DNA from: Pyropia haitanensis
Lineage: Eukaryota; Rhodophyta; Bangiophyceae; Bangiales; Bangiaceae
DNA length: 64,000 bases
Direction: 5' to 3'
NCBI GenBank assembly: GCA_008729055.1
Contig: SDUX01000001.1
Coordinates: 2,258,623 to 2,322,622, forward strand
The notes under the pieces were generated by a model. It searched no databases and was not told the origin of the DNA. It was given only the letters and a program-made list of their open reading frames with translations. Both the position numbers and the translations under genes were made by a program. Below, in pieces: positions 1 through 64,000 of this stretch (positions are counted from its first letter, which is position 1; each line of letters begins with the position of its first letter).

Positions 1-2
1 TG

Positions 3-365
3 TCGGTGACGGAGACGATCACGTCGTCGGCGGTCAAGACCGCGTACGACGTGGGCTCCCGCATCATCCTGTGCCTGACAGAAACGGGCAACACCGCGCG
101 GCTGGTGTGCAAGTACCGCCCGTCGGCGCCCGTCATTTGCGTGACGTCCAACGAGGCGACGGCGCGGCAGATGCTCATCCACCGCGGCGCCTTCCCGCTG
201 TGCGTCGGCTCGATGATGGCGACGGAGAGCCTCATTGCGCGCTCGCTGATGCGGGCCACCTCGTCGGGACTGTGCGCCAAGGGCGACTTGGTCGTCGTCG
301 TGTCGGGCATGCGCGAAGGCGTCAGCGGTGCCACCAACGTGCTCCGCGTGTTGACCGTCGAGTAG
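3..365 (+). CDS. PK: Pyruvate kinase, C-terminal fragment (5' end outside window)
   Basis: Final step of glycolysis: phosphoenolpyruvate plus ADP to pyruvate plus ATP, normally as a tetramer. Only the last ~120 residues lie in the window; the reading frame is open to the left edge. The visible part is the C-terminal alpha/beta domain, recognisable from TGNTARLVCKYRPSAPVICV, then TARQMLIHRGAFPL and the final GDLVVVVSGM strand, all in the order of pyruvate kinases. The catalytic barrel is missing, so isoform and compartment (cytosol or plastid) cannot be told. The gene ends in TAG and faces the F-box gene tail to tail. No homopolymer break is seen in this part. Confidence 0.93.
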   Translation, partial: SVTETITSSAVKTAYDVGSRIILCLTETGNTARLVCKYRPSAPVICVTSNEATARQMLIHRGAFPLCVGSMMATESLIARSLMRATSSGLCAKGDLVVVVSGMREGVSGATNVLRVLTVE

Positions 366-972
366 GGCCGTGCGCGGCAGGAGCGAGCGCGTCACATCGC
401 CGCCTGGCACCGCAGCGCGCAGCGCGAGTGGTGGCCTGCCCTGTTGCCCCCCCGCATGGCGTCTTCCCCTGTAGCTGTAGGGACTCTGCTTGCGCTCTCC
501 ATTCTTTTTTTTTTTTTGCTGACGAGGGTAGGGTGCGGCGCGGCGGGCCCGTGCGTGGGTGACCCGCCCGAGAGGCCGTCCGGACGGCGGTGTGGATCCC
601 AGTGCTTTCCGCTAAGCTATTTAGATGGGGTTGTGCGTCGTGTGCCGCGATGGGGGTGGCGCAGTGTGTGTCGCCGCGGCGTCGAGGGCTACCATTGAGA
701 TGTATACAAACTTACGGTGGTCGTGTGCAATGTGCGTGCCGCAGTGTGTCGCCGGGTTGTCAAGGGCCACCACAGAAGTAACGAAACTCACGGTCGTTGA
801 CGCGGCGGGCGGCGCTGCCCGCCAATGCCGGTGCACATTGCCGTCCCGCCATCACCTTTGTCCTCTCCCCCACAAACACATTCCCTACCGGCACCCACCT
901 ACCCTTTCACGTCCGGACCCTCCTCACAGGTCCTCTTCTCCCCCCCCCCCCCCCCCCCCCACCACCCTCGTG
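366..972. other. Intergenic, convergent 3' flanks of pyruvate kinase and F-box genes
   Basis: No gene is supported here. It holds a T-tract (about 504-518), a diverged ~80-bp tandem repeat (listed separately) and a C-run of about 20 nt at 940-960 just past the F-box gene's stop. Confidence 0.6.
661..820. repeat. Diverged ~80-bp direct tandem repeat (2 copies)
   Basis: The segment starting GCAGTGTGTGTCGCC at 661 recurs starting GCAGTGTGTCGCC at 741. Both continue with a GTCRAGGGCYACCA-like core and a conserved CTYACGGT further on. Copies differ at many positions, so the duplication is old. Confidence 0.6.
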
Positions 973-2304
973 TCAGATGCGCCCGTCCCCCCACAGCGGC
1001 GCCCCCCCCGGCGGCGGCACGTTGCGCAGCCGCAGCGTCGCGCAGTCGTCGTGGAGCGTCGCGACGAGCAGCCACTTGCCCGTCGCGGACCACGCGGACG
1101 CGCCGCCGTACCCGGCGGGGAGGGCGCCAAACGCGGCCGCCGACGCGCCGGGCGCGGGGAACGTCACCGCCTGGCCCGGGGGGGGGATTGGAGCGGGGAG
1201 CAGGGCCCCATTGCCACTGTTGCCGCCGCCGCCGCCGCCGCCCGCCGCCGCCGCCGCGGCCGCCGCCCCAGCCGCCGCGGCGACCGGCAGCGGCGGTGCG
1301 GCGGCGGCGGCTGCTGCCCCAGCCGACGCGCTCGTCGCCGGCGGCGCGCCCCCCCCCCCCCTCCTCCCGCCGCCGCCTCCCCCGCCGCAGCGGCCGCCGC
1401 GTCCGTCGCGGTCAGCGCGTACAGCCGGTTGTCGGCGGTCGCAACGGTCACAGACCGGCCGTCGTCGCCAAACGCGAGCGAGTAGGTGGGCAGCTTGGAC
1501 ACAAACCACGGGTGGCGGGTCTGCGGCCCAAACGTCAGCGCCTTGTACGTGGCCTCGGACGCGTCCGAGTGGACCGACGAGAGGAAGAGCGTGCGGCGGC
1601 GGCGGCGGCGGGCGGGGCTGCCGCCGGCAGCGCCGGGTGGGGGCGGCGCCGGCGGCGCCGGCGGCGCCGGCGCCGCCACCCCCGCCGCCGCCGCGTCGCC
1701 ACCCGCCGCGGCGGTCGCCGCGGTCCGCGCGAGGAGGGACCCGTCAACGGACGGCGGCGGCGCGTCGGCAGGGGAGAGGACGCGCACGCCAACGAGGAGC
1801 GACGCGAGGCCGCCGGCGAGGGCGGGCGGGAACGCGTCCGCGCCGAGCGGCAGCCACGAGCGGAAGGAGCGGAGGACGACGAGCGCGTGGGATGGCAGGG
1901 GGGGGGGGGGCGGGGGGGGAACGCAGGGGGGGGGGGGGGGGGCGGGTGTCGGCGCCGCTGACGACGGGTGGGGCGCCGGCGCCGCGGCGTCTGCACCGGG
2001 CGGCGTCGACGTGGCGACGGCGGCGGCGGCGGCAGATGCGGCGGCGGCGGCGGGCGCCGCGGCCGTCGCCACCGACGCGGTCGTTGCCGCCGCCGCCGCC
2101 GCCGCCGTCGTCGTGGCCACCGTCGCAGCGGCGGCAGCAACGGCCAGCAGCGGCGGCGGTGACGGCGGCCGCGAGGACGCGGCTGGCGGCGTGGACACCC
2201 CCGTCGACGGCGGCGGCGACGGCGGCCGCGACGGCGCGGGCGACAGCGCCGACAGCGCCGAGGACCCGCCGCTGTCGGCGGCGGCCGCGCCCGCCGCGCC
2301 CGCC

Positions 2305-2339
<35 letters not shown>

Positions 2340-2865
2340 CGCCCACGCCGACGGCGGCGGCGGCGGTGGTGGCGGCGGCGGCGGCGGCCGGGCGGTGGCC
2401 GCCGCGCCCCCCCCCCCCCCCCCAGTGGCGGCGGCGGCGGCGCCGCCGCCGGCGCCCCCCCCCAGCGGCAGCGGCGGCGGCGGCAGCCGCCGCGGCACCA
2501 CCCGAAACAGCCCAAATACAAACCGGCAGAGCGTGCGCTTGTGCAGCCGCGCGCCGACGCGGTGGACGCGCTCCGCCTTTTTCCCCGTATTCACCACCGC
2601 CACCGCCGCGTCGCCGGCGGGCGTGAACGCGACGCGGCCCCAGCCGAGCGACGACCACCGGCGGGGGTGGATGCGCGCGACCGCCGCCGTGCCCGTGACG
2701 GTCCGCGACGCCACGTCGTACGCGACGAGGTGCGCCACGGGCGGGCGGCCGCGAAAGACCACCCACAGGATGGTGGACGCGTCGGGGGAGAGGGCGGCGG
2801 CAGAGCCGACGCCCAGCGCGAGCGGCAGCGCCGGGGGGGGGGGGAGGGGGCGCCGCCGCCGCCGC

Positions 2866-2896
<31 letters not shown>

Positions 2897-3891
2897 ACCC
2901 GCCCCTCCACCGGCGGGGTGCGGCAGTGGCCCGTCGGCGGCGGCGCCCGCGGCGGCGGCAGCAGCCGGCCACCCCCCCCCCCCCCCCCGGGCAGCAGCCC
3001 CGGCGGCGCCCCCCCCGCCCCCCCCTCCGCGTCTTCCTCGTCATCGTCCGCGTCGTCGGCGGCCGCGAGCGCGGCGCCGCCATCCACGCCCGACGCGGTG
3101 GCGGCGGCGGCCGCCGCCGCCGCGGCCGCGCCCCCCACGGCGCCCACCCCGCCAGCCGCGGCGGCGGCGGCGATCGCGGCGAGCGCCTCGCCAATGTGCA
3201 CCGTCTGCGCGAGGCGCAGGCGCTCCCCCCGGCGCGCCTCAAACAGCCGCACCGCGTACTTGGTCGACAGCAGCAGCGCGGCGCCGTCGGCGGCCCACTC
3301 GAGCGCCATCTCCGCGTCGACGCCATCCTCCTGGCACTGGCGTGCGAGCGCGAGCGGCGTCGGCGGTGGCGCGGGCGCGGCGCCGCCGACCGCCGCCGCC
3401 GCGGCGGCGGCGGTGGCGGCGGCGGCGGTGGCGGCCTCGCGGCGGCCGTGCGCAACGTGCCACACGTCGTGCGCGGCGGCGGCGGGGACGGCGAGCGGGC
3501 TGCCGGCGCGCTCCTCGCCGCCGCGGCCAACGTCATAGACGCGGAGGAGGCCGTCAAAGGCGAGGACCGCGACGGCGCCGCCGTCGGGTGACACCGCCGC
3601 CGCCACGTGCTGCGCGCGGGAGCGCTGCGGCACGCGCCGGCGCTTGCCGCCGTCGAGGTCCACGTCCAGGCGCACGGTGAGGGCGGCGGTGACGGACCAG
3701 CGGTCGGCGACCGCGTCGCGAACCGCGTCCGCGTCGGCGCCCCAGGTGATGGCAAAGAGGGCGCGGCAGGTGAGGGCGAGCGCGAGCCGGTCGGGGGGGG
3801 GGAGCCGGTCCGCGACCAGCCGCAGCGCGTCGTCCGAGAGGTCGGTGAGGGAGGCCTCGGGGGGGGGGGGGCGGGGGGCGGCCGCCGCCAT
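973..3891 (-). CDS. F-box protein with WD40/propeller-like C-terminal part
   Basis: Probable substrate-recognition subunit of an SCF (Skp1-cullin-F-box) ubiquitin ligase. The chosen start (ATG ending at 3891) gives an Ala/Pro leader followed by an F-box, SLTDLSDDALRLVADRLPPP then DRLALALTCRALFAIT. Downstream are propeller-like strands: AAAVSPDGGAVAVLAFDGLL, LEWAADGAALLLSTKYAVRL, a LSPDASTILWVVF strand, YSLAFGDDGRSVTVATADNR, and near the C-terminus ASAWSATGKWLLVATLHDD. The strands lie in three reading frames; the changes fall near 2832-2850 (G-run) and 1348-1362 (C-run), so two one-base length differences would join them. Long Ala, Gly and Arg-rich insertions separate the blades. The F-box is clear; the number of blades and the substrate are unknown. 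Confidence 0.7.
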
Positions 3892-4659
3892 GCCAACGCG
3901 GTGGGGCGGGACGGCCACGGGAGGGTCGGGCGGAAGGCGGACAAGGGCGGCGGTTGGGGGGGGGGAAGGGACGGCCGCGGACGTTGGCAGAGAGAAGGGG
4001 GAGAACGCGGCAGCGCGGACGCGCGACGCCGGCTCCTCGACCCGCCGCGTCCCCAACACGCACCGCCCGTCAGCGGGACACTGCCGCGGGCGGCGCGGCG
4101 GCGCCTGTCAAGGGCGGCAGCGCGGTGGAGGGGAGACCCCGCGGCGACCGTCGGCGGCGGCCGTCACGCAGTGGACGGTGGGCCACCCGCGGCCGCGTCA
4201 CGGCGGCCACCCAGCCGCCGAGGACGGCCCACCCAGGGACCCGGCCGCGGCGGCCGACACGCGCCGACACACCCAGGGAACACGGCGCCCGGCCGGTCGA
4301 GGCGCACACGCCGCGCCCCCGCCGTGCCCCTTCCCCCACCACCCGCGCCCACTGCCCGTGGCACCGCCACCCACCACCACCCCCACCGCCGCCGCCGCCA
4401 CCGCCGCCACCGCCGCCGCCGCCGCCGCCGCCACCGCCGCCACCGTCCACACGCAGAGCGGGTCAGCGCGGCCCAAAACCGCACGGCCGGCGCTCGCCCC
4501 CCCCCCAACCCGACCGGCCCCCACCAGCCCAGCGCACCAGCCCTAGACGACCACCGCCGCCGCCGCCACCCACCACCACCGCCGCCGCCACCCACCGCCG
4601 CCACCACCACCACCGCCGCCGCCGTCCACCCCACCCACCCCACCAGCCGCGTGGTGCCA

Positions 4660-4703
<44 letters not shown>
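4660..4703. repeat. (CCG)n microsatellite
   Basis: About 14 uninterrupted CCG units in the intergenic block. Similar runs occur at about 6600-6635, 9013-9075 and 46192-46275. Confidence 0.9.
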
Positions 4704-4705
<2 letters not shown>

Positions 4706-5378
4706 CCGCGCGGCGGGACGCGCGCGCACGCGCACGCGCGGCGCGGCGCGGCGCCGCGGCGGCCGCGCGCGGCGGCAGCGGCCGCGGCGGCCGCGCGCGC
4801 GCGCGCGCGCGCACGTGCGCGGAGCGGGGGGGGGGGGGGGGGGGGGGGGGGGGTGCGCCGCGGGGCAGAGCCGCGACCAAAACGGGCGCCCGCGGCAGCG
4901 GCCGCCGCCGGCCGAGCCGTGGCGGCGGGTGGGCGGGCGGGCGGGAGGGCGGGTGGGTGGGTGAGGGGGGTGGGGGGGGAGGGGGGGTGGGGGGGCGGCG
5001 CCGCCGCGCGGCGGGCGGCCACAGATCCGTCGGCCGCGTCGGCGGGGGCGGCCACCGCCAAGGTGCCACGCGCGGTGGGGCACACCCGCGGCGGCCTCCC
5101 CCTCCCCCTCCCCCCCCCCCCCCATCCGACCCTCCCGCCGTCACCCCCCGCCTCGTCGGCCATCCCCCGCCGGCACGCGCCGGGTGCCACGCGCGGTTGC
5201 CGCGGCGGCGCGCAGGTTGGCCGCCCGCGGCCGGCCGGCGGGCAACGCGGGCCAGGCGTAGGCAACAAGCAAAGAAAAAAAAAAAAAAAAGGAAAGAAAC
5301 GGGCACCCGCCGGCGGCACGTGGACGAGGGCGAGGACGATGAGGGAGGGGTGTAGGCAGGGTGTAGGTAGGTAGGGTG

Positions 5379-5413
<35 letters not shown>

Positions 5414-6595
5414 GCGCGCGCCGCCCCGAGACGCGTGGCGCCCTACCCCCCCCCCCCCCGCCCCAATCTCCGCCCGTCGGCAGACGACGCCCGCACCCAC
5501 CGCCCGCGGGGGGGGGTGGCACGGCCAGGCGGCGCGCACCGCGGTGGCACCGGCCGCTTCCGACGTGCGACGCGGGGTGGTGGGGGGGGGGGGGGGAGGG
5601 GGGGGGGGGGGTCGGCCGTGCGCCGCGACGGCGGCCACCCCCCCGCCGTTTGGTTGCCATTGGGGGGGTGGGGGGTGGGGGGGGGGGGGGGGGGACCGAG
5701 CTCCGCGTGTCGGCCCCGACGCGGCGCCCGCAGCCGCGGGGCCGCGTGTGCTGCGGCGACCGCCGCCGCGGCGGCGGCCGATCGGTCGGCGGCGGCTCTG
5801 GCGACTAGTAGACACGGCGCGGCCGGCGGGCCAGCCGGCCTGGCCACCGCCACCGCCGCCAGCCGCGACGCGGTCGCCACCCCCACCAACACCAACCGGG
5901 CCGCGGCCGCTTTGGGACCACCCCCCCCCCCCCCCCCCCCCCGGCGCCCCCGCCGGCTGGCTCGCCCCTCGCCCCCCCCCCCAAAGTACACGTCAACTCC
6001 TGTACTGGCAACGCGCGCACGGCGGGCGGAGGCAACCGCGTCGGCCGTGCGGCTCCCCGTGCGGTGCGCGTGGGGTGGGGTGGGCACACGGCCGCCGCCG
6101 CGCACGCCACCCCCCCGGCTTTGAACGTTCAAACGGTACGCGCGCGCGGCGGGGGGCGCCGCGGGGGGGGCGGGCGGGATCCGCCCGGCCGCCCCCCCGC
6201 CCCCCCCCCCCTCCCCACCCCCCACCCCCGCTGTGCCCCGTGCGCGCGTGCGAGTGGCGCCCGCGCCGCTCGCGGGGTGTGGTGGCGGCGCGTGCCGCGG
6301 CTCGGCGGCCGCCGCGCCGCCCGCCGCGTGGCCGCCCCAAGCGGCCGCGACCGCCACCGCCGCCGCCGCCGCCACCACCCCCACCACCACCCCCACCCCC
6401 ACCACCACCACCACCACCACCACCACCACCGCCGTCGCCACCGCTACCGTCGCGGCGGGGTCGTTCCGACACCGACGCGCACCCCCCCCGCTCGTTTGCC
6501 ACCCCCATCGCCACCCACCCGTCCCCCTGCCGCCATCCCCTCCGCCCCCCCCACCGCCGCGCGCACCGCCGCGGCCGCCGCCGCGCCGGCCGCTG

Positions 6596-6641
<46 letters not shown>

Positions 6642-7047
6642 GCCGCGCCGGCCGCCCGCCACTCCGCCGCGCGGCGCGCGTCGCGCCGCGCGCGTTGCCG
6701 CGGCGTGCGCGCCTCCCGGCCGGTGCCTCGGACCGGCGCGCCCGCGCGCGTCTGCGCGGCCGCCCGCGGGGGCGCCACCCCGGCCGCCGCCGCCGCCGAC
6801 GCAGGCCGCCCCGCTCCCCGACGCGCCCGCACGCGCCGCCCGCTGTCCTCGTCGCCGACGTTGCGCCCTGCGCCGTCGGGCGCCGCCACCCCGCCGCCTT
6901 TCCCCTTTTTGCTCCTTGGTGCGAGCCATCGTCCTCGCCTCCTCACGCCGGAACACCACCCCCCCCCCTACGCCGCCTACCCCCCACCCACCCTCCCCCG
7001 GCTCCCTCTCCCCTCGCGCCCAACCGTCACCCCCCTTCTTTCCTCTT

Positions 7048-7055
7048 TGACGTCA
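7048..7055. promoter_or_regulatory. CRE/bZIP palindrome TGACGTCA upstream of the bZIP gene
   Basis: A perfect TGACGTCA octamer, the classical CRE/ATF-type bZIP site, lies in a pyrimidine-rich stretch about 150 bp upstream of the proposed bZIP start. Placement suggests autoregulation; this is inference. Confidence 0.4.
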
Positions 7056-7206
7056 ACCCTTCCCCCCCCCCCCTCCGCCCTCTGCCGTCCTTCAATCCCC
7101 CCCCCCCGCCCTCCGCGCCCTTCTCCCCCCCCCCCCCCCCCCCCGCCCGTTCCTCTCCGTGCCCCCCTCCACCCCGCCCTTCACTCCCCCCCCCCCTACC
7201 CTGGCC

Positions 7207-7556
7207 ATGTCCCACCCACCCGCCGGCCGGCCCACCCCCCCCCCCCCCCCCCCCCCCGGCCCACCCGCGGCGCCGCCCGCGCGCCCATCCCCCGCAGCGG
7301 CTCGGCGCCGCGCACGCCGCCGACGCCCGTCGTCGGCAGCGGCAGCAGCGCTGGGAGTGGCCGGTCTGGCGTCCGTGGGGGTGGTGCCGGCGGCGGTGGC
7401 GGCGGCGGCGGCGGCGGCGGCGGTGGGGGGGGGGTGGCGGTGGCGGTGGCGGCGCGGCGGACCGCCCGTCGCCGGTGGCCCCGGGGGGGGGGGGCGACGC
7501 CGGTGGGGGCGCCGCGGGTGCGGCCGGCGGCGGCGGCGGCGGCGGCAGCGGCAGCG

Positions 7557-7594
<38 letters not shown>

Positions 7595-7951
7595 GGCAGC
7601 GGCGGGCGGGGCGGCGGCGACGCTGCCGCGGCTGGTGGCGCCGCCGCCGGTGACCTCGCCGGCCGCCTCGGCCACGGCCTCGTCGTTGGCGGCGGCGGCA
7701 GCGAGTCGAGCAGCGCGTCGTCGGCGGGCGGCGCGCCCGCCGCGGCGGCGGCCGCCGCCGCCGCCGCTGCCGCCGCTGCCGCCGCCGCCGCCGCTGCGGG
7801 CGCGACCGACGGCGGCGGCGGCGGCGGCGGCGGCGACGGCGGGCGCGGCCGCCCGCCGGCGGGCACGTCGCCGGCGGTGCGGCGGCGGGTGCGTGCGGCG
7901 GTGGCGGCGGCGGCGGCGGCGGCGACGGGGTTTCCCATGGCGCCGGCCGAC

Positions 7952-7992
<41 letters not shown>

Positions 7993-8078
7993 CGAGGAGG
8001 GCGCCGCCGATGAGGAGGACGACCCGGCGGACGGGGCTGGCGCCGCCGCCGGGGGGGGGGACGCCGCTGCCGCTGGCA

Positions 8079-8155
<77 letters not shown>

Positions 8156-8842
8156 GGCGGCGGCGACGTGGCGACGCTCGCGTCGCCCATCAAAAAAAAA
8201 TGCAAAGGCGGCCGCAAGGCGGCCAACCCGCTCATGACCGACGAGGAGCGCAAGCAGCTGCGGGTGCTCAAGAACCGCGAGTCGGCGATGCGCTCGCTCG
8301 AGAAGAAGCAGCAGTACACGTCGACGCTCGAGGCGCGCGTCGCGGCGCTCACCGCCCGCAACGAGGACGTCCGCCGGCGGATCCGGGGGGCGGTGGAGCG
8401 GGTGCTCGCGCTGCAGGCGGAGCTGACCCTCCGGGATGCCGGCGGGGGGGGGGGGGGGGGGGCGCCCCGCCGGGAGGGGCGGGGGGGGGGGGGGGGGCGG
8501 GCGCTGCGGCCGCCGCCGCCACGCCGCTGCCGTTTCTGCCGCGTGGGGGGGGGGGCGCCGGTGGGGGGGGGGGGCGGGGGGGGCACCGCCGGTGGGGGGG
8601 GGTGGGGGGGGGGGGGGAACCGCCGCCGCCGCCGCCGCGGCGGCCGAGTCGTCGCTCGCGGCGGCGGCGCTGGCCGTGTCGTCGGCCAAGGACCTGCTCA
8701 ACTATACGCCGCCGTCGGCGGCGTACGGCGTTGGGGGGGGCAGTGGGGGGCAAGGGGGGGGGGGGGGGGGGGGGGGCGGGGGGGGGGGGGGTATGACGCG
8801 TCGCAGGCCGACGGCGGGTACGGCGTGGGGCCACCGTCGTAG
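7207..8842 (+). CDS. bZIP transcription factor with variant basic region
   Basis: Predicted nuclear DNA-binding dimer. The start ATG at 7207 opens MSHPPAGRPT, followed by Pro, Gly and Ala tracts, an acidic patch (EEGAADEEDD), a basic PIKKKCKGGRK stretch (likely nuclear localisation) and then the bZIP: KQLRVLKNRESAMRS, LEKKQQYTSTLE and heptad positions L-L-V-A-L. The spacing N-x7-X-x9-L is exact, but the position of the invariant Arg is Leu (CTC at 8297-8299). The C-terminal part has SSAKDLLNYTPPSAAYGVG and ends DASQADGGYGVGPPS. Frame changes in the Pro tract (7232-7258), the Gly tracts and the G-runs at 8445-8600 and 8757-8790 must be allowed to join these parts. The bZIP region itself is unbroken. 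Family: unassigned. Confidence 0.8.
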
Positions 8843-9016
8843 GTGGGGGGGGGGGGGGGGGGGGGGCGGGGGGGGGGGGGGACGCCGTGAGCGGGTGCGC
8901 AAGGGGGGCGGGGGGGGGGGGGGGTGCGTTGGGGCGCACCGCCGCCGCCGCCGCGGCCGCGCAGCGGCCGCGCGCGTGCTGCATGTTTTTTTTTTCTCTG
9001 GCCGCCTCCCCGCGCC

Positions 9017-9079
<63 letters not shown>

Positions 9080-9329
9080 GGCCGCCGCGTGACGGCACGC
9101 GTCCGCCGCCGCCGCCGCGGCGGCGGTGCCCCCCGCGCGGGGGGCGGCGGGCCGCCGCCCCGCGGCGTCCGCCCTGCGTGCCGCGGCGTCGCCACAAGGG
9201 GCGGCGGCACCGGCCGCAACCCCCCCCCCCCCACCCCCCCCCCCTCCCCGCCAATGGCAGCCGCGGCGGTACCGACGCGCGCGGCGCCCGCCCGCCCGCC
9301 CGCCCGCCCCCCCCCCCACCCCCCCTCGC
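8843..9329. other. Intergenic, convergent ends of bZIP and Su(z)12-like genes
   Basis: G-runs lie directly past the bZIP stop (8843-8935) and C-runs past the other gene's stop (9224-9245, 9308-9326). Between them are a short T-tract (8986-8994) and a CCG microsatellite (9013-9075). No gene seen. Confidence 0.6.
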
Positions 9330-9495
9330 TTACGACGGCCGCCGTGACGGCAGCGGCCGCTTCCCATCCACGAGCAACAGCACCGCCTCGACGCTGTCCG
9401 CGTCGACCAGCCCCGCCGTCGACAGCGTCAGCAGGTGCCGCAGCAGCCGCGCCCGGTGCGCGCGGTGGAACGCGCTGACCGGCGGCGGCGGGCCC

Positions 9496-9538
<43 letters not shown>

Positions 9539-10417
9539 TGCCGCCGCCGTGGCCCGCGGCGGCGGCGGCGGCGGCGGCGGGCGCCGCGGGTGGCGGCCGC
9601 AGGTGGCGGGCGACCCACCAGAGGAGGCAGTCGGTGACGTGGCGGTCCGCGGCGGGCGCCGCGGCGGGCACCACCCCGCCGGGCTCGCCCGCCACCGCCG
9701 CCAGTGCCGCCGCCGCGGCGGGCGACAGCGGGGGCGCCGCCGCCGCGGGTGGCGCCGGGGGGGGGGGGCGCCCCGCGGTGGCTGCCGCGGCGCCGCCGCC
9801 GCCGCCGCCGGCGCGAGGCCGCCGGCGGCGGCGCGCGCGGCGTCTGCGTTCCACGCCAGCGCAAACGCCACGTCTTGGCGGCAGAGGCGGGGCAGCCGCG
9901 GCGGCGGCCGCCCGCCGTGGCCCGCCGCGGCGGCGGCCGCCGCCTCTGCCGCCGCCGCCGACCGCTCGTCATTCGCGGCGAGGGCGCGCGCGGCGGCAGC
10001 AGCGGCGGCGGCGCCCCCCCCCCCATCCCCCCCCCCCCCCGGGCACCCCCCACGGCCGTGCCGCCGTCGCCGCCGCCTCCACCTCCTCCTCCGAGTCCAC
10101 CCCCGCCGCCGTCACCGTCGCGGGCGTCACGCGTGCCATGGAGCCCGCGTGGTACAGCTCGGTGGTGCGGCAGAGGGCGGCGGCGGCGGCGGTGGGGGGG
10201 GGGTGGGCGTCGGCGTTGGCGTTGGCGTTGGCGGCGGCGTTGGCGTCGGCGTTGGCGTTGGCGTGGCCGCCGCGGCGCGGCGGTGGCCACGGCCGCGGGG
10301 GGGGGGAAGGGGTAGGGGGGGGGGGGGGGACCGCCGCCAGCGGCGAGGGGGGGGGGTGCCCGCGTGGACCGCCCGCTTGCGGGGGACCCGCACCCCTGCG
10401 GGGGGCGGGAGGGGGGT

Positions 10418-10450
<33 letters not shown>

Positions 10451-11859
10451 GGCGGTGGCGGCGGCGGCAGCAACGGCGCGCCACGCTGGTGGGGGAGGGG
10501 AGCGGCGGTGGGCGGGAGGCGGGGACGGCCGCCGGCGGGTGGCGCCGGTGGCACGCAGGTCGACCCAGCCGGGGGGCGGCGGCCGCCGCACGCGGCGGCC
10601 GCCGTGGCGGGAGGGGGGCGTGGCGGGGGGGGGGGGGGAGGGGGACCGCGTCCCAGAGGAGCCACTGCGGTGGGGCGCGCCGGCGGCACGAGCAAGGGGG
10701 GGGGGGGGGGGGGGGGGAAGGCGTTGGGCGGCAGACGCGCGCGGGGCCGGCGACGGCAGCGGAGCGGCCGCGTTAGTGTGTGGGCGCGCCGCGGCGGGCG
10801 GGGCGCGGCCGGCGGACGGCGGCGGCGGCCGTGTGGATCGCCGCGCCACCCGCCGAGTACCCCCCTCACCACCACCACCCCCCCCACGCCCATTCCCACC
10901 ACCACCCCCCCACCACCACCACCACCACCACTACCACCACCACCACCACCACCACCACCACTACCACCACCACCACCACCACCCCCACCCCCACCACCAC
11001 CACCCCCACCACTCGTATCCCGCGACAGCCACTGCCAGCCCCTGGCGAGCGTCCACAGCGAGCCCGCGCCAGTCCCCCCACCCCGCCACAAACCCCACCC
11101 GTACCTGCCGACGCCGTCCCCCGTAGCGGCCGCCCCCTCCCCCCACTCCACCCCGCCGTCCGCGCCCACGTCCGCGCCGACGCCCGCGTCCGCGACGGCG
11201 GCCGGCCCGCCTGCACGCGGCCGGCACGGGCAGGCCGCCCCACCAGATGGGCGACACGGGGCGCGCCGCCACACGCCGCGGCGGCCACACGCGGGGGCGT
11301 CAGTTGCCGCTCGGCCCGCCGCGGCGACGCGGCGCCCACGCGGCGGCCGCCGCCGCCGCGGGGCGGCCGCCGCCACGCGCGCCGCCGCCGTCCCGGCGGC
11401 GGCGGCGGCGGCGGCGGCCACGGCGGCGGCGGCGGCGGCGACGACACCCCACCCCCCCCCCCCCCTCCCACCCGTAGGGCTCCCCCCCCACAAAACGTAC
11501 CCAGCGATAGCTCCTCGAGCGACCGCACCACCTCCCGCACCGCGGCGGGCCACCGCCCCACGAGGCGCGTGTCGCGCGTCCACGCGAGCTCCCCCGCGCC
11601 GCCACCGCCACCACCACCGCCACCGCCGCCGCCACCGCCGCCGCCACCGCCATCCCCCCCCCCCCCCACCGGCGGGGTCCACTCCCCCCCCCCCCCCCCC
11701 CAGCCACCCCCCCCCCCCCCCCCCACCCCCCCCCCCCCCACCGACAGCGTCACCGTTGCCGCCACACACGGCCGACACGCCGCCGGCCACGCCACCGCCG
11801 CGGCGCCGCCAACGCCGTGCGCGGCGGCGAGGTGCGCGACCAGCCGCGACAGGCCACCG

Positions 11860-11892
<33 letters not shown>

Positions 11893-12844
11893 CCGCCGCC
11901 GCGGCCACCCCCCCACCCGCCCGTCCCGCGGTTGCACACGGGGCAGCGGGTGTCCCAGCGGCGGACCGGCGGCGGCCGGCCGGCGGCGGCGGTGGTGGTG
12001 GCGGCGGTGGTGGTGGTGGTGGTGGGGGTGGTGGTGGCGGGCGGCTCGTACGTGAGGGTGACGCACGATGGGGGCGGCGGCGGCGGTGGGGCGAGGTGGG
12101 GGGGGGGGGGGGGGTGGGGGGGGGGGCCACGCGACGGTGATGGCGACGGGCGTGGCGGCGTGGGGGGGGGGGGGGGCCGGGGGGGGGGGGGGGGGGGGGC
12201 GCCGCGTGGCAGCCGCAGCGCCGCCCGCAGCGGCGCCGCCGCGCCGGGCAGGCGGCACCAGCCGCCGTCGCCGCCGTCGCTGCCGTCGCCGCCGTCGCCG
12301 CCGCCGGGCGCACCCCCCTCCCCGCCGTGCGTGTAGAGTGGCACGTCGACCCCCTGAGCGCCGCCCCTGGCGCGGATGTGGAGGACGAGCCGCTGGCGGC
12401 GTCCCCCCCCCCCCCCCCGGCGGGTCCCCCCCCGGCAGCCGCCCACACCCGCCACACGGCACCGCCCACGCGGCGGCGGCGGCCGCCGCCTCGGCCACGT
12501 CCACCTCCACCACCGCCGGCGGCGGGTCCGGCCTACCCCCCCCGCGGGGGCCCCCCCCACCCCCACCCCCACCCCCACCCCCACCCCCACCCCCACCCCC
12601 ACCACCCCCACCCCCACCGCCGCCGGCAGCCTGGCCGCCACCCCCCGCCGCGGCGGCGGGCGGTGGCAGCGGCACCCACAGCGGCACCACCTCAACGACC
12701 GTCGTCACCGCCACGCCCGCCGCGGTCACGCCCTGGTGCACCACCGCCGCGACGGCGGGGAGGCGGCGGCCGCCGCCGCGGCGGCGGCGGTCACCCGCGT
12801 CACCCGCGCCACCACCCCCGCCGCCGCCGCCCGTGTCACCACCG

Positions 12845-12876
<32 letters not shown>

Positions 12877-13173
12877 GCCGTCGCCGCCGGTCGCCAGTGG
12901 CGCCGCGGTCGCGCCGACGCGGAGCGACAGGCGCGGGCGGGCGGCGGCGGCGCCACCCCTACCGCCGCCGCCGCCACCACCACCACCACCGCCGCCGCCG
13001 CCGCCGCCGCTGCTGCCGCTGCCGCAGCCGCCGCCGCCGCCGCCGCTGCCGCCGCCGTTGCCATTGCCGGCGGCCGCGGTGGCCGCCGCCGGCCGCGCGC
13101 GGGCGGCGAGGAGGGCGTCGAGGGCGGGGGGGAGGGAGGGAAGGGGGGGGGGGGGGGGGGGGGTAGCGTCCAT
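9330..13173 (-). CDS. SUZ12: Su(z)12/EMF2-like Polycomb protein (zinc finger plus VEFS box)
   Basis: Likely PRC2 subunit, partner of the E(z) H3K27 methyltransferase in the nucleus. Start MDATPPPPPP at 13173; then LSLRVGATAAPLATG and other short conserved-looking strands. A C2H2 finger follows: CPVC near 11933-11944 and HLAAAH near 11815-11833, with a Gly-rich insertion between its halves. Near 10180-10090 is LYHAGSMARV then GVDSEEEVEAA, matching the YFH...DSEDE opening of the VEFS box. Its later parts are DVAFALAWNADA, DRHVTDCLLWWVARHL and RLLRHLLTLSTAGLVDADSV then EAVLLLVDG, just before the TAA at 9330. The parts lie in different frames separated by long Gly/Pro tracts, so a clean ORF cannot be given; undetected introns are possible too. 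The motif order is that of Su(z)12. Confidence 0.68.
10208..10263. repeat. (GTTGGC)n hexanucleotide repeat inside the Su(z)12-like gene
   Basis: GTTGGC/GTCGGC/GCGGCG units; on the gene's strand this encodes alternating Asn-Ala/Asp-Ala just upstream of the VEFS box. Confidence 0.8.
10911..10983. repeat. (CCA)n microsatellite with CTA interruptions
   Basis: About 73 bp of CCA units broken by two CTA variants, within the Su(z)12-like gene span. Confidence 0.9.
12560..12617. repeat. (CCCCCA)n hexanucleotide repeat
   Basis: About nine CCCCCA units within the Su(z)12-like gene. In one coding-strand frame it reads as a Gly-Val repeat. It resembles a telomere-type hexamer only in composition; it is internal and short. 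Confidence 0.85.
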
Positions 13174-14186
13174 GACGGCGTGCGGCGGGCCAGAGGGAGG
13201 TACGGATGGGGGGGGGGGGGAGGGGGGGGGCGCCGCCGCACCGCGCGGAGCGCGGCGGCAGAGGGCAGGTGGGGGGGGGCGGCGTGGGGGGGGGGGGGAG
13301 CGCCGCGAGCGCACAGGGGGTGGGGGGGGGGGGGAGCGTCGCGTGCGGACAAGAGGGGGGGGGGGGGGGGGGAGGCACCCGCAGAGATGGTGTGCGTTCT
13401 GGGCTTTGTGTACTTTGAGGCGCGGCGGGGGGAGGGGCCGCCGTCGGGGCGCGCGCCGGGACGCCGCCGCCGGTCGCGTGGGCGGCCGGGATCAAGGCCA
13501 CACGCGCGCAGCCGCGGCGGCGCCGCGAGCGCTCGCCACGGCGCCTCGGCACGATCGTCCGCCGCCTCATCGTCTGCAGTACATCGTTGGAGAAACCCGG
13601 TGCCCGCCAATTCCATTCCAGCAGTCTCCCCGCCGTTGGGTTGGGTATGGCGCGTGCGGTCGAGTCACCAAGAACGGACGCCAGCACCCCGCGGGCCGCC
13701 CCAGACCTATATGCCAGCCGCGTGCCGCTGGCGCGGTCCCCGCGCCCCACACACCAGCCGCACGACGCGGCGTTGCGCGCCAGGCAAGAGGGGGGTGGCT
13801 GACATCCCCCTCCGGCCCGCCCCCGTTGCGTTTGCGACGGCGGTCGCGTGCGCCGCCCGCCCCTCACCCCGCCCCCCCGCCGCCGCGCCAGCCTGCGTCG
13901 CCGGGATCGCGGCGCCGGTTGGGGCGCAGCAGGGAGACTGGGTGGCGACGGCCAGATCGTGGTCGCCGTCGTCCACCCCGGTTGCCGCCACCTTGCGCCG
14001 CTGCCGCCGCAGCGGCCGACGCCCCTCCCCCCCGGCCCTTGACTCGCGTGCTCGCCTCGTGCCACCTTTTTCTTTCTTTTTTTTGCGCGTGCGCTTGGGG
14101 GGCATCCTCCCCGTTTTGTCTCCTCTTGTTCCCTTCTGCCCCTCCCCCCTCCCGTCCTTCCCGGGGCCCTCGCCGTGGTTGCCACC
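13174..14186. other. Divergent promoter region, Su(z)12-like and RS-rich genes
   Basis: G-runs (13209-13233, about 13285-13298, 13325-13334, 13348-13370) lie next to the Su(z)12-like start. A less GC-rich part follows (about 13380-13800), then a pyrimidine tract with T-runs (14067-14085) just before the RS-rich start. No gene seen. Confidence 0.6.
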
Positions 14187-15757
14187 ATGTCGCGCTACGG
14201 GGACTACGACACGCGCAAGCCGTCGCGGTCGGGCTATGACGACTACTCCCCCCCGCCGCGGCGGCACGGCATTGGCCCCCCCGCGGGGGACTATGACTAT
14301 GACCGCCGCGGCCCGCCGCCGCGGGAGCGCGATTACGGGGGCGGCGGCCGCGGCCCGCCGCCGCGGCGGCCGCCCCCGCCGCCGGGCGACTATGACACGT
14401 ACCGGCCGCCGCCGCGGCGCGGCCCGCCCCCGCCGGGTGACTATGACACGTACCGGCCGCCGCCGCGGCGCGGCCCGCCCCCACCAGGTGACTATGACAC
14501 GTACCGGCCGCCGCCGCCACCGCCGCGGCGGGCGCCCCCGCCGCGCGATCCGTACGACACGGTCCGCGGCGCGCCGCCGCCGCTGCCGCGCTACGCCGCC
14601 GACCCGTACGAGACGGCCCGCGGCGGCGGGCCGCCGCCCCGCTACCGCGACGAGTACGACTCGGTGCGCGGCGGCGGGCCGCCGCCGCCGTCGCGCTACC
14701 GCGACGACTACTCGCCACCGCCGCGGCGGGGGCGGGGGGGGGGTATGGGAGCCCCGAGCGCCGCGGCGGCCGCCGCGGCGACCCGAGTGACAGCGAGTCG
14801 GAGGACGAGCGGCGGCGTCGGCGGTCCAAGGAGTCCAAGTCCAAGAGCACCAAGCGGTCGTCCAAGAGCGGCAAGTCGTCGTCGCGGAAAAAGGGCGACC
14901 GCAAGCGCTCGAGCGACAAGGACAAGAAGGGCAAGAAGAAGAAGCGCAAGGACGAGACGTCGTCGGACGATAGCGGTAGCGACAGCAGCGACAGCGACAG
15001 CGATAGCAGCAGCGTGAGCGGTTCGGCGTCGTCCAGCGGCAGCAGCAGCACGAGCGACAGCGACTCGTCGTCGTCGGACGGGCGGCGGCGGAAGGGCAAG
15101 TCGTCCAAGAAGGCCAAGGCCAAGGCCAAAAAGGCCAAGGCCAAAAAGGCAAAGGCAAAGGCCAAGCGCGACGCGAGCAGCACGGCGCTGGTCGTTGCCG
15201 GGCCACGGGCGCCACTCAACCCGTACGCCTCGGATGGGGATGACGACGGGGGGGCCGCCGCGCTGGGCGCGGCCGCGTTTGGGGAGCTGGACCTGATGGG
15301 GCCTGAGATTGACATCACCGGGGGGGGCACGAACGGGGCGACCGGCAACGGGGCGGGTGGTGCTGGCGGCGGCGGCGGCGGCGGTGGCGGCGTCGGTGGC
15401 TCTCTGGCAGGGCGCTTCCCCCAGGTGGGGTCTGTGATGCAGGTGGGCCCTGTCGGGGGGATGATGAATGGCGGCGGCGGCGGCGGGATGATGAATGGCG
15501 GCGGCATGGGCGGGGGGATCTTCCAGACGCCCATGGGGCCTGCGGTCATGACGCCCAACGGGCCGATGCCGCCGGCCATGGCGGCGCAGATGTTTGGGAT
15601 GGGCGCCGGCCCGGGCATGATGGGCGGCCAGCCGGGGGTGGCGGGTGGCGCGCCAGGGATGATGGGTGGCGGCATGGGCGGCGGGGCGGACGGCGGCTTT
15701 GGGGCGGGGGGGGCCCCTGGGGGTGGAGGGGTTGGCGGCGACTTGGGTACATTCTAG
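14187..15757 (+). CDS. Tyr/Pro/Arg-rich, RS- and Lys-rich, Gly/Met-rich low-complexity protein
   Basis: Not a family I can name; composition suggests an RNA-associated nuclear protein. ATG at 14187 sits in a perfect GCCACCATG context. Order: a DYD/PPPRR region with three exact-period repeats of GDYDTYRPPPRRGPPPP, RYRDEYDSVRGG-type units, then SDSESEDERRRRRSK, a Lys/Ser tract (KSKSTKRSSKSGK), a Ser/Asp stretch, a KAKAKKAKAKK tract, and finally a Gly/Met-rich tail (MMNGGG, GMMGGQPG) ending GVGGDLGTF. One frame change is needed at the G-run 14733-14740, after which the second half is open to the TAG. No RRM domain is visible. It converges on the Hint gene with only ~310 bp between stops. Confidence 0.75.
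14385..14537 (+). repeat. 51-bp coding tandem repeat, three copies
   Basis: Units begin at 14385, 14436 and 14487 (period 51 bp), each encoding GDYDTYRPPP and a Pro/Arg tail; copies are nearly identical, the third diverging at its end. Confidence 0.9.
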
Positions 15758-16070
15758 GCCACGGCCGTGGCCGTCCTCGCCGGTGCATGACGCGACTGTC
15801 GTGGTCCCTTTTTTCTGTTTGGATGTGGACTCGGGGTCGAACTCGTGCGCGGCCTCTTGCCCGGCTGTACCGTAGTGTCGCTTGTGCGCGCACGCCCCCA
15901 GCCAGCCCATGGTCGGCCACCGGTGCTGGTGACAAGCCGCCCGCGGCGTCCTTCCATCGTGCCCGTGCGCGCTGAGGTCACAGCACGATGGGATCTTTGC
16001 ATGACGCCCTGCACCGCACGTCCACGTTCCTCGTCAACCCCCCCCCCTTGCATGTGCCCGACCGGTCAAA
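15758..16070. other. Convergent intergenic region, RS-rich and Hint genes
   Basis: About 310 bp of more balanced composition than its surroundings. It carries the 3' ends of both genes and a short C-run (16041-16048). No gene seen. Confidence 0.6.
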
Positions 16071-16434
16071 TTAACACACACGCCTTCCCCCTCTCAGAGC
16101 TCCACAATGTCCCGCCCGCGGGGCGCCAGTGTCGCCCACCACCCCCCCCACTCGGGAGCGACACCCCCCCCCCCCCAGCCGTGCCGCCACCGCCGCCACC
16201 GCCCGCACCAGCCGCAGCGCCGGCGCCGCCACCGCCGGCGCCACGGCGGTCGTGTACTCGCTCACCCACACGCCGTCGACGAGCAGGCCACCCCCCCCAC
16301 CCGTCGCGTGCGGGTTGTACAGCCCCTCCCGGACAACCGCCGCGACTGCCACTACCCGGGACAGGTCCCCCGACGCGAGCGTCAGCGCGTCGCCAACCGC
16401 CACGGTTGCAGCAGCAGCGAGGACGGCAGCGCCA

Positions 16435-16495
<61 letters not shown>

Positions 16496-16979
16496 GGACG
16501 ACGCGCAGGTAGTGACCTGGCGACAACGTGACGGCCGCCCCCGCGGCGGTGGTGAGCGTCACAAACGGGTGCGTGCCGGCCGCGGCGGCGTGGGAGAAAA
16601 AGTAGACCCGACCCGTCGCCGTCGGCGACACGCGCACCGCGTCGCCGAGTACGAGGTCGGCGATGCGCTTGGCACCCCCCCCTGCTCCCCCCTCCCCTCC
16701 AGCGAGCGCCACCATCGCGTCGGCGGGGAAGCACGCCGGGCCGTCCACGCGGCCCAGGCGGCCGTCCTCATTGTCATCGCCGCTCGCCACGTCGGGCAAC
16801 ACCACCGGCGGCGAGGCCGCCGTCGCGGTGGGCGTCGCGGCGGCCACGACGGGCACCTCATCCTCCACGTCGGGGGTGGGCGTCGGCGTTGGCGAAGCGT
16901 CCGCCGCCACCTCGGGGGTGGGCGTCGGCGTCGGCTCCTCCGCCGACGGCACAACGACGGGCACCGGCACGACGACGGT

Positions 16980-17018
<39 letters not shown>

Positions 17019-17712
17019 TGCCGGCGTCGGCTCTGGCGTCGGCGTCGGCGTTGGGTCTGACGCCGGCGTCGGCGTTGGCTCTGGCGTCGGCGTCTCGACG
17101 GCCGCCGGCGTCGGCGACGGCTTCGTGTCGGGTACCGCGTCCTCGGCGACGGGGGCGGTGGTCCCCCCGTCAATGGGCGTCCCCGACCGGTCGCTGGTAT
17201 ACGCGCACGGCTCGGTGGTGCCGTCTTGAAAGACGAGCATGTACCCGCCGTCGCGGGGGCTGAGGTTGGCAAACCCGGGCACGTTGACGTCTGCTGGCTC
17301 GTCCACAAACAGCACGATCGAGTTGTCCCCAAACACCCACCGCCCGCACACCCGCGCGCTGGCGTCGTAGCCAATGAGGAACGCCGCGCCGCGCGACTGG
17401 AGGTCCTCGTACACGCCGCGGAAGAGCGCGTTGTCGCGGAGGAGCGCGTCGAGGTCGGCCGACTCGCTCGCCGCGGACGACAGCACAATCATGGACGAGG
17501 CGCTCGTGCAGCGGGTGCCGTCGGCGCGGATGGAGCGGTGCGCAATGACCGCCACCTGCGACGACGGGTTCCGCACGCTGTCGTGCGACACGGTCGGCGG
17601 GCAGCTGGCCGACCGCTTGAAGCGGTTGAACGTCGTCCGCAGGTCCGCCACCGCAAACGTCCGTGCCGCCGGTGCGGGGAGGGTGGCCACCCCACCGGCG
17701 GCGCCCGCAGCA

Positions 17713-17745
<33 letters not shown>

Positions 17746-17823
17746 GCGGCCCTGCCGCCACCTCCGTCGGCGGCGCCATCGCCAAACGGGTGACCCCTCC
17801 CCGCCGCCGCGACCGTCACCGCC

Positions 17824-17872
<49 letters not shown>

Positions 17873-17954
17873 GCCCCGCCAGCCCCGCCGCGACGGCGAC
17901 GGCCGACACGGCCGACCGCCGCCGCCACCGCGGCCGCCTCGCCGTCAACGTCAT
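16071..17954 (-). CDS. Secreted protein with C-terminal Hint (Hedgehog/intein-type) domain
   Basis: Likely secreted and self-processing. I chose ATG at 17954 (MTLTARRPRWRRR) rather than the upstream GTG; it gives a basic then hydrophobic signal peptide. Next is a Cys-containing N-domain of unknown fold (LRTTFNRFKRSASCPPTV, GRWVFGDNSIVLFVDEP). A linker of PTPTP repeats and a run of 13 Asp follows. Then comes the Hint domain from about residue 408: CFPADAM with Cys (codon 16731-16733) as the expected nucleophile, RIADLVLGDAVRV, GTHPFVTLTTAAG with the TxxH-like His, LSPGHYLRVV, and GLYNPHATGGGGGLLVDGVW. Hint domains cleave at the bond before the Cys. The last ~40 residues are doubtful because a C-run at about 16166-16174 may shift the frame; an alternative end is at 16066. 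Confidence 0.8.
16979..17022. repeat. (GTC)n microsatellite encoding poly-Asp
   Basis: About 14 GTC/GTCG-frame units; on the coding strand they give 13 consecutive Asp in the Hint protein linker. Confidence 0.9.
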
Positions 17955-20443
17955 CGCCACCCACCGCCACCACCCGCGGCAGCCGCGTCAAGGTCTGGGG
18001 GCGCGCGCGGCGGGGGGTGGAGGCAGGGGGGGGGGGGGGGGGGGGGGGCCGACGACGAGGAGCGCAGGGGGGGGGGGGAAGTACGGCGGCGGCCGCGTGG
18101 GCGTCTGTGGAGGGAGGGGAGGAGCGGCGGGGAAAGCAGCGCACGGGGGGGGGGGGGGGGGGGGGGGAGGAGGGGAGAGAGCCGCGCGCCGCCCCCCCAG
18201 CGGCGCACGCCGGCGGGCCGCCGCGCGCGCACACCGCCGCGGGCGGGGACGCGGACAGCCGGGGCGGCCGCGCGGGCACGCCCGCGGCGGACGTGCGCGC
18301 GGCCGCGCGCACGCGCGCGCGCGCGCGCGCGGCGCGGCGGCCGCCGCCGCGGACAGTCGCGGCAGCGGCGGCGGCGGCGGCGGCGGCCGGGCGGCCGCCG
18401 CGCGCCGCACGGTGCGGGCGGGGGGGGGGGGAGGGGGGGACGACGCCCGCCGGCCGCGCGGCCGCGGCGCGCGCCGGCCGGCGGGCCGGCCGCAACGGCC
18501 AGGCGGGGCAGAGGGCGGGCCGCCACGGGTGGCGGCCGCCGTCCCTCCCCCCCCCCCCCCCCGCCCCTGCCGCGGCCGCCGGCAGCCGCTGGGGGTGGCC
18601 GCCACCCCGATCGGCCGCCGCCGCCGCCACGCGCCACCCCGTCGCTGTGGCCGTCGGGCCGCCGCTGCGCCGCTGTGGCCTGCGTTGGGAGGGGGGGCGG
18701 GTGGGGGGGGTGGGGGGAAAGGGGGGGGACGGAGGGGGGCGGGAGGGGATGGTGTCTGGCGGTAAATCGGGGATGCCACGCGGCCGAGGTGGTTGAGGGG
18801 GGGGGGGGGGGGTGGGGGGGGAGAGTGGAGAGTGGGTGCGCACCGGCCGCGCCTGCCGCCGCGGCGGCCGCCGACGCGCACGCGCCCCCCCCCCCCCGAG
18901 CGGCCGGCCGACGCACCAGACGTGGCGGCTGCCATGCCCGCCGCCGCTGTCTGTCGGCGGGGGTGCCGGCGAATCGCATTGGCGGCGCGCGCCCGCGGCC
19001 GCGGTCACGGCGGCGGTGGCGGTCGCGTCGGCGGGGGATCCGCCGTGTACATACCGACGCTGCCGCGGCGGCGGCTGGCGGGAGGGGCGGGGGGGGGGGG
19101 TGGGGGGGTGGGGGGGTGCGTGTGTGTGCGTCGCGGCGGCGGCGCCCATCGCGGCGCCGCGCCGCGGCGGCGGGCGGCGGCCGCCCGCGGCACCGCCGCG
19201 GGCCATGGCGCCAGACGCGTGGCGGGAAGTGGGGTTTGGCGGCGCGCCACGGGGCGGCGACGCCCGCGACGCGTGGGGGGGGGGGGGGGCGGCCGGGGGG
19301 GGGGGGGAGGTGGGAGGAGCGGGGGGGGGGGGGATGGTGCAGCAGCGGGGTGGGCGCGTCGGCGACGCCCGACGCGCGGGGGGGGGGCGGGACACCCCCC
19401 GCGGTGCCGCGGTGTGGCCCGCCGGCTGCGGCCGCCCCGTCGTGCGGGGCGTGCCCTCGCGGGGGGGCACGCCGCCTGGAGGGGCCGCCGCCCGCGGGTG
19501 GTGGCCGCCGCGCTGCCGCCGCCGCCCGGGCGGCGGGGGTGGCAACGACGCGGCGGCCGCCGTGGCGGCCGCCGCCGCCGCCGCCGCCGCCGCCGCGGCG
19601 GCGGCGTGGCCGCCCCGCCCCGCGCCGCGCCGCGCGCCGCCGTGGGGGGGGGGGGGCGGGGGTGAGCAGCCGCCCGTGGCGGGGTGGCCCGCTGCCGATA
19701 CGCGGCTGGCGGTGGGGGGGGTGGGGGTGGTGGCGGCTGATGGGGGGGGGGTGGCCGCGCGTGCCGCCGTGACGACGCGGCGGGTGGTGGCGGCTGGGGT
19801 GGTGGTGGTGGTGGTGGTGGTGGGGGGGGGGGGGGGGGGGGGGGTGGCGGCCGCGGCGGGGACCGCGTGGCGGCGGCGGCGGGCGGCGGGGGAGGGGGCG
19901 GCGGCGGCGGCGGCAGCGGCGGCGGCGCGCCCCCGTCGGCCGGCGGGTCGGCGCGGCGGCCGCGGCGGGCGGCCCGCCCGCGCGGCCCGTGCCGCGCGGT
20001 GGCCGCCGCCGTCCGCGCGGCCGGCTCGGTTCCCCCCGGTGCGCCGGTGGGCGTTGGCGGCGGGCCGCCGCTGCCCGCTGTCAGACCCCCCGCTCTGCCC
20101 TCGGTCTCCCCCCCCCGCGCGGTCGTCTGCCGCCGCGGTCCGTCACGCCGCGGTGCGCGTAGGCAGCTGTGCCCAACATTGGCCGCGGCGGCAGCACCGC
20201 CGGCGGCCCAACCCCTAGCCGCGCGGGGACCGTCTTGCCCTCGACGGTGCAGCTCAAGCCCACCACCCCCGGCTTTCCGTACCCGTCTGCCCCACCCCCC
20301 GCTGCTCCGCCTCCCCACCCACACGGCGCGAGGGCCCACCCCCTCCCTCCCTCCCCCCCCCCCCCCTCCCCCCCCGCCCCCGAAGCGCCCCTACTCTGTG
20401 CGCAACCTCCCCCCCCCCCCCCCCCCCCCCCCCCACCCCTCAG
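17955..20443. other. Intergenic low-complexity block between Hint and CRTAC1-like genes
   Basis: About 2.5 kb of CGG/GCC repeats, G-runs (18029-18049, 18148-18167, 18797-18811, 19279-19291, 19829-19842) and C-runs (20349-20372, 20408-20434). The stretch 20160-20290 is less repetitive, but neither strand gives a protein I recognise. Confidence 0.55.
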
Positions 20444-22045
20444 TTAAAGCAACCCCACCTCAATGACCCGGTTCGTTACGCCCCCATCCTCGAGGACCAC
20501 CTCGCTCCCGTCTGACCACCAGACGGTCAGCCGGTCGACCCACGTGGCCCAGCCCACCCCAAAGTGCACAATGTCCAGCGCGCTCTGCGTAAACGTGCCG
20601 CCCGCCGAGCCGACCCGCCGCACGTACGTGGCGCCGCGGTCGTTGGTGCGGAGCGTGAGCCGCGCGCCGAGCGCGGTGGCCCGCCCGTTGGGCGACCGCC
20701 CGACGCGGACGAGCAAGTAGCGGCCGTCCCAGGTGTAGCGGCCGGTGTTTTGAAACAGGTTGAGGGTGCCCCACGTGGCGGGCGGGCCGACGGGCTCCCC
20801 AGACGTGACGACCAGGTCCAGCCGCCCGTCCCGGTTCGAGTCAAACGCCGTGGCCATGTCGCCCTGCCCATTGTCCGCCGCCGTCGTTGCGCCGTGGTCG
20901 GTCGACGCGTCAAAGCCGCCCGCCCCGTTGGCGGTGAGGAGCAGGTCGGGCAGCCGCCGCGGCCCGCCGCGGACGACAAACACGTCCATAAAGCCGTCGT
21001 TGTTGAAATCCCCCACCGTCACGCCCTGGTGGTTGCCGCCCGTCGGGATGCCCGCCGCGGCCGACACGTCCTCGTAGCCCGAGCCGACGTTGCGCAGCAG
21101 CGCGTCGTCGCGCTCGCCCATGGCAAGGTACAGGTCCATCCGCCCGTCATTGTCATAGTCGAGCTCCGCCGCCGCGCGGACGTCGGTCAGGCGGCTGGCA
21201 AACGCGGGGACGCGCGACATCAGCTCCCGCGTCGCGTCACGAAAGGCAAAGTCGCCCGTCGCGAGGAGGATGCGGAAGAACGGGTACCCCACAATGTCTA
21301 GCCGCCCGTCGCCGTTCACGTCGGTGAGGATGAGGCGCTCGATGGCGACCGCGTCGAGGCCCGTGCCAACGCGCCGCACAAACGTGCCGCCGCCCGTGTT
21401 CTCAAACACGTACTGCCGTGCGGGGTCCGCCGCGGGCGCCTGCACCACCTCGTAGTTGATCGACAGGACGTCCAGGTCCCCGTCGCCATCCAGATCCACC
21501 AGCCGCGGCGAGCGGCCGCGGCCGCCCACGACGCCCAGCCCGACATCCGCGGGCGTCAGGTTGCGGCCGGCGCCGCCGTAAAAGACCGGCGCGATCGGGG
21601 TGAGGCCGTTCCCGCCCCCCCGCGCCTGGATCACCTCCAGGCCCCCGTCCCCGTCCACGTCGCCCGCCGTGAAGCCGTGCACGTCCTCCCGAAACGGCCG
21701 CAGGTCCGCCGCCCGCGTATACGTCCCGTTCCTGTTGTTCCAGTAGACGCCCACGGTGGCGGTGTCGTGCCCGGGCGCCAGCACATCGTACCAGCCGTCG
21801 CCGTCAATGTCCGCGACGAGCGCGCCGCCATAGCGCGTCGACCGCCGCTGGCTAAGGCCCGCCAACCCGGACACGTCGTCCCACGACGCGGCGCCGCGGG
21901 CGGCCGACGTGGCCGCCGGGAGGAGGAGGACCCCGACCGCCACGGTCGCGGCGGCGGCGGCAGAGGCGGCGGCCGTGGCCGCGAGGCGGCGGCCGCCGAC
22001 CCGCCGCGCCCGCTGCCGGCCGCCAAACCCGCGGGCGGCGCCCAT
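20444..22045 (-). CDS. CRTAC1-like secreted FG-GAP/VCBS and ASPIC/UnbV protein
   Basis: Probable extracellular calcium-binding beta-propeller protein; the biological role of the family is poorly known. ATG at 22045 opens MGAARGFGG, a basic stretch and a hydrophobic signal segment (ATVAVGVLLLPAATSAA). At least seven calcium-loop repeats follow: DIDGDGWYD, DVDGDGGLE, DLDGDGDLD, DVNGDGRLD, DYDNDGRMD, DFNNDGFMD, DSNRDGRLD. The C-terminus has the ASPIC/UnbV signature, LTLRTNDRGATYVRRVGSAG then FGVGWATWVDRLTVWWSDGS. Length 533 residues, intronless and unbroken, one of the cleanest genes here. The frame is open further upstream but only as Arg/Ala low complexity, so the internal Met is preferred. 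Confidence 0.92.
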   Translation of the reverse strand: MGAARGFGGRQRARRVGGRRLAATAAASAAAAATVAVGVLLLPAATSAARGAASWDDVSGLAGLSQRRSTRYGGALVADIDGDGWYDVLAPGHDTATVGVYWNNRNGTYTRAADLRPFREDVHGFTAGDVDGDGGLEVIQARGGGNGLTPIAPVFYGGAGRNLTPADVGLGVVGGRGRSPRLVDLDGDGDLDVLSINYEVVQAPAADPARQYVFENTGGGTFVRRVGTGLDAVAIERLILTDVNGDGRLDIVGYPFFRILLATGDFAFRDATRELMSRVPAFASRLTDVRAAAELDYDNDGRMDLYLAMGERDDALLRNVGSGYEDVSAAAGIPTGGNHQGVTVGDFNNDGFMDVFVVRGGPRRLPDLLLTANGAGGFDASTDHGATTAADNGQGDMATAFDSNRDGRLDLVVTSGEPVGPPATWGTLNLFQNTGRYTWDGRYLLVRVGRSPNGRATALGARLTLRTNDRGATYVRRVGSAGGTFTQSALDIVHFGVGWATWVDRLTVWWSDGSEVVLEDGGVTNRVIEVGLL

Positions 22046-23663
22046 GGCCAGCAGCGAGGGGCGGGAGGGGGGCCGGCGGCCGCCGCGTGCAGCCGATAAC
22101 GGTATGGGTCGGCGGCGGTGGGCATCCAGGCAGCGACAGGCGGCGACAGCAGCGGTGGGCGGCCGGCCGCGCCGGTCGCAGCAGGCGCGCCGTCGCCTCC
22201 TATGACCGGCTGGCGCGCCGCGTGGGCGGCACGGCCAGCGCACCCGGCGGCCGCGTTGGTGGCGGCGCCGGCTGCGGCGAGGCCGCGTGGCGGCGGCGCG
22301 GTTGGCGGCAGCGGCCGCGGCGGTAGGGCGGGCGACGTGACCGCCGCCGCCGCGGCCGCCGCCGCGGCCGCCGCCGCCGTTGCGGCTGCCGCCGCCGCTG
22401 CCGCCGCCGCCGCACCGTGCCATCGGCCGACACCGCGTCGGCGGTGGGCCCGCCGCCGCGGCGGGGGCGGCCATCGGTTCATCCGCGTGCGGCGCGCATC
22501 GGCTCCCCGTGGGCGTATTACGGCGGGGGCCGATGGCGGGGGGGAGCGCCCGATGGGGCGACGCGCGCACCAGGTGCACGGGCCGGCTCGTTGAGCAGGA
22601 GGGGGGGTGGCGGCGGCGGCGCACGCGCTCGTGGGCGGCGACCTGACAGCCCTGCGGGGGGCAGGGACGGTGCGGAGGACCCATGGTATGGGAAGGGGGG
22701 GGGGGGGGGGTGGTGGCCGCGTGACGCTGCCACCCTGGACGTGCCGCGGCGCGCCAGCCGTGTCGGCGGGGCGCGCCCGCCGCTGGGTTGTCCTCGCGCG
22801 CCCCCGCCGACGGGCGGCGGCGCGCCGCCACCCCGCGTCTGCGCTGCGTGCCGCCGCGGCGGCGGCGGCGGGCGCCCGCGCGGCGCGGCCGCCCAGGAGC
22901 GCGGCGGCAGCGTCGGCGGCGGCGGCGGTAGCGGCGGCGGCGGCGGCGGTTGCGGCGGCGGCGGCGGCCGAAGGCGGCGGCAGCAGGCCTTTGGCAGACT
23001 CGCACGACAGCCGTCCGCGGGGGTCAATGTTCCCCCGCGCGGCCCCCCCCTCCCCCCCCCCCCCGGCCCTCCCCCTTGGCAGAGACCGCGGCTGCGGCGG
23101 TGGGGCCCTCTCACAACAGGGGCGGCAGGGGCGGCGCCGCCGGCGGTGCGGCGGCACGGGCGTGCCAGGGGCGGCGGCCGCGGCGGCGGCAACGGGGGGC
23201 AATGGGCAGAGGGGGGCGGCGGAGCAGGGTGCGCGCGCGGCGGTCGCGAGCGGCCGCCAGCGACCGCGGCGGCCCGCCGACAGCGCGGCGGCCGCCAGCA
23301 GGGCGCGCCGCTGACCGCCGCCGCCGCCGCCGCCGGGGCGCGCCGCGTCCAGCGGCGGGGGGGGGGGAGGGGGGGTAGCCGCGGGGGGGGGCGCCCAGCG
23401 GGGCGGCGGCACCCGACGGCGGCCGCCGCCCGCCGCGCAGCGCGCCGCGGCGGCGCGCGCCGCGGCGGCGGGCCAAGCGGGCGCCGGTGCGTCTGTGGGC
23501 CGCCGCGTGACGTGGGCGGGCAAACGCCCGCTCCGCGGGGCGCTCGCGAGAGATCGAAGGGCACACAAGACACGAAAAAGCAGCATGTGACCGTTCGAAC
23601 GATCCGCCCATGACGGACAGAGGGCACAAAGCACACGATTCAGTCGTCAGCAGCACCCCAACC

Positions 23664-23724
23664 AGCACTACAGTACAGTCTATAGGGCCGCACCGCTTGG
23701 AATGCTCTCAGAGCACTACAGTAC
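23664..23724. repeat. 13-bp direct repeat AGCACTACAGTAC, two copies
   Basis: Exact copies at 23664-23676 and 23712-23724, 48 bp apart, in the AT-richer island upstream of VPS53; possible regulatory elements. Confidence 0.75.
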
Positions 23725-23838
23725 TCAAAGTCGAAACGACCCATCACCCGACTTGATCGGAGTTTTCATGGGAGGCAACTCAACTGAGCCAGAGAGCGAC
23801 TCGAGACAGTCTCAAGTCTGCGACTTGCCCATGGACTC

Positions 23839-23855
23839 ATCTCAGAATCTGAGAT
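23839..23855. promoter_or_regulatory. 17-bp perfect palindrome upstream of VPS53
   Basis: ATCTCAGAATCTGAGAT is symmetric around its central A; a dimer-binding site or hairpin is possible. No family can be named. Confidence 0.4.
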
Positions 23856-24247
23856 TGAGTCGATTGCGCAAGACTGGACTTTTCTGTGCAGTCCATCCGA
23901 GGATGCCTTCGCGTCGCGCACTGTGCACTTTGTCAATCGGCGCGCAACAATTCCCACAGGCGCAGCGAGCGTGTCAGCTCGGACGTCACACCCACGGGCG
24001 AGCGGAGGCCGCCCCCGTCTCGCGGCCGGCTTGGTCGCGACCGCCCTCGCCGCGACGGCCGTTGCGTCTCCGGCGCGCCTGCCTGCGCTGCGCCGCCCGC
24101 ACCGCCGGCGGCCGCAGCGTCTGGTGCGGGGCCGCGCCGCACGTGCCCCGCCCCACTCTGGTTCCCCTCGCTTCCCGCTCACCCCTCTTGCCTCTGCCGC
24201 CGTGCCTGGCGTGCCGCGCTCCCCGCCGCCCCGCCGCGAGGCCCACG

Positions 24248-27200
24248 ATGGCGGCCGCCCCCCCCGACGCGGGGTCCGCGCTGGATCTCCCCCCCGGCTC
24301 GTCGCTGGATGTGGCGGCCTACCTCAACACGCGCTTCCCCACCGCCGACGCCCTCTCCGCCGGCCTTCCCGCGTTTACGCGCGACGTCCACGGCGCGCTC
24401 GCGCGGCTCGACGCGCACATCTCGGCGCTCGTCCGGGAGGAGCGCTACGCGTCGGAGCGGGCGGCGGCGGACGCGGCGGCGGCGGCCGCCGACGTGGCCG
24501 CGACGCGGTCCGCGCTCGGCGCGCTCACCGCCGCCGCGGCCGACGCGGGCGCGGCGGTCGCGGCGGCGCTCGCCGACGCGGCGCCGCTGGACCGGGCGCG
24601 CCGCAACGTGGCCGCCGCGGCCGACGCGCTCGCCGCGCTCGCCGCGTGGCACCGGGCGGTGGGGGCGGCGGAGGCGGCGGTCGCCGCCGCCGCCACCGCC
24701 GCCGAGGGGGGGGCCGAGCCGCTCGTCGCCGCGTTTGGCGACAGCGCGCCGCTGTGGGCGGCCGCCGCGGTGGGCCGCCGCGCGTTTGAGGGCAACGCGA
24801 CGGGGCGGGTGCGGGACCTGCGCGCCCGCTCCGACGAGCTGCGTGGGGCGGTCCTCGACGCGCTGCGCGTCGAGTTCCGTGCCGCCGCCGACGCGCTGCC
24901 CGTGCCGGGCACGGCTGGGGGGGGCGCGCCGGGGGGGGCGCCCGCCGCCGCGGCGGCGGCGGTGTCGGCCGCGCCGGCGGCCGCCGTGCTTGGCGGCGGC
25001 CGGGAGCCGCCCGCGGCCGCCCGCCTCCGCCGCGTCTGTGCGGTGGCCGACCAGATGGGCGAGGCCCCCCGCGTCGCGTCGTGGTACGTTGACGGCCGGG
25101 TGCGCGCGTTTGAGGCGGCCTTTTCCATGGCCGCTGCCGCCGCCGCCGGCTCGCGCACCGTCGACGGGCTGGGCGGCATGGGCGCGCGGCTCGCGTGGCT
25201 CCGCCGGGAGCTCCGCTCGTCGGCCGCCCCGCGGCCACGGCCGGGCGCGCCGGCGGTGGCGGCCGCCGCCGCCGCCGACGCGTCGCGGCCGCTGCTGCCG
25301 CAGGTGATGCCCGCCGCGTGGCGGCTGCCCCGCCGCGTCGCGCGGGCGGTGATGGGCGACATCCGCGAGTGGGTGCGGTCCGAGCTCAGCCGCGCGGCCG
25401 TGCCGGACCTCCCGCCCGCCGTCGTGGAGGTGATGGTCGCGGCGGTACAGGACGTGGCGGCGTTTGAGGAGGAGCTCGACCGGCGGTTTGCGCTCGAGGC
25501 GGCCGCCTCGGGCTCGACGCGGCCGGGGAGGGGGGCGGGGGGCGTCGTCGCGGGCGCGGCGGGTGCGCCCGCCGCCACCGTGGACGGGCAGCCAGGCGGT
25601 GACACCAGCGGGGACGTGGAGGCGCTGCTGGCGCACTGCCGGGATGGCACGCCGCTGCCCGGCGCGGGTGTCTCCCCGTCTTTGGCTAGGGACGCTGCCA
25701 ATGGGGGACCGGCTGCGGCCGCTGCCGCTGCGACTTCCTCCCCGACGGCCGCCGCGGGTCGGGCGCCCGCGCGTGCCGACGAGGATGACCTGGGCGGCAC
25801 GTTTGTGGGCCTTGTGAGCGGCGCGTTTGAGCCCTACCTGGGCGCCTTTGTGACCGTGGAAGCGTCTCGCCTGCGGCGGGTGGTCGCGGCGAGCGTCCGT
25901 GCCGAGTCGTGGGCGCCCGCGGGCGCGGGCGGCGTCGCCGCGTCCGCGACCAAGCTGTTCCTATTTATCAAGAAGAGCCTCCACACGGCCGCGGCGCTGT
26001 CCCTGCGGCAGCCCCTGTTTGACCTCATCCAGGTGTTCCGCGCGGTGCTGCGCGAGTACGCGGGGGAGCTGGTGCGGCATCTGCCCGCGCAGCCTGCGGC
26101 CGGCGGTGGTGGGGGCTCGGGCTCGGGGGGAGGGTCTGCGTTTAGTGCGGGGCCGCTGGCGTCAACGTCGGCGGCGGCGCTGGCAAGCTCCTTTTCTTTG
26201 GTGTCTATGCCTTCGTCATCGGGGTCTCGGTCGGTACGTTTGATGGAGTGTGCTCTGGCCTTGCCGTGGCCGTGGCCTGCTGCTTGGTCTCGTGTTTTGC
26301 GATTGAGCGTGGCGCGGCACGGGTGGTTTGAGGGAGGGTGGGCGGTGGGTCGGTGTGCTTGTATGTCATGCACGTGTGGATGGCCATTGCGATGACCATG
26401 ACGCCGTGAGCTCCATGTTGCTCGTCGCTTGAGTTGGTTCACCTGTACTGACTGTACGTGCGCCACCTGGCAGTGCTGTGGCTGTGGACTGAGCGGCTGC
26501 TGTCTCTTGCTCCTCTCCCTCTGGTTCGCGTTGTCCCCCTCAGGCGAACAAGTGGCGGGAAGAAACGGGTCGCGCGTGCGTTATTGTGGCCACTGCTGAG
26601 TATTGTGCAACCACAACCGAGGCGCTTGGCCAGCTGGTCGCTCGCACCGTAGACGCGGCGTTTGCGCCCGACGTGACGGTTGTGCCCGAGATGGAGGCGT
26701 TTCATTCGGCCGCCGCCGTTGGCCTGCGCGCCGCCGTCGCAGTGACGGTGGGTCGACTGGACGCGCCGCTCGCCGCGATGCGGCGCACCGACTGGGCGGC
26801 GGTGGATGCGGTTGGCGACAGCAGCGCGTACGTGGGCGCCGCCGAGGCCGCGCTGCGCGAGTCAGCCCCGGCCCTGGCACGGCGCCTCTCCGCGCGGCAC
26901 TGGCGTTTTGTGTGCGAGCGGCTGACCGCGGCGGCGGCGGCTCGGCTGACGCGCTCCCTGCTGTCGCTGCCTGCCGTCTCGTCGCTGGGTGCGCAGCAGC
27001 TGCTGCTGGATGTGGCGGCGGTCAAGGCGGCGCTGCTCGACTTGCCGTCGGCGGGCGAGGCGGGCGGCGGCGCCCAGCGGGGCGGCGACGCGCCCGACGC
27101 GGCGGCCACGCGGTACGCCAAGCTGGTCACCGTCGAGCTCCGCCGCCCCGAGGCGCTGCTCAAGGTCGTCCTTGCCGCCGCCGACACCACCCTCGACGCG

Positions 27201-27626
27201 TACCTCGCGCTGTGCGGGCGCGGGTCGGCGGCGGAGTTTGGGCGCCTGCTCGAGATGAAGCGCGCGGGGCGGACGCAGGCGACCGAGCTGCTCGCCGAGT
27301 ACCGCCGGCGGGTAGGCGACGGCGCCGACGCGGCCGCCGGCGGGTTGGACCGCGCGGAAGGGGGGGGAAGGTCGCCGCGGCTGGCGGCGGTGGGGCTGGT
27401 GGCGCCGCCGCCGCCGACGGCGGGCGTGGCGGCGGCAGCGGCAGCGGCAGCACCCCCCTGTGGGGCTCCCGGTCGTCCTCCTTCATGCCCGACGTCAGCT
27501 ACGCCACCGTCCTCGCTGCTCGCTTTGGGCGGTCTGACAGCGCCGCTGCTGCTGGCAGCGGCGGCGGCGGTGGCGCTGGTGGCGCCGGCGGCGCCGGTGG
27601 CGGTGTCGGCGGCGGTGGGGGCCGCA

Positions 27627-27666
<40 letters not shown>

Positions 27667-27949
27667 CGCCCCAGTCGCCGCCGCCGCCACCGGCTGGTCG
27701 AGCGGTTTTGGGGCGGGCGTTGGCGGCCGGGCGGGCCTGCCGCGGCTGCCCAGCCTGCCCAGTTTGCCCGGAGGCTTTGGCGGCGGCGGCGGTGGCGGCG
27801 GGGCCACCCCCGGCGGCGGCGGTGGTAGCGGCGGTGGCGCGGCCGGCGGCGGCGGCAGCGGCGGTGGCGGCGACGATGGCGGCGTCGACTCGATTGCCAA
27901 GAAGCTGTTTGGCCGCCTGACGTCGCCGGGCGCCAATGCCTGGTGGTGA
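24248..27949 (+). CDS. VPS53: VPS53, subunit of the GARP/EARP tethering complexes (2 exons)
   Basis: Tethers endosome-derived vesicles at the trans-Golgi (GARP) or recycling endosomes (EARP) with VPS51/52/54. Exon 1 (24248-26233) opens with the Vps53 N-terminal signature LDVAAYLNTRFPTADALSAG and ARLDAHISALVREE. Near its end are TKLFLFIKKSLHTAAALSLR and QPLFDLIQVFRAVLREYA. A phase-0 GT-AG intron (26234-26543) follows. Exon 2 has CVIVATAEYCATTTEALGQL, AMRRTDWAAVDAVGD and LGAQQLLLDVAAVKAALLDL, the order of the Vps53 C-terminal domain. A G-run at 27360-27367 appears to shift the frame, after which the protein continues SSSFMPDVSYATVLAARFG and ends IAKKLFGRLTSPGANAWW (stop 27949). Without the shift it would stop at 27920 with an unlikely tail. 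About 1,130 residues, longer than usual because of Ala/Gly insertions. Confidence 0.93.
26234..26543 (+). other. Intron of VPS53 (310 bp, phase 0)
   Basis: Donor TCG|GTACGT, acceptor CCCCTCAG|GCG. Splicing joins SGSRS to ANKWREETGRACVIV in the correct frame and restores the conserved TAEYC region. Confidence 0.85.
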
Positions 27950-28471
27950 GCGCCCCCGCCGGGCGGGCCGGCGCGGGTGGTGCCGCCGCCGACAAACATC
28001 CCTGTACAGCGACGTGACGGTTGTTTTTCTTCTTTTTCGCTCCTTTTTTTTCTTTCTTTGTCGTCCTTGGTCTCTGACGGCCTCGACGGCCGCCGATCGC
28101 AGCCAGCCCCCTCCCCCCCCCCCATCGTGGGTGGAAGTGCAAAGGCCAGCCCCGCCTCGCGATCCTATCCTCACGCGCGGCCAGCCTGCCCATCGATGCA
28201 CGGCGGCGGCGTAGCTACCGCACCTCGCCCGCCGCCCAGGCGAGATTCACAGGCCGCGCCGCCGACACGTGGCATTGGCCGCGAAGGTGGAGCCCGTGGA
28301 GGCGGTCGCGAGCTCCCCGTCGGGAGCGCCGTCGCCGCGTTCGCCCGTCGAGCCGCACCACGCCGCCGCCGCCGTGCCGCCCCCCACCACGCCGCGGGCC
28401 CCCCTGCTGTCTGCCCTCCCTCCGCAGCCGTCTCCTTTTTCTTCCGGCGCGCCTCCCCCCCCACCGCCACC
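27950..28471. other. 3' flank of VPS53 and 5' flank of the GNAT-like gene
   Basis: A T-rich stretch (28019-28062) follows the VPS53 stop; a C-run (28107-28123) lies upstream of the next start. No gene seen. Confidence 0.6.
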
Positions 28472-28759
28472 ATGGCCGTCCCCGCCTTCCTCCCCCCCCC
28501 CCCCCCCGCGCGTGGCGCGGCCGCGCCGGTAGCCGCGCGCGGCCGCGGCGGCCACGGTGGGGCGCGGCGGCACCCCCCCCCCCCCCCGGGCGCGCCTGCA
28601 GCTGGCCACCATCCGCGAGCACGCCGCCACCCTCAACCTGACGCTCGTCCAGGGCGGCGTCGGCCCGTTTATCACCTTTGACGCGCTCTACACGCCGCCG
28701 CCACCGCCGGCCGCCGCCGCCGCCGGTGCGCCCGCCGCGGCAGGGGGGGGGGGGGCGCC

Positions 28760-28794
<35 letters not shown>

Positions 28795-29334
28795 GCCGCC
28801 GCGGCGGCTCGCCGCCGTCACGGGCTACACGCTCATGCCGCTGGCGCGGCGGGTGCACCTGGACACGCTGCGGGGGGCGGCGCTGCCGGCCGACGCGACC
28901 GACGCCGCCGCCGCCGCCGCCGCGGCCACCCCCGCGTCGTTGCGTGGCGACGCGTCGTCGTCGTCCCCGACGCCCACCGCGGGCGGCCTGCGCGGCCTAA
29001 CGCCGTCGCAGCTCGTCGTTGGCGCCCTCCTGGCCGTCGCCGCGGACCGTGGCGCGACGACCGCCGTCGCGCTCGCCATCAATGACGGGGACGCGCAGCA
29101 CGCGGCGCTGACCAAGTGGATGGTACGCAATGGCGCGACGCCGCGGCGGACCGTCGGCGACGGCTGGCGCGACGTGCCGGACCGGCTGGTGTGGGGGGGG
29201 CGGGGGGAGCTGGTGGGGGGGGAGGTCGACGATATCCTCGCGCTGGGCGAGCGCCTGATTGTGGCGGCGCAGCGGCGGCGCCAGCGGCAGGGGAGGGGGC
29301 AGGGGGGGGGGGGGGGGGGGGGGGGGGGTGCTGA
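28472..29334 (+). CDS. Plant/alga-type GNAT-like conserved protein (function unknown)
   Basis: ATG at 28472 has a strong GCCACCATGG context and a leader (MAVPAFLPPPP) that could be a transit peptide. Three frames are joined at a C-run (28573-28588) and a G-run (28743-28754). The conserved parts are LQLATIREHAATLNLTLVQG then GVGPFITFDALYT; VTGYTLMPLARRVHLDTL; then LTPSQLVVGALLAVAADRGA, ALAINDGDAQHAALTKWMVR and DGWRDVPDRLVWGGRGELVG. This order recalls uncharacterised plastid proteins of plants and algae with an acetyltransferase-like core. That is from memory and unconfirmed. The exact stop is uncertain: the G-run 29302-29328 may move the frame to the TGA at 29332-29334 as given, or the frame stays open longer. 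Confidence 0.5.
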
Positions 29335-30358
29335 CCGACCCGGGCGGTGGGGGTTTGCCGGCCGTGGGCAGCCCCTGACGGGGTGGCGGTTTGAGGGGAT
29401 GGGGCGGCAGGCTGCCGCACACGGGCGGCCATGGCGGTGCGGCCGCCGCCGCCACCCGGCCCGTCGCTTTTGGACCCGCCGGCGGCCGCCTTTGTCGCCG
29501 CCCGCTGGGCGTCGTTGGCGGCCACGCGCGCGTCACTGGCGGCGGCGGCGGCGAGCCCCCGCGCCCCGTGACGCGTCTGGCCCGCCGCTGCTGCTGCTGG
29601 CACCGGCTTGCGCGGGACGCTGGCCGTGGGCACACCGCGCTGCCGGGGTGAGTCGCGACCGGCGGCGGGAGCCGTGCGCTGGATTGGGGGCGGGCGGCGG
29701 GGGGGAAGGGCGGCGGCGGGGGGGGGGGTGCCGGCTGCCCAGCCGCGTGGCCACACGCCCGCGGGCCGCCAGCGGCGGGCGCCCGACCCGGCCTGCCGCG
29801 GTGGGATTGCCGGCGCAGGTAGGTGGGGCGGTCGGCCGTCGCCGCGGGGGGCGCCGGCGGCGGTTGTCGGTGGCGCCGTCGGGGTGTGGTGGTGCGTGAG
29901 CGGGGCAGAGGGGAATGTCCGTGTCGTCTGCTGGGCGGCTCCCCGTTCCGTTGAGCAGGGGCCGCGTGGGGGCTTGGACGCGTGTTGGATGCCCCACCAG
30001 TCGGTGGTCTCGGAACGGATTGTGCTGTTTGTTTGTCTCCACCGTAGACCGCCATGCTCACGGCCCTTGTCCCGCTGCGTCGTACGGGACAGCAGGCGGC
30101 CCCACCAGCCGCAGACCATGTTCAACACACCAGTCTTGACACACGCGCCCAGTACACGCGGACGTGGCCCCGAGTGGAAAAGCTGCAATGGGAGGAACGG
30201 AGGGGAGACCGACCGACGCGCTGTTGCCGTCGCGACGGGGCTCAACCATCGCGGGTCACGACGCCAACCTCCCGCCGCGCTCACCGCGCGGCGGCGCCGG
30301 AGAGCCGCATGGACCACCCCCCCCCCCATCCCCCCCGCCCCCCCAACTGCCCCCCCCT
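29335..30358. other. Convergent intergenic region, GNAT-like and BUD13 genes
   Basis: About 1 kb, with a less GC-rich part at about 29880-30250 and C-runs (30317-30357) next to the BUD13 stop. I see no protein I can support on either strand. Confidence 0.55.
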
Positions 30359-30534
30359 CTACATATCCTCCATGCTCACCGCGTACGCGCGCCCCCGCGC
30401 GGCGGCCGCCGCCGCCGCCGCCGCCGCAAGCCGCGCCTCCCACCCATTCCCGCGCACGACGCCGTCCCAGCGGGGCCCCGGCGGGATGGCCCACCGGTTT
30501 TGGGGCGCCGCCGCCGCCCGCGCCGCCGCCGCCT

Positions 30535-30571
<37 letters not shown>

Positions 30572-30894
30572 GCCCCGCCGCCGCCGCCGCGGGCGCGCCG
30601 CGGCGGCCGCCGCGGCGGTCGCCGGGTCACCCCACCGGCGCGCCGCCGCCCGCGACGCGCCATACGCCGCCGCCGCCGCCGCCACCGCCGCCGCGTCGCC
30701 GCCGAGGCGGCCGCCACCGCTGCCGCCGCCGCCGCCGCCGCCGCCGCCGTCGCCGCCGCCGTCGCCGTCGGCGGCGGCGGCGCTGCCCGCGCCGGGGGGG
30801 TCCACCGCCAAGACGACCGTCGCGCCGTCAGACGCGGCGGCCGCTACAGCCGCCGCGAGCGCCGCAGCGTCCCCGTCTTCACCACCGCCATCGC

Positions 30895-30928
<34 letters not shown>

Positions 30929-31243
30929 CCCGCCGCCGCCGCCGCCGCCGCCGCCGTCCCCACCGCCCGACGGGGCGGGCCCGAATCGCGGTCGCCGGGC
31001 GGGCCCGCCCGCCGCGCCAGCAGGCGCCCCCGGCGGTGGCCGCTGGCGCTTGGTGCCACCACCTCGCCGCGGCGCCACCACCGGCGCCCGCACCGTTGTC
31101 CGTGGCGGGGGCGCGGCGCGGCCGCCCGCGGCGGCGGCAGCGGCGGCGGTGGCGGCGGCAGCGCGAACGTGGTCGGCCCGCGCCTGGTCGGCGGTGCGGA
31201 GGCCGCCTCGGCCGACCACAGCGGGGGCTTGGGGGGAAGCCAT
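30359..31243 (-). CDS. BUD13: BUD13/CWC26-like splicing factor (RES complex)
   Basis: Bud13 works with Snu17 and Pml1 in the RES complex of the activated spliceosome, helping splicing and pre-mRNA retention. The C-terminus is diagnostic: NRWAIPPGPRWDGVVRGNGW then a helix and the final AVSMEDM, equivalent to the NRF.I.PG.RWDGVDRSNGFE...W S.EDM end of Bud13. RRWGDPATA, upstream, corresponds to the RWGDPM segment. The rest is Ala/Gly/Asp-rich and poorly conserved. ATG at 31243 (MASPQAPAVVGRGG) is preferred over the longer upstream frame, which crosses the promoter. Length 294 residues, intronless. Head to head with CCT8, 523 bp apart. Confidence 0.88.
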
Positions 31244-31766
31244 AGAGACTACTGGACTGCTGGGGTAGGGACCGCAGCACGCGCTGGGTACACTGCGCTC
31301 GTTGTAGGGCGGCAGTTGTCTAGGACAGACACGAAGAGTAGATAGCGGCGGTGAAGTCGCGAGCCTTCCTCCGCACAGATCCCAGACAGAACAAATACAA
31401 AGCAACAAATGGTTGGTCATGTAGGAGACCACTTCTGTGCACTGTCAGTTGGTGGTGACGGATCACGAAAGTTTCGTTGAAAGCTGATAGCACCCCGCAA
31501 TCCCAAGTGCTGCCACAGCCTGTTTCAGCGTCATCTTGATAAAAAAGATGCATAACTCCTTCTCACTTTTACAAATGTATGGGATGTTCATCGACGATCG
31601 ATGCTTTTCGACGGGGACTTTGTGCTGCCGCCGTTGTCCCGCTCTGCCGACGCTCGTGCTGTCGCCGACGGCCCGGCGTGTTTCCCTCTCCTTCACACCC
31701 ACCTCCCTGCATCCCTTCTCACTCGTCGTTCACCTCCCTGCCCTATTTCCAGTCCCCTGCTACACC
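31244..31766. promoter_or_regulatory. Bidirectional promoter region between BUD13 and CCT8
   Basis: A 523-bp head-to-head gap of roughly 50% GC with no long G/C runs. A TATA-like GATAAAAAAG lies at 31537-31546, about 220 bp before the CCT8 ATG, with CCT8-side pyrimidine tracts downstream. Confidence 0.5.
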
Positions 31767-33793
31767 ATGGCGTCGTTTGCGCCCACGTCGGGCCTGTCGT
31801 CGCTGCTAAAAGATGGCACAAAACACATTTCCGGCGTGGACGCGGCGGTGCTCAAGAACATCGACGCATGCACACAGCTGGGCGCGCTGGTGTCGACGAG
31901 CCTGGGCCCCCACGCGCGGCGCAAGATTGTTGTCAACCGGCTGGGCAAGCTGTTTGTCACGTCGGACGCGGCCACCATCCTCCGGGAGCTGGAAGTCATC
32001 CACCCGGCGGCGCAGATGTTGGTCAAGGCCGCGGAAGCGCAGGAGCGGGAGGCGGGCGATGGAACCGCTGCGGTGGTCATCTTGGCGTCGGCGCTCCTGG
32101 AGAATGCGGAGAAGATGCTGCGCATGGGGCTCCACACCAGTGAGATCATTGCAGGTATGGCAGCTTGGGCGGACGGGGTGGTGGAAGTGGTGGGGGACAG
32201 GCTCTGGTGTTTGGTTGAGGGGCGGGCGGCTCTGAGGCGAGGATCTGGTTGGTGGCTTGTGGGGTACAGGTCCTCATCTGCGGGTCTGGCCTTGGGCCCC
32301 TGGCTTTGCACTGGCCTCTGGTCTCTGTTGTCTAGTAGGACTCGCAGAGCGGGACTCCCGCGCGCGCCGCCGCTTGGTTGGTGGTCTTGTGTCTATCCTG
32401 TTTCTGTTTGCCTTGGTCGCAAGACTCGTCCCACTCACCACCCTGCCTTTGTTTGCTCACCGGCGTGCGCCTTCTCTCCGTTTGATCGCATCTGGGTCGT
32501 GCTAACCGCCACGTAGGTTACGAGCAGGCTCTGGTCACTGTTCTGAAGGAGCTGGAGACGCTCCCCACCCACCGTGTCAATGATGTCAAGTCGCAGTCCG
32601 AGGTGTCGGCTGCCCTCACCACGTGCATTGCCTCCAAGCAGTACTCGCTGGAGGGTATCCTCGCCCCGCTCGTAGCCGACGCATGCCTGACCGTCCTGCC
32701 ATCCGACCCGGCCCACTTTTCGGTGGAGAACGTGCGGGTGGCCAAGATCCTTGGGGGCTCGCTGTCAGACAGCGTCGTTGTTCATGGCTCGGTGCTGACG
32801 CGGGACACGGCGGGGGTGGTGAAGAAGGTGGACGCTGCCAAGGTGGCGGTCTTCACGTGCGACTTTGACTCGTCGCAGACGGAGACCAAGGGCACCGTCC
32901 TCATCAAGTCGGCCGCACAGCTGACGGACTACACCAGGTCAGAGGAGGCTGCGATGGACGCCAAGGTGCGGGAGCTGGTGGACGCGGGCGTGACGGTGGT
33001 GGCGTCGCCCAAGTTTGGGGATGTGGCGCTGCACTTTCTCGACACGTACAAGGTCGCGGCGATCAAGTGCGCGTCCAAGTTTGACCTTCGCCGCGTCGCG
33101 CGCACCACCGGCGCGGTGGCCCTGGCCAAGCTCAGCACCCCGACGGCCGACGAAATCGGGCGGTGTGACCAGGTGGCGGTGGAGGAGGTGGGGTCGACCA
33201 AGGTCACCGTCCTGCGGCAACAGTCCGCCTCCTCCCGGATCGCGACGGTGGTGCTGCGGGGCTCTACCGCGAACCTCATGGAGGACGTTGAGCGGGTGGT
33301 GGACGACGCGGTCAACGTCTTCAAGGGGATCACCAAGGACGGTCGGTTTGTGGCGGGCGCGGGCGCGACGGAGATGGCGCTCGCGGCGGCGGTGCAAAAG
33401 GTGGCCGACGCCGCTTCCGGCCTGGAGCAGTACGCCCTCGAGGCGTTTGGCACGTCGCTGGCGACGCTGCCCAAGCGGATCGCGGAGAACGCAGGCCTCG
33501 ACGCCCCGGCCGTGATGGCCGCTCTGACCGCTGCGCACGCGGCTGGCAACGCCACTACAGGCGTCAACGTCGAGGGCGGGGACAGCGGCTCTGCGGGCGG
33601 TGCCCCCAACACCCTGGACGCGGCGGCGGCGGCGGTGTGGGACCAGTACGCGGTCAAATACTGGTCCATCCGGCTGGCGGCCGAGGCGGCCCTGACGGTG
33701 CTGCGGGTCGACCAGATCATCATGGCCAAGGAGGCGGGCGGGCCCAAGCCGCGGGATATGATGGCTGCGGACGTGCACGACGACGCTCCGTAA
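31767..33793 (+). CDS. CCT8: T-complex protein 1 subunit theta (CCT8), 2 exons
   Basis: One of eight subunits of the cytosolic TRiC/CCT chaperonin, which folds actin, tubulin and others with ATP. Exon 1 (31767-32154) encodes LLKDGTKHISGVDAAVLKNI, KLFVTSDAATILRELEV and the ATPase motif AGDGTAAVVI. The phase-1 intron 32155-32516 is removed to give IIAGYEQAL. Exon 2 continues with ASKQYSLEGILAPLVADACL, NVRVAKILGGSLSDS, TETKGTVLIKSA, IATVVLRGSTANLMEDVERV, AGAGATEMALA, LEQYALEAFG and the theta-type end VLRVDQIIMAKEAGGPKPRD. Total 554 residues against ~550 in other theta subunits. The gene is complete and has no homopolymer break. Its flanks also lack long G/C runs, unlike most neighbours. Confidence 0.97.
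32155..32516 (+). other. Intron of CCT8 (362 bp, phase 1)
   Basis: Donor GCAG|GTATGG, acceptor CACGTAG|GTTACG. A branch-point-like GCTAAC lies at 32501-32506, about 11 nt before the 3' splice site. Confidence 0.92.
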
Positions 33794-34979
33794 AGTCGGC
33801 TACGAAGTGGGAGGAGCCGGGCCGGCCTGCTTTTTTGGTTTTGCGCGGGGAAGATGTGAGTAGAGATGACGATGGTCTGCTTGCCGATGCGTGCAGCGGA
33901 ACAGCATCGGGGGTGCGTCAATGCGACACTTGGCAACAACGGTGGGCGCGTCGTTCCGCTGGTGCTCTTGCGGTCGGCTGTCAGCCGCAGGGCCCGCCCG
34001 ACCGACACTTGTGCGACGTTCCGCTCCATGCTCTCCTGGCAGAGGCGCCACCGTGGCGGCCGCGGGGAGGGGAGTGACCATATCCCTGCTGGCGGCGGCG
34101 CGTATGTGCGTACCCGGATTTCCACGCGTGGATGTGGTGGTGACAGGACATACGCCGACGATGGGGTGGCCGCCGCTCGCCCTCTGGCGTGCGCTGGTGG
34201 CCCTCGGGCGGGGGCTCCCCAGCGGTGCCCCTGCCCCGCGGTCTCACCCCCTGCAGAGTGGGGTCTCTGTGTCACCCCTGTGCACACCAGGTGCACACGC
34301 ACCCCCCCTCCCCCCTTCCCAGTCGCCGCTCGGTATTGCGGTCCCCTCTGCTCACAGAGTGGCCCGCGCACGATGATTGGCGTGTGGGGGTGGCGCCAAC
34401 GAGGTACGCGGGGGGCATTGGGAGGTGAAGGGCGACGGGATGACCGTCGGGCTTTTGGTCCGTGTACTGTGCGGTGGGGGGGGCGCGAGCGGCAGGCGGC
34501 GGAAGGGGGGCATGGGAGACGCGCGGCGGCACGCACCGGGGGCGGCACGGGCATGGTGGCGTCGCGTCCACGATCGCCCGTGGGGTTGCGTGGCGCGGGG
34601 CTGGCCAGTAGTGGGCGGTGGGTGTCCCTAAAAGACCAGCCCGCTACTGGCTGGCCCTACCGTGTGAGGTGTGGGGGTGCCGCGCCACGGCGGAGCTGGT
34701 GCCAGGGAAGGACGGGAGGGGGACGCGTCTGCGCTTGCGGCGGCGGGGGAGAGTGGGCGGCCGCGCCGGCGGCAGCGTTCCTGCCACGGCCGGCGCGGGG
34801 TACAAGAGCGGGCCGCCCGGCGTCACAGCAGCGTGCGGGTTGTGGGCGCCGACGCCGCCCGACCGGTCTCGCCCAGCCCGTGTGCCGCCACCCGCTTGCT
34901 CATGCCTCCTAGCACCCCCTCTCCCGTTCCCGTACGTCGCTTCCTCCCCCGCTCACCGCCAACGTCCGCCGCGGGAGCT
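33794..34979. other. Intergenic, CCT8 to lumenal membrane protein gene
   Basis: About 1.2 kb of mixed composition without long microsatellites. Open frames cross it, but none shows recognisable protein sequence. Confidence 0.55.
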
Positions 34980-36596
34980 ATGGATGGCCTGCTGGGCGCG
35001 CCCGCCCCCGCGGGCGCCCCCGCGGCGGCGACGGCGGCGCCACGAACGCCCTGGCGCGCCGTCGCTGCCGTCGCGGCCGCGGCACTCGCGGCGGCGGTGA
35101 CCCTGGGCGTCGCCGCCACCGCCGTGCGGCACCACCCGACCGCGGCGGCGGCCGCCAGCCGGCGCGGCACGCCGTCGGCGGCGGCGGGCGCGCCCGCGGC
35201 GGTGCGGGCGGTGGAGCCGCCGCGGCCAATCCAAGGCCATGACCTTGACTGCGCGGGCGGCAACTACTCGTCGACGGCGCTCAAGCTGGTCACCGAGCTC
35301 CCCGTCGTGCGGCTCATCTCCAACCGCGCCACGGGCGGGGTGGGCGCGGCGGCCGCGGCGACGCTGTCGACGTTTGAGGTGTCGGACGTGGCGGGCGTGC
35401 CCGGCGGCTCGGACGTCTACGTCGTCTTTGACAACACGTTCCGCGTCGGCCACTTTTCCAGCGGCCTCTCGTACGAGGCGGCGGGGTCGCCCGGCGGCGG
35501 GGGCGGGGCCGGGACGGGAGACACCAACCGGCTCCTCGCCTGGCCCGGCGATACCGGCGGCGAGTCGGAGTTTGAGGTGCTGGCGTTCAACGCCACGTCG
35601 GGCACCTACCTCATCATCCAGGAGAGCGTGGTCGGCGCGAACGGCTCGCTCGTGCCGCGCGTGCTGGAGGTGTCTTTTCACAATACCACCGCGACGGTGC
35701 ACTCGACGTGCGACGGGGCCATCCACTTTTCGTCAGAGAACAAGGGCTTTGAGGGCGCCGCGGTGGCCACCGCCGCGGACGGCACGTCGTACCTCCTCGG
35801 CCTCTGCGAGGGCAACTATTGCGCGAGCGGCAGCGACGGGCGGTCGCCCGGCGGCGGCCGGCTGCTGGCCATGGAGCGGCAGTCGACCGCCGGCGGCGGC
35901 TGCGCGTGGGTGCCCCGCCAGACGGTCGCGCTGCCCGCGGCGGCCAACTTTATGGACTACTCCGCCATCAGTATCTACAACAACTCCCGCGTGGCGGTGA
36001 CGTCGCAGGAGAACGCGGCGGTGTGGGTGGGCACGCTGGACCTCCTCGACGGCGCCGCGCTGTCGCCGGGCCACCCACGCTGGGTGAATGGGAGCGCGGC
36101 GGGGGCGGGCGGCAGCGCGGCGGGGGAGCGCGCGCTGTTTGGCGTGTCGGGGGGGGCGGTGTACGACTTCCCGCGCAACAGCCAGTGTGAGCGCATCTAT
36201 TGCAACGTGGAGGTACGGGGCGGGGTGGGGCGGGCCGAGGGGGCGAAGCGGAACGTGGGGGGTGCGGTCTTTGGTGCGGCGCGCTCCAGCTGACTTTGGC
36301 GCATGGCTCTCTGACCCCCACCGCATCGTTGATGCCCTACGGGTATCTGTTGCGCGCATGTCTTGTATTCCAATCGCCCACCCTGTTTCTTGGCCTCTTT
36401 CTGGCCTGGAGCCTGCCACTTGCTCCCCCACCATGACTTCCCCCATCGCATCGTCCACCCGTAGGGCATTCACTGGCAAGAGGCGGACGTGCTGGTGGCG
36501 GTGAGCGACCGGATGAAGCCTGGCGGCAAGCAGCCGTTCGTGTGTCAGGAGCACGATCAGAGCATCCACACCTTTCTCGTGCCGACTGCACAGTAG
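34980..36596 (+). CDS. Single-pass membrane protein with large glycosylated lumenal domain (2 exons)
   Basis: Function unknown. ATG at 34980 gives ~27 Ala/Pro-rich residues, a hydrophobic segment (AVAAVAAAALAAAVTLGVAA) and a large C-terminal domain, so a type II or cleaved secretory protein. The domain has several N-glycosylation sequons (NYS, NAT, NGS, NTT, NNS) and paired Cys. It contains DVYVVFDNTFRVGHFSSGLS, NKGFEGAAVATAADGTSYLL, GLCEGNYC, NFMDYSAISIYNNSRVAVTS and GAVYDFPRNSQCERIYCNVE. The phase-0 intron 36213-36464 joins NVE to GIHWQEADVLVAVSDRMKPG, and exon 2 ends CQEHDQSIHTFLVPTAQ. It looks like a conserved propeller-type family of algae and other protists, but I know no name. Length 454 residues. 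Confidence 0.78.
36213..36464 (+). other. Intron of the lumenal membrane protein gene (252 bp, phase 0)
   Basis: Donor GTGGAG|GTACGG, acceptor CCCGTAG|GGC. Exon 2 (36465-36596) is 132 nt and ends in TAG. Confidence 0.85.
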
Positions 36597-37327
36597 GGAC
36601 GGAGCGGGGGAACATGGGGGGGCGGGGAAGCCGGGAGAGACCTGGGGGGCAGCTCGTTGCCCGCATGCAAGAAAAAGACAAACGAGAGCACGGCACCAAA
36701 GCGTCGGCTACCGTTGGGGGGGGGGCGGCTGGCAGACCGGCGGCCGCCCGCGCAGTCGACGCTCTGCACCGGAGCGACGACGGTGGGGATTGCGTCGCCG
36801 GCCACCATGACCATCGTCCGCCCCCCCGCCACCGGCTTGGTACGCCCTGCCCACCCCTTCTGAGGGGCAGACGCCTCTGGTGTCCCCCACCCCACCCCTC
36901 CCAGAGACAAACTACAGGCGGGGACGAAGGCAGGTACACACGGTGCAAGAAGAGGTAGCCAAGAGAGACACTCATCGTCCTTGGCGGGAATCTCGGCTAT
37001 GTAAAGGTCAAAGTCGCTACAATGCCAGCCGACGTTGGCGCCACTCTCGAACCTGCGCTCCACCAATCACAGGTTGACACCGCGCGCAGGCGTCTGCAAC
37101 GTGGTACGCTGCCGCTCGGGCCTGCCCACGCGGGCCGCGGCCCCGACGCGACCAGCGTGACGCCGGCTACCGTCGCTCCAACCTCGGTCCCCCAACCCCC
37201 CCCCCCCCCCCAGCTTGTCGCATCGCAGTCCCGCTGCGCCAGTCCCCCTCTTCACCCCCACCCCCCCCCCATCCCCCCCCCCCCGCCGCGGCGGCCCGAT
37301 GCCTCGCCCCACCCCCCCCAAGCGCTG
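36597..37327. other. Intergenic upstream of BRCA2
   Basis: G-rich next to the previous stop, lower GC at about 36900-37060, then C-runs (37198-37212, 37261-37281) before the BRCA2 ATG. The BRCA2 frame is open back to 37022, but the extra residues are unremarkable. Confidence 0.6.
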
Positions 37328-37980
37328 ATGTCGACAGCGGGCACCCCAGCGGAGGACCCCATCGATGACACGCCGTGGGCGGCGTCCCCGCCGCGGCCGG
37401 CCGGCGCCGGCGGCGGCGACGCGTCGGCGGCGGACGGCTGGCTGCCGCCGCCGCTGGTTGTAGCCACCCCGGCGGGGCGATGGGGGGGAGCCGCCTGGGA
37501 CCCGGTCTGCCGGGTGGCCACGCTCGGCCTGCCGCCGACGGCCGCGCCGGCCGGCGGCGGTGGCGGCGGTGACGGCGGCGGCGGCGGCGGCGGCGGCGTC
37601 ACTCGGGCGGTGGCGCCGCCTTGGCGGCCGCCCGTCGCGGTCACGACGCCATTCCCGGCCTACCGGGGCCTCGAAGGCATCCGCTGGCGGGTGTCCACAC
37701 CTACCGCGCCCCAGCTGGCGGCCGCGGCGTCGACGACGGCGGCGGCGACGGGGGCGTCCCCCGCGCCGGCCGCCGCGACCGCGACGGGCGCACCCGGCGT
37801 CGGCGGTGCCACAGCCGTCACTCCCGGTCGGACGTGCCGGCGCGTGGTGCGCCGGCGGCAGCGGCCTGGCGGCGGCAGCGGCGGCGGCGCCGCCGCCGCC
37901 GCCGCCGACGCGGCACCCCAGGCGGTCGGCCTCGCCGCCGCCCTCGCCCGTGTGACCACTTCGTCTGCAGCCGCGGCGGT

Positions 37981-38011
<31 letters not shown>

Positions 38012-38345
38012 GCTGCACCTCCCACAACGTCGCGCAAACGGCGGCGCTCCCGGCGGGTGGTGCTGCCGCCCCGCCCGGGCGTGCCCCCCCCCGCCGCGGC
38101 CGCATCGGCGGCGCCGACCGCCGCCGCCGCCACCGTCACGGCCAGTGGTGCCGCGGGGGGTGGCGCCGCCGCGGCGCCGCCGTGGCGAGCCGCCGCGGCC
38201 GCGGCCGCCCGCGGCGGCGGGGGCGGCGGCGGCAAGCGCGCGCGGCGGGCGGCCGGGGGGCTGGCCCCGCCAGACGGCCGGCCGGGCTCCCCCCGCCGTG
38301 GCGGCCACAGCGGCCGCAGCGGCAGCAGCAGCAGCAGCAGCAGCA

Positions 38346-38392
<47 letters not shown>

Positions 38393-40900
38393 AGCGGCTG
38401 CGACAGCGGGGCGGCGTCGGCGTGCGGCTCGGTTGACGCGACGGGCGTGGGCGGCTGGGCGCCCCGCACCGCCGACGGGGACAGCCCGCCGCCCGGCTGG
38501 TGGGGGGTGGGCGGCTCGCCCGTCGCGCCGCCGCCGCCGGTGCCGTCGCCGGTGCCGCAGGTGCCGCCGCCGGCTCTGCGGTCCGCGACGGCCGCGCCCA
38601 CCAGCGGTGGCAGCGACGTTGGCTGGTCGCCCGCCGTGCGGCGGCGGCGGCGGCCGCCGCGGTCGCCCGTGTACGGGGCGTCCCCGTCGGCGGTGCCCGT
38701 GCCCGGGTGGGGGCTCCCGCCGGGGGTGGGGGAGGGGGGTGGCTCGGATGGTGGCCGGACACAGGGGGAGGAGGCGGACGATGGGGGGGACGAGCGAGAC
38801 TACATGCGGGCGGCTCCGCCGGCGGTGGGCACGGAGTGGGGGGGGGGTGGCTCGGCAGAGGAGGAGGATGGCAGCGGCCCGGGGCTGTTTGACAGCGGCA
38901 CCGACGATGGGCGTGGTGCGGGGCTGGGCGATGATGGCCGTGGCGCGTCGGTCGCGGACGGGAGTTGGGGGGAGGGTGGCTCGACCGCCGACGGCGCCGG
39001 TGGCGGCCTGGAGCCAGCCGTTCGCCGCGGCAGCGGCGACGGTGCAGCTACCCAAGACGCCGGCGCCGGCGCTCGCGTCGACGTGGGCGGCTCGGGCGGC
39101 GACGCGGGGGCGGCCGCCACGTGGGTGGGCGGCCTCGACTCGCAAGGCGGCTGGCGACCGACCGCGCCCGCCGCGGGCTACGGCCCGGCTGGGTGGGACG
39201 GAGACAGCATCTCGGCGGGCGGCTCTGGCCCCGGCGCGGACCCGGTCGATGCCAGTGGGGCCGAGTGGCATCGCCACCGCAGTCGCAGTCGGAGCTGGAG
39301 CCCAGGCCGCGGCCGCAGCCACAGGCGCAACCGCAGCCGCAGCCGCAGCCGCAGCCGCAGCCGCAGCCGCAGCCACAGCCCCAGCCCCAGCCGCAGCCAC
39401 AGCCCCAGCCCCAGCCGCAGCCGCAGCCCCAGCCCCAGCTTCTGCCGCACCCCGACGCCGAGCCCGCCGCCGAGTGCGGTGCCGAGCCACAGCACGAGCG
39501 TGGAGCTCAGCCCCGTGGCGAGCCCCGTTGCCCACCCCGCGGGGATCCCCGTGGCCAGCGGCAGCCACGCCCTCACGGGCACGGTCGTGGCGGCGAGCTT
39601 GGGGCGACCACGGGCGGACGCGCGGTTGGCGGCCCGCGCGGGCGGTGGGGCCACCCCCGGCAACGGCGCACCCCTCTCTCGACCGTGGCGTGCAGCTCAC
39701 CCCCGCCGGCCTGACGCGCCTCCTGTCGTGGTCGGCCCCGCTGGAGACCCCCCCGCGGCGACTGCCGCGCCGGCTGCCGCGGCCGCGGCTGTGCTTGGCC
39801 CCGCCGACGCTGGTGGCATAGCCGCCGTGGCGGCCGCCGATGCCGCCACCGCCGCCACCGCTGCCGCCGCCCACGCCGCGGCGGCTGCCGACGCCGCCGA
39901 CGCCGACGACATTGACGCGTTTTCACAGCCGCCAGAGCGGGTCGTCCCCCCCGCTGGCCGCGTCCGCCTGACGACCACCCCCGCGGGCGGCGCGCCGGCC
40001 TACTGCTCCCTGCTCGAAGGGGAGGTGGTGCCGCCGTCGGCGATTGGCGGCTCCTTTTCCGACGACGAGCCGCCGCCGCTGTGGCGGGGCGGGCCGTGGC
40101 GGACGTCGCTGCTCGTACCGCTGCGACCGGCCGGCGGCGGCGGCCAGCCCGCCCCGTGGGGGGGCGCGACGGCGACGGCGGCCGCCGCGGCCGCCTTCCC
40201 AAACCGTGCCGACGTTGCCGGCCTGGCGCCGGCGCTGCCGACCGTGTCGGAGCCGCCGGCGGGCGGGGCGTCCCCGCGGGCGGCGGTCACCTCTGGCGCG
40301 CCATCGTCCGACGCCCGCCCCACGACAGCAGCCACCCCCGCCACGTGGGCTGCCGGTGGTGGCGGGCCGTGGGCGGCGACGGCGGCGGAGGGGGGGTCGC
40401 CGGCGGGGGTGCGCGCCGCGGCCGCGTCGCCGGGCGCGGCGCCGCCCGTGGCGGCTACGCTGGGGGGGTTGGCGAGCGGCATGTGGGGCGGCACCGGCGT
40501 CGACGGTGGCGGCGACGACGCCGACGGCGGCGGCGGCGGCCGTGGTGGCGCCGTCGGTGGCGGCGGCGGGGGGGGAGGGTGGCCGCCTGCCGCCGCCGCC
40601 GCCGCACCGCCGGTCGGGCGGGTCCTGTTTGGTGGCCCCACCGACGGTTCCCCCCGCGCGGCGGCCGGCGGCGGCCGGCCACCGCTGCCGGCCGCGCCTG
40701 CCGCGGCTGACGGGCGGCTGGCCGTCGCCGCCGGTGGCCTGGCGGCGGCCGCGGGCCGCGGCTGGCACGCGTCGGCTGCCGGCCGGGCGGCGGCGGTCGC
40801 GGCGCTGGCCGACCTCGACGCGTTGGAGGCGGCGCCGGCGGCTCCGCTGCCGCCGCCGCCGCCATTGCTGGCGGGGAACCCCGCCGTCGGCAGGCCGCCG

Positions 40901-40934
<34 letters not shown>

Positions 40935-43558
40935 GGGCCGACGCGGCGCCGTTCATGCGTGTCCCGGCGGGCGCCGCACCACCCGTCGGTGGGGGCCTGC
41001 CGGCCGCACCGCCCGTCGGTGGGGGCCTGCCGGCCGCGCCGGCTGTGGCGGCGTCCGCGGCGGACGCCGCCGCCGCGGCCACCGCCGCGGCCACCGCCGC
41101 GGCGGCGGGCGGCGGGGACTCGCCCGCTACGGCCTTCCGCAAGCAGCTCCGCGGCGTCGTCGTATCGGCGGTGGGGGTGGCCGACGCCGCCGCGGCGCTG
41201 GCCGAGCTCGACGCCCCGGCCGCGCCACGGACAGCAGCCACGGCACGGGTGCCGCTGATGGTGGACGCTGTCGGCGGGGGGGGCTCGAAGGGGGGGGGCG
41301 GGGGGACGACGGCGGAGGGTCGCGGCGCCACCGCGGCCGCCGCGGCCTGGGCGCCTGCCGCCGGCGCCGGTGGTGCGGGCGCGGCGGGTGACCCCGGCGG
41401 CGGCGGCGCCAGCGCCGGCGCCGGCACAGGGTTCGCCACCGCCTCGGGGCGCGCCCTGCCGCCGGCGGGCGGTCGTGGCGGCTCGGGCTTTGCCACCGCC
41501 GCTGGCGGTGCGCTACCACCGCCGGCCGCCGGTGGCGGCGGCGTCGGCTTCCGCACCGCAGCCGGCGGTGTGCTGCCGGCGGCGGCGGCGGCGGGTCACG
41601 GCTTGGGCTTTGCGACCGCCGCCGGGCGCGCCCTGCCGTCTGGCGGTGGCGCCGGCTCTCCCACCGCCGCCGCCGGTCCGTTGGCGTCACGTGGCGGCCG
41701 TGGCGGGGTTGGCTTTCCCACCGCCGCTGGCGGCGCGCTGCCGCCGCCGGCGTGGGGTGGCGGCTCGGGCTTTACGACCGCCGCCGGCGGGGCGCTGCCG
41801 CCCGTCACCGGCGGCGGCGCCTCGGGCTTTGCTACCGCCGCGGGCGGCGCCCCGCCACCGGCGGCTGCCGGCGGCGGCTCGGGCTTTATGACGGCCGCCG
41901 GCGGTGCGCTGCGGCCGGCAGCCGGCGTCGGTGGGTCGGGCTTTACAACCGCCGCGGGCGGTGCGCTGCCGCCGCCGGCCGGTGGTGGCGGCTCGGGCTT
42001 CACGACCGCCGCCGGGGTTGAGCTGCCGCCGCCGGCCGGTGGCGGCGGCTCGGGCTTTACAACCGCCGCGGGTGGTGCGCTGCCTTTGCCGGCCGGTGGT
42101 GGCGGCTCGGGCTTTACAACCGCCGCGGGTGGTGCACTGCCGCCGCCGGCCGGTGGCGGCGGCTCGGGCTTCACGACCGCCGCGGGTGGTGCGCTGCCTT
42201 TGCCGGCCGGTGGTGGCGGCTCGGGCTTTACAACCGCCGCGGGTGGTGCACTGCCGCCAGCGGCGGGTGGTGGCGGCTCGGGCTTCACGACCGCTGCGGG
42301 TGGTGCGCTGCCTTTGCCGGCCTGTGGCGGCGGCTCGGGCTTTACAACCGCCGCGGGTGGTGCGCTGCCGCCGCCGGCCGGTGGCGGCGGCTCGGGCTTC
42401 ACGACTGCCGCGGGTGGTGCGCTGCCGCCACCGGCTGCCGGTGTCCCTGGCGGCGCCGCCGGCCCGGCCGGCCGCGTGCGGCTCCTCTCCCCCGCCCGCG
42501 GCCGGTCGTCCGTCTCGGCGGCGCTGCTCGGCCGCGCCGCCGCGCTCGGCGTCGGCGCCGCCACGGCGCGCACGCCCGCCGCGGCGGCCGCCGCCGCCGC
42601 CGCCGCCGCGGGCCGCCCGCCGCCGGCGTTTGCCGCGCCGCGGCGGCGGCTGGCGGGCGCCGCCGCCGCCGCGGCTGCCGCCGCTGCCGCCACTGCTGCC
42701 GCCGCCACCACCGCCCCTGCGGGCGGCGGCGCCGCCAGTGCTGCCGCCAAGGATGGCGCGGGCACGGAGGGCGGGGGGGGCGGCCAGCGGCCGCCGCTGC
42801 CGGCCGCCGCTGACACCGCGGCGGCGGCGCCGCCGCCGCCGCCGCCGCCACCCCGCACCGTGCTGCCAGCGGCGCTGCTGTCTGACGCGCAGGCGCTGCT
42901 GGCCGACCTGCCGCCGCCGGCGGCCGGCGCGGCCACCGCCGCCGCCGCCGCCGCCGCCGCTGCCGCCGCCGCCGACGGCGGCGGCGCGTCGCCGCTCAGC
43001 CGCGCCGCGGCGGCGCTGCGTGACCTCGGCGCGCCAGCGGGCGCCCCCCCCCCACCCGTCCGCGACGCCGTCCATGGTAGCCGCCAGGGCCGCCCCGCCG
43101 CGGCGGCCGCCCCCACCCCGCCGCCGCCGTCGCGGGGGGTGGCCCGCCGCTGGGCGCGGCGCCGCCCCGCGGCGGCGGCGCCGACCCGCACCGCGCGTTC
43201 CGCGCGCCGCGGCGGGCGGGGCGGCCGCGGTCCCCCCCCGGGGCGGCGCCGCCGCGGCCGACCGCCGGCGGCCGCCGCCGACCAAGGCCGCCGCGGGTGC
43301 GGCCGCGGCCGCGGCCGCGCCCGTCCCGCACGGCCGCATCGACGTGACGGGCGACCTGCGGCCGCCGCCGACGGCGCCGCCACTCGCCGTGGCCGGCCGC
43401 CACGCCGCGGCGGCACGGCCGCCGCTGCCGCCGCGGGTGCTGGCCGAGCTGGCGCCGCTGGTGCTCGGCGGGCCCGCCGCGTGTGCCGCCTACGCGTTGC
43501 CGGCCGACCGGTGGGACGCGCCCGCCGCGGCCGGCGCGGGGGGGGACGGCGGGGGGGG

Positions 43559-43589
<31 letters not shown>

Positions 43590-44786
43590 GCCGCCCTGCT
43601 CCGCCATTTTTGTACGTACTTTGGTACGCGCGGCGCGCTGGCGGTCGCGGCGGCGGTGCCGGGGGGGGGGGGGGGGGGGCGCATCGACGCTGCCGTCTTT
43701 GCCGCCGCCGTCGGCCGCCTGTTTGGGCGCGCCGACGCGGCGGCCGCCCCTGCGGCTGGCGGTGGCGGCGTGGCGGGCGGTGGCGGCGGCGGCGGCGCCG
43801 CCGCCGCCGCCGATGGTGGTGGCGCCGCCGCCGATGGTGGTGGCGCCGCCGCCGATGGTGGTGGCGCCGCCGCCGACGGTGCCAGCGGCGGCGCGGGTGG
43901 CCCCCCCGACGCCGACAGCACGGGCGGGTCGTCTGGGTCGGCGGGGTCCCCCCCCCTCCCCCCTCCTCTATCCGCGGCGCGCGGCGCGCGGGGAGCCCCC
44001 CCCCCCTCCCCCCCCCCCACCGCGACGGACGTGGGGAGCCCCCCCTGGGCGCGCCTGACGTACGCGCTGGCCGTCTGGTCGCTCGCGACGCGGGAGGCGG
44101 CGCTCCGCGCGCGCGCGCTGACGCTCCCCCGCCTCGTCCGGCGGCTCGCGCGGCGGGTGGCGGTCGAGTGGAACGCCGCCACCGCGCCGCCGCTGCTCGC
44201 CATTGCCCGCCGCGACGCGGTCGGCACGTCGGCGTACGTGCTTGCCGTGGCGGCCGTCACGGTGACGCCGCCCGGGGGGGGCGCCGCCCGCCGCGCCGCC
44301 GCGGGAGCCGCCACCCCCGCCGCCGCCGCGGCGGCCGTCGCCGCCACCGCCGACGCGGCCGCCGACGATGGCGCCGTTGCGCTCCTCACCGACGGCTGGT
44401 ACGTGCTGCGCGCGTCGCTCGACGCGCGCCTCGCGGCAGCCGTCCGCCGCGGCCGCCTCGCCATTGGCGACAAGCTGTGCGTCGCGTTTGCCGAGGCGGC
44501 CGCCGCCACCGCCACCGCGTCCGCCACCGCCACCGCCGCCGCCGCCGCCGCCGCGGCGGCGCCGCCGTTTTTCTTTGACGGCCCGCCGGGGGAGCTCGCG
44601 GCCACGGCGCTGGTGGTGCGGTCCAACAACGCGACGCGCGCGCCGTGGCACGCGCGCCTCGGCCGGCGGCGGCACCCGCCGGTGCGGACGCGCCTGGCCG
44701 CGGCGCGGGTGGGGGCGGGGCTGCTGCCGGCGGTGGAGGTGGTCGTGCAGCGGGCGCACCCGCTGAGCTTTCGGGAGGTGCTGGCT

Positions 44787-44856
<70 letters not shown>

Positions 44857-44983
44857 TCATTGTCCGCACCCACGCGGAGGAGGACGTGGCGGTGGCGGCG
44901 GCTGCGGCGGCCGCCGCGGCCGCCCGCGAGGCCGCCGCGGACGCCTATGCGCGTGCGCAAGCGCGGCTGGCGGCGGCGGCGCC

Positions 44984-45014
<31 letters not shown>

Positions 45015-45287
45015 GCGGTCGACGACCTTGCCGCCGCCGCCGCGGCGCCGCCGCCGCCCCGCGACGTGGCCGCCTACGCCGAGGCGCTCGTCTCGGACGT
45101 GGCCGGCCGCGTGTGGGCGCCGGTCGGCCGGTGGGCGCCGCCCGCGGCGGTCGCCGCGGCGCTCGCCACCGAGGGCGCCACCCTCCGGCTGTACGGCGTG
45201 GAGGTGCGCCGCGCGGCGTGGGCGGCGGCGCGGACGGGGGCGGGGTTTGAGCTCCGCCTCCGCCGCGGGTTTCCGGTCGTGCCGCTC

Positions 45288-45326
<39 letters not shown>

Positions 45327-46018
45327 CCCGCGGCGGCGTTTGTGCGCCGCACCGTGACGACCGCCGCGGCGCTGGTCGCGTGGCGGCAGGCCGGCCGCGC
45401 GTGCGGCGTCGACGCGGCGGGGGCCCCCGCGGCCACCGCCGCCGGCGCGGCCGCCGGCGCGGCCGCCCTCGTTGACGGCGCGTTTGTGGTGCTCCACGTG
45501 GGGGGGGAGGGGGACGCCGCCCGCCGGGTGGCCTTCCTCGCCGCCGACCCGTCGCCGGGCGCGCCGGTGCTCGCGGTTGTGCTCGAAGGCGAAACCGCCC
45601 GCGCGCCGCCGCCGCCGCTGCTCGCCGCCGCCGCCGCGACGGTGGCGGCCGCGGCGGCGGCCGCCGCCGCCACCGCCGCCCCTGCCGTCCCCACCGCCGC
45701 CACCCCCGCCGCCACCGCCACCGCCACCACCACCACCACCGCCACCGCCACCACCACCACCGCCACCACCACCACCACCACCACCACCGCCGCCGCCGCC
45801 GCCACCACCACCGGCAGCGGGCGCACCCGACCGGCGGCGGCGGCGCCGCCCCCCCCCCCCTGGGGCGTCGTCGCCGTGCGGGACCTGGACGCTGGCGCCG
45901 CCGACGGCGAGATGGTCCTCGCCGCGTCCACGCGGCGGACGCACTGGCTCGGCGCCGCCGACCTGCGCCGCCGCGCCGCCGCGGAAGCACGCGCCGTGGC
46001 ACGCCGGGGGGGGGGGGG

Positions 46019-46050
<32 letters not shown>

Positions 46051-46067
46051 AGGTGCCGCCGCCGGTG

Positions 46068-46113
<46 letters not shown>

Positions 46114-46189
46114 GCCAGTGCCGGCCGCGCCGGCGGCGCCGCCGTGCGCGGCGGCCGCGCCGTCGTCCGCCGCGGTGGACGGCGCGCCG

Positions 46190-46220
<31 letters not shown>

Positions 46221-46234
46221 CACCGCCGCCACCG

Positions 46235-46276
<42 letters not shown>

Positions 46277-46438
46277 ACGCCGTGGGCGGACCTGGCCGCC
46301 GCGGCGGCGGCGGTGGCGGCGCGCTTTGCCGGCGCCCCCGCCGACGCGGCGCTGTCGCGCGAGGCGGTGGTGGCGGTCGCGGCGGGCCGGGCGCCGTCGG
46401 TGGGGCGGTACGTGCTGGGCAGCCAGCTCGGGCCGTGA
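37328..46438 (+). CDS. BRCA2: BRCA2 homolog with a 19-residue BRC minisatellite
   Basis: Mediator of homologous recombination that loads RAD51 on single-stranded DNA. About 3,037 codons, apparently intronless. From ATG 37328: Ala/Gly-rich disordered region; an RS/PSPS stretch at about residues 645-715; and a second disordered part (ADADDIDAFSQPP). The array of 18 FxTAxG units follows (residues ~1368-1708), then an FRAPRRAGRPR motif. The DNA-binding part has WARLTYALAVWSLATREAAL then LVRRLARRVAVEWNAA (helical domain end) and LLTDGWYVLRASLDARL, then GRLAIGDKLCVAFAE (OB1). Next are RSNNATRAPWHARLG, VVVQRAHPLSFREVL, a poly-Gly tract, a helical tower-like segment and RLYGVEVRRAAWAAARTGAG. The end is SVGRYVLGSQLGP. 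Frame changes lie near C-runs at ~43047 and ~43232 and a G-run at 46007-46019. Human BRCA2 is 3,418 residues. Confidence 0.88.
39268..39460 (+). repeat. RS-type coding repeat within BRCA2 (AGCCGC units)
   Basis: Tandem AGCCGC/AGCCCC units encode alternating Arg-Ser then Pro-Ser, in frame with the BRCA2 ORF (HRHRSRSRSWSPGRGRSHRR and following). Confidence 0.85.
41429..42451 (+). repeat. 57-bp minisatellite encoding 18 BRC-like (FxTAxG) units
   Basis: Eighteen head-to-tail 19-residue units of the form GFTTAAGGALPPPAGGGGS. By eye 17 keep the F-x-T-A-[AS]-G core, with x = A, R, P, T or M; unit 5 is degenerate (SPTAAAG). First units are more diverged (one is FATASGRAL, closest to classical BRC); the last nine are nearly identical. 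The FxTA core is what BRC repeats insert into RAD51. Confidence 0.92.
42071..42412 (+). repeat. 114-bp higher-order repeat inside the BRC array (three copies)
   Basis: A dimer of two 57-bp units (PLP-type then PPP-type spacer) starts at 42071, 42185 and 42299, nearly identical across copies. Confidence 0.88.
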
Positions 46439-47237
46439 GGGGGGGGGGGGGGGGGGAGGCGGCAAGGCACGTGGGGGCGGCAGCGCACGTGGGGGCGGCG
46501 TGGGGTGGGCAGGTGGGGGGGGGGGGGTGGTGGGTATAGGGAGGGGGGGGATGAGTTGGGTGTCGTGGGGGGTGAGGCGGAGCTGGAGTGGTTGGGCGGT
46601 GGTGTGGATTGTGAGGGGTTGGCGTCATGGACGGTGGAGTGGGTGGGTCACACGGTTGATGCGGGGGCTCGAGTTGAACGCGTATCGATGCGTTTGGTGT
46701 GCGTAGCGACGAGCGCTGTGTGGTAGGGTGCGCGTCGAGGGTGCGTGTAGGTGAAGGGGTGGAACCAGAGCTGGGACGCGTGCACGACACCGCATCCGTG
46801 CTACATCGTGCGATTGGTCGTTGCTCACACCAGTCTGATGGTTCTTGGAGGCGCTCGCAACGCGGCAAAAGCGCCTGCACGTAACATTCTTCATCCCTCG
46901 TTGACACCCATGCACAAGGACCGTACTGTACGTGGTGAAAAGTGCTCTTGTGATGACGGCTGCACCCTCCTGTCCGTCGCCTGATGGGAGGATGCCGTTG
47001 GTATCATGCACAACACGCCAACGTCACCAAAGATCCAAGTGACCGTTGGCAGGCGCAGACGTGAGTCAGATCAATGTCATTGTCCAGTCAAAGGTAAACG
47101 TTTAATAGAGATGGAGGTCAACACCACACACACACACTCACAGCCGACGGCGGTGGACCAACACAGACGACAATGGATATATGCAGCACTGGCGCACGGG
47201 CGCGCGCCAGCGCAGACGAACCCTAGCGCGGCACCGC
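46439..47237. other. Convergent intergenic region, BRCA2 and triple-CHRD genes
   Basis: A G-run directly follows the BRCA2 stop (46438-46456). Two CACGTG palindromes lie at 46468-46473 and 46486-46491. From ~46680 the DNA is AT-richer, with GTACTGTAC at 46923-46931 and an ATTAAA on the minus strand at 47101-47106 that could serve as the CHRD gene's polyadenylation signal. No gene seen. Confidence 0.55.
47101..47106 (-). terminator. Possible polyadenylation signal ATTAAA for the CHRD gene
   Basis: ATTAAA on the coding strand about 130 nt past the CHRD stop codon; a common variant of AATAAA. Position only. Confidence 0.35.
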
Positions 47238-48473
47238 CTAGACGACCGAGGCCAGCTGGCCGCGCAACTCGCCCGCGCGGAACGCTTGCGAGTGGATGTC
47301 CGAGTAGATCATGCCCATCCGCAGCTCGTCCACGAGCGTGTCGTTGAAGCGGAACGTGTTCTTCGACAGCATAAAGTCGCCGGCCGTGTCGTCCATCGAC
47401 TTGTCCGCGACGAGCTCCCGCACGCGCGGGCCGGCGCCGTCGGCGGGGCCATTGTGCAGGTGGGTGCCCATGGCCAGGTCCACCGCCACCTCGGCCGACA
47501 GCATCGAAAAGGAGCCCGTCACGGCAATCGTGTTGGGGAAGAAGTACTCGGCCGTCACGCCGCCCGTCGCGTCCGAGCCCATCGCCGGCGGGTTGACCGC
47601 CCCCGGCGTCAGGAGGGTGGTGTAGGCCGACGACGAGGCGGCCGACAGCACCTGCCCGCGGAGCTCACCCGTCGGCAGCTTAAGTGAGTGCACGTCCATG
47701 TACACGCCACGGTTCTTCATCATCATGAGGAACTCGGCGGTGGGCATGTACGTGTTCTTGTCCGCCGTGTAAAACGCGGTCGTGTTGTTGTCGCTCAGCG
47801 TCGGCTGCAGCTCAAAGATGCGCTGCCCGTTGGTGCCCGTCAGCCCAATGTGGAAGTGGTTGCCGTTGGCCAGGTTGAGCGCCAGCGGCGACGACAGCCC
47901 CTGCCACGAGCCGGTGACGATCATCGCGCCCGTCGGCATCAGCTCCACAATGATGCCCCCAAACGCAGAGCTCATCGTCGGCGGGTTGGTAAACGCCGAC
48001 GACAGCGACGCGGACATGGTCTTGGCGCCCGCCACCGCCGGCACCAGCTGGCCGCGCAGCTCCGAGCCGACGAGGAGGTAAAACTCGCGCGCCTCGAGCA
48101 GCATCACCTGCCGTGCGCTCAGCTTCATCATGGCCTTGCCCTCCCCACTCTTGTGGCCCGCCCCAAACTTGGTCGCGTACGTCACGCTAAACTGCTCGTG
48201 GCCGTTGCGGCCCGCCCACGCGGCGTACAGGCCAACCGACTTGACGCCGGCGGCGAGGCCGCGGAAGTGAAACTTGATCGTCAGCATCATGCTGTCGCTG
48301 TCGTACGAGCCCGTCACGGTGCCCGTGCCGAGCGCATTGACGGGCGGGACCATCTGGTGGCCCGACAGGTAGCCAATGTAGTTGCCCGCGTGCGCGGCGG
48401 TCGCCGTCGTTGCCGCCGATGCGGCCACGGCGAGCGCCGCCACCGCCGCGGCGGCCAGCTTGGTGAACGCCAT
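47238..48473 (-). CDS. Secreted protein with three tandem CHRD domains
   Basis: CHRD domains were first described in Chordin and occur in secreted proteins of many organisms; the role here is unknown. ATG at 48473 gives a signal peptide (MAFTKLAAAAVAALAVAASA, cleavage likely near ATAAHAG). Three repeats follow, each starting with a strand carrying a PP motif and ending in GELRGQ-like: GYLSGHQMVPPVNALGTGTV ... VGSELRGQLVPA; SSAFTNPPTMSSAFGGIIVE ... LPTGELRGQVLSA; LLTPGAVNPPAMGSDATGGV ... FRAGELRGQLASVV. Conserved internal His (NHFHIG, THLHNG) fit the family. Length 411 residues, intronless, unbroken, with low Ala/Gly content compared with neighbours. A TATA box lies 143 bp upstream. Confidence 0.93.
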   Translation of the reverse strand: MAFTKLAAAAVAALAVAASAATTATAAHAGNYIGYLSGHQMVPPVNALGTGTVTGSYDSDSMMLTIKFHFRGLAAGVKSVGLYAAWAGRNGHEQFSVTYATKFGAGHKSGEGKAMMKLSARQVMLLEAREFYLLVGSELRGQLVPAVAGAKTMSASLSSAFTNPPTMSSAFGGIIVELMPTGAMIVTGSWQGLSSPLALNLANGNHFHIGLTGTNGQRIFELQPTLSDNNTTAFYTADKNTYMPTAEFLMMMKNRGVYMDVHSLKLPTGELRGQVLSAASSSAYTTLLTPGAVNPPAMGSDATGGVTAEYFFPNTIAVTGSFSMLSAEVAVDLAMGTHLHNGPADGAGPRVRELVADKSMDDTAGDFMLSKNTFRFNDTLVDELRMGMIYSDIHSQAFRAGELRGQLASVV

Positions 48474-48615
48474 CGTGGGGGGAGGAGGGGAGGCAGGACA
48501 CGCGCGGCCGGTCGACGGTGGTGGCGGGGGGGGAGGCGGTGAGGCGGCGGTCGTTTGCTGGCGTATGCTGCTGTGCGCTGTCGATCGTGGTCGGAAGGCG
48601 GCGCCCGTGCTCCTC

Positions 48616-48621
48616 TATATA
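48616..48621 (-). promoter_or_regulatory. TATA box of the CHRD gene
   Basis: AGTATATAGAGG reads on the coding strand about 143 bp upstream of the ATG, in GC-rich surroundings where such a stretch stands out. A TSS ~30 bp downstream would give a 5'UTR of roughly 110 nt. Confidence 0.55.
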
Positions 48622-51183
48622 CTCATGCCTGCCGCCGACCGCCGCCTCCACCTCGGGTGCCCGCCGCGGCGGCGCGCGGCCGCCGCCCGCGCCCGCCGGC
48701 GTGCCGCTGCCGCCAGCGGGTGGCGTCCGCGGGATCCCGCCGCCGCCCCCGCGTGCAAGTCGCGCGGCGCGCGTGCAAGTGGTGGCACACGCCCGCCGCG
48801 CGCAGCGCCGTCGCCCACCCCCCCACCCCCGCCCTCCCTCTCCCTTCGCCCGCCCCGCAGCCCAGCTGTCGCGTCCCTGGGCCGGGCCGAGGACGGTGGC
48901 AGACACCCTACAGGCCCCACGGGCGGCGAAACGTGGTTGTGGGGGCACACTGGGTGGAAAGGGGGACCCGCCGGGGGCGCAGGCGCGATGGAGGACCCAA
49001 CTCTCCCAGGCGATGCGAGGACGCGGACCGTCAGCCACGACGGGCGACACCCAGCAGACCCCACCAGGAGGACCGGCCGACTCTCAGCACTGTGGGAGGA
49101 GGGGCGGCGGCGGTGGCGGCCGAGGAGGCGCCCCCGCCGCCGGCCGTGGAGGAAGCGAAGAGCGAAACGGTAGGCCCGGCAACGAGACCCGCCCGCTTCC
49201 TGCAGCCCCCCCCGCCGTGGCCGCCACACGCCCGATCAGGCCGGTCGGCGTGCCACCTCGGCGGTGGTGGGTGGACGCCCTCCATACAATCGCAGACGGG
49301 GCCGCGGCCGGCACTTGAGGCCATAGGGCCGCTGGAGCGCGACTGGATGCGCAAAACGGGATAGGCGGATGCTCCCCCCCGGCTCACGTCCAGGCACGTG
49401 CCCACAAGTCACTGTGAGCCGCGCCGTACGCGCTGTAACCCTCACGGGCGCGGGCGGCAGCGCCCGGCGAACCCGCCCGTATCTAGTTAGGCACGCGACA
49501 CCCTGCATTGGTTTGGAGCGGCACACACGTGAGAGGGTTTGGGACGCGTGTCGCGGGTGGGTTTGAGGGCTTGCGCCTGTCGCAGCGCCGATCGCGGTCG
49601 CGGCGCGTCGCTGACAGCAGCGGCGCCCTTGCCCGCCCGTCGCGGTCGAGCTGGCCCTGCCGGGGTGCGTGGGGTGGCGCCTGCCCGGTAGCACCCCGGC
49701 AAGGGGTAGATCTGGGGGCTTCGCCCGCCCATGCGCGGCGCGGCACAAAGGACCCGCGCCGCCGCCCGCGGCGCGTGCCGCGGAGGCGGCCGCCCGCGCG
49801 GGCAAGCCCACCCGCGCATGCAAAGGACGAATCGGTTGCCGCATCCGGCTGCGACCACGACACCGTCTGCCGGTTGGGCGGGCGCACCCCGGCTCCGCCG
49901 GCGGAAATCCGATGGAACCGCCCACCAGGCGGTAGCGATCAATTGTGGAGAAATGGCACGCCCGCGCGCGTGCTCGGGCAGGCACACCCCAGAAGATCTG
50001 TGGGCCACGACACATGCGAGCAGCACGTGCTGGGCGCACTTCCTGGCTCGTTTCTCTCGTGTTGCATGCGAATGGGCTTGTCTGGCATTGATTATTGACG
50101 CACACGGCATTTGGGATCATTTGGTACTGCTATCGTCAATCTGCCAGCTATCGCACCGTGTCTCGATTGTGGGCAATGACGGAGCGTCAGGGGGTTGGGG
50201 GGGGGGAAGGGGCGCGGACTCCGGTGCCGACAAGCCCCACCGGCCCTCGACTGTGGTGGGCGTGCGAGGGTGAGGACAAGGCGCCCCACGCGTGTGGGTG
50301 AGATGAGGGGGGGGTGATGATGGGCGGCAGAGGGGAGGGGAAAAAGAAAAGTAGTGGGCAACCCAACCGTCTGCCTGGAGCTTGCAGCAAGAGGCCGGGG
50401 AGCCAGAGAGACCAGGACAAACAAGCTCCTGTCCTCTTGTGAGCGGGGGTGTGACAGAGGGGGCAGTCTGCTTGCAGTGTGCGTCCCCACGCTGCGCCCC
50501 ACGCCCTCGCCACCAACTTTCGGAACCACCAGACATTGGGCGATGCCTGGCCCGTCTGATATCTTTGGCAGTGCGTCGATGACCGCCCCCCTGAACAGTA
50601 AAAAAAAAAACAGTGCCGACGCCGGTGCAACGGCCAGCACTACCTACGCAGAACATCCCTCCCACACAAATTACCCGGCCAACGAACCCCCCCCGCAGCA
50701 TACCGCCCGCCACTCCCCCGCTCCCCCTTACCTGTCGGCCGACCGCACCACCGACAAACAGTACTCGCCGCCGCCACCGCCACCAACGAGACCCTCCCCC
50801 CCTCCTACAAGCCGGCGACAGAGGGTCGACCCCCGCCAAGCAACAGCCACTACCGCCGCCGCCGCCATCGGCGTGCCCCCACGCGGGAAATCGCCCGGTC
50901 CCACAAAGACGCCTGCATCCAAACTCCGCCAGCATCCACCCCCCACCCCCCCAAAGCGCCACCGCCCCGTGCACAACCGTCGCCGCCGTCACCGCCGCTC
51001 CCGCCACCACCCCCAACCACTGACGCCAACACCACCTCCACGCCCACCAAACGCCGCCGCCGCGGCCACACTCCCCTGCCAAAAACAGCATCCCCGCCGC
51101 CGTGGCCGACCTGCCCCCCTCCATCCACAAAACGAACAGCCAACGGCCGTCGCCGCTCCCCTCCACAGACAGTCGCCCCCGCT
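48622..51183. other. Intergenic stretch without a supported gene
   Basis: CHRD 5' flank, then 49370-50330 of unusual mixed composition lacking the typical homopolymers, then 50590-51180 which is C/A-rich on the + strand with an A-run at 50601-50610. Several open frames occur, none recognisable. Confidence 0.5.
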
Positions 51184-51312
51184 TTGTCCGCCATGGCGGC
51201 CGCCGACCACAAAAATAGAAACGACGCTCACGCCGCTATCGTCCACACCCGCCCCCCCCTCCGCGTCTCCACTGACTACTGCCACGACCGCCGGGAAAAG
51301 GAGGACACCACC

Positions 51313-51475
51313 GATGTCGCCGTCGCCGTCGCCGTCGCTATCATCGTCGCCGTCGCCACCGTTGTCGCCGTCGCCACCGTCGACGCCATCGCCACCATTG
51401 TCACCGTCGCCACCGTCGACGCCACCGTCCCCACCGTCAATGCCGCCGCCGTCGCCGCCGTCGCCACCGTCAACG
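51313..51475. repeat. GTCGCC/ACCGTC-type minisatellite
   Basis: Irregular tandem repeat built from GTCGCCACCGTCGACGCC-like units, with CATCGCC variants. On the minus strand it reads as an acidic Asp/Gly repeat in one frame. Confidence 0.75.
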
Positions 51476-51483
51476 CGCGCCGC

Positions 51484-52150
51484 CGGTGGGTGTGCGGCGT
51501 CGACAAGGCAGACGATCGTTTCGGGTGGCGCGTCGTCCTGCCCCCCCCCCTCACCGGCCGGCCGCCCCCCACGAACAACGCATCGCCAGCGCCCCCCCCC
51601 CCTCTCAGCCCTCCCCCCACACACAAACAAGAGAACAAAACAAAAACAAGAGGGGAGGTCACCACACACCACCCAACCGGGGAGGACCCAGAAGGCCGGG
51701 ACGCCCGGTGCACCCCCCCCCCCCCCCGCCCCTACCTCGATGAGGTGCACGTACACCGCGGCGGGGGGGGTGGCCGCCGCGAGCGTCCCGCAGGAGGGGG
51801 GGACACGTGCGGGAGAGGGCGTCGAGGGCCACCCGCGCGAGGGTGGGGGGGGGGGGCGCCGTCGGCCGCCGGCAGCGGCGGCGGTGGTGGTGGCCGTGGC
51901 GGTGGCGGCGGTTGGGGGCGGGGGGGGGCGGCAACCCCCGCCGCTGGTGGGTGCGGGGGGGGATGGCTGGGGCGGCGGCCGCGGCGGCCAATGCACCCAA
52001 ACCGCCCAGCAGCACGCCCCCCCGTCCGGGGTGAGGGTCCCCCACCGCCGCCGCCGCCGCCCGCCCCCCCGGCGCGGCGGTCGACACTGGGAGGCGCGGG
52101 TGGTGCCGGCCGGCAGGGGGTGCCGCCCGCCCCCGCGCGCACCCCGCCGC
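51484..52150 (-). other. Candidate spliced minus-strand gene, unidentified
   Basis: Non-repetitive protein-like pieces occur in order on the minus strand: LTPDGGACCWAVWVHWPP (near 52040-51985), LARVALDALSRTCPPLL (near 51830), AAVYVHLIE ending at 51736, then DDAPPETIVCLVDAAHPP starting at 51537. A GT-AG intron 51538-51735 (198 bp, phase 0) would join the last two. The pattern (WVG-like strand, LARxL helix, short strand, final helix) faintly recalls proteasome-assembly chaperone 4, but I would not rely on that. Frame changes at homopolymers are needed upstream. Confidence 0.25.
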
Positions 52151-52743
52151 GGCGGGCTCGCCGGCGGCGGCGGCACGCGGGCGGGACTGCCGGCGGCGGC
52201 GGCACGCGGGCGGGGAGAGGCCGCCCGCGCGCGGGGCTGGCGGGCACCGCCGGCGGGCGCGCCGCGCCACGCCGTCGCGTCGCGGCCGCACGGCGGTCAG
52301 CGCCCGCCACCCGGGGTTTCCCCGCAACGAACGAGGACCCGGGGGGGGCGCCCCTGGGACGCGCCGCGTCGGGACGGCCGCCGCGCCTCGGCGGCGGCGT
52401 CGACACGCCGCGGACGTGCCTCCCCTCGCCTCCCGTGCTGTCGCACACCGGGCCTCCCTTTCGCCTCATGTTTCTTCCCCATAGTTCGTCTCTTGCCCGT
52501 CGTCCCCACCCGCTCCCTCCTCTGCCTCACTCCCCTTCCCCCTGCTCCCCCCTCTCCCTCCCGCTCCAACCCCTTCCTTCCCCTGTGTGACCACGCCATG
52601 CCGACGCCCCCCACACTCTTTCGTTTTGTTCCGCCGCCGCCACCGCCGCCCGCACAACGCACGCCGCCCCAGCGGGATTCGGGGCGGTGGACAGCACCGG
52701 CGGCCGCCTCCCCGCGTGCGCGGGCGACGCCACTCCCCAGCGG
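52151..52743. other. Region between the candidate gene and the TRM112 3' end
   Basis: Low-complexity GC repeats to ~52330, then pyrimidine-rich DNA (52420-52600). No supported gene; if no frame shift occurs in TRM112 its frame would run on to 52466. Confidence 0.5.
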
Positions 52744-52849
52744 TTACTCCCCCCCCGCGGCGCCACCGCCCCCCGCCGGGGCCATGGCCGTATCCTCCCC
52801 CCCCCCCCCCCCCGGCGGCAGCCGCGTCACCGCCACCGCCGCCACCGCC

Positions 52850-52880
<31 letters not shown>

Positions 52881-53237
52881 TCGGCAGCGTCAGCGGCGGT
52901 ATCTGCGGCGGTGAGGGCGCCGACGACCATATTGGGGATCCCCCCCGCGATGGTGTACACGCGCCCCCCCGCGGCGAGGGTGCCCTCCAGCACGTGCACC
53001 TCGAGGAGCGCGTGGTGCAGCGCCCGCCACGCGGCGTCGTCGCCCTCGGCGGCGCCAACGCCGCCGCCATCGTCGGCGCGCACGCCCGACGCGGCGGCGT
53101 CGCGGTCCCCGCCGTCGCTGCCGTCGTCGCCGTCGTCGTCGTCGTCGTCTTCCTCCCCCGACGCCCCCGCCTCGTCGTCGTCGCTCATGTCCTCCAACAG
53201 CCCCCCGCCCGGCCCGCCGCCGTCCATCCCGTCGACA

Positions 53238-53275
<38 letters not shown>

Positions 53276-53509
53276 GGCGGCGGCGCCTGGCGGGGGTGCC
53301 ACCGCCGGTGGCTCGGCTGGCAGGCCGTCGGCGGCGCCAACGACGGCGGCGGCGTCGCGGAGGGCGGCCCAGTCCAGCCGCGGCAGCATGTGGCGGAGGA
53401 AGGGGCGGTTGAACGCGACGGGGATGACGGTCGTTTCGGTGGCGGTGAGCGTAAGGGGGAACGTGCGTGTTGCGGGGCAGGCCAGCAAGTTGTGCGTCAG
53501 GAGCCGCAT
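52744..53509 (-). CDS. TRM112: TRM112-like methyltransferase activator with acidic insertion
   Basis: Small hub protein that stabilises methyltransferases acting on tRNA, 18S rRNA and release factor eRF1 (Trm9, Trm11, Bud23, Mtq2 types). ATG at 53509 opens MRLLTHNLLACPATRTFPL, the family's N-terminus, then IPVAFNRPFLRHMLPRLDW. About 115 residues of Ala/Pro and acidic sequence (LLEDMSDDDEAGASGEE, DDDDDDG) are inserted. The family resumes with WRALHHALLEVHVLEGTLAA, GGRVYTIAGGIPNMVV. Of the zinc-binding Cys seen in yeast Trm112 only the first (position 11) remains. The end is uncertain: a run at 52798-52814 probably shifts the frame to the TAA at 52744; otherwise 52466. Head to head with the isochorismatase gene. 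Confidence 0.9.
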
Positions 53510-54235
53510 GGTGGCGGTCGCGCAGGGCGGGTGGGGGGGAAAGGAAGCGAGAGCGAGAGTACAACCGCGGAAACACAAGCAGGCGCAGAAGAGGGGGGAG
53601 TGACGTTGGAAAACTCGAGGGAACAGGGGAGGGGGAGGGGAGGTAGGGCCGAGAAAACGCGAACGGGGGCGTGGAAACGCGAGGGAGATGGGAGCACGGG
53701 ACAGAGACGACGCGGCGACGGGAAGCAGCAGCAGACCAGGGGGACGGGCTGCGCGACGCGGCCGCAGCGCACACGACGGGCAGGAGCGGCCGTCTCCACA
53801 GCTGGTCGGCGCTGGCCACCTGCGGGCACGGCGGCAGCAGGCGCCCCGCGACGGCGCGCCGCAGCGACACAGACGCAGGCGCGCGGACGGATGGGGGCGG
53901 AGCGACGGCAGGCACGGGGCAACGGGCGGGGGCAGCCGCGCGGGGCGGCCGGCGGCGGGCGGGACACGGGCCGCCGCGGCCGCCGCGCCGACGACGAGGG
54001 GCGGGAAACAAAAAAAAAAAAGAAAACGGGCACAAACGAGGGTGCACCCAAAGACGGGGGAAAACTTTCACCATCAGCACGCGGGTGTTTTGGTCAGGGG
54101 ATCGCGTCGGATCAACGAGTCCCCGCTTTCTTGCTGGCCGCTGTGGACACGCTGCGCACCCTGTGTCCCCGACGTGCGCCTCCCCTTCCCCATTTGCGTC
54201 CCGCCCCCCCGGCCCCCCCTCCCCCCTCCGCCGCC
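53510..54235. promoter_or_regulatory. Divergent intergenic region, TRM112 and isochorismatase-family gene
   Basis: 726 bp head-to-head. G-rich next to TRM112, an A-tract (54010-54021) in the middle and C-runs (54202-54225) before the + strand ATG. No gene seen. Confidence 0.55.
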
Positions 54236-54864
54236 ATGACCGAGCATGTCCCACCCCGCCGGCACGGCCTCCCCCCCCCCTCACCGCCGAAACCACCTAC
54301 CTCTTCATCTGCGACGTGCAGGAGCGCTTCCGCGACGTCATCCCGGCGTTTGCCGCGGTCGCCGACGCCGCCGCGGCGCTGCACGCGGTCGCCGCCCGCC
54401 TGGACGTGCCCACCCTCGTGACGGAGCAGTACCCCAAAGCGCTCGGCCACACGGCGGCTGAGGTGGCGCTCCCGTCGCCGCCGTCGCCCCTTGCGACGGT
54501 GGTGGAGAAGACCCGCTTCTCCATGCTCGTCCCGCCCGTCGACGCCGCCCTCGCCGCCGCCCCCGCCCGCACGTCGGTGGTGCTCGTCGGCCTGGAGACC
54601 CACATCTGCATCACCCAGACCGCAGAGGGGCTCCTCCGCCGCGGCTTTGCCGTCCACGTCGTCGCCGACGGCGTCGCGTCGCGCCGGCCGGGCGACCGGT
54701 CGGTGGCGCTCGCGCGGCTCCGCGACGCGGGCGCGGTCGTCACGACCACCGAGGCGGCCATCTACGAGCTGCTGGGCGACAAGGGGCACCCGGCGTTCAA
54801 GGCGGCGCTCGCGATTGTCAAGCGGCCGCGGCCGGAGGGGGAGGGGGCGCTGGAGGGACTGTGA
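54236..54864 (+). CDS. Isochorismatase-family hydrolase (ISOC1/2-like)
   Basis: Cysteine hydrolase of the isochorismatase fold; eukaryotic ISOC-type members have no firmly known substrate. The catalytic triad is visible: Asp in YLFICDVQERFRDVIPAF, Lys in VVEKTRFSML, and Cys in VVLVGLETHICITQTAEGLL. The end is GFAVHVVADGVASRRPGDRS then TTTEAAIYELLGD and a Lys/Arg/Glu tail. ATG at 54236 follows GCCGCC and starts MTEHVPPRRHGLPP; a one-base change in the following C-run (54269-54278) puts it in frame with LTAETTYLFICD. About 209 residues, typical for the family. Likely cytosolic; no signal seen. Confidence 0.88.
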
Positions 54865-55252
54865 GGGGGGGGGGGGGGGGGGGCTCGGGCGGGGGTTGGG
54901 TCCCCGCCCGTGTCGCCACGCGGTGTACTGGAACCCCCCCCCCGCCCCCGCGTCTCTTTTCTTCTGGCACGTGGTCGTGCACAGGACTGGTGGGTGCGGG
55001 TGGGTGCTGGGGCGGCACACCTGGGATTGGCGGGGGGGGGGGGGGGGGGGCAAACAGGCGCGGCACAAGGAGACCAAAAAGATAACCGACCGGGAGCGGG
55101 CGGGCGGTCCCGCCCTGCTGCCCGGCGCGTGGCCTCACGTAGCGGAGCCCCGCCTCAGCCGAGTCGACGGACGGCCGCATCACCAGCGACAGCCTGTCCA
55201 CATCTCCCCTTTCCCCGTTTCTCTTCCCGCCCCGCCCCCTCCCACCTCCGCC
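54865..55252. other. Convergent intergenic region, isochorismatase-family and C2 genes
   Basis: G-run directly after the stop (54867-54884), another at 55030-55050, C-rich near the C2 gene's stop. No gene seen. Confidence 0.55.
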
Positions 55253-55849
55253 TCACTTGACCTGGCTCGACACCAAAAACCCGTCCACCGCGACGGCCAG
55301 GTCCTCCCCCCGCAGGTCATCCGCGCCCAGCTTCCACTCCCCATCCTGGGGCCCATACGGAAAGCGCCCCCCCTCCCCCCCCCCCTCCAGCGGCACCAGG
55401 TTGATCGACGGGTTGTCCAGCAGCGCCCGCACGCTGGTGACGAGGTGCCCCAGCGGCCGCAGCATCTCGTGCTTGGGGTGGTGGTGCCGCCCGTCGCGGA
55501 CGAGCAGCGCCAGCCGGACGGCCACGTCCGGCAGCTCCGCGGGGCGCAGCGCGGCGGAGCCCGGCGCCGGCACGCCGACCGACGCGGCGCCGAGCATCGC
55601 GCCGAGCGGCACGAGCGCCGCGTGGAAGCGCCGCGCCGACGGCACCCGCGGGTGCGCGGCGACCGCGTCGAGGCGCGGCGACCGGTAGACGGTAACGAGC
55701 TCGGACGGGTCGGCGGGCAGCGCCGGCGGCGTGCCGCCGCCGCCGCCGCTGCCGCCGCTGCCGGGGGAGGGGGGGGCGGCCGCCGCCGCGACGGGGATGC
55801 CCATCGCCGCCGCCGCCGCCACCGCCGCCCGCGCCGCCACTCCCCCGCT

Positions 55850-55893
<44 letters not shown>

Positions 55894-56811
55894 CGGCCGA
55901 CGGCCGCCGCCGCACGGGCGGCCCGACGGCGCGGGCAACCTCGACGTACAGCGCCGGCTTAGGCCACCGCGCCCACGGCGCGCGGACGACCAGGTGGAGG
56001 CTCACCGTGTCGGCCGGCCGCGCCCACACCCGCTCCGCGGCGAGGCGGAGGACGCCCGCCGAGCCCGGCGCGGCGGCCTTGCGCCCAACCGGCGGCAGCA
56101 GCGGGTACGTGGCGTGGACGGGGACGGCGGCAGGCGCGAGCAGCGCCGTCAGCGGCACCTCCAGACTGCCGACCTTGGTGTGCGCGCCGAGCGACGCGGA
56201 CGACCCGTCCCGGTCGTACACCTCAAAGCGGAGCCACGTGCGGCCGGCCACGACGGACCGGCCGCCCCGGTCGCTGCCGCCGGGGGAGCCGCCGCCGCTG
56301 CCGCTGCCCGGGGAGGAGGTGCCGCCCCCCCCCCGCCAGCCCGCGCCGCCGCCGCCGCCGCCGCGCCCGGCGAGCGGAGCGCCGCCCGCCGCCGGGGCGT
56401 GCCGGCGGGCGACCCCGCCGCCGGCGGCGGCGTCCGCGGCGGCGACCACGGCGCCGCCGCCGCGTGCGGCGACGGCGACGGCGGCGGTGGCGGCGGCGCG
56501 AGCGGCAGCACCAGCGGGTTGCCCATCTCGCAGTCGTGCGAGTTCCACACCGTCGCCGTGCGGGCCACCTCCCGCCACCCGACCGCCGCGTCCGCGTCCG
56601 CGTCGCGGGTGCGGAGGACGACAAACGGGTCGGACTTGGAGAGGCGGTCGAGCTTGGGGATCCCCGCCACCGCCGCGTGGATGGCCACGTGCGACGGCGG
56701 GCGGGGGGGGCGGCCGCCGCCGGCGGCGGCGGCGGCGGCGGCGCCCGGGGGGGGGGTGCCCCCGCCACTGCCGCCGCCATCGTGGAGTGACAGGCCCGCC
56801 AGGCTGGCCAT
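55253..56811 (-). CDS. Tandem C2-domain protein, copine-like without vWA domain
   Basis: Probably binds membranes or phospholipid. ATG at 56811 (MASLAGLSLHDGG) leads to a first C2: HVAIHAAVAGIPKLDRLSKS then DPFVVLRTRD, ARTATVWNSHDCEMGNPLVL, TWLRFEVYDRDGSSASLGAH and VGSLEVPLTALL. The second part has DTVSLHLVVRAPWARWPKPA, ELVTVYRSPRLDAV, and ends with LRPLGHLVTSVRALLDNPSI, EWKLGADDLRGEDLAVAV and DGFLVSSQVK. LSKSDPF and the VYR segment resemble copines, but the vWA domain that should follow is absent. Two frames are used, changing somewhere between 56530 and 56330, where Pro/Ala/Gly insertions and a C-run (56325-56335) lie. In the first C2 the loop-1 Asp is kept, the second loop less clearly. 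Confidence 0.7.
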
Positions 56812-57782
56812 CGCGACCACCGCGAGCGGGGTGGAGGGGGGGGAAGCGGGAGGTGGGAGCGAGGAAGGTGATGGGCGGGGGGGAAGGGGGCGGGCACGGG
56901 GGGGGGGGGGGGGGGACGGGGAGCGCGGCGGCCAGGGGTGAGAAACCACCCGCGGCCGGCGGGGACCTGGGGACCCGGGGCACCGGCGGGGACCAGGGGA
57001 CCGGGGCACCCGCGGGGACGCGGGTAACCGGGGCACCGGCGGGGGTGTGGCGGAGGCGGCGGCCGACGCGGCGCGGCGGCCGACGCGGAGGCGCGGCGGG
57101 CGCGCCGCGGGGATCCACGGCGCCCGCCGTGGACGCTGGGCGGCGTGCCGCCACCACCGGCGCGGGCGCGCGACCCCCCGCGCACGCGGCGGCGGCCGCG
57201 GCGGCCGCGGCGCGGCCACCCGCGGGCACGTGCGCGCCGCCACGGCGGTCGGGCGGGGGGCAACGGCAGGCAGGCGGCGGGGCGGCGGCGGGCCGTCGGC
57301 GGGCCGCCCAGAGGGGGGCGGGGGGGTTGGGGGGGGGGCGTGTGGCGGCGGGGAGGGGGCGTCGCCGATCGGCAGCCGCCACGACCGGCGGCGGCGCGGC
57401 CTCGAGACGCGGCCGCCCGCCGCCGCGGCCGCCGCCGGGGGGGAAGGTTGGGGAGGGGGGGGGGGGGGGAGGCGGCCGGCCGCTGGCACGGCCGCGACCG
57501 CTGGCGCGGGCGGCCGCCGCCGCGGCGCGGCCGCCGCGCGCCGCGGCGCGGCCGTTGCGCGCACGCCGCGCACAGCACCCCGTTTCGAAACTAGCGGGGT
57601 AAAAGAATACACGATTTTGCCAAATATACCACCATAGGGTTGTGTTGCGACGCTTTTTCCTCTTCACACGATAGATTCCACTCCATCACCTATATTGCAC
57701 GCAGTCGCCGGTTGGTGGTCAGCATGTTGAGTCGCACTCAATAATTGGCACCCCTCATTTCCTGAGAATCGAGAATGCAGCG
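56812..57782. other. Intergenic upstream of the C2 gene
   Basis: G-runs (56833-56842, 56900-56916, 57458-57469), CGG-rich low complexity, then an abrupt AT-richer island from ~57590 to 57780. No gene seen. Confidence 0.55.
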
Positions 57783-58859
57783 GTGCAAGTGGTCGCTTGC
57801 ACGTCTCTTTCTACCTTGGGTCGTCCCAGTGCAAGCCGACCGCCCCGAATCCTCACCCATCCCGCCCTTGCCATCCTGCCCCCCCCCCTCCCACCCCCTC
57901 TCGTGCGCCTCTCCACTGCCTCCCCCTCGCCTGCTCGCCATGGGCTCTGTCCCACCACTCCCACCCTTCTACTTCACCCCTCCCTCTGCTTTGTGCGCTG
58001 CACTGTCCGTCCCGCCTGGACGCGTGCGGCGGGATCGAAGGCGGCGGTGCACGACGTGGGCCGTTCGCTTGGCGAGGCCACTCTTGGCGGTAAGCTGGGG
58101 TGGGACGGAGGGGGAGTGGGAGAGTGAAAGGAGGCAGGATGGGGGAAGGGTCAGGAGGGAAGGTGCAGGGATGGGCGAGGTGTACTATCCTCTCGCGGCG
58201 CACCACCGCCGGTGTCTCTGCCGCCTCTGTCGCCATCGTCTCCGCCTCTGTTTCCGTTGCCGCTGCTTGCACCGCCGCCGCGAGCCCACTCCGCGTCTCT
58301 GTGGACAGCGGCTCCCCGTGTGGGGGCGCCTGCGGACATGCGACGCGGCCATGATACTGACGCCTATATCAAGCCTTGCGTGTCTCATGGGTGCTGCGGG
58401 CCCACATTCCCTGTCCCTTCTCCCCTTCACGCCCCTCCCCGTCCCGCGCCCTCCCCATCTCACCCTTCTCCTCCCCTCCCTTTCCCCTCCTTCCCCTCTC
58501 TTGACCCCGCCGCACCTCACTCTTCACACTACCTTCTCATCCACCTCGGCGCGTACCCCGCTCTCACTTCCGCCCTTCCCCATTCCCTTGTCTCGGGCGC
58601 CGTCTACGTGCCACCGTTGCCGCCTCCCTCTGGCCGCCCTCTGGGTTGTGGGTCATTGTCGACCCGCAAGAGCGGATTGATTGCCCCGCGCAAGTGCACC
58701 CGCAATGCGGCGGTGGTGGCCTTCACCTGCAGCGGCGGCCGCAGTGACATCGGTGGCGGCTGCGGCAGTGGTGGCGGCAGCGGCAGTGGCGGCGTGCCCG
58801 ACTGGGCTGCAGCCCACGCCGCGAGAGGTGCGTGGGCCAAGGTCTCCTCGCGGCGCTAG
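57783..58859 (+). other. Candidate spliced + strand transcript, unidentified
   Basis: Composition here is pyrimidine-rich and non-repetitive. A good splice donor, CTTGGCG|GTAAGC, lies at 58090 after a frame reading AAGSKAAVHDVGRSLGEATL. Possible acceptors include CACCTGCAG at 58733, after which a hydrophobic stretch (VTSVAAAAVVAAAAVAAC) is open. AATAAA at 59186-59191 could be its poly(A) signal. I cannot identify a protein or fix exons. Confidence 0.25.
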
Positions 58860-59185
58860 CGGAAGGGGGAGGACATCGAGGGGGGAATGCCGCGGGAGGG
58901 GCGGGCGGCCATCGGGGGGGGAGAGGGTGGGCGCTCGGTCTAACGATCGCCGCACCGCCGGCGATGCGGGATGTGCTTACTCATGCTGCGAGCATCCTCT
59001 GTGCTGAGATGGTGTGCTGACACTGACTGACCTTGTCCGTCTCTCTCGCGTTGCTTGGATACACGCTCGCTCCATCTTGGTCTCGCTGCTGTTGTCACCT
59101 TGCCGTGTTCGTCTGCTTCCATTTTCTTTTGTTGCACCAGAAGTGCTTGGCGGTTGGGAAGGACAGGGGGATGCTGCAGATAGCA

Positions 59186-59191
59186 AATAAA
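59186..59191 (+). terminator. Possible polyadenylation signal AATAAA
   Basis: Canonical AATAAA on the + strand in the AT-richer island after the candidate transcript at 57783-58859; the only support is sequence and position. Confidence 0.3.
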
Positions 59192-59735
59192 ACACATCTT
59201 GCAGGAAAAAACCATGAAAGACGCTTGAGACACAAGATCGGAAGTATGCTTGCGTGCATGTACCCGCATTGTCCATGCCAAACAGTATTGTTCATGCATA
59301 GTCACGACTACCCGTTCTCGACACATGCTCAGCTTTAAATTCTAGATCACAAACGTCAACGCAGAAGAAGTGTGCTTTCGACTCAAGGAATATACTTTCG
59401 GGAATATGTATTTGGCTACCCCGTCGGGTAAACTTCTGGGGCGCCGTGCGGCGGCGGGCGTGGCGGCGGCGGCGGCTGTCAGCGCCCGCCCGCGGGCGGC
59501 GCTTGCCCACCCCGCGACGGCGCGGCGGCACGGTCGCGGGTGAAAACTCGGTTTTGAAAGCGCGGGTTGGCGGGGTTGGAAAACGCACGATCGGGGGAAA
59601 AGAAAAATCGAGTCCATTCCCCTACGCGCGGGGGTGGACTTGTGTCGTGCCCGCGTGTCTGGGCTGCTCGCCGTCCGAGCGCGTCGGGGACGGGCGCGCC
59701 AGGTCGAGCCGCCGCCCTCTCGCGCCGCGACCGCC

Positions 59736-59770
<35 letters not shown>

Positions 59771-60013
59771 CATGCCGCGTAGCGGCGGGCGGCCGAAGCG
59801 CAGCGGCGACGGGGCGGCGCGGGCGGCAAGAGAAAGAGACTGACGACGCCCGCCCCGCTCGTCCCGCCGCGTGCCACCACCGTCCGCGGTCGGTGGGGGG
59901 GGCGCGCCCGACCGCGCGTCGCCCACCAGTGGGGCGGCCAGTGGCAGGGGGATGAAGCCGCGGACCAGGGCGGGGAGAGGTAGGAACGGTGGGCACGCGG
60001 CGGACGGGTTGTT

Positions 60014-60014
<1 letters not shown>

Positions 60015-60057
<43 letters not shown>
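60015..60057. repeat. (CGG)n microsatellite
   Basis: About 14 uninterrupted CGG units. Confidence 0.9.
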
Positions 60058-61092
60058 ACCGGGGCGGCGGCGCCGCCCGGGGAGCTGTCCTCCCGCAAAC
60101 GCTGCGTGCAGCGTGGGGGGCCCACAGGGCCAACGCGACTGGCCGGCCGGGGCGGCGCGGCCGTGGACGCGCCGCGCCGCCCGCGCCGCCACGCCCGGCC
60201 GGCCGTGGCGGCGGCGTGTGCCGCGGCGGTGGCCGCCGCCTGTGCGCCCCTACCGCCACGCTGTCAGGCCTCGCTGGCGGGCGCGACAGACGCCCCGCGG
60301 GTGCAGGTGGGGGGGGGGACCCCGCAAGCGGCGGTGCGACGGCGGACTGGCGCCTGACCGGGGGGAGGCCGAGGGGGCGTCTTAACCCCGCCGCGGCCCC
60401 GCGGCGGCGACGGCGGCGGCGGCGGCGGCAGCGGCAGCGGCGGGCGGGCGGGCGGGCGGCTGTGGGCGGCCCGGCGGGACGTGCGCGCCGCGGCAGCGGG
60501 GCGCGCGCGCGCGCGGCCGGCCGCAGCCGCTGGCCGCCGCCGCCGCGCACGCCGCCAGCGCCTCGGCCGCACGCGCGGCCGGTACGCGGTGACGCGGCGG
60601 CCAGGCGGAGCGCGCGCGGCGGCGCGGCTGTCCCCCCCCCCCCCCCCCTTCGCCCCCTCCCCTCTGGTGTCCACCCCGCAGACCCAGCCGCCGCCCCGTG
60701 CGACGGCGGCGGCGGCAGCAGCGCGGGGCGAGCCGCGCGCCGCGCCCGACGCGGCGGCCGGCGCGCGCCCGCGCGCCACCCATCCACAACCACAGCACAC
60801 ACGGAAACGCAAAGGCACGCGCGCCACGACGCGCGGGCGCCAGGCCCGCGCCCGGCACGCCGCCACCGCCGCTGCGCACGCAGCGGCGGCCGCGCGATGG
60901 CCGACGCCCGCCGCCCGCCGCCGCCCCTACTTCTCGCTGCGTCCCACCGGGCGCTCTCTCATCACCCCCCCCCCCGCCCCCCCACCCTCCCCCCCCCCCC
61001 CCATCCCGTCTCTGCCGCCCGCACACGCCAGCAGCGGCCACACGCCCTACCCTTCCCCGCGCCCCCCCCCCACACGCCGCCACCCCCACGTG

Positions 61093-62323
61093 CTAGTCGG
61101 TCTTGCGCGCGGCCGGCGGCGCGCGCGGGCGCCCCCCCCCCACCGCCTTGACCAGCAGCGTCACCGCGCCGCCGAGCGCCGCGACAAGCGCGATGAGCGC
61201 GACGAGCCCCCCCCCCGCGAGGATCGTCGCCGACGCAGCAAGGATGCCAACGCGCACCTCGGGGGTGAGCCCGCCCTGCGCAACGAGCCAGCGGTCCGCC
61301 CGCTCCGCGACCGCCCGCACCACCTCCATCGCCACCGCCGCGTGCGCGGCGGCGGCACCCCGGTCGGCGCCGCCGCCGCCGCCGCCGCCGCCCTTGCGGC
61401 CGAGCAGCTGCTCCACCACCGACGGCGGCGGCGTGATGGTCACGGGCTTGCCGCCCACGCCGCGGGCGCGCGCAAACGCAACGAGCGCCGCGACGCCGCG
61501 GCCGCCGGTGAAGCGCATTGGCGGCGGCCCGCCGCCGGGCACCGCGTCCTGCGCCGCCGCCGCCGCCGCGGCCGCGTCGACCGCCGGCGGGAGGTAAAAG
61601 AAGGAGGGGAAGCCCGTGACGGAGAAGCGCGCCGACAGCGACCGGTGCGCGCTGCCGTCGACGCGGCCCACGTGGACGGGCGGGTCCGCCGCGAGCGCCG
61701 CCGCCACCGCCGCGTAGTCGGCCGCAAACTTGTTGCAGTGGCCGCACCAGGGGGCGTAAAACTCGACCAGCCAGTTGCCGTCGGCGGTGGCGGCGTCAAA
61801 CGTGTCGGCGGTGAGCTCTTGCACGCTGCCGACGCGGGAGGGCGGCGGGGGCACAAAACGGGAAAAGGGAGGGGGGGGGGGGCACGGAGGCGACAAAAAA
61901 AACAAAAAAGGGGGCCAACCACAGGGGTCCCACAACAGCAAGCGGGCAAACAGGCTGGTCAGTTGAGGAACGCGGCACGGCCCGCACAGCGTCGCCGGGG
62001 ACGGCCTGGCGGGCGCCAAGGCGGACGGCAAGCCAGCTGGCGCCCCCCCCCCCCCCCGACGCCGACTTTCAATCCCAGCCCCGCCCCAACCATCCCACCA
62101 CCTGCCGCCCAACGTTCCCCCCGCCCGGCCTCCACCCACCGCCAGGCCACCCCCTCTCCTCCCCCCGCCCACCCCCCCCCCCCCAAACGCACCTGCCATG
62201 CTCAGCCGCGCCGACGGCCGTGGCCGCGGCAGCCGCCACGGCCAGGAGCGCAGCGGCGGCCGCCGCCCAGCGGGCGACCGTGCCGAGCCGGCGCGCCGAC
62301 GCCGAGGCGGTCCGGACCGCCAT
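61093..62323 (-). CDS. Thioredoxin-domain ER membrane protein (PDI/TMX-like), 2 exons
   Basis: Likely disulfide oxidoreductase of the ER membrane. Exon 1 (62323-62193) encodes a signal peptide (MAVRTASASARRLGTVARWA then an Ala-rich hydrophobic core). The 367-bp intron 61826-62192 is removed with the Ser codon AG|C split. Exon 2 (61825-61093) has the thioredoxin fold: VQELTADTFDAATADGNWLV, EFYAPWCGHCNKF with the CGHC active site, VGRVDGSAHRSLSARFSVTG then FPSFFYLP (cis-Pro). It continues to a transmembrane segment (VGILAASATILAGGGLVALI and on) and a basic tail ending RKTD. The Lys at -3 with Arg at -4 resembles a dibasic ER-retrieval signal. The exons sum to 864 nt, exactly 288 codons, with no frame break. 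Confidence 0.93.
61826..62192 (-). other. Intron of the thioredoxin-domain gene (367 bp, phase 2)
   Basis: Donor GGCAG|GTGCGT, acceptor GTCGGCAG|CGTGCAAG on the minus strand; contains T- and C-rich tracts. Confidence 0.9.
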
Positions 62324-63394
62324 GGTGCACCGCCGCCGGGCAACAAGAGGGCAGCACGGAGCGGGGGGGGTGGAAGGGGAGGGGGGGGGAGGGAGCCGAG
62401 TGGAGCAAGGGAGGGCGGGAGTGGTGGGGGGGGGGGTGCCGGACGACGGGGGGGGTGCGCAGACGGGCGGCGCGGCGGGGTAGGGGCGGGCGCGGCGGCG
62501 GCGACGGCGAGCGCGAGGGGCGGGATCGGGATGGGCCGCCGCAGGACCAAGGCGGGGGGGGGGGGGGGGGGGGGGGGGGGGAAGGGGTGCGCCGCGTCGC
62601 GCCCGCCACCGCGCCGGCGCGCGCGCGCGTCCCCGAAAGTGAGCGCGGGCGGGGGCGCTGGGTTGCAGCCCCGCGCCTGCAGCAAGTGCGCGGGGAAGGG
62701 GTCGTGCGCCGCGGTTGGTTGCCTGGGCGCCCCCGCCAGCGACACGACGCGCGCGCCACGGGGCGGCGGGCGGTGTGGCCAGCCAATGGGCGGCGTCCAT
62801 GATGTGTCGGGCGGGGGGAGGAGTACGGGCCCACGGTGTCCCGTGCGGGAGGGGGTGGGGGGGGGGGGGGGGCCTCCCCGGCACCCGCCGGGCGTGGGCG
62901 CGTGTCTGGGGTGGCGGGCGGCGCGGGGCGGGCTCTCTTGGCGCTGCCGACGCGGCGGGCGCGTGGAGGGGCTGCTGCGGTGCGTGCATCGGGGTGGCGG
63001 GTGGGGTCCCCTCGGCGCGCCCGCCGTGCGCGGCCGGTCGAGGGGGCTGCTGCCACTGACAGGTGCCGATCAATTCGCATGGGGGGGGGGTTGTTGGCGT
63101 GAAATTTTCTTGATACGCATAGGTACAGTACCGTACGGGACCGGAAGGACAGGGCGGCACTGTCGATGTACAGTGCACACACATCTCGGCCAAACCGGGT
63201 CAAAACGTGACGGGATCCGAGATCAAAAGCAGGCGGGGGGCGGCCCCGTCGGCTCGGGGATCCAAAGCGCCGCCACCGTCTTAAGCGCCGCCGCCGCCGC
63301 CGTCTTGCCCCCGCCAGGCCGCGCCGTGCGTCGCCGCCCGCGCGACGCGGCGGCCGGCGCGTCGGTGGCGGTGGCGGGCGCGGGTGCACCCCCC
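62324..63394. promoter_or_regulatory. Divergent intergenic region, thioredoxin-like and ABC genes
   Basis: G-runs near the thioredoxin-like start (62361-62393, 62428-62438, 62555-62581, 62859-62872), then an AT-richer part at 63080-63230 with GGTACAGTACC (63122-63132) and CCGTACGG (63131-63138). No gene seen. Confidence 0.5.
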
Positions 63395-64000
63395 ATGCGC
63401 TTTGGTGTCTGGCAGGATGGGCGGGCTCTAGGCTTTGTCGCCCCCCTCTCTGTCCCTGCCCCGTCGACGGTGGCGGGCGGCCGCGCCACGGGCCGCGGCG
63501 GCCGCCGGCATGGTGGCGGCGGCGGCGGCGGCGGCGGGGGCGCCCCCGGCGGGTGCCCCCCGCCTGGGCGGCGGCGGCACCGGCCGGCGTCCGCCCCCCC
63601 CCAACGCGCGCGGCGTGACGTCCGGTGTGGTGGCCGGACGGGGCTCCCCCCCCCCCCCCCCTCCCCCCCGCGACGCCCGCGTGCATCACCACCACCCACC
63701 TGAGCGTCCGCCTCGGCGGCACGAGCCGCTACCAGCTGCGCGACGTGTCGCTCGTGTGCCCACCCGGCGGCGTGACGATGCTCGTTGGCCCCGGCGGGTG
63801 TGGCAAGTCCACCCTCCTCCGCGTCCTCGTGCGGCTGCTGCACCCCGCCGACGGCGCGGCGGCGGCGCCGCGGCCGACGGGCTTTGTCGCGCAGGCCGCC
63901 CACGCGCAGACGGTCATGCCCGCCGTGGGCGCCGACGTGGCGCTTGGTGTTGACGCCGCCGCCGCCGCGGACCTGTCGGTCGACGCGATGCAGGCGGCGG
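63395..64000 (+). CDS. CbiO/ABCI11-like ABC transporter ATPase, N-terminal fragment (3' end outside window)
   Basis: ATP-binding subunit, probably of an ECF-like plastid transporter (plant ABCI10/11 type). Readable core from ~63673: ITTTHLSVRLGGTSRYQLRD, SLVCPPGGVTML, Walker A VGPGGCGKSTLLRVL, then the Q-loop region FVAQAAHAQTVMPAVGADVA LG-type, which resembles CbiO and its plastid relatives (QNP..QxVMPTVxxDVAFG). Signature and Walker B lie beyond the window. The start is uncertain: ATG 63395 gives MRFGVWQDGRALGFVAPL, reminiscent of a red-lineage transit peptide; ATG 63510 gives a poly-Ala leader in another frame. Either needs a frame change in the C-runs at 63649-63668. Confidence 0.7.

Follow-up and report, generated by a model that had tools for sequence, protein, structure and literature searches.

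Results

Layout and conservation of the array

The window analysed here is a 64-kb stretch of Pyropia haitanensis DNA, from an assembly of 52.9 Mb in 136 contigs. It holds a long tandem array of short FxTA-containing units. The features in and around the array are the following.

37022..43074, + strand: frame-2 reading frame holding the array, Gly/Ala/Pro-rich, likely the N-terminal part of a BRCA2 gene
41129..41206, + strand: possible full-length but degenerate BRC repeat ahead of the array (F-R-K-Q, then a second-module-like helix)
41429..42451, + strand: array of 18 units, consensus S-G-F-x-T-A-A-G-G-A-L-P-P-P-A-G-G-G-G (57 bp)
41654..41701, + strand: unit 5, a degenerate unit of 16 residues without the Phe (S-P-T-A); predicted to lack RAD51 binding
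41711..41767, + strand: unit 6 (F-P-T-A), likewise predicted to lack RAD51 binding
41939..42451, + strand: units 10-18, young and alike, partly alternating between TTT-ACA and TTC-ACG, 9/9 with GFTTAA
42503..42556, + strand: second-module-like segment directly past the last unit; ranks second in the ORF by second-module score, under the 95th percentile of shuffle maxima
42854..42907, + strand: second-module-like segment ending L-L-A-D; fourth-best second-module score of the ORF, below the same percentile

The initial annotation had described 18 head-to-tail units of about 19 residues, 17 of them with F-x-T-A, and this is what the array contains: 18 in-frame units in frame 2, with unit 5 as the only one to depart from F-x-T-A. 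Unit starts are spaced by 19, 20, 20 and 16 residues and then thirteen times by 19, so all changes in array length have been whole codons. The longer pattern F-x-T-A-x-G-x-x-L is present in 16 of the 18 units, and F.TA.G..[LV] is likewise fitted by 16. When the residues of the array were shuffled 2,000 times, F.TA.G..L never matched more than once, and in the six frames of the window F.TA occurs elsewhere only nine times. Phe makes up 17 of the 341 residues in the array, against 10 of 1678 in the remaining frame-2 ORF (Fisher p = 8e-8), within a composition dominated by Ala, Gly and Pro. The hexapeptide GFTTAA is found in 10/18 units, and unit 1 reads GFATASGR.

Across the 17 units that retain the Phe (F-units), G(-1), F, T(+2), A(+3) and G(+5) are invariant as amino acids, and variation in their codons is confined to the third position: Phe is encoded by TTT in 11 units and TTC in six, and the variants include ACC, ACG and ACT for Thr and GGC, GGT and GGG for Gly. 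These five core codons carry no extra base states at positions 1 and 2 and eight at position 3, compared with 14 and 15, respectively, in the other seven codons (Fisher p = 0.015). Over the first 12 codons of all 18 units, pairwise differences by codon position 1/2/3 amount to 248/196/749. In an ungapped comparison that excluded unit 5, the older F-units (1-4 and 6-9) show 14-25 mismatches per 57 bases to adjacent units, with the core kept; units 10-18, compared at a lag of two units, show 2-7 differences per 57 bases, and 18 in the last pair. Leu at F+8 and Pro at F+9 are each found in 16 of the 17 F-units and are thus nearly as conserved as the core. Given this and the Ala/Gly/Pro dominance, part of the conservation may reflect recent copying.

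Comparison of the units with BRC repeats

A BRC repeat consists of a first module, the FxxA hairpin, and a second module, an amphipathic helix that lies some 20 residues past the Phe and ends in LFDE-like residues. The BRC repeat profile PF00634 gave no match at E<=10 in positions 41120-43096 of the window (the scan filters drop most matches above about 0.1) and none anywhere in the genome in a profile search; a BRC profile that we built ourselves, run with filters off, gave no match either. We scored the second module with columns derived from 25 BRCA2 proteins, which supplied 130 seed repeats. The best second-module score of each of the 18 units fell between -31.9 and -45.5, whereas the seeds have a median of 49.1 and a minimum of 22.2; since all units score so far below the seeds, the second module is absent. 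The features of the first module are kept: the turn Gly at F+5, two residues past the Ala, is present in 17/17 F-units, and the hydrophobic residue that closes the hairpin is the Leu at F+8. By first-module score the best value in the array (12.0) lies below the best of 200 shuffles (13.6), and within the ORF the array units hold 17 of the top 18 places. Judged by sequence, the units are FxxA-hairpin modules only, that is complete first modules and not canonical BRC repeats. The earlier impression that no second module is visible thus applies to 18/18 units, and the description of the units as BRC motifs is right for the FxxA, the turn Gly and the F+8 residue but not for a full repeat of the PF00634 kind.

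The segment at 41129..41206 has the third-best second-module score of the frame-2 ORF and the second-best first-module score outside the array. As a candidate BRC repeat it is only suggestive, scoring below the 95th percentile of shuffle maxima.

The downstream DNA-binding domain and a DSS1 candidate

43075..43210, + strand: switch of reading frame from 2 to 3, through an intron or assembly indels, placed by the codon-score profile; run of 10 C just upstream
44037..44783, + strand: end of the BRCA2 helical domain and OB1, frame 3
44679..45302, + strand: OB2-like fold with two long inserted helices (tower-like); model mf89520bd7f29, residues 208-415, best chains 1iyj_B, 1miu_A and 1mje_A
45303..46438, + strand: likely C-terminal part, possibly OB3, from the codon-score profile and low-confidence model strands

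The BRCA2 OB1 profile PF09103 matched at 44193-44669 (E=8.6e-17; 61.6 bits against a cut-off of 25.6), and 44037..44783 aligned with PDB entries 1mje, 1miu and 1iyj (E=6e-11 to 6e-10). A profile from 17 BRCA2 DNA-binding domains gave E=7.5e-29 in a single-sequence search, fold searches ranked BRCA2-DSS1 structures first, and this OB1 locus is the only one found in the genome. The helical-domain profile PF09169 was not reported by Pfam at E<=10; the C-terminal part of that domain aligns to the BRCA2 PDB chains and to the BRCA2 DNA-binding-domain profile. The BRCA2-type OB-fold sequence that had been proposed downstream of the array is confirmed by profile, structure and fold matches. The two long helices occupy model residues 272-329 within the OB2-like fold, and the strands of the possible OB3 region (521-542) have pLDDT <50. 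The C-terminal part runs in frame 3 to about 46.0 kb and then in frame 2 to a stop at 46436-46438, with frame 1 scoring best at 46155-46289. Past it, on the minus strand, the product of a neighbouring gene (47241-48473) contains three CHRD-domain stretches (PF07452, E=1.1e-39).

A DSS1 candidate elsewhere in the genome (L011) scored 31.6 bits against PF05160 (E=9.3e-6; cut-off 32.2) and 29.9 bits on a second scan, and its acidic segment aligns to SEM1 (E=0.004).

Reading frames

The longest open run in frame 2 is 2539 codons, against a maximum of 1992 and a median of 811 in 300 first-order Markov shuffles. GC content is 0.66-0.87 per 2-kb stretch of the window; GC-rich DNA makes open frames cheap, and the ORF by itself therefore proves little. 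A codon model trained outside the frame-change stretch favours frame 2 up to about 43070 and frame 3 from about 43210. Between about 43075 and 43210 both frames score negative, with frame 1 positive at 43120-43209, and an intron or assembly indels must therefore lie there; either an intron or indels near homopolymer runs would explain the change. The array had been placed in a single ORF continuing into the OB-fold sequence; this is not the case, since frame 2 encodes the array and frame 3 the domain.

Upstream of the array, the frame-2 ORF contains an Arg-Ser-rich stretch (39269-39469, + strand) that is unusual for BRCA2 and scored 25.2 bits against PF06495 (E=2e-5), below the 26.7-bit cut-off. 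It may have a separate function or belong to a separate gene.

RAD51 of the same genome

A single full-length RAD51 (L001) was found in the genome, identical to human RAD51 at 229 of 323 residues. Its linker reads MGFTTAAIKHQ, in which the self-joining motif GFTTAA (GFTTAT in human RAD51) is the hexapeptide of 10/18 units. Beyond the general motif only two of its six positions carry information, and the identity alone is thus suggestive. In the pockets as generally delimited, L001 matches human RAD51 at 6/7 positions for Phe (M158L) and 4/5 for Ala (L186M), and differs at 4/8 for LFDE (Y205R, S208A, M251A and L255I). Plant RAD51 also differs at the LFDE pocket and plant repeats nonetheless keep the second module, so the change counts as consistent evidence and not as proof. 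Y205 and M251 are named as LFDE-pocket residues in PMC9162458, which gives Leu and Ser at these positions in Leishmania RAD51; the same two positions are altered in L001. The RAD51 self-association motif runs into a short helix, as described in PMC5117717, whereas in the array the motif is followed by a Gly turn like that of BRC repeats.

A diverged RAD51 paralogue, XRCC3-like by eye, lies at L002:847-1893 (- strand), and a PF08423 search of the genome gave no match to a separate DMC1.

Other repeats and genes

Of nine matches in a genome search with the array, one is the array itself, seven are other loci (L004-L010) and one is a row without a locus. F.TA is absent from all frames of the seven loci. 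They are GC-rich minisatellites on small contigs (L004, L006 and L008 on C33, L010 on C94, L005 and L007 on C96, L009 on C77), with units such as RRRQVVAVGGGRRPAPPPPP.

Elsewhere in the window, an ORF at 16071-17960 (- strand) contains CFPADAMVALAGG...GHYLRV, which we take to resemble a hedgehog-type Hint domain, and a 51-54 bp tandem repeat at 14175-14711 (+ strand) encodes D-Y-D-T-Y-R / P-Y-D-T-V-R units in a Pro-rich ORF without a Pfam match at E<=0.01. Large contigs of the genome carry 11 phycobilisome-linker matches, which points to a red alga. A partial phycobilisome-family match (L013:1501-1764; PF00502, E=4.8e-17) lies 3.5 Mb along contig C11 and is therefore likely nuclear.

Discussion

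The array shares with canonical BRC repeats (PF00634; human BRC1-8) the FxTA, the Gly two residues past the Ala, an aliphatic residue at F+8 and a position N-terminal to an OB-fold domain. It differs in that canonical repeats are about 35 residues long and carry the second module. We set the spacing against 39 other BRCA2 proteins, all of which were used, with a broad motif that yielded 276 gaps. The median is 56 residues and the 5th percentile 38, and the five gaps of <=25 residues appear to be overlaps or chance matches. The very high copy number and tandem layout that had been claimed are real but not unique to this array. Tandem arrays occur in other BRCA2 proteins (for example P0006, in 56-residue steps; P0024, 47; P0041, 41-43), two bivalve proteins have 19 and 20 motifs, and in T. 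brucei 15 tandem repeats were predicted, with 11 per allele on re-mapping that strain (PMC2408642). The last case warns that repeat numbers taken from an assembly can be off. As number and layout have precedents, the distinctive part is the 19-residue unit made of the first module only. The T. brucei array described in PMC2408642 likewise has many similar head-to-tail repeats, one diverged at one end, and a recent expansion, but its units are 44 residues long and include the whole 35-residue BRC motif.

We consider that the array is the RAD51-binding part of a BRCA2 ortholog, with a probability of roughly 70%: its repeats consist of the first module alone, and the intact units are predicted to dock their Phe and Ala in the way neighbouring RAD51 protomers contact each other. 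Units 5 (SPTA) and 6 (FPTA) are probably dead as RAD51 binders, the latter because the FPTA tetrapeptide had no affinity in PMC4855620, which would leave 16 of 18 units competent. The same source gives 113 μM for FHPA, almost threefold better than FHTA, and binding at 0.1 mM or weaker for such tetrapeptides, and a 16-residue RAD51 linker peptide bound RadA surrogates at 24 to 0.8 μM (PMC5117717).

Leishmania infantum BRC1, as described in PMC9162458, also makes no LFDE contact and retains high affinity without its LFDE equivalent; its F+8 residue, Val121 (Phe113+8), lies in the second strand of the hairpin, and the TASGK turn that it shares with human BRC4 resembles the TASGR of unit 1. Unlike the units here, whose RAD51 binding is predicted, the two Leishmania repeats have longer C-terminal portions, which still add affinity, and a repeat cut back to Gln129 (F+16) bound at only 8.7 μM (PMC9162458). 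The hairpin of our unit ends at about F+8, and the affinity of a single unit may therefore be very low. In Physcomitrium patens (PMC12412785) the BRC repeats are packed consecutively, as in P. haitanensis, and avidity is strong: single repeats bind at 0.4-0.8 μM and four packed repeats at 4.3 nM, about 100-fold tighter. By that account, moss BRC3 has lost binding through Ala in place of the Gly after FxxA and is partly rescued when the Gly is restored. Unlike P. haitanensis, the moss protein is described as having four repeats with a second, dihydrophobic module, and no canonical DNA-binding domain.

Most likely, then, the array would serve as a multivalent RAD51 carrier built from first modules only. 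A single unit would bind RAD51 weakly, and avidity would come from as many as 16 competent units (all but SPTA and FPTA) on one string rich in Pro and Gly. The string would hold RAD51 protomers side by side and block their self-polymerisation off DNA, the downstream OB folds with DSS1 would place it on ssDNA, and the weakness of each contact would let RAD51 pass to its own filament there. A 19-residue stretch can reach about 65 Å at most, which suffices for RAD51 cores lying next to each other. We propose that dropping the second module made the 19-residue spacing possible; a similar argument has been put forward in PMC9162458 for the two Leishmania repeats, which are only about 6 residues apart and may need a vacant C-terminal half. 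A bolder step, tentative and to our minds rather doubtful, is that a BRCA2 with FxxA modules alone uses copies of the zipper motif of its own recombinase, set 19 residues apart, to line up as many as 16 RAD51 protomers in advance, so that a filament nucleus stands ready. Such a protein would put to a natural test the idea that BRC repeats started out as FxxA-only mimics of RAD51.

The array could also be neutral, a GC-rich minisatellite within a disordered part of BRCA2, with the FxTA inherited from a founder unit and kept only as the copies are recent. The close likeness of units 10-18, the Ala/Gly/Pro dominance and the other GC-rich minisatellites in open frames of this genome speak for this reading. 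However, the older F-units are well diverged and yet have changed only silently at F, T, A and G, Phe is rare in the rest of the ORF, the seven other loci have F.TA in no frame, and the array sits at the position of BRC repeats and matches the local RAD51 motif; we regard neutrality as unlikely. Somewhat less probable again is that the array acts mainly as an inhibitor or filament-end cap, filling the FxxA pocket and stripping or stopping filaments instead of carrying RAD51 to DNA. BRC repeats are reported to disrupt filaments (PMC11436757), moss BRC proteins at higher concentration to inhibit filament assembly (PMC12412785), and the unit copies the RAD51 self-joining motif. On the other hand, single units should compete poorly with RAD51 polymerisation when they lack the second module, and a likely fusion to a domain that binds ssDNA, in a genome with a DSS1 candidate, is the layout of a loader. 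That array and domain are two adjacent genes, as their different reading frames might suggest, is very improbable, since they share a strand and the BRCA2 order, GC does not fall over the ~1.7 kb from array end to OB1, and the stretches that codon scores mark as coding lie just ~0.14 kb apart; one gene is therefore likely.

If the carrier reading is correct, avidity can stand in for the second module in a natural BRCA2 with many units of the first module only. BRC repeats are presented in PMC9162458 as two-module RAD51 binders whose LFDE part is required for RAD51 function in human cells, and the array bears on the proposal made there that they arose from an FxxA-only ancestor. Mice are reported to be viable with a single BRC repeat, the extra repeats being linked to resilience to oxidative stress (PMC12803100), and the array also bears on why many repeats are retained. 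Finally, an array of this kind would allow probing of how tightly RAD51 packs on BRCA2.
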